From contig JAFTYI010000026.1 of the NCBI GenBank assembly GCA_017464815.1, positions 1 through 63,438 on the forward strand: DNA of 63,438 nt, given 5' to 3'. Position 1 is the stretch's first letter; every line of letters begins with the position of its first letter. Below the pieces are notes generated by a model, which did no database searches, was not told the origin of the DNA, and saw only the letters and a program-made list of their open reading frames with translations. A program made the position numbers and the translations under genes. Origin of the DNA: Bacteroidaceae bacterium. GTDB lineage: Bacteria > Bacteroidota > Bacteroidia > Bacteroidales > Bacteroidaceae. Below are positions 1-63,438 of the stretch, in pieces.

Positions 1-1
1 A

Positions 2-184
2 AACAACACTGAAAACACCGGTGCCCACGACCTGTATATGATTGGTGGAAGTGTAGCCACTTACACAGCTGAAACAACGTTGACTAACGACAACAAGCGT
101 TTGCAAGATGCGAATGCAAGTGGAAGCTCTTACGTGGAAAAATATGGTGCATGCAGCTATACTGTATACACAGAAGCAGAATAA
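2..184 (+). CDS. 3' end of an unknown protein (partial)
   Basis: An open frame enters from the left edge and runs 60 codons to a TAA at 182-184. The visible C-terminus is polar and rich in Thr, Asn, Ser and Tyr and ends in YTVYTEAE. No catalytic motif, membrane segment or repeat is visible, and I do not recognise the family. A secreted or surface protein would fit the composition, but that is inference. A strong terminator follows 45 bp downstream, so this is the last gene of its transcript. Confidence 0.6.
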   Translation, partial: NNTENTGAHDLYMIGGSVATYTAETTLTNDNKRLQDANASGSSYVEKYGACSYTVYTEAE

Positions 185-229
185 TGCCATAAGCCACGCG
201 TTCCCAACGCGCATTATCAGCCAATAATT

Positions 230-275
230 AAAGAAATGGAGCGTGCCCAACGTAGGCACGCTCCATTTCTTTTTT
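230..275 (+). terminator. Rho-independent terminator of the partial gene
   Basis: Two perfect 18-bp arms (230-247 and 255-272) enclose a 7-nt loop, and the right arm runs into a T tract. The stem contains GGAGCGTGCC/GGCACGCTCC. It ends the transcript entering from the left and isolates the AAA ATPase gene at 449. Confidence 0.9.
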
Positions 276-353
276 GGGGGGTACGCTCAGCACGAGCATA
301 ACCGACCGGGCATTCTCTTTTGTCGCTATCGAATGCTTACGGATGTCCTACGT

Positions 354-420
354 GCTTAATGCAATAAGCAAATATTTCGCGAAAATGCTTATTGTGTTAA
401 GCAAAAATGTTGTATCTTTG
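354..420 (+). promoter_or_regulatory. Promoter with tandem palindromic operators, AAA ATPase 1
   Basis: A Bacteroidota -7 element TATCTTTG lies at 413-420. Upstream are two interrupted palindromes, GCTTAATGCAATAAGC (354-369) and GCTTATTGTGTTAAGC (387-402), both followed by an A/T-rich stretch and spaced 33 bp apart, about three helical turns. The second copy nearly equals the reverse complement of the first. Their position over the -33 region suggests repression, possibly by the gene product itself (inference). The same layout recurs elsewhere in the window with different palindromes. Confidence 0.65.
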
Positions 421-448
421 TGGCGTTATTTAATGAAAAGAGAAAAAT

Positions 449-1645
449 ATGCAGCAGTTACAATCTCAACATATGAGACTATTGGCTCATCTTAATATGC
501 CATATGAGCGCAGTCTGATGAAAATCATCAACTGGAAAGCTCGACTTATTGCCATTCGGGGAGCACGAGGCGTGGGCAAGACAACAATGCTATTGCAATA
601 CATTAAAAAAACATACGGTACATCTCCGACGGTTGCCTTGTATGCGAGTTTGGACCATTTGTACTTTACAAGACATTCGCTTCTCGATTTGGCAGAGGAG
701 TTTCACCAGAAAGGAGGAAAATGCTTGTGTTTGGACGAGGTGCATAAATATGAAGGATGGAGCCGTGAAATAAAGAATATTTATGACGGATTCCCCGATT
801 TGTACATTGTGTTTACAGGCTCGTCACTACTCAACATCCTCAATGCCGAAGCCGACTTGTCGCGACGCTGTGTGAGCTATGACATGCAAGGATTGTCGTT
901 TCGTGAGTATTTGATGATTAAGGAGAATATCTCGTTACCAATCATTGCATTGGACGAAGTGCTGAATCATCCGTTGGAGGTCTCGGAAAAGGTGATGGCC
1001 GTATGTAAACCACTGAAACACTTTATGCAGTATCTGGAAGGGGGATATTATCCTTTCTTTATGGAACAACAGATGGACTATCTCACTCAGGTGCAACGTG
1101 TGGTGAATATGATATTGGAAATTGAATTGCCACAGTTGGGCAATGTAGACATTGCCAATGTGCGTAAACTGAAGAGTCTGCTCTCGGTGGTCAGTAGTGG
1201 AGTGCCTTTTGTCGTAGACATCAGCAAGATGGCACAGACAGCAGAGCTCAACCGCAATACGATTGTCAGTTATCTGGCACATCTTGGTAGGGCTAAACTG
1301 GTGAACCTCTTGTACAGCGATTCCATGAACCTTAAAAGAATGCAGAAACCAGATAAAATCTATTTGGAAAACTGCAACCTGCTATACGCGCTCTCGCTTA
1401 CGCATGTAGAGGTTGGTACTGCTCGTGAAACCTTCTTTGTGAATCAGTTGGCATACCAACACACCGTAGAATATGCAAAGCAGGGTGATTTTGTGATTGA
1501 TCGAAAATACACCATTGAGGTGGGAGGGTTGAATAAGGACGGCAAACAGGTTGCTAATGTGGAAAATGCATTCATCGCAGCTGATAATATTGAGTATGCT
1601 TTAGGTAATAAAATTCCCCTTTGGCTTTTTGGCTTCTTGTATTGA
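449..1645 (+). CDS. AAA family ATPase, AAA_14/DUF4143 type
   Basis: Protein of 398 residues. The N-terminal half is an AAA P-loop domain with Walker A GARGVGKTT near residues 38-46, Walker B CLCLDEVHKYEGW near 94-106 and a sensor-like FTGSSLLN. The C-terminal half is a winged-helix/DUF4143-like region ending in a nuclease-fold-like segment (DFVIDRKYTIEVGG). These ATPases are abundant in Bacteroidota and usually single genes. Their role is unproven, although toxin-antitoxin or mobile-element functions have been suggested. It stands alone between a terminator and the helicase gene, under its own palindrome-flanked promoter. A second, distantly similar gene is at 37672. Confidence 0.85.
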   Translation: MQQLQSQHMRLLAHLNMPYERSLMKIINWKARLIAIRGARGVGKTTMLLQYIKKTYGTSPTVALYASLDHLYFTRHSLLDLAEEFHQKGGKCLCLDEVHKYEGWSREIKNIYDGFPDLYIVFTGSSLLNILNAEADLSRRCVSYDMQGLSFREYLMIKENISLPIIALDEVLNHPLEVSEKVMAVCKPLKHFMQYLEGGYYPFFMEQQMDYLTQVQRVVNMILEIELPQLGNVDIANVRKLKSLLSVVSSGVPFVVDISKMAQTAELNRNTIVSYLAHLGRAKLVNLLYSDSMNLKRMQKPDKIYLENCNLLYALSLTHVEVGTARETFFVNQLAYQHTVEYAKQGDFVIDRKYTIEVGGLNKDGKQVANVENAFIAADNIEYALGNKIPLWLFGFLY

Positions 1646-1803
1646 GTCGATGTGATCTAAACAAAAATAGATTTTTGACACAGCCCATCTGCACATGACA
1701 CTTAACTCCTGTGGTGCTCAGTGTGGTAAGGGTAAATTTAGGCAGAATTAGTATTTGCCACTGTATTTTTTGTGTAATTCGAAGAATGTTTCGTGCCTTT
1801 GCA

Positions 1804-1842
1804 GTTGCGAAACGACGGTTTCCGAAACAGCCGTTTCGCAAC
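1804..1842. repeat. 39-bp near-perfect palindrome followed by C8/A12 tract
   Basis: Arms of 19 bp (1804-1822 and 1824-1842) match at 17 positions around a single central base. The outer arm is GTTGCGAAAC/GTTTCGCAAC. A run of eight C and about twelve A follows directly. It lies in the 286-bp gap between the convergent AAA ATPase and helicase genes, where I see no gene. It could be a shared terminator or a protein-binding site. Confidence 0.6.
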
Positions 1843-1931
1843 TACCCCCCCCAAAAAAAAAAAGTTTCGTGTTTCGGGGCTGAAGTTGACACCTATCTTA
1901 TATAAGGTATGCGGATCCTTCTCAAAGTTTG

Positions 1932-3362
1932 TCATTCTGTAGTGGTATCGGTCTGCTCTTTAGGGAAGTTCACCAAGTACAGTTTTTCCGTAGCACGTGT
2001 GAAGGCCGTGTACAGCCAGCGGAAGTATTCGGGCGTGAGCATCTCCTGGGTGATGTAGCCCTGGTCGATGTAGACGTGGCTCCACTGTCCGCCCTGCGCT
2101 TTGTGGCAGGTGACGGCGTAGGCATACTTCACCTGCAGGGCATTGAAGTAGGGGTCGGCCTTCAACCGTTTCATCCGCTCGCGTTTCAGCGGAATGTCGG
2201 CATAGTCCTCCATCACGGCATTGAACAGCTTGTCGCTCTGCTCGCGGCCTAGGGCCGGCGCCTCGCTCTGAAGCGTGTCGAGCAGGACGGTGGTCTCGAT
2301 TTCAAAGTCGTCGTAGTCGGGGAAACGCACGGTGACGTCGGCAAACCTGAAGCCGTACAGCTCCCGCTCCCGCCTTACCCGCCGCACGACGGCGATGTCG
2401 CCATTGGCAATGAAGTCCATCTCCTTGCACTCGTTGGCCCAAAAGTAGTTGTTCTTGGCCACCATAATCATGTCGCCACTGCTCAGCTCCTCTTCGCGGA
2501 ACAGGATGCGTGCGCGGATGCCGTTGTTGTAGACGTTTGCCCGCTTGTTGCTGCGGCAGATGACCATCGTGTCGTCCGTTCCCACGTGGGAGTAGCTCTG
2601 TTCGAGCGCCTCTATCAGTTCGTTGCCGGGCAGGTTGCAGATGTCGGGGAACCCGGTCACCTTCACTCGGGGAAAGACTCCGTAGGCATTGTCGCCAATC
2701 AGTTGGCGCAGAGCCGTGGCGTTCCACAGGATGCCCGAGGAGTCGAGCTGTCTCACCACCTCCTTCAGTTCGCATTCCTTCACCTCCAGCCCATATCCGG
2801 CAACGACGCGGGCCGCCAGTGCCGGACTCTCCTCCTCGCCGACGGGGGGCAGCTGGGCCGTGTCGCCCAGGAGCAACAGCCGGCATCCCTGGCCCGAGTA
2901 GACATACTCCACCAGGTCGTCGAGCAGGCGCCCCGTGCCGAAGGTGCTTCCCGAAAGCCCCTCGTTGGCAATCATCGAAGCCTCGTCCACGATGAACAGG
3001 GTGTGTTGGTGCAGGTTGTCCGACAGAGCATAGTTCCCACCTTCGCCATTGAACGCTTTTTGTCTGTAAATTTTCTTATGGATGGTGTAGGCCGCATGTC
3101 CGGCATGAAGTGAGAAAACCTTGGCGGCCCGCCCCGTGGGAGCTATCAGCACCACCTTCTGTCGGATGGAGTCAAGCAGGCGTACCAGAGTACCCACCAG
3201 CGAGGTCTTGCCCGTGCCGGCATACCCCCTCAGGATGAAAACCTCTCTTTCCTGTCCCGACAGCAAAAAATCACCCAGCATCTCGATAGCCTTTTTTTGC
3301 CCGTCAGTCGGTTCCAAGCCAAAAAAAACCTTAAATTGCTCTATAAAATACCTATTTATCAT
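1932..3362 (-). CDS. RecD-like ATP-dependent DNA helicase (SF1B)
   Basis: Protein of 476 residues with the motif series of RecD/Dda-type superfamily 1B helicases: Walker A GYAGTGKTSL near residue 44, Walker B FIVDEASMI near 125, motif III LLLLGDTAQLPPVGEEE, motif V VTCHKAQGGQW and motif VI YTAFTRATEKLYL near the C-terminus. It lacks the RecBCD-type extension and is the short stand-alone form common in Bacteroidota. It is expected to translocate 5'-3' on single-stranded DNA and act in repair or replication-fork processing. The gene is divergent from the membrane protein-DUF3822-rsmD operon with a 96-bp shared upstream region. Confidence 0.88.
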   Translation of the reverse strand: MINRYFIEQFKVFFGLEPTDGQKKAIEMLGDFLLSGQEREVFILRGYAGTGKTSLVGTLVRLLDSIRQKVVLIAPTGRAAKVFSLHAGHAAYTIHKKIYRQKAFNGEGGNYALSDNLHQHTLFIVDEASMIANEGLSGSTFGTGRLLDDLVEYVYSGQGCRLLLLGDTAQLPPVGEEESPALAARVVAGYGLEVKECELKEVVRQLDSSGILWNATALRQLIGDNAYGVFPRVKVTGFPDICNLPGNELIEALEQSYSHVGTDDTMVICRSNKRANVYNNGIRARILFREEELSSGDMIMVAKNNYFWANECKEMDFIANGDIAVVRRVRRERELYGFRFADVTVRFPDYDDFEIETTVLLDTLQSEAPALGREQSDKLFNAVMEDYADIPLKRERMKRLKADPYFNALQVKYAYAVTCHKAQGGQWSHVYIDQGYITQEMLTPEYFRWLYTAFTRATEKLYLVNFPKEQTDTTTE

Positions 3363-3414
3363 CTTTTTGAATGAAAAAAATCAGCGAATGTTCGTTAATT
3401 AGATTTATTTATTC

Positions 3415-3422
3415 TATTTTTG
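3415..3422 (+). promoter_or_regulatory. -7 element for the rsmD operon
   Basis: TATTTTTG matches the Bacteroidota TAnnTTTG consensus 36 bp before the start of the first gene of the operon. No clear -33 TTTG is visible at the expected spacing. Confidence 0.5.
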
Positions 3423-3458
3423 CGGCACGAATATAAATCAAAAAAATAACATATCATC

Positions 3459-4145
3459 ATGAAAGTATTAATTAATTCTGTTTTGGCCCTCTGCGCACTG
3501 GCTCTTCTCTATCTCTGCTATGGTAGCGTTATGGGACCGATTGAGTTCGAAAAAGAGAGAGATGCGAGAGAAAAAGATGTTATCGCCAGCCTGATTAACA
3601 TCCGTGATGCACAGGTGAACTATCGTAATATCACCATGAAGGGATACTGCGATAACTTCGACACCCTGATTCAATTTGTAAAAACTGCTCAATTGCCGAT
3701 TGTAAAGAAAGAAGGCGAATTGACTGACGAGCAGTTGGAGAATGGTCTGACCGAAAGAAAGGCCGTGGAGATGATTGAAAAGGCCCGCAAGACCGGTAAG
3801 TGGAACGATGTGAAGAAGGCCGGCCTGGAAGGCTTCAGCCGCGACACCATGTTTGTGAGTCTGAAGGACTCTATCTTCGGTGCTTCGTTCAATGCCGACT
3901 CGTTGTGCTTCGTGCCCTATGGAAACGGTGCCAAGTTCGAGTTGGAGACTCGCGTAGACTCTACCCGTTCAGGTACTCCGCTCTTCTTGTTCGAGGCCCG
4001 CACTCCCTACGAAGTATACCTCACTGGCATCAACGAACAGGAGCTCATCAACTTGATTGACAAGCAAGGTAAGCTCGACCGTTACTGCGGTTTGAAGGTG
4101 GGCGACGTTGAAGAGCCTAACAACAACGCAGGTAACTGGGAATAA
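3459..4145 (+). CDS. Conserved Bacteroidales membrane-anchored protein of unknown function
   Basis: Protein of 228 residues with one hydrophobic N-terminal segment (residues 5-24), so it is probably a single-span inner-membrane or exported protein. A charged, mostly helical region with the EKERDAREKD segment follows, and then a mixed alpha/beta C-terminal part. No enzyme motif is visible. It heads a co-directional set with the DUF3822 gene (20-bp gap) and rsmD, and I know this gene order from related genomes. Function is unknown; the neighbours suggest only co-expression. Confidence 0.75.
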   Translation: MKVLINSVLALCALALLYLCYGSVMGPIEFEKERDAREKDVIASLINIRDAQVNYRNITMKGYCDNFDTLIQFVKTAQLPIVKKEGELTDEQLENGLTERKAVEMIEKARKTGKWNDVKKAGLEGFSRDTMFVSLKDSIFGASFNADSLCFVPYGNGAKFELETRVDSTRSGTPLFLFEARTPYEVYLTGINEQELINLIDKQGKLDRYCGLKVGDVEEPNNNAGNWE

Positions 4146-4165
4146 TCAAGTAAAAGTGTATTCGT

Positions 4166-4996
4166 GTGGTGAATTCTGCATTATACGATAAGAACAATCT
4201 GTTATCCATCCGCCTCAGTGCGGATGGATTTTCTTTTTCTATGCTTGATTCGTCAGGCAAGCAGCCCTTCCTCTACACACCGGTGCCTGTCGACCCCAGC
4301 ATATCGCTGACAGCGAACATCAAGCAGACGTTGGCCCGCAACGAAGAACTGTGTGGAAGTGCGGCCCGCACCGTCGTCCTGTTGGACACGCCACGTTGGA
4401 CGGTTGTGCCCTTGGAACTCTTCGAAGACGATCAGGCCGAGGCCCTCTACAAGCAGTGCCATCGCATGGCAGGTGGTGAGAAGGTGCTGTATAACATCCT
4501 GGACCGCACCAATGCCGTCATCCTCTTCTCCATGGAGCAGGCAGCCTGGCAACTCGTGCAGGAGCTTTGGCCCGGAGCCTACGTCTATGCAAGCATCAGC
4601 CCCATCATCAACCATCTGGCTTTGAAGGCAAAGACCCACATCCCGACGACCAACCGGAAGATGTATGTCCGCCAAGGGCGTCGTTCGATGGATATCATTG
4701 TGCTCGACCATGGGGTGCCATTGATGCTGAACACATTCTCATGCCGCAATGTGGCCGACAGCAGCTACTATGTGCTGAACCTGTGGAAACAGCTGGAACT
4801 GAATCAGATGTCCGACGAACTCTATCTGATAGGCGGCTCCCCGGCTAACGAAGAGCTGGCCACAACCCTCAGAACCTACATCAAGACGGTGGTGGTGGTC
4901 AACCCCAAGGCCGAGTTCAACCGTTCCGAAATGGCAGCATGCGAGGATGTGCCCTACGACATGCTCACTTTCTTGCACACCAATCCCTATTTGTAA
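4166..4996 (+). CDS. DUF3822 family protein
   Basis: Protein of 276 residues beginning at a GTG 20 bp after the previous stop. It resembles the DUF3822 family of Bacteroidota, which has an actin-like-ATPase-like fold and sits next to rsmD. Visible traits are an N-terminal LSIRLSADGFSFSML strand region and a C-terminal LYLIGGSPANEELATTL stretch that resembles the adenosine motif of the ASKHA fold. No signal peptide or membrane segment is present, so it should be cytoplasmic. Molecular role is unknown. Confidence 0.75.
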   Translation: MVNSALYDKNNLLSIRLSADGFSFSMLDSSGKQPFLYTPVPVDPSISLTANIKQTLARNEELCGSAARTVVLLDTPRWTVVPLELFEDDQAEALYKQCHRMAGGEKVLYNILDRTNAVILFSMEQAAWQLVQELWPGAYVYASISPIINHLALKAKTHIPTTNRKMYVRQGRRSMDIIVLDHGVPLMLNTFSCRNVADSSYYVLNLWKQLELNQMSDELYLIGGSPANEELATTLRTYIKTVVVVNPKAEFNRSEMAACEDVPYDMLTFLHTNPYL

Positions 4997-5020
4997 TCCT
5001 CCCCTTTCAGACGAAACAGC

Positions 5021-5581
5021 ATGCGAGTAATCAGCGGAATATACAAGCGGCGCAGGTTTGAAGTGCCACGCTCTTTCAAGGCACGTCCCACAACCGATTT
5101 TGCCAAGGAGAATCTTTTCAATGTGCTCACCGGATACCTCGATTTTGACGAAGAGGGATTCGTGGCCTTGGACCTTTTTGCCGGCACGGGCAGCATCAGC
5201 ATCGAACTGGTCTCACGCGGATGTTCGCGAGTGGTCTCCATCGAGAAAGACCGTCGTCACCACGCCTTCATCTGTGATGTGATGCGTCAGGTCAAGACGG
5301 ACAAGTGCATCCCCCTGTGTGCCGATGCGTTGAAGTACATCAGTCGGGGAGGCGAACCCTTCGACTTCATCTTTGCCGACCCCCCTTATGCCTTGAAGGA
5401 GTTGCCTCAGATACCCGATATGATATTCGCGCACGGGTTGCTGAAGCCCGGCGGACTGTTTGTGTTGGAGCATGGCAAGGACCACAAGTTTGAGACCCAT
5501 CCCTGCTTCGTCGAACACCGCGCTTATGGCAGCGTCAACTTCTCCTTTTTCCGTGTGTCAGAGGATGTTATGCATAATTAA
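5021..5581 (+). CDS. rsmD: 16S rRNA (guanine(966)-N2)-methyltransferase RsmD
   Basis: Protein of 186 residues, the usual RsmD length. It starts MRVISGIYKRRR, characteristic of the family, and has the SAM-binding motif DLFAGTGSISIE near residue 50 and the N6/N2-methyltransferase catalytic motif ADPPYAL near residue 121. It methylates G966 of 16S rRNA in the 30S subunit using S-adenosylmethionine. It is the third gene of the operon, 24 bp after the DUF3822 gene. The downstream region to 5892 carries only repeats. Confidence 0.93.
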   Translation: MRVISGIYKRRRFEVPRSFKARPTTDFAKENLFNVLTGYLDFDEEGFVALDLFAGTGSISIELVSRGCSRVVSIEKDRRHHAFICDVMRQVKTDKCIPLCADALKYISRGGEPFDFIFADPPYALKELPQIPDMIFAHGLLKPGGLFVLEHGKDHKFETHPCFVEHRAYGSVNFSFFRVSEDVMHN

Positions 5582-5632
5582 ACCAATGCTACAAGGCTCC
5601 CTAAAATGTTAATTGAGGAAGTGCCAAAAAAA

Positions 5633-5769
5633 CTCTTAAGCGTTAGTTGGAAATCTCTTAAGCGTTAAGCTGGAAACTCTTAAGCGTTAGCACACTAACT
5701 CTTAAGCGTTATCCAGTCACGCTTAAGCTCGGTTTGGCCACGCTTAAGTTTGGCTAGGTAACGCTTAAG
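5633..5769. repeat. Helically phased repeat array, core CTTAAGCGTTA (4 direct + 3 inverted)
   Basis: The core CTTAAGCGTT occurs at 5635, 5657, 5679 and 5701, exactly 22 bp apart. The inverted core CGCTTAAG then occurs at 5720, 5741 and 5762, exactly 21 bp apart. Spacers are unrelated. The array fills most of the 311-bp gap between the convergent rsmD and lipoprotein genes; no gene is visible there. The direct/inverted layout could fold or bind a protein on one DNA face. Confidence 0.85.
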
Positions 5770-5836
5770 TCTGCCCAGTCCATCCGTTTGCGATGAAGCG
5801 GAGACAGGCGTGCCTTCGACAACGCCAGAAGATTTA

Positions 5837-5880
5837 TATGTTAAGCGTTGAAGATTTAAATGTTGAGGGCAGAGGATTTA
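5837..5880. repeat. Dispersed repeat containing TTAAGCG-TGAAGATTTAAAT
   Basis: The stretch starting ATGTTAAGCG at 5839 and continuing TGAAGATTTAAAT recurs at 34127 with one mismatch over 24 bases. It is preceded and followed here by weaker copies of the GAAGATTTAAATG part. It lies just downstream of the lipoprotein gene. The unit may belong to the same repeat class as the neighbouring CTTAAGCGTT array. Confidence 0.55.
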
Positions 5881-5892
5881 AATCTTTCAGAA

Positions 5893-7410
5893 TTACTTCT
5901 CCACCGTTTTCTTGTACGTTGCCTGCACAGCCTCTTTCTTGGCTGCGGCGGCAAACTCCTGCGGGCTGATGCTGACGGGTTCGTTCATGAACTCAGGCAC
6001 GTTGTAGCTGCGCAGATAGTGGTGGTAGAATGCCGGGTCTTCCTGTGGCACGGCAAAGGCCTTGTGCTCCTTGCCTTGCGCGTCGAAGTAGGCGATGTAG
6101 AGGCGTGTGTAGTTGCTGTCGTCGCGTCGGCTGCTGAAGAGAATCCATCGTCCGTTGCTCGACCATGAGTGGTAGCTCTCGGCACAGTTGCTGTTTGCCT
6201 TGGTCAGCGAGCGGACCTCTCCATTGGTGAGGTCCATCAGATAGAGGTCAGCCTCGGGATGCCAGATGTGGAAACAGCCATGCTCGCCTTGGGTGAAGAG
6301 CAGGTAGCGTCCGCAAGGGCTGATGCGTGGCAGGGTGGCGCTCTGCCCCGTAGCTGTGGCGTCGTACACCAGTTCGGCCGCCGAGAATGTCAGCTCTTCG
6401 GGGTTGAACGTGCGGCGGTAGATGTTGTACTTGATTTCGAAGTAGCGGGCGATGATGTCAGCGTCCAGTGGCACACTGTCGTTGTAGACAAAGTGGGCCG
6501 AGGCGTAGTACAGTGTGCGTCCGTCGGGCGACCACCAGGGGTAAATCTCCATCTCGTCGGGTTCGGCACTGATGGTGCTCACCTCGTTCTTCTCCACGTC
6601 GTAGAGGATGAGGTCGCTCGCGCTGTCGAACACTTCAATCTTTCCCGGATTCTTCGTGTGGAACGATTGTCCCGTCTTGTTAGTGGAGTAGGCAATCAGC
6701 TTCATCGTGGGATGCCAGGCCGGATAGACGCCGGCGCTGATGGTCTCGGGGGTCTTCAGGTTCACCTTGCGGGGTGTGCCGTCGGAGACAATCATGGTGC
6801 CGCCATGTCCTTGGCGCATGTGGAACTGCATGTTGTCGGTCCCATAGTTCTGGTAGGAGTGGCAGTTGATGCATTGTCCCACAACCTCGTCGCTCACCAG
6901 CATGTTGTTGTAGATGACCGTTTCGTCGAAGTCCGTCAGGTTGCGCTGGTTGATGCTCAGCATTTCGTAGGCAATATACGAGGGGCTGATGACGCGGTAG
7001 GAGATGTAGGGGTCAATCTCCTCCTGTGCCACGTGGATGGAGAAGGCCGGATGCTTGAGCCACTCCCCCTGTTTGCGGGTGTAGAGTTCCACGGACAGAC
7101 TTCCCCCTTTGGACTTGTCCGTCATCGTTTGCCATTCGTCTGTGGGGATTTGGACCTTGTTCCCGTCGCCATAGGTGGCACTTCCGCCGTTCCACTTGAT
7201 TTCGGCCACGCACTCCTCGGCTTCCTCAACCATGAAGTTCAGTGGCGCAATGTTGCACGGGATGGTCACATCCGTGTAGTCGGGGTAGATGGCAGTCCGG
7301 TGGGCGGTCTCGCTGTAGGTTTCGGGCAGGGCCGGATGGCTGTTGCAGGAGGCGAAAGCCATCAGCACGCATATATATATATAATAAGGTATAGCTCTTT
7401 TATGGCACAT
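5893..7410 (-). CDS. PD40/TolB-like beta-propeller lipoprotein with a CxxCH motif
   Basis: Protein of 505 residues with a lipoprotein signal (lipobox FASC at about residues 19-22), so it is probably membrane-anchored outside the cytoplasm. The C-terminal two thirds carry WD40-like/PD40 repeats, for example AWHPTMKLIAYST, WWSPDGRTLYYAS, RISPCGRYLLFTQ and SWSSNGRWILFSS. An N-terminal domain contains CINCH, the covalent heme-attachment signature, directly before the propeller. A mono-heme propeller lipoprotein would suggest a redox or sensing role, but the motif alone does not prove heme binding. It lies 46 bp downstream of the DUF6057 gene and is probably co-transcribed. Confidence 0.75.
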   Translation of the reverse strand: MCHKRAIPYYIYICVLMAFASCNSHPALPETYSETAHRTAIYPDYTDVTIPCNIAPLNFMVEEAEECVAEIKWNGGSATYGDGNKVQIPTDEWQTMTDKSKGGSLSVELYTRKQGEWLKHPAFSIHVAQEEIDPYISYRVISPSYIAYEMLSINQRNLTDFDETVIYNNMLVSDEVVGQCINCHSYQNYGTDNMQFHMRQGHGGTMIVSDGTPRKVNLKTPETISAGVYPAWHPTMKLIAYSTNKTGQSFHTKNPGKIEVFDSASDLILYDVEKNEVSTISAEPDEMEIYPWWSPDGRTLYYASAHFVYNDSVPLDADIIARYFEIKYNIYRRTFNPEELTFSAAELVYDATATGQSATLPRISPCGRYLLFTQGEHGCFHIWHPEADLYLMDLTNGEVRSLTKANSNCAESYHSWSSNGRWILFSSRRDDSNYTRLYIAYFDAQGKEHKAFAVPQEDPAFYHHYLRSYNVPEFMNEPVSISPQEFAAAAKKEAVQATYKKTVEK

Positions 7411-7456
7411 AATTCATAATTTATAAGTTGTAATTAGTTCGAGTGCAGCTTAGCAG

Positions 7457-9346
7457 TTAATAGCTTCCCACGTTGTTGCAGAAGAAGTAGAACCACCAGA
7501 AGGTGTCTCCGAAGTTCCGTTTCATGATTTCTGCAATCTGATCCTCCTCCAGTCCTCTTTGCATGTAGGCTTGGACCTGGTTGCTGAATTGCAGGTATCT
7601 GTTCACCACCTTCTTGCGGTCAAAGGGCATGTTGTTGATGTTCACCGACTCCTCGAGTTGTCCGTACAGGTAGGCCGCCTCCTGATAGTGCTGTGGCATC
7701 TCCTTCCCTGCGTGGAGGGTTGCGTATTGGAAGAATCGGGGCCAGAAGAGTTGTATGTTCTTGCTGATGAGGGCATAGTTCAGCGTCACCTCTTGCAAGA
7801 GGGGGCTGTCGACGTTCATCGTGTTCGAGAAGTTGTGGAGCAGATACATCTCACACAATCCGTTGTCGCTGTCGAGGTCCTCGTCCATGTGGGTGTACAG
7901 TTCCTTCACGCTTTTGAACTCGGCAGCCTGGTCAATCTTCTCGGGATGGTGGCAGAATTCCTCCAATCGTTCGGCCTCGTCGCGATGGAACGTCGTCAGT
8001 TTAAGCAGGTTGATGTATTTCTGTGCGGCATTGTATTCGCCACTGAGCAACGAGCATTTGATCAGAATCTTCAGATTGCTCACGTCGAACCCATACTCCA
8101 CACCGTTCTCAATGGCCCATCGGGTGGCAAAGTTGAGCTTCCCGTGCTGGTAGTAGAGCAGCTCGGCGCCCGTGTGGGCCAGGTGTATTTCCAGGCAGTC
8201 GCGTTTGTGGGGCAGCTTGCCGCCATTGTCGTAGTGGAACATCTGATACCCCAACTGCCCCAAGTTCATCAGGGCAATGTTCTTCAGTATCACCATCTGC
8301 CGGGTGGGAGTCTCTTTCCAAGCCCGTGCCTCCAGCAACACCTTCTGCCAGTTGGCCTCTTCGGTGTGGCGATACATGCGCATCTCGGATTGGTAGTTGT
8401 AGTCATCGAAGTTGGCCATCCATGTGGCAAACGCACATCCGGCCAGCACCACTGTGCGCGTAGCGATTGTCAGCACTCCCTTCATCCTGCCTGACCATTT
8501 CTGGCAGAAAGGCAAAGCCAGGCACGAGGCTGCCATCACAATGAAGGGGGCGGTGGTTATCCACGAGACAGCATCCTTGGTCTCGAAGATTGGGAAACCG
8601 TAAATCCAGGCATCCTCCAGCCGCATCTGGTTGTAGTGGTAGTACCACAGCAAGGGGGCTACGCCAATTAAAGCCACGGTGTAGAACAACGGCACGAAGC
8701 GTTGCATGCCCGTCGCTTTCTTTTCGGGCTCTATGGTGTAGATGAGGGCTGTCAGCAGGGAGCCAAACAGGGCATACCATCCCATGATGGGGTAGCCTGC
8801 GGCTATCCATACGGCAATCCACAGGTAGCGCCATGCCCCGCGTAGGTTACGGCCCAGCCACACGCCCAGCATGACAAGCAGCAGTGCCACACTCTCGAAG
8901 AACCAGTATCCGGGAATCTTTATCAGGTAGACCCAGTAACCGAGGTCGATGGTGGAGCACAACAGGGCTGTGACGGGTATCAGGGCCAGGTGGCTCCAGG
9001 CATGGTTGAGGCGGAAAGCCTTCAACGTGACACCGTATGTGGCCAACCAGACCAATATCAACAGGGAGACTCCTAAAGCGGGATAAAAGAAGAACTGTGT
9101 CAGATAGCAACCGATCCAATGGAGAATGCCGGCTGGGGTTGCCATCATTTCATTAAAGAAAACGTGATTGTTTAGGAACAGGGAACGCTCCTGTACGGTG
9201 AACAGATAGTCGTTGTTCATCCCCACCAACATCCAAGCGGCGAATAGGGTAAACAGTACAACCTCCATCCACGGCTTCCATGCAGGGATACCTGTGCGAC
9301 TTTTCTTGTCCGCTACTTGGGAAGCGGGACGGCCTTTCTTCTTCAT
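7457..9346 (-). CDS. DUF6057 family polytopic membrane protein
   Basis: Protein of 629 residues. After a basic N-terminus there are roughly ten hydrophobic segments in residues 27-310, for example FTLFAAWMLVGMN and ALLLVMLGVWLG. A soluble C-terminal half of about 300 residues follows, which looks helical and TPR-like. I recognise it as the Bacteroidota DUF6057 family, whose function is unknown. It precedes the propeller lipoprotein on the same strand, suggesting that the two act together at the cell envelope. Confidence 0.75.
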   Translation of the reverse strand: MKKKGRPASQVADKKSRTGIPAWKPWMEVVLFTLFAAWMLVGMNNDYLFTVQERSLFLNNHVFFNEMMATPAGILHWIGCYLTQFFFYPALGVSLLILVWLATYGVTLKAFRLNHAWSHLALIPVTALLCSTIDLGYWVYLIKIPGYWFFESVALLLVMLGVWLGRNLRGAWRYLWIAVWIAAGYPIMGWYALFGSLLTALIYTIEPEKKATGMQRFVPLFYTVALIGVAPLLWYYHYNQMRLEDAWIYGFPIFETKDAVSWITTAPFIVMAASCLALPFCQKWSGRMKGVLTIATRTVVLAGCAFATWMANFDDYNYQSEMRMYRHTEEANWQKVLLEARAWKETPTRQMVILKNIALMNLGQLGYQMFHYDNGGKLPHKRDCLEIHLAHTGAELLYYQHGKLNFATRWAIENGVEYGFDVSNLKILIKCSLLSGEYNAAQKYINLLKLTTFHRDEAERLEEFCHHPEKIDQAAEFKSVKELYTHMDEDLDSDNGLCEMYLLHNFSNTMNVDSPLLQEVTLNYALISKNIQLFWPRFFQYATLHAGKEMPQHYQEAAYLYGQLEESVNINNMPFDRKKVVNRYLQFSNQVQAYMQRGLEEDQIAEIMKRNFGDTFWWFYFFCNNVGSY

Positions 9347-9379
9347 GGCTGATGGATTTTATGGATTAAATGGCGTTTT

Positions 9380-9458
9380 GTCGTGGGGTGTGTCATAATC
9401 CACTCCTCATCCGTGGATGAAGAATTGTATGATGGCATTTTGACACACCCCCCACGAC
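9380..9458. repeat. Inverted repeat with nested hairpin and T-tract on the plus strand
   Basis: Left arm GTCGTGGGGTGTGTCA (9380-9395) pairs with the right arm at 9441-9458, with two extra C. A small inner hairpin TCATCCGTGGATGA lies between them. GGCGTTTT flanks both sides, and eight T follow the right arm on the plus strand. Both neighbouring genes are on the minus strand, so the T-tract is on the wrong side for terminating aspC. A small insertion-like repeat or bidirectional hairpin is possible. Confidence 0.6.
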
Positions 9459-9473
9459 GGCGTTTTTTTTCTT

Positions 9474-10667
9474 TTACTTCAGCAGAGCCAGCGTCTCCTT
9501 GATGCGCTTCATGGATTCCACAATGTTCTCGTCCGAGGTGGCGTAGCTCATGCGGATGCACTCGGGACTGCCGAAAGCTCCACCACCCACGCAGGCCACG
9601 TGGCCCACCTCAAGCAGGAACATGGCCAGGTCGGCAGCATTTTCAATGGTGCGTCCTTCGTAGCTCTTTCCGAAGTAAGAGTCACACTTGGGGAACAGGT
9701 AGAAAGCGCCCTGGGGCACATTCACCTCAAAGCCCGGAATATCCTTGGCCAACTCCACGATGAGGTTGCGGCGGCGTTCGAAGGCCTGACGCATCTCCTC
9801 CACGGGAGCCTGTGTGCCGGTGTAGGCGGCTTCGGCAGCCTTTTGTGACACCGAGCAGGGGCCGGAGGTGTATTGTCCTTGCAGCTTGTTGCATGCCTTC
9901 ACAATCCATTCCGGTCCAGCGATGAATCCGATGCGCCATCCGGTCATGGCGTATGCTTTTGACACACCGTTCACGATGATGGTGTTCTCCTTCATCTCGG
10001 GGAACTGGGCGATGCTCTCGTGCTTGCCCACGTAGTTGATGTGCTCGTAGATTTCATCGGCAATCACGTACACCTGCGGATGCTTGGCCAACACGGCGGC
10101 CAGGCCGGCCAACTCCTCTTTGCTGTAAACCGAGCCTGTGGGGTTCGATGGCGAGCAAAGGATGAGAGCCTTTGTCTTCGGTGTGATGGCAGCTTCAAGC
10201 TGTGCGGGAGTAATCTTGAAATCCTGTTCAATGCCGGCACGGATGATGACGGGTGTGCCGTCGGCCAGCTTCACCATTTCGGGATAGCTCACCCAATAGG
10301 GGGCGGGCACAATCACTTCATCGCCTTCGCCCACCAACGCCATGATGACGTTGCACACCGATTGCTTGGCACCGTTTGAGCACGAAATCTGTGCAGCGGT
10401 GTAGTCCAGGTTGTTCTCGTTCTTCAGTTTGGCAACGATGGCATTGCGCAGGGCGGGATAGCCCGGCACGGGTGAATAACGCGAAAAGTTCTCGTCCACA
10501 GCCTGCTTGGCTGCTTCCTTGATGTGGTCGGGGGTGTTGAAGTCGGGTTCACCCACGCTCAGGTTGATTACGTCAATGCCTTGAGCCTTCAGCTCGTTGC
10601 TCTTTTGCGACATGGCAAGCGTCTCAGACGGTGAGAGGCGTTGCAAACGGTCGGATAAGTTGTTCAT
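9474..10667 (-). CDS. aspC: Pyridoxal-phosphate aspartate aminotransferase
   Basis: Protein of 397 residues, full length for class I aminotransferases. Visible motifs include SVGEPDFNTPDHI near residue 37, PAPYWVSYPEM, the SPSNPTGSVYS loop, and the Schiff-base lysine in NGVSKAYAMTGWRIGF near residue 240. The C-terminal arginine that binds the substrate alpha-carboxylate is in CIRMSYAT. It converts aspartate and 2-oxoglutarate to oxaloacetate and glutamate in the cytoplasm. It is encoded alone, between the ribBA gene and DUF6057. Confidence 0.9.
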   Translation of the reverse strand: MNNLSDRLQRLSPSETLAMSQKSNELKAQGIDVINLSVGEPDFNTPDHIKEAAKQAVDENFSRYSPVPGYPALRNAIVAKLKNENNLDYTAAQISCSNGAKQSVCNVIMALVGEGDEVIVPAPYWVSYPEMVKLADGTPVIIRAGIEQDFKITPAQLEAAITPKTKALILCSPSNPTGSVYSKEELAGLAAVLAKHPQVYVIADEIYEHINYVGKHESIAQFPEMKENTIIVNGVSKAYAMTGWRIGFIAGPEWIVKACNKLQGQYTSGPCSVSQKAAEAAYTGTQAPVEEMRQAFERRRNLIVELAKDIPGFEVNVPQGAFYLFPKCDSYFGKSYEGRTIENAADLAMFLLEVGHVACVGGGAFGSPECIRMSYATSDENIVESMKRIKETLALLK

Positions 10668-10735
10668 TTAGTTTGTTATTTAATTTTAGTTATTTATTTT
10701 CGTTCGTAACGGTTCAGCAGATGGTTTTCTGCATC

Positions 10736-10819
10736 TTCATAGTCCATGCTTACACTTTCATAGTCCACACGTTGATTTCCATAGTCCATGTGTTGACTTT
10801 CATACTGTAAGTTTGCACT
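10736..10819. repeat. 21-bp tandem array, core CATAGTCCA (4 copies)
   Basis: Four units of exactly 21 bp start at 10736, 10757, 10778 and 10799. The first three share CATAGTCCA, and the fourth is degenerate. Unit ends vary around GTTGACT. The array fills the gap between aspC and ribBA, which are transcribed in the same direction. The same CATAGTC core with the same 21-bp period recurs at 56936. Confidence 0.88.
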
Positions 10820-10852
10820 GTCTTACTCTGCGGCTTTGTCCCTTTTCACTCT

Positions 10853-12070
10853 TTACTCCTCACTGATATGCAGTGTGTGTCCCATCCGGTCCTGCTTGGT
10901 CTTCAGGTAGCGCTCGTTGTACTTGTTGGGCGCCACTTCAATGGGCACAATCTCCTGTATGGACAATCCGTAGGCCTCCAATCCGATGCGTTTCACCGGG
11001 TTGTTGGTGAGCAGGCGCATGTTGCGCACTCCGACGGCACGCAGGATTTCGGCTCCTACGCCGTAGTCGCGTTCGTCGGCCTTGAATCCCAGGCACAGGT
11101 TGGCATCCACGGTGTCCATGCCTTCCTCCTGCAGCTTGTAGGCACGCATCTTGTTCATCAGTCCGATGCCGCGTCCCTCTTGTTGCAGATACACCACTAC
11201 GCCCTTTCCCTCTTGCTCAATCATCTGCATGGCCTTGTGCAATTGGGCGCCACAGTCGCAGCGTGCCGAACCCAGGATGTCACCTGTGGCACATGATGAG
11301 TGTACGCGCACCAGGATGGGCTCGTTGGCCTCCCAAGTTCCTTTGATGAGCGCCATGTGTTCCAGTCCGTTCGATTTCTGGCGGAAGGCAATCAGGCGGA
11401 AGTGTCCGTCGGCAGTGGGCATGTCCACCTCTACGCCTTGTTCCACCATCGACTCTTGTTTCAGGCGGTAGGCAATCAGGTCGCGGATGGCAATGATTTT
11501 GATTCCGAATCGTTTGGCAACCTCCTGCAGTTGGGGCATGCGTGCCATGGTGCCGTCTTCATTCATTATCTCGATGAGGGCGGCAGCGGGTCGCAAACCG
11601 GCCAAGCGTGCCAGGTCGATGGCAGCTTCGGTGTGTCCGGCGCGGCGGAGCACCCCTTTGTCTTGTGCATACAGGGGGCTGATGTGTCCCGGTCGGCCAA
11701 AGGTGGCAGCTGTGGATGCGGGGTCGGCCAAGGCCAAGATGGTGGCAGCACGGTCTTGTGCTGACACGCCTGTGGTGCATCCCTCCAGCTTGTCCACCGT
11801 CACGGTGAACGGTGTGCCCAGGATGGAGGTGTTTTGACTCACCTGATGCGACAATTCCAGTTCCTCGCAACGCGAGATGGGCAGCGGTGCACACAGCACA
11901 CCACGTCCGTTGGTTACCATGAAGTTTACTTTCTCGGGAGTGATTTTCTCGGCTGCCACAATAAAGTCACCTTCATTTTCGCGGTCTTCGTCGTCGACCA
12001 CAATCAGAAACTTTCCTTCGCGGAAGTCTTCAATCGCTTCTTCAATTGTATTTAGCTTGAATGAATCCAT
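10853..12070 (-). CDS. ribBA: Bifunctional DHBP synthase / GTP cyclohydrolase II
   Basis: Protein of 405 residues. The N-terminal RibB domain (about 1-205) carries [13 protein letters not shown] and [16 protein letters not shown], and it makes 3,4-dihydroxy-2-butanone 4-phosphate from ribulose 5-phosphate. The C-terminal RibA domain (about 206-400) carries the zinc-binding [11 protein letters not shown] and the [11 protein letters not shown] loop, and it opens GTP to the pyrimidine precursor of riboflavin. Both are cytoplasmic entry steps of flavin synthesis. I see no FMN riboswitch upstream. lptF/G lies upstream on the same strand, separated by a 9-bp minisatellite. Confidence 0.94.
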
Positions 12071-12104
12071 TATATATTTATTGTTTTTTTCAAGTTTTCT
12101 CTAG

Positions 12105-12213
12105 ATGTTCTTTCTGGATTTCCTAGATTCTCTAGATTTTCTAGACTTTCTAGTTCCTCTAGATATTCTAGAATTTCTAGGGTTTCTAGTTCCTCTAATT
12201 TTTCTAGGGCTTC
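12105..12213. repeat. 9-bp minisatellite (TTTCTAGAT-like, about 12 units)
   Basis: CTAG or a one-base variant recurs every 9 bp exactly at 12114, 12123, 12132, 12141, 12150, 12159, 12168, 12177, 12186, 12195, 12204 and 12213. The array lies between lptF/G and ribBA, and its last units overlap the lptF/G stop codon (a CTAG supplies TAG). A nine-base unit keeps frame, so changes in copy number could lengthen or shorten coding sequence. Confidence 0.85.
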
Positions 12214-14123
12214 TGGCTTTGGTTTTCCAGTTGCTGTTCTTTTTTTATTCTATCCATGATGGTGTTGCTGGTGCTTACGATTCTCTTCAAATCTTTGTCC
12301 AGCCGGCGACCGAACATCCAAATGCGTGCATAGAATACAAGTCCGACAGGCACCACCAACCCACACACCACGTTCAGCCATCGGTGGCTTGAAGGACTCT
12401 TGTGGGCACTGACTGACAGGATGGGGTACTCGTTCAGCGCGTTCAGAATTTGCGTGTCGGTGCTGTTGTTCAGCGTCTCCACAATGCTTTCCAACTCATC
12501 GCTGATATGCTGGATAACGGTGTCGTCTTCGTTGCGGGTGAAGATGCGCACGTAGTTGGGCGCACGGTCGAAACGTTCCTTGGCGGCATACTCCTCGCAC
12601 TGTCGGCAAAGAGCCTCCAAGCGGTCGTACACCTGTGGATAGTCGGGGTCTTCAATGATGACCTCTTTCTTGAAGATGTGCCGTTTGCTTCTCAATCCCA
12701 GCAGTTTCATGAAGAAGGCTTTGTAGGCATCCATGTTGAACACCACCGAGTCTCCGTTGGCCTTGTAGGTGAGCCATGCTCCCAAAGGCACCAACACCAT
12801 TGTGCTCACCCACACTCCGAACCACATTTGCAGTTCTCCCTCGCGTGCCATCTTCGAACCGGTGTTTTCGATGATGTAGTAGAAGATAAACAACACCACC
12901 GAGATGATGACCGGCATTCCCAGTCCCCCCTTGCGGATGATGGCTCCTAAGGGGGCACCGATGAAGAAGAAGATGATGCAGGCCAGCGACAGGGTTATCT
13001 TCTCCCACCAGAATTTCTGGTGACGGCGTATGTTCTTGTCGCCATCGCTGGTGATGTAGCTCTTCATCGACAGTTCCGAACTTTGCGTCTGCACGCGGTT
13101 TATGGCATTCTGTATCAGTTGTTCCCGCTTCTTATGGCTTTGCACGTTGAAAAGGCTGTCCATGTTGATACTGCGTGCCCGGGTCTGTTTCAGGCGGGTA
13201 GAGTCTGCACCGGTCAGTTCGACTTTCTTGTACGTAATCTTTCTTGAATCGGTGTAATATCCCCGTCCGATGCTGTCGAAGCGGGCGTTCATGGAGTCGA
13301 TGCTGTGGCCCAGTTCCCTCATACCCTTGGCAGCAGCCTGGTTGCTCAGCGTGCTGGCATCCATTTGGTTGAAGTTGGCGTCGAATTCGATGAGCGAATG
13401 TTTCTCGCGGAACGTCTCTCTGCGATAGGGCACGTTCTTCTGTGCCATGCTCTGTGTCTTCAGGTTCTCGAATTGTTCACCGCTGTAAAGATGCAGATTC
13501 AGATACTTCTTGTCGGCTGTCATTTCCATTCGTCCCGAGTCGGCCACGATGATGTGTGCATTCTCAAATCCGTCGCTGAAGTTGTAGATCATCACATCGT
13601 ACAGCATACCCGTCTCTTTGTTCTTCTTCTGCACGTACAGGTTGTATCCGTCCAGTTCGTGGTAGAAGGCGCCCTCGGGAATGTCCAGCTCGGGCGACTT
13701 TTGTTTCATGGAGAATATCAGGGCATACAGTTCTGTGGTGGCTCGTGGCCCGATGACGTTCTGGAAGTAGAAAGAGAGTCCGCTGATGAAGATGACCACC
13801 ACAATGAGCGGCCGCATCACCTTGATGAGCGGAATGCCGGCAGCCTTCATGGCCAGCAGTTCACACCGTTCTCCGAAGTTTCCGAAGGTAATGAGGGTTG
13901 CCAGCAAGATAGCCAGTGGCAAGCTCATGGGGATAAGCATCAGCGCCGAGTAGAAGAAGAATTGCGCCAATACGGATATTTCCAATCCTTTTCCTACCAG
14001 GTCTTCAATCTTTTGCCACAGGAACTGCATCATGAAGATGAACAGGCACACGAGGAATGTGCCTGCAAACAGTAGCAGGAAGCTCTTGATGACGAACAGA
14101 TATAACTTCTTTATGCGTAACAT
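12204..14123 (-). CDS. LptF/LptG family lipopolysaccharide-export permease
   Basis: Protein of 639 residues of the YjgP/YjgQ family. There are three membrane segments at the N-terminus (residues 8-35, 48-75, 95-120), a large periplasmic beta-jellyroll-like region with an inserted coiled region, and three more segments around residues 380-470 (IIFFFIGAPLGAII, IISVVLFIFYYI). A long charged C-terminal tail follows, as in Bacteroidota members. LptF and LptG with LptB2 extract LPS from the inner membrane. Only one such gene is in this window, so F versus G cannot be assigned. Its stop codon lies inside the 9-bp minisatellite. Confidence 0.9.
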   Translation of the reverse strand: MLRIKKLYLFVIKSFLLLFAGTFLVCLFIFMMQFLWQKIEDLVGKGLEISVLAQFFFYSALMLIPMSLPLAILLATLITFGNFGERCELLAMKAAGIPLIKVMRPLIVVVIFISGLSFYFQNVIGPRATTELYALIFSMKQKSPELDIPEGAFYHELDGYNLYVQKKNKETGMLYDVMIYNFSDGFENAHIIVADSGRMEMTADKKYLNLHLYSGEQFENLKTQSMAQKNVPYRRETFREKHSLIEFDANFNQMDASTLSNQAAAKGMRELGHSIDSMNARFDSIGRGYYTDSRKITYKKVELTGADSTRLKQTRARSINMDSLFNVQSHKKREQLIQNAINRVQTQSSELSMKSYITSDGDKNIRRHQKFWWEKITLSLACIIFFFIGAPLGAIIRKGGLGMPVIISVVLFIFYYIIENTGSKMAREGELQMWFGVWVSTMVLVPLGAWLTYKANGDSVVFNMDAYKAFFMKLLGLRSKRHIFKKEVIIEDPDYPQVYDRLEALCRQCEEYAAKERFDRAPNYVRIFTRNEDDTVIQHISDELESIVETLNNSTDTQILNALNEYPILSVSAHKSPSSHRWLNVVCGLVVPVGLVFYARIWMFGRRLDKDLKRIVSTSNTIMDRIKKEQQLENQSQKP

Positions 14124-14215
14124 TCTCGTTGTTATTGCACGTTTCAGCGTGCAAAAGTACTACAAAAAGGGCAGATGACCATTCTGTTTTTATGGTTTTT
14201 ATAGAAAAACTTCGG

Positions 14216-14602
14216 CTACATGCCACACAAGCGCATCAGTTGGTTCACTTCGGTGTCCCACAGGTCTGTCAAATCTTCCACTTCGTCCTCTTCGGCAAAG
14301 TCGGTAATCAGCAGTGTGTAGTCCCCGGTCAGTTCGTTGTATTCCATCCTCAGCTCGAAATAGCTTTTGGGGTCTTCGTCGTCCAACCAGTGGAAACGTA
14401 TGTGTGAGTTTACGCGGTGGTGTGTCCGTTCTGCTTTTCGGATTTCGTCCTGGCTCCATTCGAAGGTGTAGATGTTTTCGTTTACCGTCACGTTGTCGGC
14501 CATCCACGTTTGCAGGCCGGTGGGTGTTCCTATGGCGTTCCACAAGATGGGACCGGATACGGCGTTGAGGCTGTATTCAAGGTTGATTTTTCTCTTTGTC
14601 AT
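14216..14602 (-). CDS. START-like domain protein
   Basis: Protein of 128 residues, acidic near the C-terminus. The pattern INLEYSLNAVSGPILWNAIG, then TYTFEW-like strands and a final helix (DLWDTEVNQLMRLC), fits the small Bacteroidota START-like (Bet v1-fold) family near AHSA1 proteins. These single-domain proteins have a hydrophobic cavity, but no substrate is known. It is 92 bp upstream of lptF/G on the same strand. Confidence 0.8.
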   Translation of the reverse strand: MTKRKINLEYSLNAVSGPILWNAIGTPTGLQTWMADNVTVNENIYTFEWSQDEIRKAERTHHRVNSHIRFHWLDDEDPKSYFELRMEYNELTGDYTLLITDFAEEDEVEDLTDLWDTEVNQLMRLCGM

Positions 14603-14769
14603 GATTCAATCTGTCGATTTTATGTATACTCTTCTAATACTCTCTTTCATTTACGGCTACAAAATAAATGTTTTTTTCTTATATATAAGGTATATAGCTC
14701 TATCTTTTCACTCATTTTAGTAGATATATTCTCTTTTCGCCTTTTTCTTGAATAAAAATGCGCAAAAAA

Positions 14770-14801
14770 TTTGGCCATTTCAAAAGAAAGGCCTACCTTT
14801 G
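14770..14801 (+). promoter_or_regulatory. Promoter of the tRNA gene
   Basis: TTTG at 14770-14773 and TACCTTTG at 14794-14801, separated by 20 bp, match both halves of the Bacteroidota vegetative promoter. The tRNA begins 19 bp after the -7 element. Confidence 0.8.
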
Positions 14802-14820
14802 CACCCGCAAATCGGAAGAT

Positions 14821-14894
14821 GGCGGGATAGCTCAGCTGGTTAGAGCGCATGATTCATAATCATGAGGTCCCCGGTTCAATCCCGGGTCCCGCTA
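14821..14894 (+). tRNA. tRNA-Met (CAT anticodon)
   Basis: A complete 74-nt cloverleaf: 7-bp acceptor stem (GGCGGGA with TCCCGCT, first pair G-T), D arm with AGCTCAGCTGGTTAGAGC, anticodon stem CATGA/TCATG with loop TTCATAA, and T arm CCCCGGTTCAATCCCGGG. No CCA is encoded. Elongator tRNA-Met is most likely; tRNA-Ile2, which also has CAT before lysidine modification, cannot be excluded. It is not an initiator type because the anticodon stem lacks the three G-C pairs. Confidence 0.95.
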
Positions 14895-14905
14895 CTGAGA
14901 CTGAG

Positions 14906-14939
14906 AAAGAGGGTGTTTCAAAGACTCCCTCTTTTTTTT
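14906..14939 (+). terminator. Terminator of the tRNA transcript
   Basis: AAAGAGGG (14906-14913) pairs with CCCTCTTT across a 13-nt loop, and the right arm continues into a run of T. Confidence 0.85.
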
Positions 14940-14998
14940 GTTGCTGACAGCGCCTCCGGGGTGGGAGTGGAGGGGAGTACGCACAAGGACAAGATGAA

Positions 14999-15038
14999 GG
15001 AAAGCCGCGATTCTCAGAAAGAGAGGTCGCGGCTTTCC
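14999..15038. repeat. Perfect 12-bp inverted repeat
   Basis: GGAAAGCCGCGA (14999-15010) and TCGCGGCTTTCC (15027-15038) pair perfectly around a 16-nt loop. No T tract follows. It lies between the tRNA terminator and the AraC-type gene and may be a second terminator or an RNA structure. Confidence 0.7.
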
Positions 15039-15182
15039 CGATGATGATTGCTGTTATGAAAGATCTTCTTTTTGGGGAGCAAAAATTGCATGATTTTGCA
15101 AACATTCATGCGCTCTTTCTTGCTCATTTGAAATATTTGTTGCAAATTTACACCCGAATTTTCAATATAAGGCCCGTTTTTT

Positions 15183-16073
15183 ATGAAAAAACCTACGGAT
15201 TTCCTAGAAGTGGTGGGGTTGGAGCGGAAAAATCACGCTTTTGAGCCGTATGGCGTCTCTTGCAGTCGTTTTCCGGCTGCTATTATGCCTTGTATGGACC
15301 GTCACAATGAGATTGAAATTGTTTATGCCTTAGGTGGAGGTGTAACCTACTTCATTCAAGACCGCACGGTGGTGGTTCCTCCCCGCTGTATTGCCATCTT
15401 TTGGGGGATGTTTCCCCATCGCATTGTCGAGGTGGGTGGTTTCGATGGCTTCTATCTGTGTACCATCCCGTTGTCGTTGTTTTTGGGAATGGGGCTGTCC
15501 GAGGCGTTTATGAACAAAGTGTTCAAGGGTGAAATCCTGTTTGACGAGGATTCTCAGCGTCATGCCAGTTACGATCTGATGTTGTTGGAAAACTGGCGGG
15601 TCGACCTGGAGGCGGAACAGGCCAACCGGCATGTCGTGTTGTTGGAGATGCAGGCACGGCTCATCCGCATGTCGCAACATGTGTTGCCGGGTACGGTGTT
15701 GGGATTGTCTATGCAGGCGGGAGAAATGGACCTGGTGGAACGCATGACCCTCTACATAGCAGCCAATTGCCACCGTTCCATCAAGGTGGCCGACATCGGT
15801 CGTGCCGTGGGGTTGCACCCCGACTATGCCAACACCCTGTTCAAACGGGCGATAGGCCACACCCTCAGCTACCACCTGATGTTAGAGCGTATCACGCTGG
15901 CTCAGCGTAAGTTGTTGATGACGACCGACACGGTGGTGCATGTCTCCGAAACTTGTGGTTTCAATTCCCTCAGCAGTTTCAACAGTGCTTTTCTGAAATT
16001 CAACAATTGCACGCCGCGTGATTATCGCAAGCTTTTTCACATGAATCCAGATGTAAAAGAATCCAAGATATGA
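15183..16073 (+). CDS. AraC family transcriptional regulator (MelR-like)
   Basis: Protein of 296 residues. The N-terminal half is a cupin-type sensing domain with HNEIEIVYALGGGVTYF and PPRCIAIFWGMFPHRI. The C-terminal AraC DNA-binding domain has two helix-turn-helix units, one around IKVADIGRAVGLHPDYANTL and one around VSETCGFNSLSSFNSAF, ending in the typical CTPRDYRK. It probably binds a sugar-like ligand and controls transport or degradation genes. The stop overlaps the start of the AlkD-like gene by 4 bp. The PL1/receptor genes downstream are possible targets, by inference only. Confidence 0.88.
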   Translation: MKKPTDFLEVVGLERKNHAFEPYGVSCSRFPAAIMPCMDRHNEIEIVYALGGGVTYFIQDRTVVVPPRCIAIFWGMFPHRIVEVGGFDGFYLCTIPLSLFLGMGLSEAFMNKVFKGEILFDEDSQRHASYDLMLLENWRVDLEAEQANRHVVLLEMQARLIRMSQHVLPGTVLGLSMQAGEMDLVERMTLYIAANCHRSIKVADIGRAVGLHPDYANTLFKRAIGHTLSYHLMLERITLAQRKLLMTTDTVVHVSETCGFNSLSSFNSAFLKFNNCTPRDYRKLFHMNPDVKESKI

Positions 16074-16852
16074 TTACCGACCTTCTGACACCCCTTATCT
16101 GTCCGCGTTTTCTCTCCGACGAACGCTATCGTCGGGGACATGTGCGCATCATCAACGCCCTTCCCGGGCGGCGCATCATGGGGCTGCATGTGCCCGACAT
16201 GAAGAGGCTGGCCAAGCAGTTGGCCCGTAGGGATGATGCCTCCGGGTTGCTCCGTGGCTTTGTGCAGGAATATGCGACCGACCCCCTTTCGCTCAGCTAC
16301 GAAGAGACGGTGGTGTGGGGGCTGACGCTCAACGCCCTCAAATGTCCGCCCGAAGAGCGATGGGCACTTGTGCGCGACTATGTCCCTGTGCTCGACAATT
16401 GGGGCGTGTGCGACACCTTTTGTTGCAACACCAAGTGGGCCTCCCGTCTGCCGCGTGAGGAGGTGTGGGCGTTTCTTCAACCCTATTTCGACTCGTCCCG
16501 CGAGTTTGAGGTGCGCTTTGCTGTGGTGATGACCATGTGCCATCTGCTCCATGCCGAGTGGTTGCCACGTGTGTTCGCCCGGTTGGAGGGGATTGGCTTC
16601 GACTCGGTCCGCTCCCATTACCTTTCTCCCAAGGAGGCGCGTGTCCGTGGCGTATCTGAGGGCGTGGCGTTGGGCAATCCACCTTACTATGTGCGCATGT
16701 CCGTTGCTTGGTTGTTGGCCACTGCTCTTGCCAAGTTCCCCGATGAGACACGTGCCTTTGTCCGCCGTTCCACGTTGCCCGAGGATGTCAAGCGCCTCTA
16801 TGTCCGCAAGGCGCGCGAGTCGTTCCGCACACGGGGTGTAGAGGCTTTGTGA
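16070..16852 (+). CDS. DNA alkylation repair protein (AlkD-like)
   Basis: Protein of 260 residues composed of helical repeats, matching the ARM/HEAT fold of the DNA alkylation repair family. The segment LDNWGVCDTFCCNTKW carries the conserved D-x-x-D/W signature of these proteins, and LGNPPYYVRMSVAWLLA resembles the central repeat. AlkD homologues remove bulky N3/N7 alkyl purines from DNA without base flipping. It shares a 4-bp overlap with the AraC gene, so translation is coupled, which is unusual for a regulator and a repair enzyme. Confidence 0.85.
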   Translation: MITDLLTPLICPRFLSDERYRRGHVRIINALPGRRIMGLHVPDMKRLAKQLARRDDASGLLRGFVQEYATDPLSLSYEETVVWGLTLNALKCPPEERWALVRDYVPVLDNWGVCDTFCCNTKWASRLPREEVWAFLQPYFDSSREFEVRFAVVMTMCHLLHAEWLPRVFARLEGIGFDSVRSHYLSPKEARVRGVSEGVALGNPPYYVRMSVAWLLATALAKFPDETRAFVRRSTLPEDVKRLYVRKARESFRTRGVEAL

Positions 16853-16907
16853 GTGATGAAAAGTAGTTAAATTGTGTCATTTCTTCTGTAAATTAGTTTT
16901 GTTGTAG

Positions 16908-16915
16908 TACCTTTG
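16908..16915 (+). promoter_or_regulatory. -7 element upstream of the outer-membrane receptor
   Basis: TACCTTTG matches TAnnTTTG 58 bp upstream of the start codon. A -33 partner is not clear. Confidence 0.5.
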
Positions 16916-16972
16916 CGCCCGATTTAGAGAATTAAGGTAAACATATAATCGAGGAAACTACACATTTTTTAC

Positions 16973-19447
16973 ATGAAGAGACTTTTGACGACAGCCTGCC
17001 TGCTGGTGGCAGTGATGGCTTGCGCGTTGGCTCAGGGTGGAGCTGTGCGCGGAAAGATTGTGGATGCACAAAGCAAAGAAGCACTGGAGTTTGTAACCGT
17101 CGGCGTGACAAAAGCCGGGGCTACCGACCTGCTGAAGGGTACGGTGACGGACATTGACGGAAACTTCAATATCAACGGATTGGCTAACGGCAGCTACACG
17201 CTGAGCGTGACTTTCGTGGGCTACAAGGAGGTGAAGAAGAACTTCGCCATCAGTGCCCAGTCGAGAAACGTGAATCTGCGCACCATCACCATCCGCGAGG
17301 ACAGCAAGATGCTGGGCGAGGTGCAGGTGATGGGCCAGCGGGCACAGATGAAGTTCGAGATTGACAAGAAAGTGTTTGACGTTGATCAGAACATCTCCGC
17401 TACGGGCGGTTCGGCCAGCGATGTGCTCACCAACATCCCCTCGGTGGAGGTCGATAGCGAAGGCGAAGTCTCCTTGCGCGGAAGCAGCAGTGTAACCGTT
17501 TGGATCAACGGAAAGGCATCGGGCCTCTCGGCCGACAACCGGGGCGAGATTTTGGAACAATTGCCTGCCGAAACCATCCAGAAGATTGAGGTCATCACCA
17601 ATCCTTCGGCCAAGTTCAGCCCTGAAGGTTCGGCCGGTATCATCAACATCATCTTGAAGGAAGACCGCAAGCCCGGCTACTACGGCAGCGTGCAGGCCGG
17701 AGGCGACAGCTATGGCGGATACAATGCCAGCGGCAACATCAACTACAGCAGCAGCAAGCTTGACGCATACGCCAACATGGGATACCGCCACCGCGAGCAT
17801 GAGGGCGGAAGCGAAAGTGTACGTGAGAGCGAGGACCCCCTGATGATTCTCAGACAGGAGGGGAAGAACGAAGGTGACGGAAACAATATCTTCGGTCGTG
17901 CCGGACTCACCTGGCATGCTACACGGAACGACCACCTATCGGCCAACTTCATGGGCATGTTCGGAGACGGCAGTCGCGACAACTCCATCCACTATACCGA
18001 GACACGCGCCTTTGGTCCCGAACCTGACCGCTACAGCCGTTTTACTACCTCGGGCGACGACATGCAGATGATGAACTTCGACGTGGGCTACAAGCACGAC
18101 TTCGGCGAAGATCACAACATTGACTTCACCCTGTCGCACAACGTGTGGAAACGCGATGCGCAGAGCGAATACCGCACGGTGCGCGACGAAGCCCTCTCCT
18201 CCTACCAATATCAGGAGAACGACATGGAGAACAAGCGCTGGGAGGCACAGCTTGACTATCTGAACAAAATTAACGAGAATCACAAGATTGAGGCCGGATA
18301 CAAAGGCTCGTTCAACCGCGAGAACAGCCCCGTGAGCACTTACAATGATGAGGCGCACACCTCAGACGGATTGGATAAGAATCTTTACAACCGCTTCATC
18401 TACGACCAGGATATCCATGCCCTCTATGCCACCTACTCGGGCCGTCTCGGCAAACTGGGCTTCCAGGTGGGTGTGCGTGGCGAGTACTGGAAGGTCAACT
18501 CTGAGTCGCGTAGCTATGCACAGGAGTTTGGACAGGAGGCTCCCACACTCTTCGAGAAGGATTATTTCAGTCTCTTCCCCAGCCTCTTCCTCTCCTATGA
18601 ACTGCCGGGCGGAAATGAACTACAGGTGAACTACACCCGTCGTCTGCAACGCCCCTGGGGCGGACAGCTCAACTCGTTCCGCAACATCACCGACTCTACC
18701 AACATTTCCTACGGTAACCCCGAGTTGCAGCCGCAGTACTCCAACGCTTACGAGTTGAACTACATCAAGAACTGGGAGGACCACACCCTCTCCCTCTCGG
18801 GCTACTACCGCACAACGGATGACGTCATCCAACGCATCCGCTACCGCGAGGGAAACGTCATGTACTCCACCGACCGCAACGTCACCCAGTCGCAGTCGGC
18901 CGGACTCGAAATCGTGGCAAAGAACAAGCTGGCCCGCGCCATCGACCTCACCACCACGGTGAACCTTTTTTACTATAAACTCGATGGGTTCCGCTTCATG
19001 ATGGCCGGACAGGAGGTGACGGGCGAAAGCGACGAAGACTTCTCGTGGAACGCCCGCATGATGGCCAACATCATCCTGCCCTACTCATTCTCGCTGCAAC
19101 TCACCGGAAACTACAACGCCCGCCAAGTGGTGGCACAGGGCTACCGCAAGGCCAACTACTCGCTCGATGCCGGACTGCGCAAATCCTTCTGGAACAAGAA
19201 GCTGAGCCTGAGCATCAATGCCCGCGACATCCTCGACTCGCGCCGGTGGAAAACCATCACCCAGACGGGTGATACGCGCATGGTATCTGAAAACTGGCGA
19301 GGCGGTCGCCGCATAGGTCTTACGTTGACTTATAGCTTCGGAAACCTCACTCCCAAGCGCAAGCCTGCCCAGCGCGATGCGCAGCAGGAGGCTGACTCCG
19401 ATATGATGGACTCTTATGGAGGTGCCGAGGGTGGCATGATGGAGTAA
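16973..19447 (+). CDS. TonB-dependent receptor-like outer-membrane beta-barrel protein
   Basis: Protein of 824 residues. It has a signal peptide (residues 1-20, ending ALAQG), a carboxypeptidase-regulatory-like beta-sandwich (about 23-110), a plug-like region (about 115-215) with SVEVDSEGEVSLRG and VEVITNPSAKFSPEGSAGIINI, and then a long barrel rich in alternating aromatic strands. It belongs to the outer-membrane beta-barrel family (OMP_b-brl_3 type) without a SusD partner. The cargo is unknown. The pectate lyase starts 33 bp downstream, so uptake of pectic oligomers is a reasonable inference. Confidence 0.85.
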   Translation: MKRLLTTACLLVAVMACALAQGGAVRGKIVDAQSKEALEFVTVGVTKAGATDLLKGTVTDIDGNFNINGLANGSYTLSVTFVGYKEVKKNFAISAQSRNVNLRTITIREDSKMLGEVQVMGQRAQMKFEIDKKVFDVDQNISATGGSASDVLTNIPSVEVDSEGEVSLRGSSSVTVWINGKASGLSADNRGEILEQLPAETIQKIEVITNPSAKFSPEGSAGIINIILKEDRKPGYYGSVQAGGDSYGGYNASGNINYSSSKLDAYANMGYRHREHEGGSESVRESEDPLMILRQEGKNEGDGNNIFGRAGLTWHATRNDHLSANFMGMFGDGSRDNSIHYTETRAFGPEPDRYSRFTTSGDDMQMMNFDVGYKHDFGEDHNIDFTLSHNVWKRDAQSEYRTVRDEALSSYQYQENDMENKRWEAQLDYLNKINENHKIEAGYKGSFNRENSPVSTYNDEAHTSDGLDKNLYNRFIYDQDIHALYATYSGRLGKLGFQVGVRGEYWKVNSESRSYAQEFGQEAPTLFEKDYFSLFPSLFLSYELPGGNELQVNYTRRLQRPWGGQLNSFRNITDSTNISYGNPELQPQYSNAYELNYIKNWEDHTLSLSGYYRTTDDVIQRIRYREGNVMYSTDRNVTQSQSAGLEIVAKNKLARAIDLTTTVNLFYYKLDGFRFMMAGQEVTGESDEDFSWNARMMANIILPYSFSLQLTGNYNARQVVAQGYRKANYSLDAGLRKSFWNKKLSLSINARDILDSRRWKTITQTGDTRMVSENWRGGRRIGLTLTYSFGNLTPKRKPAQRDAQQEADSDMMDSYGGAEGGMME

Positions 19448-19479
19448 AAAAGCATGTATATATAATTATATAATAAGGT

Positions 19480-21405
19480 ATGAGAAACTTGAAGAAAACT
19501 CTGTCCGGCATGTTGCTCTTTGTGGCAACGGCCATGCAGGCACAGACCACCGAGGTGGATGTTGCCCGCTACTTTTCCAACCAGGCTTTCGGTTGGGGTA
19601 CTTGCAGCAATGTGGAAGGCAAGTCCTATGTGTTGAACGGTGGTATGCGCGTAGCTGAGCCGAAGACCATCGTGCTCTATGCCAGTGGGGCCGACGACCG
19701 CAAGGCCATTATGGATGCCATCACCAACTACGACATCATCATTCTGGACGGTTCAAAGGGCGACTTCATCGTCTCCAAGAGCATGTCCATCTCCGGACTG
19801 AAGAACAAGACCATCGTGGGACGCAGTGGAGCACGCCTCTGCACCCAGTGGTACATCACGCCGGAGTTGAAGCAGGCATTGGTGGCGGCCAACCTGGGGC
19901 AATATTCCAGCAGTTCGGGCACAGGCGGCACACTGAGCAACGGTGCACAGGTGGGCGAGGAGCGCGAGATGCACACCCGTCAGACCATCCTCGACTTCAC
20001 GGGCGACAATTCTGAGGCGTACCGCAACTCGGGATTTTTTCAGATAAACACCACGAACGAGAACATCATCTTCCGTAACCTCGTCTTCGTTGGTCCCGGC
20101 AGTGTGGACGTGGGCGGATCTGACATCATCAGCAACAACGGCGCCACCCACGTGTGGATTGACCATTGCGAGTTCATCGACGGCATGGACGGCAACCTCG
20201 ACAGCGGCAAGCGCGAGGGAAGCGAGCAGTTTGTCACCTACTCGTGGAACATCTTCCGCTACACCGACCGCAGCTATTCCCATCCCTACTCCAACGGCAT
20301 GGGGTGGAACAAGGGGTATCTGCAATATGCCACTTATTCCTATAACATTTGGGGCAACGGATGCAATCGCCGTCTGCCACAGGCCGATTGGGTCTACCTC
20401 CACATGGCCAACAACTACCACAACTGTGCAGGCAACAGTGCGGCCATCGCCGTCAACGCCAACTCCCATGCGCTGATTGAGGGAAATTATGCCGCCAGTG
20501 GAGTGAATAGTCCCTTCAGTCCCGGCAACTACAGCGACCTCTACTACCTTGCCCGCAACAACTACGGCTTTGGCGCCTACAACAACAAGTCCAACACCTC
20601 TATCTCCCTAGAGGTTCCCTATGAATATCCCCTTATCCCTGTGGACAGTGTGCCCGCCGTGTTGCAAGGCCGCCACGGAGCAGGTGCCACCATCGACGAC
20701 TTGATTGAGGCGTTCCTGGCCATCGAGTACCCCTCTACTCCCGAGGATACCGAGATTCCCGAACTGCCCGACGGACTGGTTTACAAAGAGATTACCGAAG
20801 ATTGGGTATTCCTCACCACGGCCGACAACATTGCTGCACAGACCGAGAAGTGGACGCGCGGCGGTGAAAGCGCCTCCACCAAAGCTGGCACCATCGACCC
20901 CACTACGGGCGAAGTGGTGGAGAAGTACAGCGGTGGCGGCATCATGCTGAAACAGGGCAACAGCGCCAAGTCCTTCGCAACCTATGTGACGGGAGTGAAG
21001 CAACTGACCGCCTACGGCTGCACGGCTGGCAGCACCGACCGCACACTGAAGGTGACCGCCACGACGCACGACGGCACAGTGGTTTCGGGCAAAGGCTCCT
21101 CTTCGGGCTATGTCTCTACCGCCGTCACGCTGGACCTCAATCCCAGCAAGGGCTACCACGTTGAATACACCGGTGTGCTTACCAGCGACGAGGAGAGCGG
21201 AGCCGACATGGTGCTGCACGGCGTCAAGTTCGTGGCCGGCGCGGGCGCTGAAGGCATAGTGGCACGTCCCGCAGCTGCTGAAAAGGCAGATGTGTACAGC
21301 ATACAAGGTATCTTGCTGAAGCGCCAGGTGCCCCTTGCTGAATTGGAGCACACTCTGCCGCGCGGCATCTATCTGGTGAACGGCCGCAAACTGTGGGTGA
21401 AATAA
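19480..21405 (+). CDS. Pectate lyase, polysaccharide lyase family 1
   Basis: Protein of 641 residues with a signal peptide (residues 1-22, MQAQ). The PL1 right-handed beta-helix covers about 30-400, with the calcium/catalytic region WIDHCEFIDGMDGNLD and GCNRRLPQADWVYLHMANN. A C-terminal beta-sandwich (about 430-590) may be a binding module. The end, VYSIQGILLK through LPRGIYLVNGRKLWVK, resembles the sorting-like C-terminal tail common in Prevotella and some Bacteroides. It cleaves polygalacturonate by beta-elimination outside the cytoplasm and probably works with the receptor just upstream and the PL22 enzyme at 49742. Confidence 0.88.
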   Translation: MRNLKKTLSGMLLFVATAMQAQTTEVDVARYFSNQAFGWGTCSNVEGKSYVLNGGMRVAEPKTIVLYASGADDRKAIMDAITNYDIIILDGSKGDFIVSKSMSISGLKNKTIVGRSGARLCTQWYITPELKQALVAANLGQYSSSSGTGGTLSNGAQVGEEREMHTRQTILDFTGDNSEAYRNSGFFQINTTNENIIFRNLVFVGPGSVDVGGSDIISNNGATHVWIDHCEFIDGMDGNLDSGKREGSEQFVTYSWNIFRYTDRSYSHPYSNGMGWNKGYLQYATYSYNIWGNGCNRRLPQADWVYLHMANNYHNCAGNSAAIAVNANSHALIEGNYAASGVNSPFSPGNYSDLYYLARNNYGFGAYNNKSNTSISLEVPYEYPLIPVDSVPAVLQGRHGAGATIDDLIEAFLAIEYPSTPEDTEIPELPDGLVYKEITEDWVFLTTADNIAAQTEKWTRGGESASTKAGTIDPTTGEVVEKYSGGGIMLKQGNSAKSFATYVTGVKQLTAYGCTAGSTDRTLKVTATTHDGTVVSGKGSSSGYVSTAVTLDLNPSKGYHVEYTGVLTSDEESGADMVLHGVKFVAGAGAEGIVARPAAAEKADVYSIQGILLKRQVPLAELEHTLPRGIYLVNGRKLWVK

Positions 21406-21693
21406 TTTGTAGAGTTACCGACTCGAAAGAGAAGGAGTCAAAATGACCCGTTTCAGTTTTTAGGCACGGATTTCCGATAGCGTCTTTAGTGATGAAGAAT
21501 TGGAAGTTTTTCTTTCAAAAAGTTGCTTAAATTTAAGAAAAGGCTATCATTTTGTTTTAAAAAGGAAAGATTTTATAGAAAATGTTTTGCTATATCGCAA
21601 AATCTTTCGAACTTTGCAGCCCGTTAATGAGTGATGGGTTGCAAAGTTCGTCACTTATGTTATGAAATAGAAACTAATAAATTCAACAGATAT

Positions 21694-23544
21694 ATGGCAA
21701 ATGAAATGAAAGTCAAGGAACTGGACCAAGTGGTGGTTCGTTTCTCAGGCGACTCCGGCGATGGCATGCAGTTGGCCGGAAACATCTTTTCTACGGTGTC
21801 GGCCACGGTAGGCAATGACATCAGTACGTTCCCCGACTATCCGGCGGACATCCGCGCTCCGCAAGGTTCGCTTACGGGCGTATCCGGATTTCAGGTGCAC
21901 ATTGGTGCAAGCAAGGTGTTCACCCCCGGCGACCAGTGCGACGTGTTGGTAGCCATGAATGCGGCAGCGCTGAAGACCCAGTACAAGTTTGCAAAGCCCA
22001 CGGCCTGCATCATCATCGACACAGACAGCTTCAAGAAGAGCGACTTGGAGAAGGCCGCCTTCCAAACCGAAGACCCCATTGCTGAGATGGACATCAAGCA
22101 GGATGTGATTGCCGCCCCCATCACCCAGATGGTGAAGGACTGCCTGGCTGACACAGGTATGGACAACAAGGCGATGCTGAAGTGCCGTAACATGTTCGCC
22201 CTTGGCCTCGTGTGCTGGCTCTTCAACCGCGACCTCACCATTGCCGAGAACTATCTGCGCGAAAAGTTTGCCAAGAAACCCGCCATTGCCGAAGCCAACA
22301 TCAAGGTCATCCGTGCGGGTTACGACTACGGACACAACACCCACGCTTCGGTCGATCATACTTATAAAGTAGAGACCACTGTGAAGGTGCCGGGCAAATA
22401 TATGGACATCAGTGGAAACAAGGCTACAGCCTACGGACTCATTGCCGCAGCCGAGAAGGCCGGACTCCGTCTGTTCCTCGGCTCGTATCCCATCACTCCG
22501 GCTACGGACATTCTGCACGAGTTGGCTAAGCACAAGTCATTGGGTGTGACCACCGTGCAGTGCGAGGACGAGATTGCCGGATGTGCCACCTCGGTGGGTG
22601 CCGCTTTTGCCGGCGCTTTGGCCGTAACCTCTACGTCAGGTCCCGGTGTCTGTCTCAAGAGCGAAGCAATGAACCTGGCCGTCATCACCGAACTTCCTTT
22701 GGTTGTTGTGAACGTACAGCGTGGAGGCCCCTCAACCGGACTCCCCACCAAGAGCGAGCAGACCGACCTCTTGCAGGCCCTCTTCGGACGTAACGGCGAG
22801 TCGCCCATGCCGGTGATTGCCGCCGCTTCGCCCACCCAGTGCTTCGATGCCGCCTACGACGCTTGTAAGATTGCCCTTGAGCACATGACTCCTGTGGTAC
22901 TTCTGACTGATGCTTTCGTTGCCAACGGTTCGGGCGCTTGGAAGTTGCCCGACTTGGCCAGCTACCCCGACATCAATCCTCCCTATGTCACTCCTGAGAT
23001 GAAGGACAACTATACCCCCTACCAACGTAATCCCGAAACGGGCGTGCGCTATTGGGCCATCCCCGGACAGGAGGGTTACACCCACATTCTTGGCGGATTG
23101 GAGAAGGACAGCAAGACGGGTGCCATCTCTACAGCCCCCGACAACCACGACCTGATGTGCCGCCTGCGTGCCGAGAAGGTAGAGCGCATCCCCGTGCCCG
23201 ACGTGAAGGTAGAAGGTTGTGCCGACGATGCCGACCTGCTGATTGTAGGATTCGGTGGCACCTACGGACACCTCTACTCTGCCATGCAGGAGATGAACCA
23301 GAGCGGCAAGAAGGTGGCTTTGGCACATTTCACCCACCTCAATCCGCTACCCAAGAACACGGCCGAGGTACTGAAGAAGTACCCCAAGGTGGTCGTTGCC
23401 GAACAGAACCTCGGACAGTTTGCCGGATACCTCCGCATGAAGGTCGATGGCTTTGTACCTTACCAGTTCAATGAGGTGAAAGGACAACCCTTCGTAGTCA
23501 GCGAACTCGTGGCCGAGTTCTCGAAATTAATAATTAAAAGTTAA
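21694..23544 (+). CDS. korA: 2-oxoacid:acceptor oxidoreductase, fused gamma-alpha subunit
   Basis: Protein of 616 residues starting MANEMKVKEL; this start was chosen because upstream codons lack family similarity. The N-terminal gamma domain (about 8-185) has VVRFSGDSGDGMQLAG. The alpha pyrimidine-binding domain starts near residue 245 with GSYPITPATDILHEL and RGGPSTGLPTKSEQ. Together with KorB it converts 2-oxoglutarate or a related 2-oxoacid and CoA to acyl-CoA, CO2 and reduced ferredoxin. The last codons and stop (LIIKS) lie inside the left 25-bp inverted repeat of the cassette that separates korA from korB. Confidence 0.9.
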   Translation: MANEMKVKELDQVVVRFSGDSGDGMQLAGNIFSTVSATVGNDISTFPDYPADIRAPQGSLTGVSGFQVHIGASKVFTPGDQCDVLVAMNAAALKTQYKFAKPTACIIIDTDSFKKSDLEKAAFQTEDPIAEMDIKQDVIAAPITQMVKDCLADTGMDNKAMLKCRNMFALGLVCWLFNRDLTIAENYLREKFAKKPAIAEANIKVIRAGYDYGHNTHASVDHTYKVETTVKVPGKYMDISGNKATAYGLIAAAEKAGLRLFLGSYPITPATDILHELAKHKSLGVTTVQCEDEIAGCATSVGAAFAGALAVTSTSGPGVCLKSEAMNLAVITELPLVVVNVQRGGPSTGLPTKSEQTDLLQALFGRNGESPMPVIAAASPTQCFDAAYDACKIALEHMTPVVLLTDAFVANGSGAWKLPDLASYPDINPPYVTPEMKDNYTPYQRNPETGVRYWAIPGQEGYTHILGGLEKDSKTGAISTAPDNHDLMCRLRAEKVERIPVPDVKVEGCADDADLLIVGFGGTYGHLYSAMQEMNQSGKKVALAHFTHLNPLPKNTAEVLKKYPKVVVAEQNLGQFAGYLRMKVDGFVPYQFNEVKGQPFVVSELVAEFSKLIIKS

Positions 23545-23965
23545 AAATTAAAAGTTGTGAAGAATGACGAGAACCTGATAGAAGGTAAAACTTATGCATT
23601 TGCAATTCGAATGGTGAATGCATACCAATATTTGGAGAAAACACACAGAGGATTTGCTCTTTCGTCGCAGCTCCTAAGAAGTGGAACTTCTATCGGTGCA
23701 ATGGTTCATGAAGCCAAATTCGCACAAAGTCGTGCAGACTTTATCAACAAACTTTCTATAGCCCTGAAAGAGGCAAATGAAACAAAGTATTGGATAAGGT
23801 TATTTCACGATACACATTATTTTGACGATGCGATGTTCGATTCGGTTTATAATGATGTGAAGGAGATTATTGCAATGTTGGTTTCCATTGTTCGGACTTC
23901 TAAAGACAACAACGTTTAACAATAACTTTTAATGCTGCATAACTTTTAATTTTTAACTTTTAATT
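23532..23965. mobile_element. Four-helix-bundle cassette with 25-bp perfect inverted ends
   Basis: Positions 23532-23556 and 23941-23965 are perfect 25-bp inverted repeats built from AATTAAAAGTT-type units. They enclose only the four-helix-bundle gene. The cassette interrupts the korA-korB pair, which is normally contiguous. I infer an inserted cassette; no transposase is present. Related A/T-rich units occur at 40041 and 56838. Confidence 0.6.
23557..23919 (+). CDS. Four-helix-bundle protein (S23/intervening-sequence protein family)
   Basis: Protein of 120 residues from a GTG directly after the left inverted repeat. The pattern FAIRMVNAYQYLEKTHRGFALSSQLLRSG, with SIGAMVHEAKFAQSRADFINKLSIALKEA, is that of the 23S-rRNA intervening-sequence (S23) family, a left-handed four-helix bundle related to retroelement accessory protein Avd. 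Members are found in rRNA intervening sequences and intergenic sites; their function is unclear, perhaps nucleic-acid binding. The location between korA and korB is unusual. Confidence 0.85.
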   Translation: MKNDENLIEGKTYAFAIRMVNAYQYLEKTHRGFALSSQLLRSGTSIGAMVHEAKFAQSRADFINKLSIALKEANETKYWIRLFHDTHYFDDAMFDSVYNDVKEIIAMLVSIVRTSKDNNV

Positions 23966-23976
23966 TTTAATTTGCT

Positions 23977-24975
23977 ATGTATACCGCAAAGGATTTCAAA
24001 AAAGGACAACCCCGTTGGTGTCCGGGTTGTGGCGACCACTTCTTCTTGGCTTCGCTGCACAAGGCAATGGCCGAGTTGGGCATTGCTCCTCACGAGACTG
24101 CAGTCATCTCAGGTATCGGTTGCTCCAGCCGCTTGCCTTACTATATGAACACCTACGCCATGCAGACCATCCACGGTCGTGCGGCGGCCATCTCCACAGG
24201 CTTCAAGGTGGCCAACCCCAACATGAGTGTGTGGCAGATTTCCGGTGATGGCGACGGACTGGCCATCGGTGGCAACCACTTCATCCATGCTGTGCGCCGT
24301 AACATCGACATCAACATGATTCTGCTCAACAACCGCATCTACGGACTCACCAAGGGACAGTATTCGCCCACCTCTCCGCGCGGATTCGTCAGCAAGTCGT
24401 CGCCCTACGGCACAGTGGAAGACCCCTTCCGTCCTGCCGAACTCTGCTTTGGCGCCCGTGGCCGCTTCTTTGCCCGCGCCGTAGCCACCGATGCCGCCGG
24501 TACGGTAGATATTCTGAAAGCTGCCGCCAACCACAAGGGTGCTTCGGTGTGCGAGATTCTGCAGAACTGCGTCATCTTCAACGACGGCACACACGAGTCA
24601 GTCTATACTTCGGCCGGACGTGCCAAGAACGCCATTTATCTGGAGCACGGCAAACCCATGATTTTCGGTGAGAACAAGGAGTTCGGCCTCATGCAGGAGG
24701 GCTTCGGCCTGAAGGTGGTGAAGTTGGGCGAGAACGGTATCACCGAGAAAGACCTCCTCGTACACGACGCCCATTGCATGGACAACACCCTGCAGATGAA
24801 GCTCGCCCTGATGGAGGGACCCGACTTCCCCATCGCCCTCGGTGTCATCCGCGACGTGGAAGCTCCCACCTACAACGATGCCGTACACGAGCAGCTCAAC
24901 GAAGTGTCCGGCATGAAGAAGTACCACAACTTCCAGGAACTGCTCATGACCAACGATATTTGGGAGGTGAAATAA
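23977..24975 (+). CDS. korB: 2-oxoacid:ferredoxin oxidoreductase beta subunit
   Basis: Protein of 332 residues. It has the iron-sulfur/TPP motif RWCPGCGDHFFL near residue 13, GIGCSSRLPYYMNTY, and the thiamine diphosphate/Mg2+ motif GDGDGLAIGGNH with NNRIYGLTKGQYSPTS. It pairs with KorA to form the cytoplasmic ferredoxin-linked 2-oxoacid oxidoreductase of central metabolism in anaerobes. It lies 11 bp after the right inverted repeat of the inserted cassette, so its expression depends on read-through across the cassette. Confidence 0.93.
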   Translation: MYTAKDFKKGQPRWCPGCGDHFFLASLHKAMAELGIAPHETAVISGIGCSSRLPYYMNTYAMQTIHGRAAAISTGFKVANPNMSVWQISGDGDGLAIGGNHFIHAVRRNIDINMILLNNRIYGLTKGQYSPTSPRGFVSKSSPYGTVEDPFRPAELCFGARGRFFARAVATDAAGTVDILKAAANHKGASVCEILQNCVIFNDGTHESVYTSAGRAKNAIYLEHGKPMIFGENKEFGLMQEGFGLKVVKLGENGITEKDLLVHDAHCMDNTLQMKLALMEGPDFPIALGVIRDVEAPTYNDAVHEQLNEVSGMKKYHNFQELLMTNDIWEVK

Positions 24976-25004
24976 TCCCGACTATTATAATAATGGATAG
25001 AGGT

Positions 25005-25040
25005 GAAGAGGATGTGTCCAAATGGGCATATCCTCTTCTT
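25005..25040 (+). terminator. Terminator after korB
   Basis: GAAGAGGAT (25005-25013) and ATCCTCTTC (25030-25038) pair perfectly, with an extra inner GTGTCC/GGGCAT stem. A short T-rich stretch follows. Confidence 0.75.
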
Positions 25041-25175
25041 ATATGAATCAATCACAAACTATTCCTCCAATCGGTACATACCCGTTGGCGGAATTAAATT
25101 AGTGCGTACTTAATACTTCCAATAGGTTATACACACTTTTAAGCCAATCTTAAGTATTCTTTTACGAAAAAAATG

Positions 25176-25183
25176 TAGTTTTG
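25176..25183 (+). promoter_or_regulatory. -7 element of the two-component/lipid operon
   Basis: TAGTTTTG matches TAnnTTTG, 24 bp before the response-regulator start. It would drive the overlapping genes from 25207 to 32573. Confidence 0.55.
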
Positions 25184-25206
25184 CAAACTCAAATCCGTAA
25201 AAGAAT

Positions 25207-25869
25207 ATGAAAATTCTAATTATAGAAGACGAGCAAGGTATTTGCCGTTTCCTGAGCGACGGTCTTAGGGAAGAAGGATACGACACCATCATTGCCTATG
25301 ATGGACGTGAAGGGTTGGACATATTTTGTTCCGAACATCCTGACTTGGTGTTGCTTGATTGGATGTTGCCCTCAATGTCCGGTATCAGCATCTGCTAGGA
25401 AATAAGAATCTATGACTCCGACACACCGATTCTATTCCTTACAGCCAAGGACACCGTGGAAGAAACTATCGAAGGGCTACGGGCAGGTGCAAACGATTAC
25501 ATCAAGAAACCGTTCTCGTTCGAAGAATTGCTAGAGCGTATTCGTATCCATTTTCGTAACCGGATGCAGGATGATATCCGCACATTGGGGAACATCAGAC
25601 TGAACGCATCCGCCAGACAGACATGGGTGGACGGACGGGAGGTAAGGCTCACCAATCGTGAATTCGAACTGCTGATGTTCCTCATCCGACATAAAGGAAC
25701 GGTGTGTACACGTGGTGAAATCATCCGCAACGTATGGGGTGTCAAGTTCCAATACGACACGGGAGTTATCGATGTCTTCATGAACTCATTACGAAAAAAA
25801 CTCTCCACCGATCGGGATCACGGTGTTATCCGCACAATACGGGGAGTGGGATTTATTGCTAAAGAATGA
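25207..25869 (+). pseudogene. OmpR-family response regulator broken by an in-frame TAG
   Basis: A full-length OmpR/PhoB-type regulator of 220 codons is readable, but codon 64 (25396-25398) is TAG. The frame before it has the acidic pocket (IIEDEQ), phosphoacceptor D51 (LLDWMLP) and PSMSGISIC. The same frame resumes directly with EIRIYDSDTPILFLTAKD and a C-terminal winged helix (VIDVFMNSLRKKL). One base change (AAG or CAG to TAG) would explain it. Without suppression no DNA-binding protein is made from the first start. The stop overlaps the kinase start by 4 bp. Confidence 0.85.
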
Positions 25870-26831
25870 CGACTATGAACAAGAATTTCCAAAACGAAAT
25901 AGCCCGCAAGATTATCATTCAGGTGGGATTGCTTACCTTATTCTTATGTGCAGGCCTGCTAGTGGTGTTTGCCCTGGAAATGTATTGGGCGACCAACGCT
26001 ACCCTGACCACTGCTTACGTTATACGGATGTTGGTCGAAGTACTAGCCGCCACCTGCATTTTCTGTTTGCTGATGTTCGTGGTGCTGTACTTCATTTCCC
26101 GGAGTGTGGCCCGCAAAAGTCTGCAACCGTTGCATGAGGCATTAGAACGAGAGCGGTCATTCACTTCGTATGCTTCCCATGAATTCCGTACTCCATTGGC
26201 TGTGCTGAAGGGGTCGATGGAAGTGCTCATCCGCAAACCGCGTACAGAAGCTGAATATCGGGCCAAGATAATCGAATGCATCGGTGAAGTGGATGCTATG
26301 AACCAAATGGTAGAAGACCTTTTGACATTGACTCGCGTAGGAAGCGGGCGCATGACTATGGAAACCAAGCCGACAGATATGACCGACCTGTTGAACGATG
26401 TCATTAGTCACCATGCCGAACAACTTATCCAACGGAACATCCATTTGCACTTGGAAGTACAGCCCGAGGGTTCCGTCTTGACAATCGACTGCCGCGCCAT
26501 GACGACTATACTGAGCAACGTTATATCGAATGCCGTGAAATATTGCAACGACGGCGGTTCCATCGGCATCACCTCACGACAACAAGGCGATGCTACAGTG
26601 ATTCAAGTGACCAACACCGGACGGGGTATCCCACGCCAAGAACTGGACCATGTATTCAAGCAGTTTTATCGGGGCAGTGATGCACAACAACACTGCACTA
26701 AGGGGTTCGGACTTGGGCTGGCTATTGTTCACCAATTTGCTGAAATCATAGGAGCTACCGTTACAATGGAAAGCGATAGCGGACAACCTACTACCATCAC
26801 TCTTACCATGCCTCACACGAACAATGGATAG
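25866..26831 (+). CDS. Sensor histidine kinase
   Basis: Protein of 321 residues. It has two membrane segments (about 17-38 and 52-78) with almost no periplasmic loop, suggesting sensing within the membrane. The phosphoacceptor H105 sits in YASHEFRTPLAV. The ATP-binding domain has an N box (ILSNVISNAVKY), VTNTGRGIP and GFGLGLAIVHQF. Its partner is the upstream response regulator, which carries a nonsense codon here. The stop overlaps the next gene by 8 bp, tying the two-component system to the biosynthetic genes. Confidence 0.9.
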   Translation: MTTMNKNFQNEIARKIIIQVGLLTLFLCAGLLVVFALEMYWATNATLTTAYVIRMLVEVLAATCIFCLLMFVVLYFISRSVARKSLQPLHEALERERSFTSYASHEFRTPLAVLKGSMEVLIRKPRTEAEYRAKIIECIGEVDAMNQMVEDLLTLTRVGSGRMTMETKPTDMTDLLNDVISHHAEQLIQRNIHLHLEVQPEGSVLTIDCRAMTTILSNVISNAVKYCNDGGSIGITSRQQGDATVIQVTNTGRGIPRQELDHVFKQFYRGSDAQQHCTKGFGLGLAIVHQFAEIIGATVTMESDSGQPTTITLTMPHTNNG

Positions 26832-28164
26832 AGTCTTTTCATACATAGTTCGGATAATGGTTTGGCTTTCAGGATTTGTAAAGCCATTGGCGCGCATGGG
26901 GCTTGTGCAATATGAGGAATGGAAGATTGGAAAACCTTTGAAAATACTGCTCGTGGGTTATAACGGTGCTCGAAACACGGGTGCTGATGCTCGTGTGGCG
27001 GCATTGACGGAACAACTGAAGAATGCTTTAGGTACAGAACAAGTGGAACTGACCGTAATGACATTGGATGCAGAGAGTACGAAAGGATATTTTGCGGAAA
27101 GTGTCCGATTGTTCCGTTTTACGACCTTTTTCTTTTTCTCACTCATGCGTGCTGCATCCAACCATCATGTGGCTGTGATATGTGAAGGAAGCACACTGAC
27201 ACGTACCTTCGCCGATGCACTTACGCTGTTTTTTTGTGAAACGGCGGGTATCATGAAGCGTCAAGGGAAACCTTGCATGGCATACGGCTCGGAAGTAGGT
27301 CGCATGGATGGGTGGTTGGGCAAACTATGTAAAGACATGTGTCAGGAAACCTATTTCATGGTGCGTACAGAACAATCGCTCCGCAACTTGAAGGCACTAG
27401 GCCTGAAAGGACATATAGGAACGGATACCGCTTGGACCTTCCAAGTCGATGAAGACGGGGCATGGGCAAACGCACAATTGCATCACGCAGGATGGAATGG
27501 CAAGCAGCCCGTGATAGGAGTGGCGGTCATCAATCCTTATTGTTGGCCTGTGCGTCCCTCCTTAGGGCGTTGGATAAAGGCAATGGTAACGCGGGATTTC
27601 TCCAATCAATACGATAAGATGTATTTCTTTCAGGATAGCAAACAACGCCGACAGGCATTTCGTCATTATCTGCAAGAAATAGCTTCGGCCGTAAACTGCT
27701 ACCAACACAAAAAAGATGCTTTTGTTGTTATCTTAGGAATGGAAAAACTGGATGCAGAAGCTTGTCGAATCATTGAAAAACAGATAGAAGGACCGCATAC
27801 AGTTTATACTTCTGAAACGTGTGATGTGTTCCAAATGACAGAACTTTTGCGCCAACTGTCTATTCTTGTCACTTCCCGTTATCACGCAGCAGTACTTAGT
27901 ATGGAGCATTCCATTCCTATCGTTGCTGTTTCGATGGATGTCCGTCTGGATAATCTGATGGAAGAAACGAAATTGCACAAAAAATTTCTTCATCATGTAG
28001 ATGACAAACAATTGAAAGAGCGGGTTACGGCTTCCCTTCTCCAAGCTGAGATTCATCGTGAAGAGATTGCCGCCGCCATCCGCCATAACTTGGCAATATA
28101 TAAGAAAAAAGTGGAAGAAATGGGCAAATTCTTTACAACATGGACAAAGGAATGTTTTTCGTGA
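26824..28164 (+). CDS. Polysaccharide pyruvyltransferase-like protein
   Basis: Protein of 446 residues related to the polysaccharide pyruvyltransferase family (CsaB-like, GT-B-type fold). Supporting motifs are LLVGYNGARNTGADARV near residue 41 and VTSRYHAAVLSMEHSIPIVAVS near the C-terminus (the H-A-x(n)-P pattern of the family). Such enzymes transfer pyruvate ketals or related groups to glycans. The acceptor is unknown. It overlaps the kinase gene by 8 bp and the reductase-ligase gene by 25 bp. Confidence 0.8.
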   Translation: MDRVFSYIVRIMVWLSGFVKPLARMGLVQYEEWKIGKPLKILLVGYNGARNTGADARVAALTEQLKNALGTEQVELTVMTLDAESTKGYFAESVRLFRFTTFFFFSLMRAASNHHVAVICEGSTLTRTFADALTLFFCETAGIMKRQGKPCMAYGSEVGRMDGWLGKLCKDMCQETYFMVRTEQSLRNLKALGLKGHIGTDTAWTFQVDEDGAWANAQLHHAGWNGKQPVIGVAVINPYCWPVRPSLGRWIKAMVTRDFSNQYDKMYFFQDSKQRRQAFRHYLQEIASAVNCYQHKKDAFVVILGMEKLDAEACRIIEKQIEGPHTVYTSETCDVFQMTELLRQLSILVTSRYHAAVLSMEHSIPIVAVSMDVRLDNLMEETKLHKKFLHHVDDKQLKERVTASLLQAEIHREEIAAAIRHNLAIYKKKVEEMGKFFTTWTKECFS

Positions 28165-30818
28165 CGGGAGTAACCGGATTGTTGGGAACAGAAGTTGTTT
28201 CACAGTTGTTGGCAATGGCTGACTGTTGCATTCGTGTGCTGGTCAGGGCTTCTTCGCAGGCAGATGCCGTCCATCGTTTGCAAGCACTTTGGTGGGAAGA
28301 CGAAACTCTTTCTTCTGCCATTGGTCAACGGATACTTCCTGTGGTGGGTGACATCACGAAAGAAAGATTGGGCTTGAGTGGTGATGAGTGGAAGTCAGTA
28401 GTATGTGATACCACTCATATCATTCATTGCGCGGCAGAAACCGGTGTCCTGAAATCCAAGGATGAGCTGTGGAAAATCAATGTGGAAGGTACCCGTCGGG
28501 TCGTGCGACTGGCAGAAGAGATAAAAAGCCTCCACCGTTTTACGTATATATCTACCGCATACGTAGCTGGTACACAACGTGGATTGATTTTGGAAGAAGC
28601 TCCTCTTCCCACACAGTTTTACAGCCTCTATGAACAAAGTAAGGCTGAAGCGGAAAAGATTGTCAGAGCATCTGTTTTGCCACTCACGATTTGCCGACCG
28701 GGAATGATTGTGGGAAACACGAGAACCGGAAGGACCCGCAATTTCAATACCGTGTATTATGTATTGAAACTGGTTCTGCAAGGCAAGATAAGATGTCTTC
28801 CTGTCCAACCGACACAGACTGTAAATGTGATACCTGTAGATTATGTGGCGCATCAAGTAGCGACATTGACTCTTCATCCGCAAGCTTTAGGGAAGACTTT
28901 CCATTTGACTGCGCCCGCAGCACAATTACCCCAAGTCAAGGAGTTGGTAGAAGAAGTCAGGATATGGGCAAAAAACAATTTGCACATCCATGTCGCCCGC
29001 CCCATCTATCTGCCTCTCTCCTTTTTGCGTAGTGTTGGCAAACGTTACAATGCCGGAAAGGAAGAAAAAGGAAAAAATCTATTCTCAAACCTCACGGCAT
29101 TGATGCCTTATTTCCTGGACGACCATCTGTTTGACCGTACAAATACCCATAAACTGGCCAATAAATATGATTGGGATTGGCGAAAGTATCTTCCCACGTT
29201 GTTGGAATTTGCTTGCCGACACAATTTTATGCGCCTTACCGACAGAAGCATCTTCGAGCAAGCAGTTGTCCGTCGGAAAAGCAGGCATCATTCCATCACC
29301 TATTATGATATTACCCGCAACGGAATGGAACGGGTGACGGGAAGGGAAATGAATGCCATCATCCACCATTACGTCCGCCAACTGAATGAGTGGGGGATAA
29401 AGCCGGGAGACAAGGTCGCCTTGTCTGGCATCAACTGTGTGGAACACGTCGCCATCGACCAAGCTATCGGGCTAATTGGAGCAACAAGTGTTCCCATCTA
29501 TTATACAACGCCGGGCGAAGAAATGGCTTTACTTTTACGGAAAAGTGGAGCGCGTTGGTTCTTTGTTGGCGATGAACGAGTCATGCAGAACGCAGACATG
29601 ATTGACCATGAAGTAAAAGTCATTCCATTTGGTCCGTTGAAAGAACGTTTTTCTATCGTCGGCCAACCACATCCCAACATTCCTGTCATAGACACCCGGC
29701 AAGTGGCCACCATTCGTTACACCTCAGGAACAACGGGGGAACCCAAAGGAGTGATGTTCAGTTTTGACCAGCTGAAATGGATGGGTGAAGCATTGGCTCA
29801 TCTGCTTCCGTGGAAAGACCGCAACCGCGAAATGCGCTATCTGTCCTTCTTGCCCATGAGTCATGTGGTGGAAGGAATTCTTGCCGCATATGCCCCTTAT
29901 TGTATGCTGTGCAAAACAAAGATTTATTACCTGAATGACTTTTCAATGCTCACGCAGGCTCTGCCTAAAGTTCGGCCAACGGTATTCTTCTCCGTGCCAC
30001 GTTTCTACGAGAAATTGTGGGAACAGATTGTGCGACATCCATTGGGAAAACGGTATCTAATGATGAATGACGGTTGCATGAAAATGATGATGGCCAAATT
30101 TCTGCGTAAAGCTGTTTTGAAGAAAGCAGGGCTGGACCAATGTTCCCAACTCATCGTTGGCTCTGCACCTGTCAGTGAGGAACTGTTGCTTCGTTTCCGC
30201 ACCTTGGGCATCGAAATTCACAATGCTTATGGACAAACGGAAGCACCTCTTATTACGATTAACCGATTGGGCGACAATGCCATTCCGAGCATTGGGACTC
30301 CTTTGCCGGATACCATTATTCGGGTGAATCCCGATGGTGAACTGATTGTGCAAGGGCCTCAAGTGGCTTTAGGATATTATCAATTGGAGAGCGTTACGTT
30401 CCAAGACGGAGAACTTTATACCGGTGATTTGGGAAGTCTGGACACTGACGGACATATTACTCTCAAAGGAAGAAAAAGGGACATGCTGATTACCTCATAC
30501 GGCAAGAACATCAACCGGGGCAAGATAGAACAACGGTTGAAGGACATTCCAGATGTGGAGCAAGCCGTCCTGATAGGTGAACAACGTCCCTATTGTACCG
30601 CCTTGTTGTGGATAAGCGGAAAAGAAGATTCACTTGAAGAAGGCATCAGACGTATGAACAGCACCCTCTCTCATCCCGAACAAGTGAAGCAATGGAGGGT
30701 AATCAGAACTCCTTTGAGTATCAAAAATGGTGAACTGACCCCCAATCTTAAAGTAAAGAGACACGTAGTGGAAAATCATTATCAATCAGTAATTGACAGC
30801 ATGTATGAGAATCATTGA
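28140..30818 (+). CDS. Fusion of NAD(P) thioester-reductase-like SDR and AMP-forming acyl ligase
   Basis: Protein of 892 residues. The N-terminal half (about 1-370) is an extended SDR of the fatty-acyl/thioester reductase type, with TGVTGLLGTEV at residues 8-18 and YEQSKAEAE as the Tyr-x3-Lys catalytic pair. The C-terminal half (about 390-890) is an ANL adenylation domain with YTSGTTGEPKGV near residue 526, YGQTEAP, and GELYTGDLG before KGRKRDMLITS. Carboxylic acid reductases carry adenylation first and reductase last with a carrier domain between; here the order is reversed and no carrier domain is visible. It may activate and reduce a fatty acid, by inference. Confidence 0.85.
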   Translation: MDKGMFFVTGVTGLLGTEVVSQLLAMADCCIRVLVRASSQADAVHRLQALWWEDETLSSAIGQRILPVVGDITKERLGLSGDEWKSVVCDTTHIIHCAAETGVLKSKDELWKINVEGTRRVVRLAEEIKSLHRFTYISTAYVAGTQRGLILEEAPLPTQFYSLYEQSKAEAEKIVRASVLPLTICRPGMIVGNTRTGRTRNFNTVYYVLKLVLQGKIRCLPVQPTQTVNVIPVDYVAHQVATLTLHPQALGKTFHLTAPAAQLPQVKELVEEVRIWAKNNLHIHVARPIYLPLSFLRSVGKRYNAGKEEKGKNLFSNLTALMPYFLDDHLFDRTNTHKLANKYDWDWRKYLPTLLEFACRHNFMRLTDRSIFEQAVVRRKSRHHSITYYDITRNGMERVTGREMNAIIHHYVRQLNEWGIKPGDKVALSGINCVEHVAIDQAIGLIGATSVPIYYTTPGEEMALLLRKSGARWFFVGDERVMQNADMIDHEVKVIPFGPLKERFSIVGQPHPNIPVIDTRQVATIRYTSGTTGEPKGVMFSFDQLKWMGEALAHLLPWKDRNREMRYLSFLPMSHVVEGILAAYAPYCMLCKTKIYYLNDFSMLTQALPKVRPTVFFSVPRFYEKLWEQIVRHPLGKRYLMMNDGCMKMMMAKFLRKAVLKKAGLDQCSQLIVGSAPVSEELLLRFRTLGIEIHNAYGQTEAPLITINRLGDNAIPSIGTPLPDTIIRVNPDGELIVQGPQVALGYYQLESVTFQDGELYTGDLGSLDTDGHITLKGRKRDMLITSYGKNINRGKIEQRLKDIPDVEQAVLIGEQRPYCTALLWISGKEDSLEEGIRRMNSTLSHPEQVKQWRVIRTPLSIKNGELTPNLKVKRHVVENHYQSVIDSMYENH

Positions 30819-31311
30819 TTCCCTTTTCCGAAAGATTGAGTTGCAAATGTTAATGAACCTCACCGCGCGTGCACTTGATAAGCCTGTCAAACGCATTTGG
30901 ACATTACCGGATAGCAAGGCTTTGCAAGTGTATGCCGAATATACTTGCGAACATTTGGCATGTAGTCAGGACAGGATTCTCATGCAACGGATGAATGATG
31001 AAGCTTATCGAGTGGGAAAAAGACTTCGCAAGATTTTCTATCTTCGAAAACCGACAGACATTACCCGTTTCACTTTTTTGCTGTATCGGAATATTGGTAT
31101 TCAAATGGAGGGCAACATTCCTGGGAAGATTTGTGTAACGGAATGCTTTTTCAGTCATCATTATACTCCTGCCATCTGTCGGGTTGCTTCGGCTTTGGAT
31201 GATGGCATTATGAAAGGACTTGCCGGAGACGGAATACTCCATTTTCAACAACGCATCACGGAAGGATGCCAATGTTGCTTGGCAACATTCAAAACCTCAA
31301 AAGAAATATGA
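30805..31311 (+). CDS. Small conserved protein, possibly ATC-hydrolase-like
   Basis: Protein of 168 residues; the ATG at 30805 lies inside the end of the previous gene (14-bp overlap), supporting translational coupling. It is helical at the N-terminus. A conserved-looking C-terminal block contains VTECFFSHHYTPAICRV and RITEGCQCCLATFK, with four cysteines. The block resembles the L-2-amino-thiazoline-4-carboxylate hydrolase-like family, but the match is from memory and weak. It lacks a signal peptide. Its conservation inside this operon suggests a role in lipid or acyl-group handling. Confidence 0.6.
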   Translation: MRIIDSLFRKIELQMLMNLTARALDKPVKRIWTLPDSKALQVYAEYTCEHLACSQDRILMQRMNDEAYRVGKRLRKIFYLRKPTDITRFTFLLYRNIGIQMEGNIPGKICVTECFFSHHYTPAICRVASALDDGIMKGLAGDGILHFQQRITEGCQCCLATFKTSKEI

Positions 31312-32573
31312 AGAAAGCAATTGTAATAGGAAGCGGTGCCGGTGGTGCCATGGCAGCAAAGATGCTTGCCCAGGATTTTGAAGTGACGGTATTGGAGGAA
31401 GGCAAGGCTTTCCATCCATTTTCATGGTCGTTGGACAAGTTGGCGAAGTTTCGGAAGTCTGGTCTTTATTTTGACGAGCGGTTGATTCAACTGCTATTGC
31501 CCAACATGCGTATAGAAAAGACGCCCGAAATGGTCATGGTGTATGGCAAAGGGTTGGGAGGAACCACAACATTGGCCACTGGCAATGCCGTACGTGCTGA
31601 TGAAGGGCTGAAGAAAATAGGCATTCACCTTGATGAAGAATTTGATGAACTTTACCGTGAACTGCCCATTACTACCGAACATCAGCGCTACTGGTCGTTC
31701 ATTACGAAAAAGACCTTCAACGTGATGGATGAAATGGGAATGGCTCCCGAGCCTATGCCCAAACTGTTGCATCCCAAAGGATGTGCACTTTGCGGGCATT
31801 GCTCCATTGGTTGTCCTACTCGGGCCAAATGGGACACCCGAGAGTTGTTGGAAGGAATGAAGGTCATTACGGGATGCAAGGTCACTCAAATCGAGATAGG
31901 CGATCGGCTGGCCAAACGTGTTCATGCCCGCAAAGGAATGTGCCACCTTACGTTTGAGGCTGATGTAATCATTGTGGCTGCCGGAGGAATGGGGACACCC
32001 GACATCCTCAGGAACTCAGGGATAGATTGTCTGCCAACCCTCTTCGTTGACCCTGTGCTCTGTGTGGCTGCTCCGATGCCCGGGGTCAAACAAAACCGTC
32101 AGTTGTTGATGCCTTTTGTCTGCCGGCGGGAAAAGTACATCCTTTCTCCATATATGGATTGGCTCAGTTTTTTCTTTCATTCGTCTTGGTGTCATCCCAT
32201 GGAAGGTATAGCAAGTATTATGATAAAACTGGCAGACGTAGAACAAGGTGATGTCCATGGAAAGAAGATGCAAAAGACTTTGACCGAGACAGACCATAGA
32301 TATTTGAAGAATGGGGTTGAAGACTGTCGGGAAATCCTCCTCAGGATGGGAGCCTCGGAAAAAGAAATCTTTCTTGGCACAATCAATGCCGGCCATCCGG
32401 GCGGTATGCTTCCATTGACATCGGCAGAAGCACGGACATTGCATTCTTCGAAATTGCCTGAGAATCTGTATGTGGCAGATGCCACTATCCTTCCTCAATC
32501 GCTCGGCCTTCCTCCCATGCTTACCATCATGGCATTGGCCAAGCGAATTGCGAAAATAGTCAGGACTGTATGA
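31308..32573 (+). CDS. GMC-family FAD-dependent oxidoreductase
   Basis: Protein of 421 residues with the start at 31308 (ATGA overlap with the previous stop). The N-terminal Rossmann FAD motif is VIGSGAGGAMAAKML. A cysteine cluster CALCGHCSIGCPTRAKW near residue 160 is typical of long-chain alcohol or sterol oxidase-like GMC proteins. The C-terminus has AGHPGGMLPL and LYVADATILPQSLGLPPMLTIMALA. It would oxidise an alcohol, aldehyde or unsaturated lipid. It is the last gene of the six-gene operon. No terminator is obvious before the flavin reductase promoter. Confidence 0.83.
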   Translation: MKKAIVIGSGAGGAMAAKMLAQDFEVTVLEEGKAFHPFSWSLDKLAKFRKSGLYFDERLIQLLLPNMRIEKTPEMVMVYGKGLGGTTTLATGNAVRADEGLKKIGIHLDEEFDELYRELPITTEHQRYWSFITKKTFNVMDEMGMAPEPMPKLLHPKGCALCGHCSIGCPTRAKWDTRELLEGMKVITGCKVTQIEIGDRLAKRVHARKGMCHLTFEADVIIVAAGGMGTPDILRNSGIDCLPTLFVDPVLCVAAPMPGVKQNRQLLMPFVCRREKYILSPYMDWLSFFFHSSWCHPMEGIASIMIKLADVEQGDVHGKKMQKTLTETDHRYLKNGVEDCREILLRMGASEKEIFLGTINAGHPGGMLPLTSAEARTLHSSKLPENLYVADATILPQSLGLPPMLTIMALAKRIAKIVRTV

Positions 32574-32613
32574 AAACATTTGTACTCAATGTCTGTTTTT
32601 CGAGAAATAGATG

Positions 32614-32621
32614 TATCTTTG
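32614..32621 (+). promoter_or_regulatory. -7 element of the flavin reductase gene
   Basis: TATCTTTG matches TAnnTTTG, 34 bp before the chosen start. It supports a start at 32655 rather than an upstream ATG. Confidence 0.65.
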
Positions 32622-32654
32622 CCCTGCAAATATTACAAATTAAAGAAACGAATG

Positions 32655-33218
32655 ATGAAAAGCTTTGGACAGAAACCGTGGGTTCTCCCACAACTGGTAC
32701 TGATTATCGGTACATACAACAGTGACGGAACGCCTAATGCCATGAACGCGGCGTGGGGCGGACAATGGGACAGTAAGGAAATCATGATCTGCATGGGTAA
32801 GCACGCTACAACCGAGAACCTTGCCCGTTGCGAAGAGTTTACCGTGGCCTTTGCAACGAAGGAGACAATGGTGGCATCAGACTTCGTGGGCATCGTCAGT
32901 GCAAAGAACGACCCTCAGAAAATGCAGAAGACAGGTTGGACGGCTATCAAGTCAGAGAACGTGAATGCACCCGTATTCACAAACTTCCCGATGACATTGG
33001 AATGTCGTATCCTTCGCAAGATTGACGAGACAGAAGAGGGCTACAACCTCATTGCCGAAATCGTCAATATCCTTGTCGATGAGAACTACTTGGGCGAAGA
33101 CGGCAAGCCCGATGTGGAGAAGATGCAACTCATCACCTACGAACCTGTTCATCATGGTTATCACGTCATTGGTGAACGTGTGGGCAATGCTTTTTCGGAT
33201 GGTAAAACATTAAAGTAA
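32655..33218 (+). CDS. Flavin reductase family (FMN-binding split-barrel) protein
   Basis: Protein of 187 residues starting MKSFGQKPWVLPQ; the ATG at 32652 is an equal alternative. PQLVLIIGTYNSDGTPNAMNAAWGG is the characteristic N-terminal strand pair of FMN-binding split-barrel flavin reductases, and HATTENLARCEEFTVAF follows. It probably reduces FMN or acts as an FMN-dependent reductase in the cytoplasm. It has its own promoter and is followed by the remnant of another flavoprotein. Confidence 0.85.
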   Translation: MKSFGQKPWVLPQLVLIIGTYNSDGTPNAMNAAWGGQWDSKEIMICMGKHATTENLARCEEFTVAFATKETMVASDFVGIVSAKNDPQKMQKTGWTAIKSENVNAPVFTNFPMTLECRILRKIDETEEGYNLIAEIVNILVDENYLGEDGKPDVEKMQLITYEPVHHGYHVIGERVGNAFSDGKTLK

Positions 33219-33332
33219 GGTATTCATACACTTGCCCGTAATATGGCCTGGCTGTTGAAATCAACCAACGGCGAGAAAGCACCCGGCCGCCCGGCAGATG
33301 AGCCATGGGATGCCATGCATTTCATCAGATAA
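33219..33332 (+). pseudogene. C-terminal remnant of a flavodoxin-like NAD(P)H oxidoreductase
   Basis: The frame from 33219 reads HTLARNMAWLLKS and ends HFIR at TAA 33330-33332. The TLARNMAWLLK pattern is typical of the C-terminal helix of flavodoxin-fold NAD(P)H-dependent oxidoreductases. Everything upstream of this helix is missing, as the flavin reductase stop is directly before it. It is a decayed gene end. Confidence 0.5.
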
Positions 33333-33421
33333 CCTGTTCATCCGAGTTTCGGAATGAGGATGTTTTGAGTATCAGCATCTGCGATGCGCTCTCTTCTATT
33401 CTCTCACCAATCCATTTACAT

Positions 33422-33513
33422 CCAAGTTGAGCAAAGTACGGAACCGTCCAAGTTCCCAAGTGAAAATAGGCCAAGTTCCCAAGTAAAAACGGGCCAAGTT
33501 CCCAAATGGAACG
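33422..33513. repeat. 23-bp phased array, core CCAAGTTCCC (3 copies + 1 degenerate)
   Basis: CCAAGTTCCC begins at 33448, 33471 and 33494, exactly 23 bp apart, with A-rich spacers. A weaker CCAAGTTGA copy sits at 33422. The array lies in the 1.1-kb gap between the flavin reductase and DUF4380 genes. Confidence 0.8.
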
Positions 33514-33548
33514 TGGTAAATTTGCGTAATTGACAAATAATCAATATC

Positions 33549-33582
33549 TCCGTCCATCCAAGTTTCAACTCGGATGGACGGA
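33549..33582. terminator. Hairpin, possible terminator
   Basis: TCCGTCCATCC (33549-33559) and GGATGGACGGA (33572-33582) pair perfectly around a 12-nt loop. The right arm is immediately repeated. No strong T tract follows, so termination is uncertain. Confidence 0.55.
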
Positions 33583-33599
33583 TGCGGATGGACGGATTG

Positions 33600-33862
33600 T
33601 CATTCCTCCCTATCCCATTTTATTCGTTCAAATGTCATGCAGTTTTCGACATTGGAATCAATATCAAACAGGTTGATTCCCATTTTTCCAAGATATTCCA
33701 CAAGTATATCGTAATTCAACCGTTTCTTTATGAATCGGTTTGAATAATATGCAGGATTCTCAAATGTGCGCTGTACAACAAAAATATGAAGGAAAGGGCT
33801 ATTTTGTTGTTTCCAAAGTGCCGCAAACTGTTCGATTCCCTCCCATGCAACAAATCATACAT
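33600..33862 (-). pseudogene. Truncated remnant of an unrecognised gene
   Basis: On the minus strand a frame of about 85 codons without a start reads AWEGIEQFAALWKQ, then RFIKKRLNYDILVEYLGKMG and FERIKWDREE before TGA (33600-33602). The composition looks like a real globular protein C-terminus, but I do not recognise the family. The 5' side is interrupted at the 32-bp direct repeat (33845-33900), suggesting a deletion. Confidence 0.45.
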
Positions 33863-33900
33863 ATAAAAATCGGGCGATGCAACATTTCATACATATAAAA
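33845..33900. repeat. 32-bp-spaced direct repeat (ATGCAACA...CATACATATAAAA)
   Basis: Two copies begin at 33845 and 33877, sharing ATGCAACA and TCATACATATAAAA. The 32-bp spacing equals that of the operator pairs at 47155 and 49522, but palindromy is weak here. It may be a decayed control region of the remnant next to it. Confidence 0.55.
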
Positions 33901-34126
33901 TTCTGAAAAGATGACAAAGTGGGACATTTGTGAAGCCTGTGAATGGTGGTGAATGGGCTTGCGTTCACAGAAAGCAGGTGAAGAACAGTAGGTTACGAGG
34001 GTGTGAAGGCTGTGAAGGGAGGTTTAGGGATTATGGTTTAGGGTGTAGGGAGGTGGTTTTTAGGCGATGGCTGTTGGCAATGGCAATGGCTGTTTGACAT
34101 ACGGTCGATGAGGCCGGAAGATACGG

Positions 34127-34156
34127 ATGTTAAGCGCTGAAGATTTAAATCTTCCG
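34127..34156. repeat. Dispersed repeat, second copy (TTAAGCG-TGAAGATTTAAAT)
   Basis: It matches the sequence starting at 5839 at 23 of 24 positions. Here it is followed by an inverted counterpart (CTTCCGG, then TTAACATCC) that can form a hairpin. Confidence 0.6.
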
Positions 34157-34210
34157 GCCTTAACATCCGTATCTTCTCTGTGCTCATCGCTCGTCACTTG
34201 TTTGCAGGAA

Positions 34211-34245
34211 TTTGTTGCCGCTTTCGGAATAAATGCCTATATTTG
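34211..34245 (+). promoter_or_regulatory. Promoter of the DUF4380 gene
   Basis: TTTGTTG begins at 34211 and TATATTTG lies at 34238-34245, with a TTG 20 bp before it. The coding start is 54 bp downstream of the -7 element. Confidence 0.6.
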
Positions 34246-34298
34246 CAGCAGAGTCAGGTTGATTGACGGAGTTATTTCAAGTGCTAAAAACAATAAGA

Positions 34299-35186
34299 AT
34301 GATGAAAAAGAATCTTCTATCGCTGATGATGGCCCTGTTTCTGGGGAGTGCTGTGCTTTCGGCCCAGACAGTAACTGACAATGGAGAGGGGAAATACACC
34401 TTGGGCGTGGGCCATGTGAAAATGGTTGTGGATGCTTCGAGGGGAGGAAAAATTGTGTCGTACGGATACGATGACAAGGAAATCTTGTCTCAGACAAGAA
34501 TGCCCAACTCATTTGGCAGCACCTTCTGGACCAGTCCGCAATCGGAATGGAACTGGCCGCCTGTGCCTGAGTATGACACCAAGCCGTTTGTCGCCGAGGT
34601 GACGGGGGACAAACTGGTGCTCACGGGGGAGAAGTCCGCAAGGTTCGGCTACCGTGTGCGCAAGGAGTTTGTTGCCGATGCCAAGGATAACGCCATCGTG
34701 ATAACCTACACCATCGTCAACGAGTCGGGCGAAACACGCAAGGTGGCTCCGTGGGAAATCTCGCGTGTGCCCAATGGCGGCATCATCTTCTTCGACGCCA
34801 AGGAGGTGGCACCGGCAAACAACATGGTGAGTCTGCCGTTCGAATATAAGCTGAAGGCGGCATGGTATGCGCTGGACGAGCATCGGGCCAACCGCAAAAT
34901 AAACGCCGATGGAAAGGGATGGCTCGCCTTCTGCGACAAAGGACTGTTGCTCGTGAAGAAGTTCCCCGACCTGAAGCCGACAGAGCCCGCACCGGCAGAG
35001 GCTGAAATACAGATTTATGTGAACTCGGGAAAGACATTTGTGGAAATCGAGGAACAGGGCGCATACACCACCTTGCAACCGGGCGAAGAGCTCGATTGGA
35101 CTGTGCGTTGGTATTTGGAGCCGACCGACCTTCCGGCCCAGCCTTCCAAGGCGCTGTTGAAGAAGGCGCGTTCGATGTTGAAGTAA
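34299..35186 (+). CDS. Secreted DUF4380-like beta-sandwich protein
   Basis: Protein of 295 residues from the first of two adjacent ATGs. The signal peptide ends near residue 23 (AVLSAQ). The remainder is beta-rich, with GHVKMVVDASRGGKIVSYGYDDKEIL and WTSPQSEWNWPPVPEYD, which fits the DUF4380 family of exported galactose-mutarotase-like sandwich proteins. WPP-containing aromatic clusters suggest carbohydrate contact, but no substrate is known. It is a single gene, convergent with the ECF operon. Confidence 0.75.
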   Translation: MMKKNLLSLMMALFLGSAVLSAQTVTDNGEGKYTLGVGHVKMVVDASRGGKIVSYGYDDKEILSQTRMPNSFGSTFWTSPQSEWNWPPVPEYDTKPFVAEVTGDKLVLTGEKSARFGYRVRKEFVADAKDNAIVITYTIVNESGETRKVAPWEISRVPNGGIIFFDAKEVAPANNMVSLPFEYKLKAAWYALDEHRANRKINADGKGWLAFCDKGLLLVKKFPDLKPTEPAPAEAEIQIYVNSGKTFVEIEEQGAYTTLQPGEELDWTVRWYLEPTDLPAQPSKALLKKARSMLK

Positions 35187-35252
35187 GTCGGGGCGGCGTT
35201 TGGTTGGTCAACTTGGCGAAACCTTAAAGCATGGGCGGTTCTCCACGTCTCT

Positions 35253-35606
35253 TTACATCGCAACGACCAGGTGGAGCGGGAATCCCTCTTGGGTAAGGCT
35301 TTCGCCTAAGGAGGTGTCGATGGTGTCGATGCGCAGTTGGGTGGAGAGCAGCTGATGGGGCTTCGCTTCCCACGGGCGGGGCATGGCTATGCCGACGCAC
35401 AAGCCTGTCAGGCAAGCGGCTACCAACCACCAGGGGGAAACGCTTGCACCTCTTTTCCCTTCCTTCCTCTCTATCCGTTCCAACAGGGAGTCGAAGGGTG
35501 GGGGAGCGGCCTGTCCGTTTTCTTCGTCTCGCATTGTCCGCACCTCTTCCAACAGGTTGTGGATGTCGGCACTTTTCTCCAGTTCGTTCAATTTGTTATC
35601 GTTCAT
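35253..35606 (-). CDS. Small membrane protein, likely anti-sigma-like
   Basis: Protein of 117 residues, starting 23 bp after the sigma-factor stop. It has a charged N-terminal cytoplasmic part (about 1-55), one membrane segment (WWLVAACLTGLCVGIAM, about 59-75) and a short outer part. This topology and its position directly after an ECF sigma gene suggest a membrane anchor that controls the sigma factor, although it lacks a recognisable zinc anti-sigma motif. Confidence 0.65.
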   Translation of the reverse strand: MNDNKLNELEKSADIHNLLEEVRTMRDEENGQAAPPPFDSLLERIERKEGKRGASVSPWWLVAACLTGLCVGIAMPRPWEAKPHQLLSTQLRIDTIDTSLGESLTQEGFPLHLVVAM

Positions 35607-35629
35607 AGTCACTTTTTTTAATGATTCAT

Positions 35630-36184
35630 TTATTTGAATGGTTTCATCTCCTTCTGCACCTTCAGCAGGGCGTAGTGCAGGCGCGATTTCACAGTTCCTT
35701 CGGGCACATCCAGGATGTGGGCGATTTCTTTCACCGAAAGTTCCTCCTGGTAGCGTAGTATGAAGGCGTCTCGCTGTTCGGTGGGCAGCGATGCGATGGA
35801 CTTCCGCAACCGGTTGCGCCTTTGCTCCTTGTCGTAGTTGCACTCCTTTTCGGGGATGCTGTTCTCGTTCCTGCCAATCAGTTCGTCCCTGTGTGTCCTT
35901 ACGATTTCCAAGTGGCGGTATTCGTTCTTGCAAAGGTTGTAGGCCATGGCGTAAAGCCAAGTGGTGAAGTCGCTTTGCCGGGCATCGAAGCGACGGCGCT
36001 GTTCATAGACCTTCATGAACAATTCCTGTGTGAAGTCGGCCGCCTTGTCGGAGTCGTGTTCCAACATTCGCAGGAAGAAACCCTGCAGCCGGCGGGCATG
36101 GCGACCGTACAGCTCGCGAAAAGCCTCATGGTCGCCCCGCCCGACGAGTTGCATCAGCCGTTCGTCGGTATTACTTGCCTTCAT
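35630..36184 (-). CDS. ECF-family RNA polymerase sigma factor
   Basis: Protein of 184 residues. The region 2 core is FTQELFMKVYEQRRRFD with FTTWLYAMAYNLCKNEYR, and region 4 is LPTEQRDAFILRYQEELSVKEIAHILDVPEGTVKSRLHYA, a helix-turn-helix that recognises -35 DNA. It directs RNA polymerase to stress or envelope genes. Its start overlaps the end of the upstream gene by 14 bp, and the small membrane protein follows, giving a three-gene operon. Confidence 0.92.
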   Translation of the reverse strand: MKASNTDERLMQLVGRGDHEAFRELYGRHARRLQGFFLRMLEHDSDKAADFTQELFMKVYEQRRRFDARQSDFTTWLYAMAYNLCKNEYRHLEIVRTHRDELIGRNENSIPEKECNYDKEQRRNRLRKSIASLPTEQRDAFILRYQEELSVKEIAHILDVPEGTVKSRLHYALLKVQKEMKPFK

Positions 36185-37397
36185 ACGCTTCGTTGATGAA
36201 GTTCATATATCCTTCTTCTCTTTCCGGGGTCAGTTCTGCATCACTGATAACCTTTCGCAACAGGCTGTACAACTCTTCCATGTGAGCCTTGTCGCCTGCT
36301 TTGCGGTAGTGCTTGAGTAGTGACTGGAATCCCGTCGCGTAGTTTATTTTCCCTTTATTGGCATACGCCGTATAACGTTCAGGGTGAAACGACTCTTGCA
36401 GATAGTCGAGCAGGTATCTCTTCTCATAATTCTGCCTTTTGATGGATATGTTGTCATACGGCTTGGCCGAATAGCGCATCACAAGCCCTTCGGAGTAAAG
36501 GCTGTCCTTTAATCCCTCTTTAGGTATGGCGCTACAGATTGAAAAATAGACAGGTTGCTTGCTATGGCGGATGATGTGGCGGATCAGTCCTTCGCTGTTC
36601 CAGTCTTCCGCGGCAATGTCAAGAGGAATCCCCAATTTGGAAAAAACGCGTTTTCGATAATCTCCGAAATAAAGAAAGGCTGTTGACACTACATGGATAT
36701 CGGTAAACAGTCCTTTCCCCTTTTGGATCAGCAGTGTGGAGTATATGGGCACGTCGCCGTTGGCCAGTAGGATACTTCCCGGTTCCAGTCCCACCAGCTC
36801 ATTGTAGGCGTAGTTGAGCAGTGTGGGCGAGTATTCGCCGCTTTCATACATCTTTTGGCAGAGGGCGGTCAGTTCCTCTTCCATGCCCCACTTCAGCATA
36901 AAGGCAGCATAGTCAGGAAAGAACAGCAAGTCGTCCGGTCCCTCGGCAATGGCTCGCATCACCCCATCTTTGTACTTTTCATCCCATTTCCCATCGTGGA
37001 AATATCTCAGGATGTTCAGCACGTGTGAGTCGGGAATGTTCTTCTCCATATTGATGAGGATGCCTTCCAAGAAGTTCGTGGCATCCTTTGTGCTCCGCTC
37101 TTTGCTATACGGACTCGGGTTGAACCACGTCAACTGGTATTTGCTTGCCAAATAGTAGTTTCGCCACGCATATTCGTTCTTGGGATTCTTCTTGATTTCT
37201 TTGGCCCATCCTTCTGCCTGTCGGGCATACCAGGCAGAGTCGTACTCCACTTTGGTCGGCGATACGATGTCTTGCAGTTCCACCTTCTGCACGGTGGCAT
37301 GGTTGGCGGCAAATGCGATTCCTCCGGTCAGCAGTCCTACGCCGACGAGGATTCTGATAATCTGGTGCTTCATCTGTTCCTTTTTGTCTTTAATCAT
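36171..37397 (-). CDS. Exported protein of unknown function in the ECF operon
   Basis: Protein of 408 residues from ATG at 37397; a second start at 37373 (MKHQIIRIL) is possible. A signal or anchor segment lies near residues 13-30 (VGVGLLTGGIAFAA). The rest is helical, with repeated aromatic helices resembling tetratricopeptide-like proteins, for example WRNYYLASKYQL and FLYFGDYRKRVFSKLG. I do not recognise the family. It is the first gene of the operon and overlaps the sigma factor, so it may be the envelope partner of this regulatory unit. Confidence 0.7.
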   Translation of the reverse strand: MIKDKKEQMKHQIIRILVGVGLLTGGIAFAANHATVQKVELQDIVSPTKVEYDSAWYARQAEGWAKEIKKNPKNEYAWRNYYLASKYQLTWFNPSPYSKERSTKDATNFLEGILINMEKNIPDSHVLNILRYFHDGKWDEKYKDGVMRAIAEGPDDLLFFPDYAAFMLKWGMEEELTALCQKMYESGEYSPTLLNYAYNELVGLEPGSILLANGDVPIYSTLLIQKGKGLFTDIHVVSTAFLYFGDYRKRVFSKLGIPLDIAAEDWNSEGLIRHIIRHSKQPVYFSICSAIPKEGLKDSLYSEGLVMRYSAKPYDNISIKRQNYEKRYLLDYLQESFHPERYTAYANKGKINYATGFQSLLKHYRKAGDKAHMEELYSLLRKVISDAELTPEREEGYMNFINEAYEGK

Positions 37398-37414
37398 TGG
37401 TGAATACTTTGTTT

Positions 37415-37426
37415 CAGAACGTTCTG
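37415..37426. promoter_or_regulatory. Perfect palindrome CAGAACGTTCTG in the 5' leader
   Basis: A 12-bp perfect palindrome sits between the -7 element and the first start codon of the ECF operon. It may bind a regulator. Confidence 0.45.
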
Positions 37427-37471
37427 TCGTAGCATACACCCATGTCCGCAATTCGTTCAATTTAGGAAGAA

Positions 37472-37479
37472 CAAAGATA
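37472..37479 (-). promoter_or_regulatory. -7 element of the ECF operon
   Basis: The minus strand reads TATCTTTG here, 75 bp before the start at 37397. The leader contains the CAGAACGTTCTG palindrome. Confidence 0.6.
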
Positions 37480-37576
37480 ATGAATGAAGAGAAATTGTGC
37501 AAAGAAGCGGAAAGATATATTAAGTTATTGCAACTTATCTTTGAATGACAAAACAACTGTTTTGCGAAAGAAAAAT

Positions 37577-37667
37577 GCGTATATACGCAAAAATCTTTTG
37601 TAAATTCGGGTAAAAGGTGTACTTTTGCAGTAGAAAAGTGCGTATATACGCAAAAATCTTTTGTAAA
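37577..37667 (+). promoter_or_regulatory. Promoter between two identical palindromic repeats, AAA ATPase 2
   Basis: Two identical 28-bp copies, each starting with the palindrome GCGTATATACGC, lie at 37577-37604 and 37640-37667. The -7 element TACTTTTG (37620-37627) lies between them, with ATTCGGGTAAAAG just upstream. Copy 1 covers the -33 region and copy 2 the leader, ending 4 bp before the start codon. This layout fits autorepression of a toxin-like gene (inference). Confidence 0.75.
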
Positions 37668-37671
37668 AGGT

Positions 37672-38922
37672 ATGGTGATAGAGCGTAATGTGTATTTGAA
37701 TCAGTTAATCGGTCACCGACATAATGGTATGGTCAAGGTGATAACCGGTGTCAGACGTAGTGGAAAATCCTATCTGCTTTCCCGCTTGTTCAAAAAGTTT
37801 TTGATGGACGAAGGGGTAGATGATGAACACATCATAGAGATGGCATTTGATGACTTCGGAAACAGGGAATATCGCAATCCTGAAGTGTTTTACAATTATG
37901 TAAAGGGACGCATCAATGACGGCCGCATGTATTATCTGCTTCTGGATGAAGTGCAACTGTTGGACAGTTTTGTAGATGTGCTGAATGGTTTCCTCTACAT
38001 GAAGAATGTGGATGTTTACGTGACAGGAAGTAATGCCAGGTTCTTGTCCAAGGACATTATCACAGAGTTCAGAGGGCGGGGTGACCAGATTCATGTTTTC
38101 CCGTTGAACTTCAGTGAGTTTATGACTGCCTATCAAGGGGGAAAAGAGGATGGTTGGGCGGCTTATCTCAGATATGGAGGATTGCCTCCCGTTGTGTTGC
38201 AACCTACGGATGAAGACCGGGAAAAACTTCTGCACAGCCTTATTGATGAAACTTATCTGATAGATATTTTGAATCGGAATAGGGTCAAGAATGATGCCGA
38301 ATTGGGTGAATTGTTCCAGATAATGGCCTCCAACATCGGAGGGTTGACCAATCCACAGAAATTATCCAATACGTTCAAAAGTGTGAAGGGTGTGTCGATA
38401 AGCCCGGTGACTCTTAAAACCTATATTGATTATTTGTCCGAAGCATTTCTGATAGAGGCAGCCAATAGGTATGATGTGAAAGGAAGGAAATACATCAGTA
38501 CCCCTTTGAAGTATTATTTTACAGACTTGGGACTTCGCAATGCTTTGTTGAATTTCCGTCAATATGAAGAGACACATCTGATGGAAAATGCCATATACAA
38601 CGAACTCCGGCTCAGAGGATGGAATGTGGATGTGGGCATGGTAGTTGTCAATTCACGCAACGGGCAAGGAACGAGTGAACGTAAACAACTTGAAATAGAT
38701 TTTGTTTGCAACAAGGGCAGCAAGCGTTGTTACATACAATCGGCTCTGAGTTTGCCCGACCGTGAGAAGATGCAGCAGGAAATCAACTCTCTTCAGCGTA
38801 TAGATGATAGTTTCCAAAAGATAGTTGTTGTTGGCGGTAATGTCAAACCTTGGATGGATGAGAATGGAATCCTATTCCTTAGTATTTATGATTTTATGCT
38901 CAATCCAGAGGGCGTATCATAA
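37672..38922 (+). CDS. AAA family ATPase with DUF4143 domain
   Basis: Protein of 416 residues. Walker A is TGVRRSGKSYLL near residue 25, Walker B YYLLLDEVQLLD near residue 87, a sensor-1-like VTGSNARFLS and an arginine-containing RGRGDQIHVFPL follow. The C-terminal DUF4143 domain has LEAANRYDVKG-like strands and a nuclease-fold-like end (EIDFVCNKG). The family is widespread in Bacteroidota, usually solitary and variable between strains. It is divergent from the ECF operon and is controlled by duplicated palindromes. It differs from the AAA protein at 449 in sequence but shares its domain order. Confidence 0.87.
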   Translation: MVIERNVYLNQLIGHRHNGMVKVITGVRRSGKSYLLSRLFKKFLMDEGVDDEHIIEMAFDDFGNREYRNPEVFYNYVKGRINDGRMYYLLLDEVQLLDSFVDVLNGFLYMKNVDVYVTGSNARFLSKDIITEFRGRGDQIHVFPLNFSEFMTAYQGGKEDGWAAYLRYGGLPPVVLQPTDEDREKLLHSLIDETYLIDILNRNRVKNDAELGELFQIMASNIGGLTNPQKLSNTFKSVKGVSISPVTLKTYIDYLSEAFLIEAANRYDVKGRKYISTPLKYYFTDLGLRNALLNFRQYEETHLMENAIYNELRLRGWNVDVGMVVVNSRNGQGTSERKQLEIDFVCNKGSKRCYIQSALSLPDREKMQQEINSLQRIDDSFQKIVVVGGNVKPWMDENGILFLSIYDFMLNPEGVS

Positions 38923-38932
38923 TTAACTTTCC

Positions 38933-39005
38933 AGGCACGGATTATACAGATTGACACGGCTATTATGGTATGTTTATATCCGTGAAATCCGCGTAATCCG
39001 TGCCT
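38933..39005. terminator. Dispersed inverted repeat acting as a convergent terminator
   Basis: AGGCACGGATTA (38933-38944) and TAATCCGTGCCT (38994-39005) pair perfectly, and the inner CCGTG/CACGG parts extend the stem. It separates the convergent AAA ATPase and transporter genes. The unit resembles the common Bacteroidales 'ATCCGTG' repeat; a half copy is at 21465. Confidence 0.65.
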
Positions 39006-39010
39006 TAAAT

Positions 39011-40018
39011 TTAATTTGCTCCCGATACAATGATAGCTCCGAGGCCCGAGATGAAGAAGAGAAACATCAGGGCCAACAGGGTGTTCACCGTGCCGGATGC
39101 ACCCTTGAACTCTTTCCAGACGAAGATACCCCATAGGGCGGCCACCATCGGTGCACCTTGTCCGAGGGCATAGGAGATGGCGGCTCCGGCTTTGCCTGCG
39201 GCAATGTAGCTGAGGGCGGTGCCGAGTCCCCAGATGATGCCTCCGAGCACACCCACCATGTGGGTGCTCATGCGCCCGCGGAAGTAGTCGCTGTAGCTGA
39301 CGGGTTTGCCCACGAACGGGCGGCGCATCACCACCGTGTTGAACACGATGTTGCTCAGGAAAATTCCCACCGCGAAGATGAAGAAGGCCGAGTAGGGAGT
39401 GGCCATGCCGGGCGTGGGCGACTCAAAGTTGTCGAGGTCCATAGCAGCGGCCACAAAGCGGTAGAAGAAGGCCATCAGTACACCGGCAATGATGGCGATG
39501 ACAGCTCCCTTCTTGCTGGTGCCGCCACTGGCGCCACGGTGCATCTTTCCCGAAGCGATGGCGTTGACGATGATGGCCACCATCACGAGGGCTACGCCGA
39601 GGAAAAGGGTGAACGGGTCGCCCTTAGGGGCACCGATGTAATTGACGATGACACCTAAGACCAGCGCAATGCCCACCCCTAGGGGGAAGGCTACCGTCAT
39701 GCCGGCCATGGAGATGGCGGCCGAGAGCAGGATGTTGGCCAGGTTGAAGATGGCACCGCCGATGAGGGCGCTCACATAGTTGTCGGGGCTAATCTGTCCC
39801 AAGTCGGTGAGGAATCCGCGTCCCATCTCGCCCGTGCTTCCAAGGGTGAGGCCAAGGACGATGGAGAAGAGCAGGATGCCGATGACGTAATCCCAGTAGA
39901 AGAGTTCGTAACGCCAGGTCTTTCCGGCCAGTTTCTGTGTGTTGGCCCACGAACCCCAGCAGAGCATCGTAATGAAGCAGAGCACAACGGCCAACAGGTA
40001 ATTTTGAACGATAAACAT
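39011..40018 (-). CDS. GRP/RhaT-like sugar transporter (DMT superfamily)
   Basis: Protein of 335 residues with the start at 40018 (MFIVQNYLLAVVL); an upstream ATG would add eight unlikely residues. About ten membrane segments are visible, with TMLCWGSWANTQK and GGIIWGLGTALSYIAAGKAGAA typical of the glucose/ribose porter and RhaT-like families. It likely imports a pentose or hexose with a proton. It lies downstream of ribokinase on the same strand with an A/T-rich repeat between them, suggesting ribose uptake and phosphorylation. Confidence 0.85.
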   Translation of the reverse strand: MFIVQNYLLAVVLCFITMLCWGSWANTQKLAGKTWRYELFYWDYVIGILLFSIVLGLTLGSTGEMGRGFLTDLGQISPDNYVSALIGGAIFNLANILLSAAISMAGMTVAFPLGVGIALVLGVIVNYIGAPKGDPFTLFLGVALVMVAIIVNAIASGKMHRGASGGTSKKGAVIAIIAGVLMAFFYRFVAAAMDLDNFESPTPGMATPYSAFFIFAVGIFLSNIVFNTVVMRRPFVGKPVSYSDYFRGRMSTHMVGVLGGIIWGLGTALSYIAAGKAGAAISYALGQGAPMVAALWGIFVWKEFKGASGTVNTLLALMFLFFISGLGAIIVSGAN

Positions 40019-40092
40019 ATCTGTAGAGTTAAAAAATAACAATTAAAAATTAAAAGTTGAGGAGAAACTGATGCATTGCAACACTATCTATT

Positions 40093-40123
40093 CCCCTCCA
40101 TTCAGGGAGGGGGTAGGGGAGAG
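40093..40123. repeat. GC-rich dispersed hairpin repeat overlapping the rbsK stop
   Basis: CCCCTCC and GGGAGGGG pair around ATTCA, and GTAGGGGAGAG follows. On the minus strand it encodes the last residues and stop codon of rbsK. Related copies are at 48907, 52983, 53116, 57171 and 57463. Confidence 0.75.
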
Positions 40124-41028
40124 TCCACTTCGTGTCTATGCGGCACCGACGACTGTGCTCCCATCCGTGTCACTGTGACGGCGGCACACCGGTTGGCAAA
40201 CTCCACGGCTTCGGTGATGCTCTTCCCTTCGGAGAGGGCCACGCACAGGGCACCGCAGAAGGTGTCGCCTGCCGCCGTAGCATCCACGGCCTTCACCTTG
40301 TGGCCGGGAATCTGGTGGTAGCTACCTTTCTCTTTGACAAAGGCTCCTTTGGCACCGAGGGTGATGACTACGTTCTCCACCCCTTTACTCGTGATGATGT
40401 CCGCCGCACGGGCCACACTGTTCATGTCGGTTATCTGTGTGCCCGATATGAACTCCGCCTCCGTCTCGTTGGCGATGAGCATGTAGAGGTTGTGCAGGAG
40501 CGAGTCGGGCAGCGTATGCGCCGGTGCCGGGTTGAGGATGACCTTCACCCCCTTCTCCCTGGCTATGCGCGCGGCATAGTCCACCGTGCGGAGCGGAGTC
40601 TCCAGTTGCATCAGCAGGATACCCGCTTTGCTTATGGCCTCTGCAGCGCGGTCGATGTCGGGCGGAAGCAGTTGGGCATTGGCTCCCGAGGCTACGGCAA
40701 TGCTGTTCTCGCCCTGCGCATCCACCATGATGAGGGCCACGCCCGAGGGGTGCTCACCGTCTACCAACACATATCGCGTCTCTATCCCCTCGGCCTTGTA
40801 CTGCTCGATGGCCCGTTGGCCAAAAGAGTCGTTGCCCACCTTGGCCACAAAGGTCACGTGTCCGCCCAGTCGGGCCGCCGCCACGGCCTGGTTGGCTCCC
40901 TTCCCGCCGGGGTTCATGAAGAACTTCCCTCCGATGAGCGTCTCGCCCGGCAAGGGCAGGCGCTCCATGTTGACCACCATATCGGTGTTGCAACTTCCTA
41001 TGACTACTATTTTCTTATTCATACGCAT
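40102..41028 (-). CDS. rbsK: Ribokinase
   Basis: Protein of 308 residues of the PfkB family. It has the N-terminal signature MNPGGKGANQAVAAARLGG and the C-terminal catalytic VDATAAGDTFCGAL, with the base Asp in the GDTF motif. It phosphorylates ribose at O5 using ATP. The chosen start is MRMNKKIVVIG; MNKKIV six bases on is equally possible. The C-terminus (DSPLPPP and stop) lies inside a GC-rich dispersed hairpin repeat, so the native end was replaced or extended. The GRP-type transporter follows. Confidence 0.9.
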   Translation of the reverse strand: MRMNKKIVVIGSCNTDMVVNMERLPLPGETLIGGKFFMNPGGKGANQAVAAARLGGHVTFVAKVGNDSFGQRAIEQYKAEGIETRYVLVDGEHPSGVALIMVDAQGENSIAVASGANAQLLPPDIDRAAEAISKAGILLMQLETPLRTVDYAARIAREKGVKVILNPAPAHTLPDSLLHNLYMLIANETEAEFISGTQITDMNSVARAADIITSKGVENVVITLGAKGAFVKEKGSYHQIPGHKVKAVDATAAGDTFCGALCVALSEGKSITEAVEFANRCAAVTVTRMGAQSSVPHRHEVDSPLPPP

Positions 41029-41208
41029 CATTATATTAATAAGGTTATACATCTTGAGGCAGGATACGCTGCCACCCTACGTAACAAAGGGGTGGGGGAA
41101 TTGTTCAGGTATTCTTCCGCTATTCACCTTTCCCACTCCGTCTGTCCGACTTCTCCTGTTCTTCTGTTGGCGTTTACCTGTTCCTCCACCTCCTTTTAAC
41201 TTAAAATG

Positions 41209-41277
41209 TATAGTGTAGTGCGGCACTACACTATACCGTAGTGCCGCATTACACCATAGTGCAATGCCGCACTACAC
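41209..41277. repeat. 23-bp phased array of GTAGTGC/GCACTAC palindromes
   Basis: GCACTACAC or GCATTACAC recurs at 41223, 41246 and 41269, exactly 23 bp apart. GTAGTGC or ATAGTGC lies to the left of each. The first unit is a perfect 27-bp palindrome (41209-41235). It sits about 180 bp upstream of rbsK, in the long gap before the restriction genes. Confidence 0.8.
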
Positions 41278-41396
41278 TTTCACTCGGTTTCTATTCCTTT
41301 TCGCCTTTTTAGTTGTTTGTCTTCGCTTTTTCTTCGGTTTGTCAACGGACGGATTGCTAAAGTTTGGTGGATAGGGAGCAGAAAACCTCGCTCAAA

Positions 41397-41663
41397 TTTG
41401 CTTTTCTCAAGAATCTTTCTTTCCTTTGCAGATGCAGATTCGCGGTGTAGCGATACCGGGCTGCCACTGACATGGTAAATATAATTATTAACATAGCATT
41501 TGCTATTTGTTCTATTCGCATTGAAACGTAGGAAATTTCAATAAGTGTTAGATGAATGAACAAGTCGTGAATGTCTGCGCTGTATAGGCGCGGGCGGACT
41601 TGTATCATCTACTGGCACTTCCTACGGCCACAATGCGAGCAAGTTAACCGCTCGCGTTTTTTT
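41397..41663 (+). ncRNA. Candidate structured leader or small RNA upstream of mod
   Basis: TTTG (41397-41400) and TTCCTTTG (41421-41428, one mismatch to TAnnTTTG) are 20 bp apart, predicting an RNA from about 41433. It would end at the strong terminator at 41635-41663, giving about 230 nt. An 11-codon frame starts [11 protein letters not shown] at 41551, and GTCTGC can pair with GCGGAC around it. Either a free small RNA or an attenuated leader of the restriction operon is possible. I do not recognise a known RNA family. Confidence 0.4.
41635..41663 (+). terminator. Intrinsic terminator upstream of the mod gene
   Basis: GCGAGC (41635-41640) and GCTCGC (41650-41655) pair around a 9-nt loop and are followed by G and a run of T. 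It lies 58 bp before the mod start codon and has no coding gene upstream on the same strand, hence the leader or attenuation proposal. Confidence 0.8.
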
Positions 41664-41720
41664 GTACCCGTAGGTTCTGAATGTAGAGGTAGCCGATGCT
41701 TCAAAAGAACAAATGGCATT

Positions 41721-43622
41721 ATGGCTAAATCTTTAATCTACGAACTGCCCAAGATTGTAGATGAGGGCAGGCGCGAAGCCCAACGTATCCTTGAACGGTT
41801 GGGTAGCGGCACGCATATCGGGCTGCAAACGAATGAATTAGTCCTCCCGTCGAAGGATATTTCCGGCCTTTGGAAAGGAAAGACGGGTGAATTGGACACC
41901 ACCGATGGGTGGATGAACCGCTTGGTGTATGGCGACAACCTCTTGGCGATGCAAGCCTTGCTTGCGGGCGACCCGGCCACGGGGCTTCCTTCGCTTCGCG
42001 GTAAAGTTGACCTTATTTATATTGACCCACCTTTTGATAGTAAGGCAGATTATCGGACGAAAATCAATTTGCCGGGAGTGGATATAGAGCAGAAGCCTAC
42101 AGTTATTGAGCAATTTGCATACGCTGATACTTGGAAGGAAGGTAGTGTCTCATACTTAAAAATGATGTATCCAAGATTAGCATTGATGAGAGAGTTATTA
42201 TCTAACAAAGGAACTCTGTATTTGCATATAGATTGGCATATTGGTCATTATGTCAAGATATTGTTAGATGAGATTTTTGGGAAAGAAAATTTTAGGAATG
42301 AAATTATTTGGAAATATACAGGTTCTTTACAGCCTAAATATGATTTTGCAAGAAAGCATGATGTTGTATTTAGATATAGTAAGTCTGATATAGTAACATT
42401 TTCTCCTGTGTATGTGCCATATTCACAAGGAACGATAAGCAGATTTGATCATGAAGATGAATTTGGTAGATACAAAATTACATACAGAGATGGAAAAGAA
42501 TATAAAACTTACATGAAAGAAGGTAAACCAATAGAGGACGTATGGATTGATGATATATTAGACATTCCTATAGTGATGAAAAATGCACGGGAGAATGTTG
42601 ACTATTCAACTCAAAAACCCGAAGCCCTCCTCGAACGCATTATCAAAGCCTCTTCCAACGAAGGTGACCTCGTCTGTGATTTCTTTGGAGGAAGTGGTAC
42701 TACCGCCGCCGTAGCCGAACGATTGGGCAGACGTTGGATAACCACCGACATAGGCAAGCCGGCTACCCTTGTGATGCGTAAGCGGTTTATCGACCAAGAG
42801 GTGAAGCCTTTCCTCTATCAAGCTATCGGTGATTATCAGAAGGAGGTGTTCGGCTCGAACAAGCTCTACAAGCGTGTTGGCGACCTCAGCCAGATAGTGA
42901 TGCAACTCTACGGAGCCATCCCCTTTACCGAAGAACAGCTGAACGACCGAAATTGGGGACAAGTGAAATCCTCGCGTACACTGGTGTTGGTGGATAGCCC
43001 CAACAAACTGACCGGCAAAGCCACCATCCGTCGGGCCGCTGAGGCCAAGAATGCCCTGTTGGGCGGAGGTTGGAGCAAAGTGGTGGTACTCGGGTGGAAC
43101 TTCGCCTTCGATGTGAGCGAAGCCATCATGCAATACAAAGATGATGTGGATGTGCTCGTCATCCCGCCCGACCTGCTCGACAAACTCAGCAAGAAGGGAT
43201 ACGAGAAACTGGTTCGCGAAGGCTCCGTGCGCTTCAGCACCCTGCAATACCTGATGTGTCGTCCCATCAGGGTCTCTCCACTTTCGCATGAAGAGGAGAA
43301 TCTGGTGGTTGAGTTGGAAAACTACGTTCTGCTCTCGCCCGACAATATACCTCTTGACGACAAGGATAAAGCCAAGTTGCAGGAAGTGATGGACAAAGAC
43401 CCATTAGCGCTGATAGAGTATTGGAGTATCGACCCCGACTACGATGGAGTGACCTTCCGTAGCACGTGGCAAGACTATAGAGAGAACACCGAAAACGACA
43501 GAGACCCGCTACATTGCATCTACACCGCTGTCCTCCGTGTGCCCCGCAAGGCCGGACGTACGGTGTGCATCAAGGCAGTGGATGTGTTCGGTTTTGAGAG
43601 TATGGTAACGGAAACAATATAG
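41721..43622 (+). CDS. mod: Type III restriction-modification system, Mod methyltransferase subunit
   Basis: Protein of 633 residues from ATG at 41721 ([13 protein letters not shown]). Motif order is that of beta-class N6-adenine methyltransferases: the catalytic motif [11 protein letters not shown] near residue 102, a target-recognition region (about 130-290), then the SAM motif [10 protein letters not shown] near residue 322. Mod recognises and methylates the site and directs the Res subunit. The recognition region is far more A/T-rich than its flanks, suggesting exchange of specificity. The Res gene follows after 4 bp. Confidence 0.92.
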
Positions 43623-43626
43623 AGCC

Positions 43627-46521
43627 ATGAAAACAGACATATCCCTTGAATTGGCCCATCGGTTGAGCGCCGATGTGAATGCCGCCTTTGCCGACGGTTC
43701 GATGATGGAAGCCGTGACACCCGTCACCGCCGACCTGCTCCGCTATTGGTTTACCGAAGCCTACATGAACGAACGCCGTTTCAATTTCCATGACGGGCAA
43801 CGGCAAAGCATTCTCAATGTCATCTATCTGCACGAGGTGCTGAAGGTAGAGAGTGTGAGCGAAATCTATGAAAAGGCAGCTCCTGACCTGATGGCGGAAG
43901 CTGACATGGAAGCTTTCTGTAAAGAGAAGTACAACATCCCGAAGTATGCCGTGAAGATGGCCACCGGCACGGGAAAGACATGGGTGATGCACGCTCTCCT
44001 GCTCTGGCAAATGTTGAATGCCCGCCACGAGGAGGAGAAGAGCGGACGATATACCAAGAATTTCCTCATCGTGGCACCGGGCTTGGTGGTGTATGACCGT
44101 TTGCTCGATGCCTACCTCGGTCGTCTGAAACCGGGGAGTAACGAACGCGACCCCAGTACCAATGATTTCTACCGTAACCAAGAACTGTTCATTCCTCCCC
44201 AATACCGCGACGAAGTGTTTGGCTTCATCCAAAACAATGTGGTGAGCAAGGAGGATGGCATCGGACGGAAAATAACGGGCGATGGTTTCATCGGCTTGAC
44301 CAACTGGCATCTTTTCCTCGGTTATGAAGAGGAGCAGACGGAGGACGAACTGCCTGATGCTCCGCCCTCCATCATCGGTGACATCCTTCCGCTACGTCCG
44401 GGAGTCAGTGCGGGCAATGCGCTGGATGCGCTTGACCGCCAATACTTGCGTGGCAATGAGTTGGAGTACTTGGCCGAGATGACCGATTTGATGGTCATCA
44501 ACGACGAGGCACACCACATCCATGAAAACATGGTGGCTGGCGAAGTGACGGAAGTGGAGTGGCAACGGGGATTGAACTATATTGCCCAATCGAAGGGCAA
44601 GCGCTTCTTTCAGATTGATTTTTCGGCTACACCCTACGACACCAGTGGAAGCGGAAAGAAAAAGACGAAGCACTACTTCCCGCACATCGTGGTAGATTTT
44701 GACCTGACCACGGCTATGAAGCAGGGATTGGTGAAGACACTGCTATTGGACAAACGGCAGGAACTGACGGAGTTGGAAGGACTGGATTACAAGGCCGTCC
44801 GCGACGAACGCAACAAGGTGGTGGGCTTGAGCGAGGGGCAACGCTTGATGCTACGTGCAGGCTTGGCGAAACTCCGCATTCTGGAAGAGGGGTTTGTGAA
44901 GATTGATGCTGCGAAATACCCTAAGATGCTGGTGATGTGTGAAGACACATCGGTCACCCCCTTTGTAGAAAAGTTCCTGATGGAAGAGGGACTGATGCCT
45001 GACGATGTGCTCCGCATAGACAGTACCGCGAAGGGTGAACTGAAGGATGCCGAGTGGATGCGGGTGAAGGAACGGTTGTTCAATGTTGATAACTATGCTT
45101 CGCCCAAAGTCATCGTGTCGGTACTGATGCTTCGCGAAGGTTTCGACGTGAATAACATTTGCGTAATTGTTCCCTTGCGTTCGTCGCAGGCCAGCATCCT
45201 TCTTGAGCAGACGGTAGGTCGTGGCCTCCGCCTGATGTGGCGCGAACCTGAATATCAGGAGGAGAAGATGGAGAACCGTCGTAACGTGCTTATCAAGAAA
45301 CAACAACCCAAATCGTACATCGACATGCTCTCCATTGTGGAGCATCCGGCTTTCGACCAATTTTACAAAGAGCTGATGGCGGAGGGCTTGGCCGGTACGG
45401 ACGAAGGCGAACTGAGCGGTGGAGGTGTCGTGACCGGAGATCTGATAAAAGTGGGATTGAAGGAAAACTATGCGGATTACGACATGTTTTGGCCGATGGT
45501 CATCCGCGATGCGGAGGAAGAGATTACTCCTTCACAAATAGACCTCCGCACGTTGCAACCTTTCACGGCTTTCAGCCTTGACCACTTGCGTACATACTTG
45601 GCTATCGGTGGCGAAACTTTTGTGTCGCAAGCTGTCATCACGGAAACTACCTTTGGCAGGTATCAGGTAAAGGCTGACCTCTTTACGGCAACGAGCTACA
45701 ATGAATACCTGATGAAATTGCTCCGCACCATCACTACGCGTATGGATAGAGTGGGAGCACGTGCCACCCGCGAATTGCCTACTTTGCAGATTAACCAACG
45801 GGAGATTATTCGCATTATGGACATTTACATCCGCACCCGTTTGTTTGGTACGGTGTTCAATCCGTTTGAGGGCAACGATTGGAAAATCCTGCTATCGAAG
45901 AATGCCATTGTCACCCAACATATTATTAAGGAGATGAGCCTTGCCATTCATCGGATGCAAGAGAGTGTGATGACCAGTGAGGCGGTGGTGGAAAAACTTT
46001 GGTTTTCAGCCGTGGCAACCCTCCGCATCCGCGAAAGCTACTCGATGGAGTTGGAAAAGGTGATTTACGAACGGGTGGGCTATCCGTCGAACAAAGGCGG
46101 ATTTGAGAAGGCTTTCTCAGAATTCCTCGACAGGAATGCAAGCGTAGAGCGTTTCCTGAAAATCAATGAAAACCAGCATCGGTTTGCTTCACTATTCTAT
46201 ATCCGTGAAGACGGATTGTTGGCATCGTATCATCCGGACTTTATGGTGTGTACGGATAACAAAGTCTATATCATCGAAACGAAAGGGGATGACAAGGTAC
46301 TTGACAAGAATGTGCAACGCAAGAAACTTGCAACCGTGGAGTGGTGCAAGAAAATCAATCAGTTGGACGAGGATCACCGCATGAATCGTACGTGGGAATA
46401 CGTGCTTCTGAGCGAAACATCCTTCTATGCCTTAGCCAGAAGTGGAGCTGCCCTCGAAGAGATTTGTGCTCTGAACAAGGTTTCCATGTCAGAGAGTAGT
46501 GGCAGGTTGTTTGAGGAGTGA
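43627..46521 (+). CDS. res: Type III restriction-modification system, Res helicase-endonuclease subunit
   Basis: Protein of 964 residues. The SF2 helicase core has ATGTGKTWVMHALLLW near residue 112, NDEAHHIHENM near 292, FSATPYDTSGSG and the C-terminal QTVGRGLRLMW arginine-finger motif VI. The C-terminal nuclease domain carries YHPDFMVCTDNKVYIIETKGDD near residue 870 (PD...ETK), the PD-(D/E)xK signature. It cleaves DNA between two head-to-head unmethylated sites with ATP hydrolysis. No frameshift is visible, so the system appears active. Confidence 0.92.
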   Translation: MKTDISLELAHRLSADVNAAFADGSMMEAVTPVTADLLRYWFTEAYMNERRFNFHDGQRQSILNVIYLHEVLKVESVSEIYEKAAPDLMAEADMEAFCKEKYNIPKYAVKMATGTGKTWVMHALLLWQMLNARHEEEKSGRYTKNFLIVAPGLVVYDRLLDAYLGRLKPGSNERDPSTNDFYRNQELFIPPQYRDEVFGFIQNNVVSKEDGIGRKITGDGFIGLTNWHLFLGYEEEQTEDELPDAPPSIIGDILPLRPGVSAGNALDALDRQYLRGNELEYLAEMTDLMVINDEAHHIHENMVAGEVTEVEWQRGLNYIAQSKGKRFFQIDFSATPYDTSGSGKKKTKHYFPHIVVDFDLTTAMKQGLVKTLLLDKRQELTELEGLDYKAVRDERNKVVGLSEGQRLMLRAGLAKLRILEEGFVKIDAAKYPKMLVMCEDTSVTPFVEKFLMEEGLMPDDVLRIDSTAKGELKDAEWMRVKERLFNVDNYASPKVIVSVLMLREGFDVNNICVIVPLRSSQASILLEQTVGRGLRLMWREPEYQEEKMENRRNVLIKKQQPKSYIDMLSIVEHPAFDQFYKELMAEGLAGTDEGELSGGGVVTGDLIKVGLKENYADYDMFWPMVIRDAEEEITPSQIDLRTLQPFTAFSLDHLRTYLAIGGETFVSQAVITETTFGRYQVKADLFTATSYNEYLMKLLRTITTRMDRVGARATRELPTLQINQREIIRIMDIYIRTRLFGTVFNPFEGNDWKILLSKNAIVTQHIIKEMSLAIHRMQESVMTSEAVVEKLWFSAVATLRIRESYSMELEKVIYERVGYPSNKGGFEKAFSEFLDRNASVERFLKINENQHRFASLFYIREDGLLASYHPDFMVCTDNKVYIIETKGDDKVLDKNVQRKKLATVEWCKKINQLDEDHRMNRTWEYVLLSETSFYALARSGAALEEICALNKVSMSESSGRLFEE

Positions 46522-46533
46522 GATAAAAAGAAG

Positions 46534-46577
46534 AAAGTGGGGATAACCGCGAGGGTTATGCTCCACTTTTATTTTTG
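46534..46577 (+). terminator. Terminator after res
   Basis: AAAGTGG with ATAACC pairs with GGTTAT and CCACTTT around a short loop, and ATTTTTG follows. It is 12 bp downstream of the stop codon. Confidence 0.8.
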
Positions 46578-46590
46578 ACTTATCTTCGGA

Positions 46591-46810
46591 TTAATTGCCG
46601 GTAATCAGTGATTCCACTTTACAAATGAAATCGCGTGAAAGATTTACTATTTCATGGACATCTTTTTCTGTAATGTCATAAGCACAATTGTAATCGGCTT
46701 TCTGACGAAGTTGCATCATACGGGCAAGAAAACTTCCATAAGTCTTTCCTACAAGTTCAGGTTTTACAAAGTGCAAACTAAATTGAGAAACCACTCCCTC
46801 GTGCTTGTGA
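46591..46810 (-). pseudogene. 5'-truncated HEPN-domain toxin
   Basis: The minus-strand frame carries HKHEGVVSQFSLHFVKPEL, then MMQLRQKADYNCAYDITE and DFICKVESLITGN before TAA. This is the C-terminal half of the HEPN domain (the H-x-G-V-x-x-x-F segment and the RQKADY helix). The N-terminal helices, including the RNase R-x4-6-H motif, are absent: the frame runs directly into the end of the MNT gene. The toxin of this MNT/HEPN pair is therefore broken. Confidence 0.75.
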
Positions 46811-46811
46811 G

Positions 46812-47123
46812 TTATACAAGATTGATTCCGTCGCGCAAAACATTAGCGTAGAAAGGGGTAATCCGATAAGACTCCCATTCTTTCTTGGTGTACATGATGG
46901 GATTGATTTCTTCTCCCAAGTCGCAACCTAACAGGACAAACGGATAGCTTACGTTGTCATAGTCTGACTGCTCAAGTTGTTCCTTGTCCAATAAGATGAG
47001 AATATCCCAATCTGAACCTGCCCGTGCTTCTCCACGGGCACGAGAACCGTAAAGTATAGCTTGACTACCTTTGGGAATAGCTTTTATCGCTACGTCTTTT
47101 ATCCTTAGAAGTTCATCATTCAT
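46812..47123 (-). CDS. MNT-type nucleotidyltransferase domain antitoxin
   Basis: Protein of 103 residues. The motif ILYGSRARGEARAGSDWDILIL is the GS-x10-DxD nucleotidyltransferase signature. In MNT/HEPN modules it AMPylates the HEPN toxin and so neutralises it. The start at 47123 (MNDELL) was chosen because the -7 element at 47139 predicts transcription from about 47133; the ATG at 47132 would be almost leaderless. The HEPN partner downstream is truncated, while this gene is intact. Confidence 0.85.
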   Translation of the reverse strand: MNDELLRIKDVAIKAIPKGSQAILYGSRARGEARAGSDWDILILLDKEQLEQSDYDNVSYPFVLLGCDLGEEINPIMYTKKEWESYRITPFYANVLRDGINLV

Positions 47124-47138
47124 ATTCTTCATTTTTTG

Positions 47139-47202
47139 CAAAGATACAAATATTGCACAAAAAAATGTGCATAATTCGGGAAAAGTGCACAAAAAAATGT
47201 GC
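47139..47202 (-). promoter_or_regulatory. Promoter with tandem identical palindromes, MNT gene
   Basis: On the minus strand TATCTTTG occupies 47146-47139. Upstream are two identical copies of GCACAAAAAAATGTGC (47155-47170 and 47187-47202), 32 bp apart, with ATTCGGGAAAAG between them, as at AAA ATPase 2. The layout matches the AAA ATPase 1 promoter. Repression by the MNT/HEPN complex is a reasonable inference. Confidence 0.7.
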
Positions 47203-47287
47203 AAATTGCTTGTTCGGGAGATATGGATGCCCTTTTCTGCTGATTTCCTTCTCTTTTCTGTAACTTGACCAACAAATCCACTCCATC

Positions 47288-47320
47288 TTTTGCTCTTTCG
47301 GTGGAAAAGGTGTATTTTTG
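47288..47320 (+). promoter_or_regulatory. Promoter of dnaG
   Basis: TTTTG at 47288-47292 and TATTTTTG at 47313-47320, 20 bp apart, match the Bacteroidota promoter. The start codon is 8 bp downstream, so the leader is very short. Confidence 0.7.
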
Positions 47321-47327
47321 CACTCCA

Positions 47328-49511
47328 ATGATTGACCAAGCTACCATAGACCGGATATTGGACGCGGCGCAGATTGTGGACGTGGTGTCGGAGTTCGTCA
47401 CGCTGAAGAGGGCGGGGGTGAACTATAAGGGACTGTGCCCGTTCCACAACGAGAAGACACCGTCGTTTGTGGTGTCGCCCTCAAAGGGACTGTGCAAGTG
47501 CTTCTCCTGCGGAAAGGGAGGAAACGTGGTGCATTTCATCATGGAGCACGAGCAGCTGAACTACTACGAGGCACTGAAGTGGCTGGCCAACAAGTATCAC
47601 ATCGAAATAAAAGAGCGCGAACTGAGCAACGAGGAGAAGCAGGCGCAGAACGATCGCGAGAGTATGTTTGTGGTGAACGACTTTGCCAACAACTACTTTC
47701 AGAATCTCCTCCACAATCATGTGGACGGGCAGAGCATCGGACTGGCTTACTTCCGCCAGCGTGGTTTCCGCGACGACATTATCCGCAAGTTCCAGTTGGG
47801 CTACAGCTTGACCGAGCGCGATGCCTTGGCCAAGGAGGCTAAGCGAAAGGGTTTCAAGGAGGAGTTCTTGGAAAAGACCGGCCTTTGCTACCGGCGCGAC
47901 AACGACGGACAGTTGCGCGACCGCTTTTGGGGGCGTGTGATGTTCCCTGTGCATACGCTCAGTGGCAAGGTCATCGCCTTTGGTGGCCGTGTGTTGAAGA
48001 CCGACGGCAAGGTGGCGAAGTACGTCAATTCCCCCGAATCGGACATCTATCACAAGAGCAACGAACTCTATGGCATCTATTTTGCCAAGCAGGCCATCGT
48101 CAGGGACGACCGTTGCTTCTTGGTGGAGGGTTACACCGACGTCATCAGCATGCACCAGGCGGGCATCGAGAACGTGGTGGCCTCGTCGGGCACTTCGCTC
48201 ACTTCCGGGCAAATCCGTCTGATTCATCGTTTTACAAACAATATCACCGTGCTTTATGATGGCGATGGGGCTGGCATCAAGGCCTCCATCCGAGGCATCG
48301 ACATGTTGTTGGAGGAGGGCATGAACATCAAGGTGGTCCTTCTGCCCGACGGTGAAGACCCCGACAGCTTTGCACGCAAGCACAACGCCACCGACTACAA
48401 GGCTTACATCAATGCGCACGAAGTCGACTTCATCCGCTTCAAGACCAACCTGTTGCTCGAAGAGGTGGGCAACGACCCCATCAAGCGGGCCACGCTCATC
48501 GGCGACATTGTGCACAGCATCTCCGTCATTCCCGAAAACATCGTGCGCTCGGTCTATATCCACGAATGCAGCCAACTGCTTCAGGTGGAGGAAAAACTGC
48601 TGGTGCAGGAGGTGAACAAGCTGATGACGCGCACCAAGGAGGAGAAGCAGGCCGCTGCCGAGAAACAGCGTCAGCGCGAGGCCGCCAAGGCAGAACGTAT
48701 GCAACAATCGAATCTTCCCGCATCCGATGGCGAAATCCCCGTGGAGCTGTTGGGAAGTCCGGAGCCTCCTCCCATGGAGGGATTGGATGTTCCTCCTCCC
48801 CCGATGGAAGAGGGTGGGAGTGAGGGAGCGTATGTGCCACCTCCTTCCGCACCATTCCCATCTGAAGGTGGTGAAGGGAGCTCAAATGACAGGGTAGGAC
48901 ATTCTACTCCCCTCCCTTGGGAGGGACAGGGGGAGGGCTTGTTCAAGCAAAAGAAATCTTATCACGACAAGGAGGTGTTGCTGATGCAGCAGGTGGTGCG
49001 CTATGGCGAGCGGGTGATGTATGCCATGGAGGACGAGAGCGGGGCATCCCGTGAGGTGACAGTGGCCGAGCATGTGGCATCCGACTTGGCTGTGGACAGT
49101 CTGGAGTTGCAAGACCCCATGCACCGTCGTATGCTCGACGAGGTGATGCAGCGCATCCACAACACGGGTTTTGTGGCTTCGCGCTACTTCTTTTCCCATC
49201 CCGACCCGCAGGTGGCCCGCTTGGCTGCCGACCTCAGCAGCGACCGCTATCAGCTCAGCAAGTATCACTCCCGCTCGCAGAAGGTGGTGACTGACGACGA
49301 ACGTCTCTGTGAACTGGTCCCCCACCTGCTTACCGACCTCAAATTGGCCATCGTGGAGGACGAGCTGAAGCAGGTGCTGACCGCCCTTCAGGACCGTTCC
49401 GTCATGTCCGACGCCGCCCGCTACATGGAGGTGATGAAGCGCTATAAGGACCTTTCCGAAGTACAACGCGCCATTGCCAAACGTGCCGGTGACCGCGTGG
49501 TATTGTCATAA
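47328..49511 (+). CDS. dnaG: DNA primase
   Basis: Protein of 727 residues, start MIDQATIDRIL. It has the zinc-binding domain CPFHNEKTPSF with CFSCGKGGN (residues 38-65), then the catalytic core with TOPRIM motifs VEGYTDVISMHQAG near residue 267 and VLYDGDGAGIKASI near 309. A long proline/glycine-rich linker (about 470-545) precedes a C-terminal helicase-binding helical region. It synthesises RNA primers on the lagging strand. A GC-rich hairpin repeat (48907-48938) encodes part of the linker (PLPWEGQGEG). Confidence 0.94.
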   Translation: MIDQATIDRILDAAQIVDVVSEFVTLKRAGVNYKGLCPFHNEKTPSFVVSPSKGLCKCFSCGKGGNVVHFIMEHEQLNYYEALKWLANKYHIEIKERELSNEEKQAQNDRESMFVVNDFANNYFQNLLHNHVDGQSIGLAYFRQRGFRDDIIRKFQLGYSLTERDALAKEAKRKGFKEEFLEKTGLCYRRDNDGQLRDRFWGRVMFPVHTLSGKVIAFGGRVLKTDGKVAKYVNSPESDIYHKSNELYGIYFAKQAIVRDDRCFLVEGYTDVISMHQAGIENVVASSGTSLTSGQIRLIHRFTNNITVLYDGDGAGIKASIRGIDMLLEEGMNIKVVLLPDGEDPDSFARKHNATDYKAYINAHEVDFIRFKTNLLLEEVGNDPIKRATLIGDIVHSISVIPENIVRSVYIHECSQLLQVEEKLLVQEVNKLMTRTKEEKQAAAEKQRQREAAKAERMQQSNLPASDGEIPVELLGSPEPPPMEGLDVPPPPMEEGGSEGAYVPPPSAPFPSEGGEGSSNDRVGHSTPLPWEGQGEGLFKQKKSYHDKEVLLMQQVVRYGERVMYAMEDESGASREVTVAEHVASDLAVDSLELQDPMHRRMLDEVMQRIHNTGFVASRYFFSHPDPQVARLAADLSSDRYQLSKYHSRSQKVVTDDERLCELVPHLLTDLKLAIVEDELKQVLTALQDRSVMSDAARYMEVMKRYKDLSEVQRAIAKRAGDRVVLS
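48907..48938. repeat. GC-rich dispersed hairpin repeat inside dnaG
   Basis: CTCCCCTCCC and GGGAGGG pair around TT, and ACAGGGGGAGGG follows. It keeps the dnaG reading frame, encoding part of the flexible linker. It matches the copies at 53116 and 40093 in layout. Confidence 0.75.
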
Positions 49512-49521
49512 AACTGCTAAA

Positions 49522-49574
49522 TTTGCACTCGCTGAGTGCAAATTTTCTTCATTTTTGCACTTTGTGAGTGCAAA
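49522..49574. promoter_or_regulatory. Orphan tandem palindrome pair (32-bp spacing)
   Basis: TTTGCACTCGCTGAGTGCAA (49522-49541) and TTTGCACTTTGTGAGTGCAA (49554-49573) are palindromes with a short centre, 32 bp apart. The layout is that of the MNT and AAA ATPase promoters, but no AAA or MNT gene follows; a terminator hairpin does. It is probably what remains after loss of such a gene. Confidence 0.65.
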
Positions 49575-49580
49575 TTTCAA

Positions 49581-49619
49581 AGAATCCAAGAACCACCATC
49601 ACGGTGACTCTTGGATTCT
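49581..49619. terminator. Hairpin terminator after dnaG
   Basis: AGAATCCAAGA (49581-49591) and TCTTGGATTCT (49609-49619) pair perfectly, with an inner CACC/GGTG stem. There is no T tract; it may stop transcription from both sides between dnaG and the convergent PL22 gene. Confidence 0.6.
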
Positions 49620-49741
49620 GCGCGCAATAGTATCAACTTAATGTACTCAAAAAAGTATTTTACTCTTTCCAATCCCCCTCTTCCAGTTCAAGTCTGCTTA
49701 AGTAATACACCGCTACATGACTGATTTGGGACGATGGAACC

Positions 49742-51091
49742 TCACTTGATTTGTTCCAAGTCAACCATCATCAGGTTGAGTCGTTTCCCATTGGTGAAAT
49801 GTCCCGATTGGAACAGGAGATAACGGCCGCAAGGGCTGAAATGAGGATGTGCATGATCTGGTTTCATGCGACAATCAGTAGCAATCAGGGTGCGTTCACC
49901 TGTGGCAACATTGATGAGATAAACATTGCCTGCAAAGGTGTCTCCCGCAGCATATTTCCCATCCCGGGTAGAATTGCAATGCCAAAATCCACGACCGCCC
50001 AACATAGGTTTCCCATTAAGATCCGAGCCTTCAAGCTCAACATTGCCTAAGCACTCAACATCATTGTTGCGAAGATTAAGGCGCATGATGCCTGTTGCTT
50101 GCTTGCGAAGGCGGTCCTGAAAACCAAGGATGTTGAAATAGACATAATCCTTGGTCTGGAATGTCTCGTGTGTCACCCAGTCAAGCGGAGTCTCCTTGTA
50201 GATAGGGCGGAAGTCAGATCCGTCGGCCCGCACGTACCAGATGCGTTGATGGGTATCACCACCAGTCTCGTTGCAGAAGAGAATCTCGTCGTTTATGAAG
50301 CGGCTGGCTTGTATGTGTCCCACCTTGAAGAGGGTGTTCACTACGATGGAGACTTCTCCCGTGCGGAGATTGATTTTGCGTACACCTCCCAATGAAGGTT
50401 TTATCTTGATGGGTTGGTTGCCGGCAGGCGTGAAAGCTTGTTCCATCATTTGGCGCTTCTCCTCTTCCGTACCTTTGCGCTCTACAACGATGTAGGCAAA
50501 ATCGTCGTCACAACTGATGCACCACCCGCCTGGCCGACCCAGAATGGAGTCATTCATGGGCATGGAGGCAAGGAGGTGCTCATACTTGTCGTGTGACTTC
50601 ACCTTACCGGCCAATGCATCTTGCCACAATTCGTCGATGTTCATGCGATAGAGGTTCCAAGTCTGTTCTCCCGTGGCTTTCTTGCGCTTGTTCAAAACGT
50701 CCACACGGCGGTTGATAAAGATGTCATTGCTCCGATTGGCCATGAACACACTGCCATGGTCGCCATCGGTAATCTGCAAGATGCGTCCGGTGGCCACCTC
50801 CATCAGGAAGAACTGGCCTTGCCGTTTGTCACCTCCGGCACGCACACTGGAGCGAAAGAGCAGAAATCGCTGGTCGGCCGACCACATGGGGTCTGTCTGA
50901 TAGATATACGAGTCATGTGAAACTGTGTCAGTCAGCACTTTGATTTCGATGCCAGTGACAGCATCTTTATAAGTGGTCCACTCCGTAGGATAGATAGTTC
51001 CCAACGGATTGGGTTTGCTCTCGTTTTTCTTGGCAGAGGCGGTTCCCAAGAACAGTATGGCGATTAATGATAGGATTGTGCGCATAATCAT
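49742..51091 (-). CDS. Oligogalacturonate lyase, polysaccharide lyase family 22
   Basis: Protein of 449 residues with a signal peptide (residues 1-20, FLGTASA). The beta-propeller of PL22 is seen in DPMWSADQRFLLFRSS, GHIQASRFINDEILFCNE and PDHAHPHFSPCGRYLLFQSGH, which holds metal-binding histidines. It cleaves short unsaturated oligogalacturonides to monomers in the periplasm, following PL1-type depolymerisation. It is directly downstream of the LamG-DUF362 gene and GH2 gene on the same strand. Confidence 0.88.
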   Translation of the reverse strand: MIMRTILSLIAILFLGTASAKKNESKPNPLGTIYPTEWTTYKDAVTGIEIKVLTDTVSHDSYIYQTDPMWSADQRFLLFRSSVRAGGDKRQGQFFLMEVATGRILQITDGDHGSVFMANRSNDIFINRRVDVLNKRKKATGEQTWNLYRMNIDELWQDALAGKVKSHDKYEHLLASMPMNDSILGRPGGWCISCDDDFAYIVVERKGTEEEKRQMMEQAFTPAGNQPIKIKPSLGGVRKINLRTGEVSIVVNTLFKVGHIQASRFINDEILFCNETGGDTHQRIWYVRADGSDFRPIYKETPLDWVTHETFQTKDYVYFNILGFQDRLRKQATGIMRLNLRNNDVECLGNVELEGSDLNGKPMLGGRGFWHCNSTRDGKYAAGDTFAGNVYLINVATGERTLIATDCRMKPDHAHPHFSPCGRYLLFQSGHFTNGKRLNLMMVDLEQIK

Positions 51092-51092
51092 C

Positions 51093-53081
51093 TTATTGTT
51101 TCACATAAATCAATTCCAATTTGGTGTAGTTGCGTTCTCCATCGGCATGTTCCATCAGGCCGAGGGGGGCGGTCAGGGGTTTTCCGTCGCGCTCGGGGTC
51201 GTAGGTCACGCCGGTCACGGGGGAGGGGATGGTAGCCGCTTCGCGCAGGTATTCGTCGCAATAGTTCAGACTGCCAAACTCGGGCCACTCGTGGATGAGC
51301 AGGTCCATGCCCACCACATCACAAGCCAAGGGGTCTTGCGAGGCGATGATGCTGCAACACCACTCGTTGTTGAACGGTGCTTTCTTCCATTTGGGGGCAG
51401 GTGCTCCGTTCACGTGGCGGCTGCCATAGGTGCCGTCGATGAGGAAGAGCAGACATTTCTGTCCCAAATCCTTATGCCCGATCCAGTCCACCATCGTCTT
51501 GTAGCTGGGTTTGCCGCGACGTTTGTCGGGACTGATGCCGTTGTGGGCATTCTTGCGCCACAGCAGGTTGATGTCGGTGGCACCGTACCAGTTCTTGGCC
51601 GTCAGGGTCACACCCGGTCCGTTGTGGGTCTTCAGGAGGGCACTGTTTATCAGGTAGTCGGCATCCACGATGCACTTGGCCAGGCCGCGTGCCATCTTGC
51701 CATTATCCACCGAGTACTTGATCTGCTCGGGATAGTATTCACACTTGATGCGGCCGTCGCCTCCAAGGTTGTCGATGAAAACCACGTTGGGAAACTCGCG
51801 ATGAATCTTGTTGTAGATGCTGTCGGTGATGGCGCGGCTCGGTTCGCACACGATGATGTCCTCTTCGGCCACCTTGGCATCGTTCACCAGGCTGCGCACC
51901 AAGGCCAGTGTGACAAACGGCGACGAGTTCAGCTCAATGGTGTCGCGGTGGGTGATGGCGTTGTTCATGTTGAGCTTGATGGCAATCTTCTCACCCCTCT
52001 TGTACCCCTTGTTGCCTTTGCCATGTGTCTTGTTGAAGTGCTTGAACAGGGCTTTCCAAGCCTTACCTTCCTTCTTCTCTCCAGCCAGTTTGGTGATGGC
52101 AGTGCGAATCATTTCGTCAGCCTTCTGTTGGTCATTCCAGCGGTCCTCTACCCACAGGCCGGTCTCGCCATCCCATGTGGCCACACCGGGGCTGTGTACC
52201 CATGCCACCCGACCGGGGTGGATGCCTTTGCCCTCGCCAAGCGGTTCGTTGGGCTGTACGAAAAGTTTCGGACGGCGTTCCGGAGCACTGAGGTTGCTCA
52301 CCTCTTTTTCAGTCAGCGCCTTGTCATACATGCGCACACTGTTGATGTGTGTGCCCTTCAGGTACGAGTCGCCCTTGAAAGGGGCACGCCCCATCCAGTT
52401 GTAGGTGGGAGCACCGGCAGGGAAGGTGGTACTCATGGCGAACATGCTGTCATTCTTAGCCACCAGCTTGCCGTTGAGATAGAGGCGACCGACCATTTCG
52501 TCCTGTGTATAGACCACGTGCTGCCACTCTCCTTTTTCCGAGGGCTTTCCGATGTCCATCAGGGTCTCGTTCTTCCATCCGCCCACGGAGTTCTCGGCAC
52601 GCTGTACATTCAGCTTGTAGGCATGATAGCGTCCTTCGGTCTGGGTGTTGAGTTCCATGGTGGAGAAGGCCCACAGGAAATAGCCTTGTCCCTTGAGCGA
52701 AGCTTCGCTATCCACCTTGTAACGCACGGCGATGGTGAACTGGCGGAGCTGTTGCAAGCGCTTGCCAATGGCTTCACCCATGTCAATGTAGCCGTTTTCA
52801 TTGCCTAAGTACACTGCATTCTTCTCCAGTGTGGCGCTTCCCTTCAGGGTTCCGTCGAAATGCGAAGCACTCTTGTCGCGCACCACCGTTCCTTGGTCTC
52901 CCTTGAAGTCGTAGTGCAGAATCAGGTTCTCTTGAGCCATTGCCCCCAATGAGAAGAGGGTCATTAGTGAAATAGCAAGAAGACCTACCCCCTTGCCCCT
53001 CCCTGTATGGAGGGGAGCAGATAGTCTGTGTGCTACATTATTAAATCGCTTTTGCCATTTTTTGTTTAATATGCTATTCAT
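51093..53081 (-). CDS. LamG-like and DUF362 domain fusion, exported
   Basis: Protein of 662 residues. The hydrophobic signal (LLAISLMTLFSLGAMAQ, about 34-50) follows an unusual 33-residue front. The N-terminal LamG/concanavalin-like jellyroll (about 51-265) starts NLILHYDFKGDQG. The C-terminal DUF362 domain (about 290-640) has IAIKLNMNNA and ALLKTHNGPGVTLTAKNWYG, but lacks the iron-sulfur cysteine clusters of many DUF362 proteins. Function is unknown, perhaps glycan-related. The SAPLHTGRGKG part of the leader is encoded by a GC-rich dispersed repeat, so the original start may have been lost or replaced. Confidence 0.75.
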   Translation of the reverse strand: MNSILNKKWQKRFNNVAHRLSAPLHTGRGKGVGLLAISLMTLFSLGAMAQENLILHYDFKGDQGTVVRDKSASHFDGTLKGSATLEKNAVYLGNENGYIDMGEAIGKRLQQLRQFTIAVRYKVDSEASLKGQGYFLWAFSTMELNTQTEGRYHAYKLNVQRAENSVGGWKNETLMDIGKPSEKGEWQHVVYTQDEMVGRLYLNGKLVAKNDSMFAMSTTFPAGAPTYNWMGRAPFKGDSYLKGTHINSVRMYDKALTEKEVSNLSAPERRPKLFVQPNEPLGEGKGIHPGRVAWVHSPGVATWDGETGLWVEDRWNDQQKADEMIRTAITKLAGEKKEGKAWKALFKHFNKTHGKGNKGYKRGEKIAIKLNMNNAITHRDTIELNSSPFVTLALVRSLVNDAKVAEEDIIVCEPSRAITDSIYNKIHREFPNVVFIDNLGGDGRIKCEYYPEQIKYSVDNGKMARGLAKCIVDADYLINSALLKTHNGPGVTLTAKNWYGATDINLLWRKNAHNGISPDKRRGKPSYKTMVDWIGHKDLGQKCLLFLIDGTYGSRHVNGAPAPKWKKAPFNNEWCCSIIASQDPLACDVVGMDLLIHEWPEFGSLNYCDEYLREAATIPSPVTGVTYDPERDGKPLTAPLGLMEHADGERNYTKLELIYVKQ
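52983..53017. repeat. GC-rich dispersed hairpin repeat at the start of the DUF362 gene
   Basis: On the minus strand it reads CTCCCCTCCATACAGGGAGG and continues with GGCAAGGGGGTAGG. It encodes residues SAPLHTGRGKG just before the signal sequence. The nearest relative in the window is the copy at 53116. Confidence 0.75.
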
Positions 53082-53115
53082 GTCAATAAATATTTGATAG
53101 TTTATATTCTATTCA

Positions 53116-53148
53116 CTCCCCTCCATACAGGGAGGGGCAGGGGGAGGG
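53116..53148. repeat. GC-rich dispersed hairpin repeat between DUF362 and GH2 genes
   Basis: CTCCCCTCCATACAGGGAGG is followed by GGCAGGGGGAGGG. It ends 7 bp from the GH2 stop codon. It is in the opposite orientation to the copy at 52983, so the two form an inverted pair. Confidence 0.8.
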
Positions 53149-53154
53149 TCCTTT

Positions 53155-55965
53155 CTATTCCTTTGTAAAGTCAAACACCAGCCGGATGTGGAAACCCTCG
53201 TCGCCCGCCTTGATGCGGATGTTGTCGGGCTGGCTTTGGGGACCGAGCTGTTCCAATGGTTTGTAGCTTTGAATGGGTGGGATAGAGAGCAGGAAGGAGA
53301 TGTCACCATCGGGGAAACGCACCATGCTGCGCTCCTGCTTGCGGGGCTGTATGTCCAACAACCCACCCATCTCGCCGGGAGTCTGGTCAACGGGTTCTTC
53401 GGGAGTGAACAGACGGAGGTAAAGCCCCTCGTTCAGTGTGCTGACACGCCAAGAAGTGCCATCCTTCTCCTGCATCTTCATCTGGCGGAAGTCGCTGCGA
53501 TACCCCTTGAACTCGGGATAGATGGGAGGCTGAGGACTGTTGTAGTTGCCCGTCACCGTGTTGTTGTAGGCCAGCGACCACAGACCGAACTGTTGGCCCT
53601 TCAACCGGTTGCGCCACACGCGGTAAGGACCACGCCCCACCCAATGCACACTGTCCACCCGATGTTCGGGATAAGTGAAGGTGAGCCCCACCGTCCACTT
53701 GCTCTCCTCGGTAAGGAAGTCGCGCAGGCCATGTCCGCGTTCGTCGTTCAGCACCACGGCATCCATGTGCAACAGTCCGTCGGGCGTCTGACGCCACTGG
53801 ATGCTATCGATGCCACCTTTGTACCAGAAGGTGTTCACCACCGTTCCGTCATCCTCCGTATATTGTTTGTGCTTGGTCACTTCAGCCTTCATCCCCACGG
53901 GGAAGGGACCAACAAGACTGCCGATGGAGAAAGTTCCGTCCGGGTTGAATGTTGCAACAGCCATCGGATTTTTCGTTCTTCGTTCTTCACTCTTCACTCC
54001 CTCTTCCGCCCGTTGGATAGGTGCAGTCCAGTTGCACACCTCCTCACCTTTATTATTATAGGCGACCAGTTCCAGTACCTCTCCCTTGTGGAAGTCATCG
54101 GGCAGGTCGAAGCGGGCATAGCCGCTCTCGCCGGGAGCAAGGGCGGGCAATGTCACGCTACCTTCCGTTGAGGCCTCACCCAGAAGGTCCGTTATGCGGA
54201 ACCTCATGCTGCACTCCGCAAGGTTGGTGAAGAGGTGGCGGTTCGACACAAGCACACGTCCGTTGAACGAGGGGGTGATGTGCAGGCGGTCGATGTAGAT
54301 GGGGCTCCACACCTCGCGGATGGTGTAGAAACTGGCCTCGGGCTGGCGGTAGGGGTCCATGCAACCGTCGGGGCCGTGTCCGCCATCGCTGTCGAGGATG
54401 CAATCTTTTATATCAAATCCTTTCTGACCGAAAACCTTTCCGCTGGATTTTCCCGTAGGCAGGTCGGTGCGGCGCACGGCTTCATCCACGTAGGCCCAGA
54501 TGAATCCTCCGGCAAACAGGGGCGAGCGGGTCCAGTGGCTCCACATGTCCTCCAGGGCAGCACCCTGTCCTTTGTCGTACTTGCCGTGCAGGAACTCGGT
54601 GGGCATGAATATCTTCTGTCCGTTGTGCAGGCGGTAGGTGCCCGTCTGATAGGCGGGATAGTGGTGGGTGTCGATGTCGCCGAAGTCGCTCCACGGATGC
54701 ACCACATGGCGTTTCTGGATATCCAGTTTCCCGAAGAGAGTGTCTACCGTGCGGTTCCATCCCCCCTCGTTGCCGTTGCTCCAGATGAACACACAGGGGT
54801 AGTTCACGTCGCGGCGCACCATCTCGTGCACCATGCGCACGGCGGTGGTGTCGTCATAGCGGGTCTGCCATCCGGCCAGTTCGTCAAAATAGAGCAGTCC
54901 GATGGAGTCACACACCTCCAGGAAATGGCGGTCGCTGGGGTAGTGGCAGCGCACGGCGTTCATGTTCATCTGCTTCAGCAACCGGGCATCCTGCAGGCTC
55001 ATGGCAGGGCTGAGCGCACGTCCCGTCTCGGGGTGGAAACAGTGGCGGTTTGTTCCCTTCACCACCAGCTTCGTCCCGTTCAGGTAGATGCCATCGTGGG
55101 GACGCACCTCTATCGTGCGGAAACCTATCTTCTGCGTCACGCTGTGTCCCCCCTCACCCAAGGTGAAAGTGGCAGTGTAAAGGTTCGGATGCTCGGGGTC
55201 CCATGTGCGGGGATTGGGATAAACCCAACATCCCTTTTCTCTGTTATAAGGTACAGCTTCCCCATTGATGGAGAGGTTCACTTCAGGGGTGCCTTCTCCA
55301 CTCCTCCACTTCTTTGAAGAGGACACCTCCACCTCAGTATATATCTCTCCATTGGCTCGTGCATCGATGCTCACATGACTGATATGGTTCTTGGGTAATA
55401 CCTCCATATATACGGGGCGGTAGATGCCGCCGAAGAGCCACCAGTCGGCACGTCGTTCGGCGGAGTTCACACTCTTGTTGGCCGACTCCTTGCTGACCAT
55501 CACCTCCAGTGTCTGTCTCTTCCCCGGTTTGATGAAGGGGGTGACGTCGTAGGAAAACTCCGTGAATCCGCCTTGGTGCACAGGGCCTACCTGCCGGCCG
55601 TCTATCCATACGCGGGTGTCGGTCATCGCCCCTTCGAACACCAGTTTGTACACCTCCCCCTCGGGCATCTTGAAGGTGGTGCGGTAGCGTCCCACCTCGG
55701 TGCTCGGTTCCAACCCCTTGGTCTTGTAGAAGCGGCCGTAGGTGTATTCGCCAAAGCCCTGCAGCTCCCAGCAGCTGGGCACCTCTATCTTGCTCCATTT
55801 TCCGCTCCGTTGTCCGGCAGAGCAATGGAAGTCCCACGTGCGGGTGTGTTCGGCATCTGTGCCACTCAAGTAAATTCGTCGGGTGCGGACATTCCCGTCC
55901 TGTGCGGTCACGCCCAAGGCGCATAACATGGTCAGTAAGGTAATCAAGTAGTTTTTCATCGGCAT
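53155..55965 (-). CDS. Exported glycoside hydrolase family 2 (beta-galactosidase-like)
   Basis: Protein of 936 residues with a signal peptide (about 1-22). The GH2 sugar-binding domain starts near residue 45 (VPSCWELQGFGEYTYG), followed by the immunoglobulin-like domain and the TIM barrel. The acid/base Glu lies in WSNGNEGGWNR and the nucleophile Glu is probably in MPTEFLHGKYDKG. A C-terminal beta-galactosidase small-chain domain contains VHWVGRGPYRVWRNR. It would cleave terminal beta-galactosides, such as pectic galactan side chains. At about residues 655-668 a repeat-derived stretch (GVKSEERRTKNP) is inserted in frame. Confidence 0.88.
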   Translation of the reverse strand: MPMKNYLITLLTMLCALGVTAQDGNVRTRRIYLSGTDAEHTRTWDFHCSAGQRSGKWSKIEVPSCWELQGFGEYTYGRFYKTKGLEPSTEVGRYRTTFKMPEGEVYKLVFEGAMTDTRVWIDGRQVGPVHQGGFTEFSYDVTPFIKPGKRQTLEVMVSKESANKSVNSAERRADWWLFGGIYRPVYMEVLPKNHISHVSIDARANGEIYTEVEVSSSKKWRSGEGTPEVNLSINGEAVPYNREKGCWVYPNPRTWDPEHPNLYTATFTLGEGGHSVTQKIGFRTIEVRPHDGIYLNGTKLVVKGTNRHCFHPETGRALSPAMSLQDARLLKQMNMNAVRCHYPSDRHFLEVCDSIGLLYFDELAGWQTRYDDTTAVRMVHEMVRRDVNYPCVFIWSNGNEGGWNRTVDTLFGKLDIQKRHVVHPWSDFGDIDTHHYPAYQTGTYRLHNGQKIFMPTEFLHGKYDKGQGAALEDMWSHWTRSPLFAGGFIWAYVDEAVRRTDLPTGKSSGKVFGQKGFDIKDCILDSDGGHGPDGCMDPYRQPEASFYTIREVWSPIYIDRLHITPSFNGRVLVSNRHLFTNLAECSMRFRITDLLGEASTEGSVTLPALAPGESGYARFDLPDDFHKGEVLELVAYNNKGEEVCNWTAPIQRAEEGVKSEERRTKNPMAVATFNPDGTFSIGSLVGPFPVGMKAEVTKHKQYTEDDGTVVNTFWYKGGIDSIQWRQTPDGLLHMDAVVLNDERGHGLRDFLTEESKWTVGLTFTYPEHRVDSVHWVGRGPYRVWRNRLKGQQFGLWSLAYNNTVTGNYNSPQPPIYPEFKGYRSDFRQMKMQEKDGTSWRVSTLNEGLYLRLFTPEEPVDQTPGEMGGLLDIQPRKQERSMVRFPDGDISFLLSIPPIQSYKPLEQLGPQSQPDNIRIKAGDEGFHIRLVFDFTKE
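53967..54003. repeat. A/G-rich simple repeat inside the GH2 gene
   Basis: On the coding strand GTGAAGAGTGAAGAACGAAG and neighbouring bases form a purine-only stretch of GAAGA-type units. It encodes GVKSEERRTKN between two domains and appears to be an in-frame insertion of an intergenic-type repeat. Confidence 0.55.
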
Positions 55966-56127
55966 GAATGTCTTATGTTTTATTTAAGTGATTGCAAAAG
56001 TATGCAATTTTATCAAATTAACCAAATTCTGGTCATGGAATCAGCCTGTATGGGCAGCTGACGCCCCAACCTTATTAAAAAAACTATAATCTTCGTCGGG
56101 AAATTAGGGAGTGAACAAAGAAAATGC

Positions 56128-56135
56128 TATCTTCG
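56128..56135 (+). promoter_or_regulatory. -7 element of the DUF3467 gene
   Basis: TATCTTCG matches TAnnTTTG except for one base, 46 bp before the start codon. Confidence 0.45.
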
Positions 56136-56181
56136 CGGCTCATAACAGTTTATTAACCCAATTAAAAGATTAAAAAGGATT

Positions 56182-56511
56182 ATGGAAAAGAATACTCCCA
56201 ATCAGAACGGACAGTTGCAAATCGAGTTGAAGGAAGAGGTGGCACAGGGCACCTATGCCAACCTGGCCATCATCAGCCACTCCACCTCAGAGTTTATCCT
56301 CGACTTTGTGCGTGTGATGCCCGGTCTTCCCAAGGCCAATGTGCAGTCGCGCATCGTGCTCACTCCCGAACATGCCAAACGCCTCCTCTTTGCCCTTCAG
56401 GACAATGTGAAGAAGTACGAGGCCAACTGGGGCACCATCCGTATGCCCGAGCAGGTGCAGAACAACAAGACCTACGTCCCCAACCTCTCGGACTTCAAGG
56501 GTGAGGCGTGA
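56182..56511 (+). CDS. DUF3467 family protein
   Basis: Protein of 109 residues. The core GTYANLAIISHSTSEFILDFVRVMPG, with RIVLTPEHAKRLLFALQDNVKKYE, is the DUF3467 signature, a small single-domain protein widespread in Bacteroidota. It has no signal peptide and is probably cytoplasmic. Function is unknown. It stands alone, followed by a 1.1-kb repeat-rich region with no gene. Confidence 0.88.
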   Translation: MEKNTPNQNGQLQIELKEEVAQGTYANLAIISHSTSEFILDFVRVMPGLPKANVQSRIVLTPEHAKRLLFALQDNVKKYEANWGTIRMPEQVQNNKTYVPNLSDFKGEA

Positions 56512-56532
56512 TAAGTCGTGGAGAGCTGTCGT

Positions 56533-56576
56533 TAATGGCTCACTGAACGCGCGCTAATGGCCCACTGAACACGCGG
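56533..56576. repeat. 22-bp direct repeat, core TAATGGCYCACTGAAC (2 copies)
   Basis: TAATGGCTCACTGAACGCGC at 56533 and TAATGGCCCACTGAACACGC at 56555 are 22 bp apart. The layout resembles the other phased arrays in the window. Confidence 0.7.
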
Positions 56577-56935
56577 GACGCGCGGATGTTCACGGATTCT
56601 TTTATGGTTTTTGGGCGGTCTCTTTTCATCCTGAGCGAAGTCGAAGGAACTGTGAACGTCAGCGAAACAATTATCCGTGTCCATCTGTGTGCTCCGCGTG
56701 TTCCATAATCAACAAATAGACTTTGCGCCTCGTGAAGCCTGTGAATGGTCGTAAATGGGTTTGCCTCGCACTACTGCTTGCGGATAATATTTCCCGCTGA
56801 TTTTCTTGTAAACAGGTTTGTAAAAAGCCATAGTTCTAAAAATTAAAAATTAAAGAATTAAAAATTAAAATTTAAGAGAGTGCCACATGGTCACTTGTAG
56901 CTTGTAGCTCGCAACTCGTCACTCCTTTTGGACTT

Positions 56936-56989
56936 CCATAGTCCACGCCTGCAGGCCCATAGTCAAGCGATGGATTTCCATAGTCCATG
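56936..56989. repeat. 21-bp array, core CCATAGTC (3 copies)
   Basis: CCATAGTC begins at 56936, 56957 and 56978, exactly 21 bp apart. The core and period match the array at 10736, 46 kb away. Confidence 0.8.
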
Positions 56990-57170
56990 TCCTCCGTATC
57001 GGAAAGACAATGCAAAGGTACGACACGTGGGAGGGCATTTTGCACAACACCGCACAAGGTCATCCGACGCTGCACGACCTTGCGCAATTTTGCACAAGTC
57101 GGTCTCGAAAATCCTTGGCGTCAGCAGAAACATCACTACCTTTGTAAACAGAAACAGATACATAATCAGT

Positions 57171-57201
57171 ACCCTCTCCTTCGGGGAGGGTTAGGGAGGG
57201 G
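57171..57201. repeat. GC-rich dispersed hairpin repeat
   Basis: CCCTCTCC and GGGGAGGG pair around TTC, followed by TTAGGGAGGGG. A variant of the family represented at 53116. Confidence 0.7.
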
Positions 57202-57462
57202 TGTTCTCTTCTTCTCTCCTTTTTTCTTCTCTTTTCTTTTCTACGTGCGCGTGTGCGAGGGAATTAAGGCTATCTTCTTTACTATCAGTAGTTTCCTGCT
57301 TTTCTTCGGCATTTGAATCTGTGCACAAAGTGGGCACTTCCGTGCCACATTCGTGCACGTTTCTGTCGTTTTCGGGGACGAAAGTGCCACTTCGCTGCAC
57401 ACTTTTATGTTTAAACCAGTTCATAATCTTATTTATAAATTACAATTTCTTTCTTTTATTAT

Positions 57463-57493
57463 CCCCTCTCTTTTGGGGAGGGTTAGGGAGAGG
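57463..57493. repeat. GC-rich dispersed hairpin repeat
   Basis: CCCCTCTC and GGGGAGGG with TTTT between them, followed by TTAGGGAGAGG. It is closest to the copy at 57171. Confidence 0.7.
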
Positions 57494-57616
57494 AGGCTCC
57501 ACCTGCAAAGGTCGGAATACTTTCAAAAATGGTGTTCCCAAAATCCCGCACTTTGGGGAACATTGTTAAAAAGATTAACTTATATAACAGAATATTAACT
57601 AAAAACAGGTAGAAAA

Positions 57617-57757
57617 ATGAAAGAAACGGTTTTTCAAAGTCCCCAATTGGGGCTAGTCATCAGTGAAATTATCGAACGCGAACACTTGGTCTGCTATCTG
57701 CATGAAGAGGCACACATGGGGCACACCACCATTGCCAAATTAAAAAGGGGGAACTGA
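57617..57757 (+). CDS. Small unknown protein A of a duplicated mini-operon
   Basis: A 46-residue frame, MKETVFQSPQLGLVISEI and so on, ends KLKRGN and TGA. The next ATG is 2 bp after the stop, so the two frames look co-translated. The family is not recognised. The protein is small, helical and slightly charged, with a TTIAKLKRG tail that could be DNA-binding-like (inference only). Imperfect inverted arms TGTTCCC/GGGAACA lie about 55-85 bp upstream. Confidence 0.5.
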   Translation: MKETVFQSPQLGLVISEIIEREHLVCYLHEEAHMGHTTIAKLKRGN

Positions 57758-57759
57758 CG

Positions 57760-57939
57760 ATGCACACAATGGTGCGTTTCCTGGCCGCATTACGTCAGCG
57801 TACCGACCAGGAAACGTTGGAAGAGTTTGTCATTCACGCTCTGCGCAGTCTGCTTGACAAGGGGGATGGCGAACTGAGGAGGATGCAAGAGGGGTGCCCC
57901 CTCCAACTCGAGGAAGGAGTGTCACAATTACTTTTTTAG
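57760..57939 (+). CDS. Small unknown protein B of a duplicated mini-operon
   Basis: A 59-residue frame starting MHTMVRFLAALRQRTDQETL ends QLLF. It is predicted to be helical and contains a repeated leucine pattern. About 100 bp around its start is almost identical to 58206-58330, where a second copy occurs. The nucleotide conservation over the coding region, with divergence on both sides, supports it being a real gene. Function is unknown. Confidence 0.55.
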   Translation: MHTMVRFLAALRQRTDQETLEEFVIHALRSLLDKGDGELRRMQEGCPLQLEEGVSQLLF

Positions 57940-58044
57940 ATGACGCGGATTTATCTTGATTATTCTATCCGTTCATCCTCGTTCGCAAGCGAAGGGGCGC
58001 AGGATAGCGAGGAGGGAATGAAGGGGAAATCGATGTATCGTGAA

Positions 58045-58109
58045 TCGGAATTTACTGCAAATTTGCAGTAAATTCCGAATGTACTAAAAAACATTCATCT
58101 TTTTTAGTA
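58045..58109. promoter_or_regulatory. Pair of large palindromes, likely control region of the second mini-operon copy
   Basis: A perfect 34-bp palindrome (58045-58078, centre GCAAATTTGC) is followed by a 10-bp perfect inverted repeat TACTAAAAAA/TTTTTTAGTA (58082-58109). Centres are 34 bp apart, close to the 32-33 bp spacing of the AAA and MNT operators. Both share AGTAAATT at the right edge. No clear -7 element is visible. Confidence 0.6.
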
Positions 58110-58142
58110 AATTGGGAGGATATTTTGTTTTTTCGTCACAAG

Positions 58143-58316
58143 ATGGCGGCATTCCTGCGCAACGAGGTGGGGGTGTGCCAATCTGTAGTAGAGAAGATTA
58201 AAAAAGGGGGAACAGACGATGCACACAATGGTGCGTTTCCTGGCCGCATTACGTCAGCGTACCGACCAGGAAACGTTGGAAGAGTTTGTCATTCACGCGC
58301 TGCGCTGTCTGCTTGA
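58143..58316 (+). pseudogene. Second copy of protein A, diverged and frameshifted
   Basis: The frame MAAFLRNEVGVCQSVVEKIK resembles the tail of protein A only weakly, but it sits in the same place before copy B. A run of six A and five G (58200-58210, five A in copy 1) throws the frame past the B start. The run could be a slip site that joins A and B in one frame, or simply a disabling mutation. Confidence 0.4.
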
Positions 58317-58470
58317 GGGGGAGGACAGCGAACTTCGGAAGATGTTGGAAGGGAAGTCGTTATTGGCTGCTTCTCTCATTCCATTTATTAAAGATGAGGT
58401 TCCACAATTTATTTCGTCCAGTGATGATGTGGACTGTAGTTTTGCTGTTACCGTTGAAAAGGGTATTTAA
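58219..58470 (+). CDS. Second copy of protein B with a replaced C-terminus
   Basis: An 83-residue frame. Residues 1-45 match protein B closely (MHTMVRFLAALRQRTDQETL onward). After about 58354 the similarity ends, exactly where the convergent HlyD-like gene's stop lies (58360). The remaining 38 codons are antisense to that gene. The copy thus appears to have been cut at the junction with the peptide operon. Function is unknown. Confidence 0.5.
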   Translation: MHTMVRFLAALRQRTDQETLEEFVIHALRCLLEGEDSELRKMLEGKSLLAASLIPFIKDEVPQFISSSDDVDCSFAVTVEKGI

Positions 58471-58791
58471 GGATAAGGTGTCTGTTGTTGTTGGGGTGAG
58501 GGAATAAACTTGGTTTATTGTCTCTGCTTCCATGTTGATAATGCGGAAGTGGAATACGTCACCCTCATAGGTGTGTACCCGCAGTGTATCACCCACTGAG
58601 TAAGATTTGTATGCGGAGTGAGGAATGTATGCCCTGCATACTCCTGTTTCCTCCTTATGCACATCGATTGCAACCTTGTTGTTGATATGGATGACGTGCA
58701 GCATATAGATGATGGCCACTAACATGATCATCAGTACGGCTGATATGCCGTAGTGCAATAGAAAACGATAGATTTGTTTCTTCATACTCAT
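58360..58791 (-). CDS. Short HlyD-like membrane protein of the peptide export operon
   Basis: Protein of 143 residues with one N-terminal membrane segment (about 13-35, YGISAVLMIMLVAIIYML). A beta-rich domain follows, with AYIPHSAYKSYSVGDTLRVHTYE and the ending VHIITGRNKLWNLIFNKW, which resembles the C-terminal end of HlyD-type adaptor proteins. Normal adaptors are about 400 residues, and the coiled-coil hairpin that reaches the outer membrane is absent here. It overlaps the exporter gene by 4 bp (ATGA). Confidence 0.7.
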   Translation of the reverse strand: MSMKKQIYRFLLHYGISAVLMIMLVAIIYMLHVIHINNKVAIDVHKEETGVCRAYIPHSAYKSYSVGDTLRVHTYEGDVFHFRIINMEAETINQVYSLTPTTTDTLSLNTLFNGNSKTTVHIITGRNKLWNLIFNKWNERSSQ

Positions 58792-60983
58792 TCGCCCCCC
58801 AATTCCAATTGGTTCTTTACCAGATCGTAGTAATACCCCCGATTTCTGACTAATTCCACGTGTCGTCCACTTTCTACCACCTTGCCATGTCGCAATACGA
58901 TGATGTTATCTGCATTTCTCACCGTAGATAAGCGGTGTGCTATCACTAATAAGGTTCGTCCTCGGAACTCCTTGTCGATGTTCTCCGTTATCTTTCGTTC
59001 GTTCTCCGCGTCCAATGAGCTGGTTGCTTCGTCCAACATCATGTACAGTGGTTTCTTATAGATGGCTCGTGCTATCATAATGCGTTGCTTCTCGCCGCCA
59101 CTTACTCCGTTTCCGTCAGCACCGATTTTGGTATATATGCCTAAAGGGAGGTCGGCCATATAGTCGTTCAGACAGGCCATCTCCAAAGCCCGTACCAACC
59201 TTTTGCTGTTGTATTCTTCTCCCAATATGATATTCTGTTTGATGGTGTCGGAGAAGACAAAATTCTCTTGCATCACGATGCCTGTCCGTTTTCGTATGGA
59301 TTCAGCTTTGTAACTTTCCAAATTATGTCCCCCCAATAAGATACGTCCTTCTGTAGGAGCATAGAATTTCAGCAACAGTTTCATCAACGTGGTCTTTCCG
59401 CTACCGCTTTCACCCACAATGGCCGTCATTTTCCCCGCAGGAATGGTCAGGCTCACATCATCCAAGGCTGCTTTCCCTATACTACCCGTGTAACGGAATG
59501 TCACATGGTCAACCACGATGTCTTCCGGTTCGTCAGCAGGAACGTCTGCCAACATTTCACTGTCTTCGTCCTTGCACAAATAGACCTCTTCCGAACGCTC
59601 CAAGCTGATTTTGGCATCTTGAAACTCTTGCAGGAAACTGATTAGCTGGGAGAGTGGGCCGTTTATCTGTCCGATGATGTTGGAAATACTCATCATCATA
59701 CCCAAGGTCAAGTCACCCTGCACCACTTCGGATGCTATCCAGAAGGTCACCAGAATGTTTCTTATCTGTCCGATCAGTGTATAGCCTGTGTTCTGAATCT
59801 GTCCCAATCGTAAGGATTTTTGGCTCATCCGATACTGATTTTCCTGCATTTCGTGCCATTCCTTGATTTTATAGTCGCTATAGGTGTTCAGTTTGATGTC
59901 TACGATGCCACTCAGCATTTCGTAGAGTTTGGTCTGATTATTACTCGAAATTTTGAAACTTTCATAATCCAATGACTTACGTTTTTCCCAGAAATAGTTC
60001 ATCCAAAGCGTACTGATGCCGGTCAATAACAGGTAAGCCATCAGAATGAACATGCTGTAATAACCGATGACCACCAACAGGAAGAGACCTGTCACGAAGG
60101 AAAACAGAGTCTGCATTGTAGCTTGTGTCGTAAAGTTCTGTAGTCGGCTGTGGTCACCTATCCGTTGATGGTAGTCACCTACGCTTTTTGTTTCAAAGAA
60201 AGTCATAGGCAGCTTCAACAGTTTGCTCAGATAGTCGTTGAGGATGTTGATGTTGATGCGTGTGGTCATGTACAGGGTGACCCAACTGCTGATAAGCCCC
60301 ATGGAGAACGACCCGAGGAAAAGGAAAATTTGGGCAAACAGGATGGATGTGATGATACTCATGTCTCGTTGTCCGATACCGTCATCCACCATGGCTTGAG
60401 TCAAGAAGGGTGTGACCAACGAAAGCAGAATACCGCTCAACAATCCGAAAGACAGCTGTATCATTTCGTGCTTGAATGGCCAGATGTATTTCTGGGCGAA
60501 GCGTATCAGACTGTGTTTTTCCTTGACGGGAGCCTTTGCATAAAACTCTTCTGTCGGTTCGATGGCTATGGCAATACCCTTGTCTCCGTTGAGCCAGTAC
60601 CGTTTCAGTTCCTCTTCCGAAAATGTATGCTTCCCGTAGGCTGGATTGGCTATACTGTACCGCCATTCCTTCCGCCATTTACTCCATTGGACATCATAGA
60701 GTACCACAAAATGGTTTTGCTCCCAATGCAGGATTGCCGGTAAGGGGCATTTGTCGTGCAACTGTTCCAATGACATCTTGAACGAAGCCGACTCCATGCC
60801 TATCTGTGTCAGCGCATCACGTATGCCCGCCACGCTCACCCCCTCACGGCTCAAATGCGAAAGGGTGCGCAGATAGGAAAGCGGATAGTCCTTGCCGTGG
60901 TGGAGTGCCACCATACGTACACAGGCAGGGCCACAGTCCATTTGGTCGAATTGACGGCAATGTGAAAAGCGTTTAAAGAACAT
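58788..60983 (-). CDS. C39-peptidase-containing ABC exporter (bacteriocin/RiPP type)
   Basis: Protein of 731 residues. The N-terminal C39 peptidase domain (about 1-150) has the catalytic Cys17 in QFDQMDCGPACVRM and the His in NHFVVLYDV. The third residue is normally Asp in a DPA motif, but here reads IANPAYG. Six membrane segments follow (about 165-430), and then the nucleotide-binding domain with GESGSGKTTL, NGVSGGEKQRIMIARAI, MMLDEATSSLD and IAHRLSTV. It is expected to cut double-glycine leaders and export the core. The start overlaps the GT14 gene by 11 bp. Confidence 0.93.
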   Translation of the reverse strand: MFFKRFSHCRQFDQMDCGPACVRMVALHHGKDYPLSYLRTLSHLSREGVSVAGIRDALTQIGMESASFKMSLEQLHDKCPLPAILHWEQNHFVVLYDVQWSKWRKEWRYSIANPAYGKHTFSEEELKRYWLNGDKGIAIAIEPTEEFYAKAPVKEKHSLIRFAQKYIWPFKHEMIQLSFGLLSGILLSLVTPFLTQAMVDDGIGQRDMSIITSILFAQIFLFLGSFSMGLISSWVTLYMTTRININILNDYLSKLLKLPMTFFETKSVGDYHQRIGDHSRLQNFTTQATMQTLFSFVTGLFLLVVIGYYSMFILMAYLLLTGISTLWMNYFWEKRKSLDYESFKISSNNQTKLYEMLSGIVDIKLNTYSDYKIKEWHEMQENQYRMSQKSLRLGQIQNTGYTLIGQIRNILVTFWIASEVVQGDLTLGMMMSISNIIGQINGPLSQLISFLQEFQDAKISLERSEEVYLCKDEDSEMLADVPADEPEDIVVDHVTFRYTGSIGKAALDDVSLTIPAGKMTAIVGESGSGKTTLMKLLLKFYAPTEGRILLGGHNLESYKAESIRKRTGIVMQENFVFSDTIKQNIILGEEYNSKRLVRALEMACLNDYMADLPLGIYTKIGADGNGVSGGEKQRIMIARAIYKKPLYMMLDEATSSLDAENERKITENIDKEFRGRTLLVIAHRLSTVRNADNIIVLRHGKVVESGRHVELVRNRGYYYDLVKNQLELGGE

Positions 60984-62484
60984 TATTCTGTGCTTTGCCT
61001 GCTACTTGAAAAACCAATAAACCTTCCTTGTTCTCTTTTTTGCGAGAATGGTCACGCATCACTTTGGTTGCCAATTTATCCAATACGAATCCGTGCTGCT
61101 CCATTTTCTTTAGCAAGGTCTCTTCGGGGATAGCATTGACAATTCTCTCATCATGTTTCTTGTATGATGCCCAATTCATTATTAAATAACGTCCTGTGCA
61201 TGCAGCCAAATTATTCAGAACACGCTCTTCATGTTGGGGAGGAATATATTCGCCCACATTCAGAAATAACACTAAGTCATACGGTTCGCTTACATTTAGT
61301 TCTTCTGTCACATCTGCTTCTTCACAAGGGTAGCGGGTGTCTTTGGGCATAATCAGTGATGACAGTTCACTGGTATGCGGATTTCCATCGTACCCAATGG
61401 CAGGAATCTTTTCTATTTGTAAATCTGACACGTAATATCCGGGACCACATCCCAAATCCAAAACGGAATCTATCTCCAATGTACGACATAGGAAAAGAAG
61501 TCCTAGGGTAAGCCCATAGTCGTAGTCATAATCATTGAATGAACAAGAGAGCCAACATCCTGTAGAAGATGTTCCTTTAGAAGGCTCCTTCAACATGTAT
61601 TTGTCAATAGCATTCACCAATGAAGAACAAGAAGGGTGTTCAAATTTCCTTGCAAAAAACGTTCTGCCATATTTTAGAATTTTGTCTAAATACTCTAATG
61701 TTAAATCCATTGGAGAACAATCTTTCCCTGGGTTATTCCACAAAATACAGCGAAAATTTTCGTTGTTGTTAATGTCTTTGGCATACGCAGAATTCATCAA
61801 TACGGAAGCGATATAGACCTCTTCAGGATAAAACGTGTATTTTAATCTTTTGTAAAAAGATGGATGTTCATGGGTATAATCCCGTAAATATTCCGCGCAA
61901 CGTCTACAGATAGAGAACCAAGCAGACCCTCCATATAACCGTTCTATTTGGTCTGGAATTCGTCGTTTGAAATTTAATTTCCTCTGCCAGTCAATGAATT
62001 TGAGTACCTTATTTTTCCCTTCTTTAGGCTTGGCATTAATCCAATCTGTAAGTACATAATACTGCATACGAAAATAGGTGCCATTGTCAAACTGAGTATG
62101 TGGCAATTGACTACAACTTAAAAAACCAGCTTTTTCTGTTTCATGGAAATAGTGCAAGAATTCATTCAACGGTTTTAGCGGATAGTCCTGTCCACTAAGT
62201 AAATGAAAATAATCTCCATTGCTATGTTTTAAGGCTTCTTTCAATAAAAACAATTCACAACGTAAAATGGAAAAACCTGCCCAAGAAACAGAAAATCTTT
62301 GGTACACCTTTTTCACTCCCGGCATTTTGGATAAACTAATCAAATCTTCTTTGGAAAACTTGGCTTTTTTGTCCACATGAATGAAAAGGTCGCATTTCCC
62401 CTCGAAATAAGAAACGAGTTTGATCAATTGTTGAATATTCTTATGCGCTAATATTAAAATGACTTGTTTACTTCTATATTTCAT
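60973..62484 (-). CDS. GT14-like glycosyltransferase fused to a SAM methyltransferase
   Basis: Protein of 503 residues from ATG 62484 (MKYRSKQV); an upstream start would overlap the precursor gene. The N-terminal part (about 5-250) is a core-2/I-branching or xylosyltransferase-like GT14 domain, with VILILAHK, LFIHVDKKAKF, LLSGQDYPLKP (97-105), GGSAWFS (185-191) and PEEVYIAS (220-227). The C-terminal part (about 315-490) is a class I methyltransferase with VLDLGCGPGYY at 341-351. It lies between the precursor gene (20-bp gap) and the exporter gene (11-bp overlap), so it probably modifies the peptide. Confidence 0.85.
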   Translation of the reverse strand: MKYRSKQVILILAHKNIQQLIKLVSYFEGKCDLFIHVDKKAKFSKEDLISLSKMPGVKKVYQRFSVSWAGFSILRCELFLLKEALKHSNGDYFHLLSGQDYPLKPLNEFLHYFHETEKAGFLSCSQLPHTQFDNGTYFRMQYYVLTDWINAKPKEGKNKVLKFIDWQRKLNFKRRIPDQIERLYGGSAWFSICRRCAEYLRDYTHEHPSFYKRLKYTFYPEEVYIASVLMNSAYAKDINNNENFRCILWNNPGKDCSPMDLTLEYLDKILKYGRTFFARKFEHPSCSSLVNAIDKYMLKEPSKGTSSTGCWLSCSFNDYDYDYGLTLGLLFLCRTLEIDSVLDLGCGPGYYVSDLQIEKIPAIGYDGNPHTSELSSLIMPKDTRYPCEEADVTEELNVSEPYDLVLFLNVGEYIPPQHEERVLNNLAACTGRYLIMNWASYKKHDERIVNAIPEETLLKKMEQHGFVLDKLATKVMRDHSRKKENKEGLLVFQVAGKAQNNVL

Positions 62485-62504
62485 GGTAAACCTTGGATTA
62501 ATGT

Positions 62505-62906
62505 TTACAAACAATTGCTTGGATTCGTAACACATTGACTACCATGAGGCCCTCCTCCATTTCCGTTGCAAGTGTTTTGGTTGTAGCAACTGTTATTATC
62601 TGTAGCAGAAACATTACTGCCGCATTGGTTATTATTATTTGCATAAATGTTATTATAACATGATTTGTTATCATAAGCAACAGTGTTATCTCTACATTTA
62701 TCATTAGAGTTACAGGTGCTCGCATTGTCTGTACAAGAGGGATTCCCGTTGCAATCACCATTGAATGAACATGAGCCGTTATCATTACAATTGCCATTTC
62801 CTATTGATGCATAAGGAGAGATTCCGCCTAAAATACGTAATGATTCCATCTCGGACAATAAATCATTTTCGCTAATGTTAACCCTTAAATTTCTTAATGT
62901 TTTCAT
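62505..62906 (-). CDS. Double-glycine leader precursor with hexapeptide Cys/Asn repeats
   Basis: Protein of 133 residues. The leader (1-28) ends in LRILGG and resembles the GG-type Bacteroidales natural product leaders. The core of 105 residues has 12 Cys and 27 Asn. Gaps between successive Cys are 5, 5, 5, 6, 5, 11, 11, 11, 5, 11 and 6 residues, so Cys or Ala sits on a six-residue register, with Asn at the fourth position of 14 of about 16 repeats. It probably forms a coil or solenoid and is cut by the adjacent C39 domain. No Shine-Dalgarno or promoter is visible because an IS4-family element starts about 2 bp upstream. Confidence 0.8.
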   Translation of the reverse strand: MKTLRNLRVNISENDLLSEMESLRILGGISPYASIGNGNCNDNGSCSFNGDCNGNPSCTDNASTCNSNDKCRDNTVAYDNKSCYNNIYANNNNQCGSNVSATDNNSCYNQNTCNGNGGGPHGSQCVTNPSNCL

Positions 62907-62972
62907 AAGTGTCCACTAAAAAATCGAAACAGTTCATTGAAATGATTGATATTTAATTTGTTACAAGAAATT

Positions 62973-63002
62973 TTTGAGTCAACGGATTTGAAATTACTTT
63001 TG
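62973..63002 (+). promoter_or_regulatory. Promoter of the IS transposase
   Basis: TTTG at 62973-62976 and TACTTTTG at 62995-63002 are 18 bp apart, 20 bp before the transposase start codon. Confidence 0.6.
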
Positions 63003-63021
63003 CGGTCATAATCAAATCGTT

Positions 63022-63438
63022 ATGAATAAAGACAAATTCGTTTTCGCTCAATTAGTCGAGTTCTTAGATAGAAATCACTTCAATTATCTCGTCCGCAAAT
63101 ATCTGGGAGACAAGTACATAAAGTTCTTCTCTTGTTGGAATCAACTGCTTGTAATGATGTTCGGCCAACTCGCAAAATGCGAAAGTTTGCGTGACCTAAT
63201 CGTTGCGCTCGAAGCACATTGGCGCAAGCTATATCACTTAGGTATGGGCAAGTCTGTAACACGGAGCAATCTTGCTAAAGCGAACGAGCAACGCGACTAC
63301 AGAATCTTCGAAGATTTCGCCTATCATCTGGTAGCGGAAGCACGTTCCAAAAGCACCGAAAAGATATTCGGTTTTGATGGTCATGTGTATGCTTTTGACT
63401 CAACCACGATAGACCTTTGTCTTGAAGTGTTCGAGTGG
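63022..63438 (+). CDS. IS4-family transposase, 5' part (partial)
   Basis: The frame starts MNKDKFVFAQLVEFLDRNHF and runs open to the window end (139 codons). The N-terminal region resembles the DUF4372-type DNA-binding part of Bacteroidota IS4 transposases. The first catalytic Asp is seen in YAFDSTTIDL. The transposase is oriented away from the peptide operon. Confidence 0.85.
   Translation, partial: MNKDKFVFAQLVEFLDRNHFNYLVRKYLGDKYIKFFSCWNQLLVMMFGQLAKCESLRDLIVALEAHWRKLYHLGMGKSVTRSNLAKANEQRDYRIFEDFAYHLVAEARSKSTEKIFGFDGHVYAFDSTTIDLCLEVFEW

Follow-up and report, generated by a model that had tools for sequence, protein, structure and literature searches.

The stretch of DNA analysed here, which we call the window, is 63,438 nt long and makes up an entire contig (G000:C57) of a 2.63 Mb Bacteroidaceae genome assembly that is 79% complete. 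It contains the following features, the first six belonging to one operon:

62505..62906, minus strand: precursor peptide gene, 133 aa, with a double-glycine leader
62823-62906, minus strand: precursor leader, 28 aa, with GG at its end
62508-62822, minus strand: precursor core, 105 aa, containing 12 Cys, 27 Asn and 13 Ser
60973..62535, minus strand: GT14-methyltransferase fusion, probable start 62484 (503 aa); in long-ORF numbering, GT14 at residues 28-286 and methyltransferase at about residues 340-513
58788..60983, minus strand: C39-peptidase ABC exporter (PCAT), 731 aa
58360..58791, minus strand: short membrane protein of 143 aa, modelled (poorly) as a single N-terminal helix and strands
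62904..63438, plus strand: terminal part of an IS4-family element whose transposase (DUF4372) starts at 63022, continuing to the contig end

A sequence-only reading of this DNA had proposed four overlapping or closely spaced minus-strand genes, and all four ORFs are present and intact at those positions. Its assignments of the two large genes are borne out by Pfam: the fusion ORF matches Branch/GT14 (3.9e-22) and Methyltransf_23 (2e-7), and the exporter ORF matches Peptidase_C39 (1.1e-28), ABC_membrane and ABC_tran. The exporter is the sole C39 match in the 79% of the genome that is represented. Adjacent genes overlap at the fusion/exporter (11 nt) and exporter/short protein (4 nt) junctions, as had been claimed, but probably not between precursor and fusion: because homologues of the fusion start at around residue 18-22 of the window protein, the true start is probably 62484, which would lie 20 nt past the precursor stop and leave those two genes without overlap.

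Neither the precursor nor the short membrane protein has a Pfam match. The short protein had been described as HlyD-like, a label that holds up poorly: its best match is NCBIfam NF045999 (MAG1140 family), at 28.5 bits against a cut-off of 35, and its structural model, one long N-terminal helix plus strands, has a pLDDT of 58. Relatives with 32-42% identity nevertheless adjoin related exporters at the loci L057, L058 and L059. L065 has an exporter ORF of 908 aa and, in the same locus, a sequence that matches the short membrane protein, which suggests a fused form of the two proteins.

The precursor, for which an NCBIfam search up to E 1 gave no match, is a genuine gene. Its frame remained open in 0 of 2,000 base shuffles, and a relative occupies the same position ahead of a 67%-identical fusion at L065 (judged by length to be the same contig as L031). 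Cys recurs at roughly every sixth residue (spacings of 6, 6, 6, 7, 6, 12, 12, 12, 6, 12 and 7), a pattern matched or exceeded in evenness by only 14 of 5,000 residue shuffles of the core, and Asn stands at +3 from Cys in 10 of 11 cases. Related cores have other periods: Cys every seventh residue with GSGC units in L067, every fifth over much of the length in L097, every eighth in part of L096, and C-x-C pairs in L065. Hexad similarity to the window core is highest for L059 (z 7.1), followed by the two L057 peptides (4.9 and 3.3) and L065 (4.1), and is below 2 for L066, L097 and L096, values that serve only as a guide because the cores are of low complexity. At L059 and L057, whose cores are nearest in hexads, the enzyme lacks the methyltransferase. 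The L066 precursor resembles TIGR04149 weakly (19.2 bits, cut-off 25).

We assessed how widely the fusion is distributed. The fusion query reached E values below 1e-70 in 20 of 251 genomes of the family, that of the window included, but in none of 14 other genomes of the same genus; 76 of the 251 had a match to some part of the query, in many cases to the GT14 domain alone. Across the order, 1e-40 was reached by 14 of 393 genomes, not counting that of the window, with matches confined to the GT14 part (ending by profile position 304, or at 342 in one case with several stops). Plasmid carriage found no support, as none of 23 matching records covered 80% of the fusion. A scan of the contig collection with an alignment query yielded 68 loci, where the window protein alone as pattern had given none. 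Among the first 45, 38 carry a whole, cut or broken fusion and form our main set; L100, L102-L106 and L108, which are GT14-only or short pieces, were left out. L037 and L043, whose PCATs were known beforehand, were added by hand to give a set of 40. Related loci also occur in the cultured gut strains Paraprevotella clara YIT 11840 (L069, L107) and P. xylaniphila YIT 11841 (L109).

A C39 exporter is present in 13 of the 38 fusion loci (15 of 40 with the two added loci, and 16 of 47 when the dropped loci are also counted). With candidates picked by eye from a motif list, a short GG-leader precursor was identified at eleven of the 15 and a GG-leader protein of about 225 aa at two more, and none at L043 and L071. 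The fusion thus does occur beside GG-leader peptides, whose absence, together with mostly capsule-gene neighbours, the sequence-only reading had named as evidence against its proposal. The 20 fusion genomes (about 62 Mb) contain 31 C39 matches, 10 of them within 10 kb of a fusion. Other neighbours among the 40 loci are radical SAM maturases (6), LanC-like proteins (4, including L043), outer-membrane barrels (6), UDP-xylose synthases (8), UDP-galactopyranose mutases (6) and larger WxGGYV proteins (14). All of these fall within the 38 except the LanC-like protein of L043, and all are lower bounds because many of the contigs are truncated. In the three loci tested (L096, L067 and L097), the radical SAM assignment was confirmed by Pfam, which also gave a LanC-like match above the cut-off in L043 and below it in L099; the remaining assignments are by BLAST similarity.

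For comparison, we examined loci with a GT14 domain alone. In the same family, a C39 exporter is found at 4 of 28 such loci, a UDP-xylose synthase at 0, a mutase at 4 and a radical SAM enzyme at 2. The four PCAT-bearing loci had at first been set aside, leaving 24 without C39, so that 4 of 28 is the unbiased figure; they are the sister systems L057, L058, L059 and L063. Among 28 GT14-only loci from elsewhere, none has a UDP-xylose synthase, mutase or radical SAM enzyme, and one of the six scanned for C39 has a match (L108, with a GG-leader protein nearby). Assignment of the fusion to capsule synthesis is not supported by these frequencies (C39 in 13/38 fusion versus 4/28 GT14-only loci).

A tree built from 38 rows places the window fusion with those of L065, L066, L067, L070 and L096 (92/96), all of which have exporters, and the exporter label requires two changes on the tree compared with 10.1 for shuffles. 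L098 forms a long branch in this tree. The gene order at L066 is mutase, radical SAM enzyme, barrel protein, precursor, PCAT, short membrane protein and fusion; L096, L067, L094 and L097 are similarly ordered, with some genes broken. Two of the radical SAM enzymes are nearest to the Clo7bot, TIGR04463, FlmE/OhkG and CefB (Cys-every-fifth) maturases, all below the cut-offs. The fusions of L043, L073, L081 and L099 are accompanied by LanC-like and GT7-like proteins.

The start of the window operon abuts the IS. From about 62904, the window matches the ends of IS copies on contig C32 of the same genome (97%) and in two more genomes of the genus (85% and 80%). Three other IS ends read GTGGACACT(T/A)ATG before running into unrelated DNA, from which it follows that the IS either ends in ATG or inserts at ATG. 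The precursor ATG sits at the IS terminus, and the native upstream DNA is beyond view as the contig stops within the IS. Expression of the operon in this genome is therefore doubtful, since the element cuts it off from its upstream DNA. The insertion could have removed the operon's own promoter, together with whatever radical SAM or outer-membrane gene once lay upstream, leaving a decaying or silent remnant. Radical SAM enzymes accompany 6 of 38 fusions and 2 of 28 GT14-only loci, but Pfam finds none among the operon genes, and the genome, at 79% completeness, has no match to the L096 maturase. Against decay, all four frames are intact, the genome is incomplete and its contig ends in the IS, and IS ends can bear outward promoters. 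We regard such decay or silencing as less likely than not.

Does the fusion act on the peptide beside which it is encoded? The sequence-only reading relied on gene order for this point, and the leader now provides further support. Identity of the window exporter is 70-73% to its counterparts at L057, L058, L059 and L063 but only 41-42% to those of L065, L066 and L096, the loci with the related fusions (67%, 47% and 41% identity, respectively). The leader follows the fusion: its similarity is high to the leaders of L065, L066, L096 and L097 (z 10.6 to 16.4) and absent for L057 and L059 (z -0.6 to 0.5), and a 28-aa leader ending in GG is also present in L065, L066, L070, L094 and L096. Base composition is divided along the same line, with a GC content of 0.36 for the precursor and 0.37 for the fusion as against 0.47 for the exporter and 0.42 for the short protein, although the L057 precursors are also lower in GC than the other genes of their locus and the L065 genes show no GC split. 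We read the window operon as a natural recombinant, on the basis of few loci, in which leader and fusion have travelled together. Because leader resemblance tracks the fusion and not the exporter, action of the fusion on the precursor is supported beyond gene order, and this is the best evidence that we have for it.

The substrates of the fusion enzymes extend beyond PCAT peptides, as judged from the WxGGYV proteins that flank 14 of the 38 fusion loci and from 6 of the 20 fusion genomes, which have no C39 match anywhere. The same 14 loci with other proteins would also fit a peptide that is simply an unmodified disulfide-rich secreted peptide or bacteriocin, with the co-transcribed fusion acting on something else, and PMC10352776 describes PCAT export of unmodified GG peptides in Bacteroidales, the bacteroidetocins. 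However, the coupling of leader type to fusion, the low GC shared by precursor and fusion (with the reservation that the L057 precursor is low on its own) and the recurrence of fusions beside radical SAM and LanC-like proteins all count against an unmodified peptide, which we consider improbable.

The sugar is suggested by both the GT14 domain and its genomic neighbours. By sequence profile, the glycosyltransferase half resembles human peptide O-xylosyltransferase 1 (XT1, also GT14), which attaches xylose to proteoglycans, at 4e-26, an E-value 17 orders of magnitude better than that for C2GnT; in fold, C2GnT-L and XT1 tie. The window fusion shares with XT1 the GT-A fold, the Glu base, an Arg-Lys pair and two Trp. 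It differs in having a methyltransferase where Xylo_C stands (a Pfam scan up to E 1 gave only Branch and methyltransferase families) and in lacking D494, replaced by Ala205 here and by Gln in 24 of 34 rows. The XT1-type residues were rejected as proof of xylose: W85, E239 and R296-K297 occur in 49, 55 and 58 of 67 further GT14 rows (a set that includes four fusion-locus rows and seven weak off-strand matches), and being common in bacterial GT14s they say little about the sugar. Ser-Gly repeats were likewise rejected as a general acceptor for the window core, in which Ser followed by Gly or Ala is found once against 2.0 expected. Among the 14 cores scored, this motif is enriched in L067, L070 and L097, marginally so in L094 and not in L065; in 20 WxGGYV proteins, Ser-Gly enrichment is clear in one (L069, 0/500 shuffles), with two others at 29 and 38 of 500 and 17 at at least 102.

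Ten of the 20 fusion genomes have 12 UDP-xylose synthases between them, 7 of which are no more than 10 kb away from a fusion (P 6e-12 in a post hoc binomial test, assuming 28 fusion places against our own count of 27), and the L097 synthase matches human UDP-glucuronate decarboxylase at about 2e-102. A synthase of 60% identity is encoded in the window genome, which at 79% completeness shows no match to UDP-galactopyranose mutase; the synthase gene, however, is on a different contig (C11) among ordinary neighbours. The proximity of synthases to fusions, together with a synthase but no mutase match in the window genome, leads us to favour UDP-xylose as the donor. The same system might instead transfer a hexose, a furanose such as galactofuranose, or GlcNAc as in C2GnT. 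Such a sugar would be consistent with the mutases near 6 of 38 fusions (5 of the 22 mutase places listed are near a fusion), which in G053, G029, G202 and G069 adjoin the UDP-xylose synthase gene, with the fold tie and with the Pfam family name Core-2/I-Branching. The profile preference for XT1 and the missing mutase match speak against it, as does retention of the XT1 Trp thought to exclude hexoses (PMC5992326), although other bacterial GT14s have this residue too. A sugar other than xylose is unlikely in our estimation.

Several known systems share parts of this organization. The TIGR04149/GG-leader radical-SAM RiPPs of Bacteroidetes have a GG leader of broadly similar type, a C39 exporter and Cys-repeat cores, but use a radical SAM enzyme where the window operon has the fusion. 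Glycocins, which are S- or O-glycosylated RiPPs, likewise combine a Cys-rich secreted peptide, GG leader and C39 exporter with a glycosyltransferase. The glycocin SunS-type enzyme is a GT2 S-glycosyltransferase and glycocins carry nested disulfide pairs, whereas the window enzyme is a GT14 fused to a methyltransferase and its core has Cys repeats; Branch/GT14 is the sole glycosyltransferase match by Pfam in the operon, with none of GT2 type. Pfam also finds no LanC or LanM among the operon genes, LanC-like proteins being present in 3 of the 38 relatives and in L043. Closest in export are the sister systems L057, L058, L059 and L063, with the 70-73%-identical PCATs; L057 and L059 have similar Asn/Cys hexad cores with a different leader, and the sister GT14 enzymes are 28-38% identical to that of the window, without a methyltransferase, and broken in L063.

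In PMC10352776, nine chosen Bacteroidales clusters are described that have radical SAM, LanC, YcaO or LanM enzymes. One of them, BGC9, combines a PCAT, a glycosyltransferase and a methyltransferase, but is built around LanM. Among the matches listed in a search of open-licence PMC titles and abstract openings, none describes a GT14-methyltransferase RiPP, in keeping with the earlier statement that no described RiPP class is known to use this pairing. GG-leader PCAT peptides are already known, and the enzyme and its chemistry alone would be new.

The window operon belongs to a real and recurrent operon type, most likely one for a glycosylated and methylated RiPP. With moderate confidence in the scheme as a whole, we propose that a leader-guided fusion glycosylates, probably with xylose, and methylates a RiPP-like peptide exported by the PCAT. 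The 28-residue leader would guide the fusion to a core rich in Asn, Ser, Thr and Cys. The enzyme would then add a sugar, most likely the pentose xylose from UDP-xylose, to repeated core side chains and methylate either that sugar or a residue close to it. Cleavage after Gly-Gly and export of the core would both fall to the C39 exporter, and the short membrane protein would be its putative adaptor. The genes, their domains, their recurrence, the shared leader and the catalytic-type residues are observed; the role of the peptide as substrate, the identity of the sugar, the site of methylation and export through both membranes are inferred. More tentatively, the fusion may be a bacterial counterpart of XT1, the enzyme that initiates proteoglycans: a leader-guided peptide xylosyltransferase-methyltransferase of Bacteroidaceae that makes xylosylated, methylated RiPPs with Cys repeats and has a second branch acting on larger secreted WxGGYV proteins, with UDP-xylose often made by adjoining genes.

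If true, our proposal would add the GT14 family, and probably a pentose, to RiPP chemistry and would couple glycosyl and methyl transfer in one chain. Protein xylosylation of the XT1 type would then have a bacterial parallel.

The fusion of a GT14-like glycosyltransferase to a methyltransferase is flanked in 14 of 38 fusion loci (L068, L069, L074, L075, L079, L083, L084, L087, L088, L089, L090, L091, L095 and L101) by recurrent larger proteins that carry the motif NPYT..E..W.GGYV, here called WxGGYV proteins. Their C-terminal parts vary (on visual inspection, one contains HEIVH and another resembles CHAP), and a Pfam scan of two of these proteins returned no match. At one of these loci (L095:1313-3538) the methyltransferase part of a fusion gene is joined in frame to a WxGGYV protein within a single gene, and the junction is the NPYT stretch common to both.

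Four other fusion loci (L043, L073, L081 and L099) have GT7-like and LanC-like proteins as neighbours of the fusion. Combined with GT14, this set of neighbours recalls steps one and two of the proteoglycan linker.

GT14 proteins were also found at loci that lack the methyltransferase. Two that look similar (L057:7440-8978 and L058:905-2443) have an additional C-terminal part of approximately 200 residues, for which a Pfam scan, run on the L057 protein, gave no match above the cut-off. Another GT14-only locus, from a member of the Bacteroidales outside the fusion set (L108), encodes a 255-residue GG-leader protein (9941-10708) and a C39 exporter (13549-15792).

Immediately past the operon in the window lies a direct repeat of 153 nt (57742-57894 and 58201-58353; copies 90% identical), each copy of which contains a plus-strand ORF beginning MHTMVRFLAALRQRTDQETLEEFVIHALR. 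A further copy of the IS end that abuts the precursor ATG is present elsewhere in the same genome (G000:C32:1-700, L142), directly followed by a stretch with the visual appearance of a CRISPR array.

The short membrane protein of the operon (58360-58791) matches NF045999 (MAG1140) below the cut-off, and the window also has a below-cut-off match to NF045998, a peptidase-domain ABC transporter family that is adjacent to NF045999 in the NCBIfam numbering. Because the two families have consecutive numbers and both were matched in the window, MAG1140-type proteins may constitute a broader family of exporter partners, as these weak matches hint.
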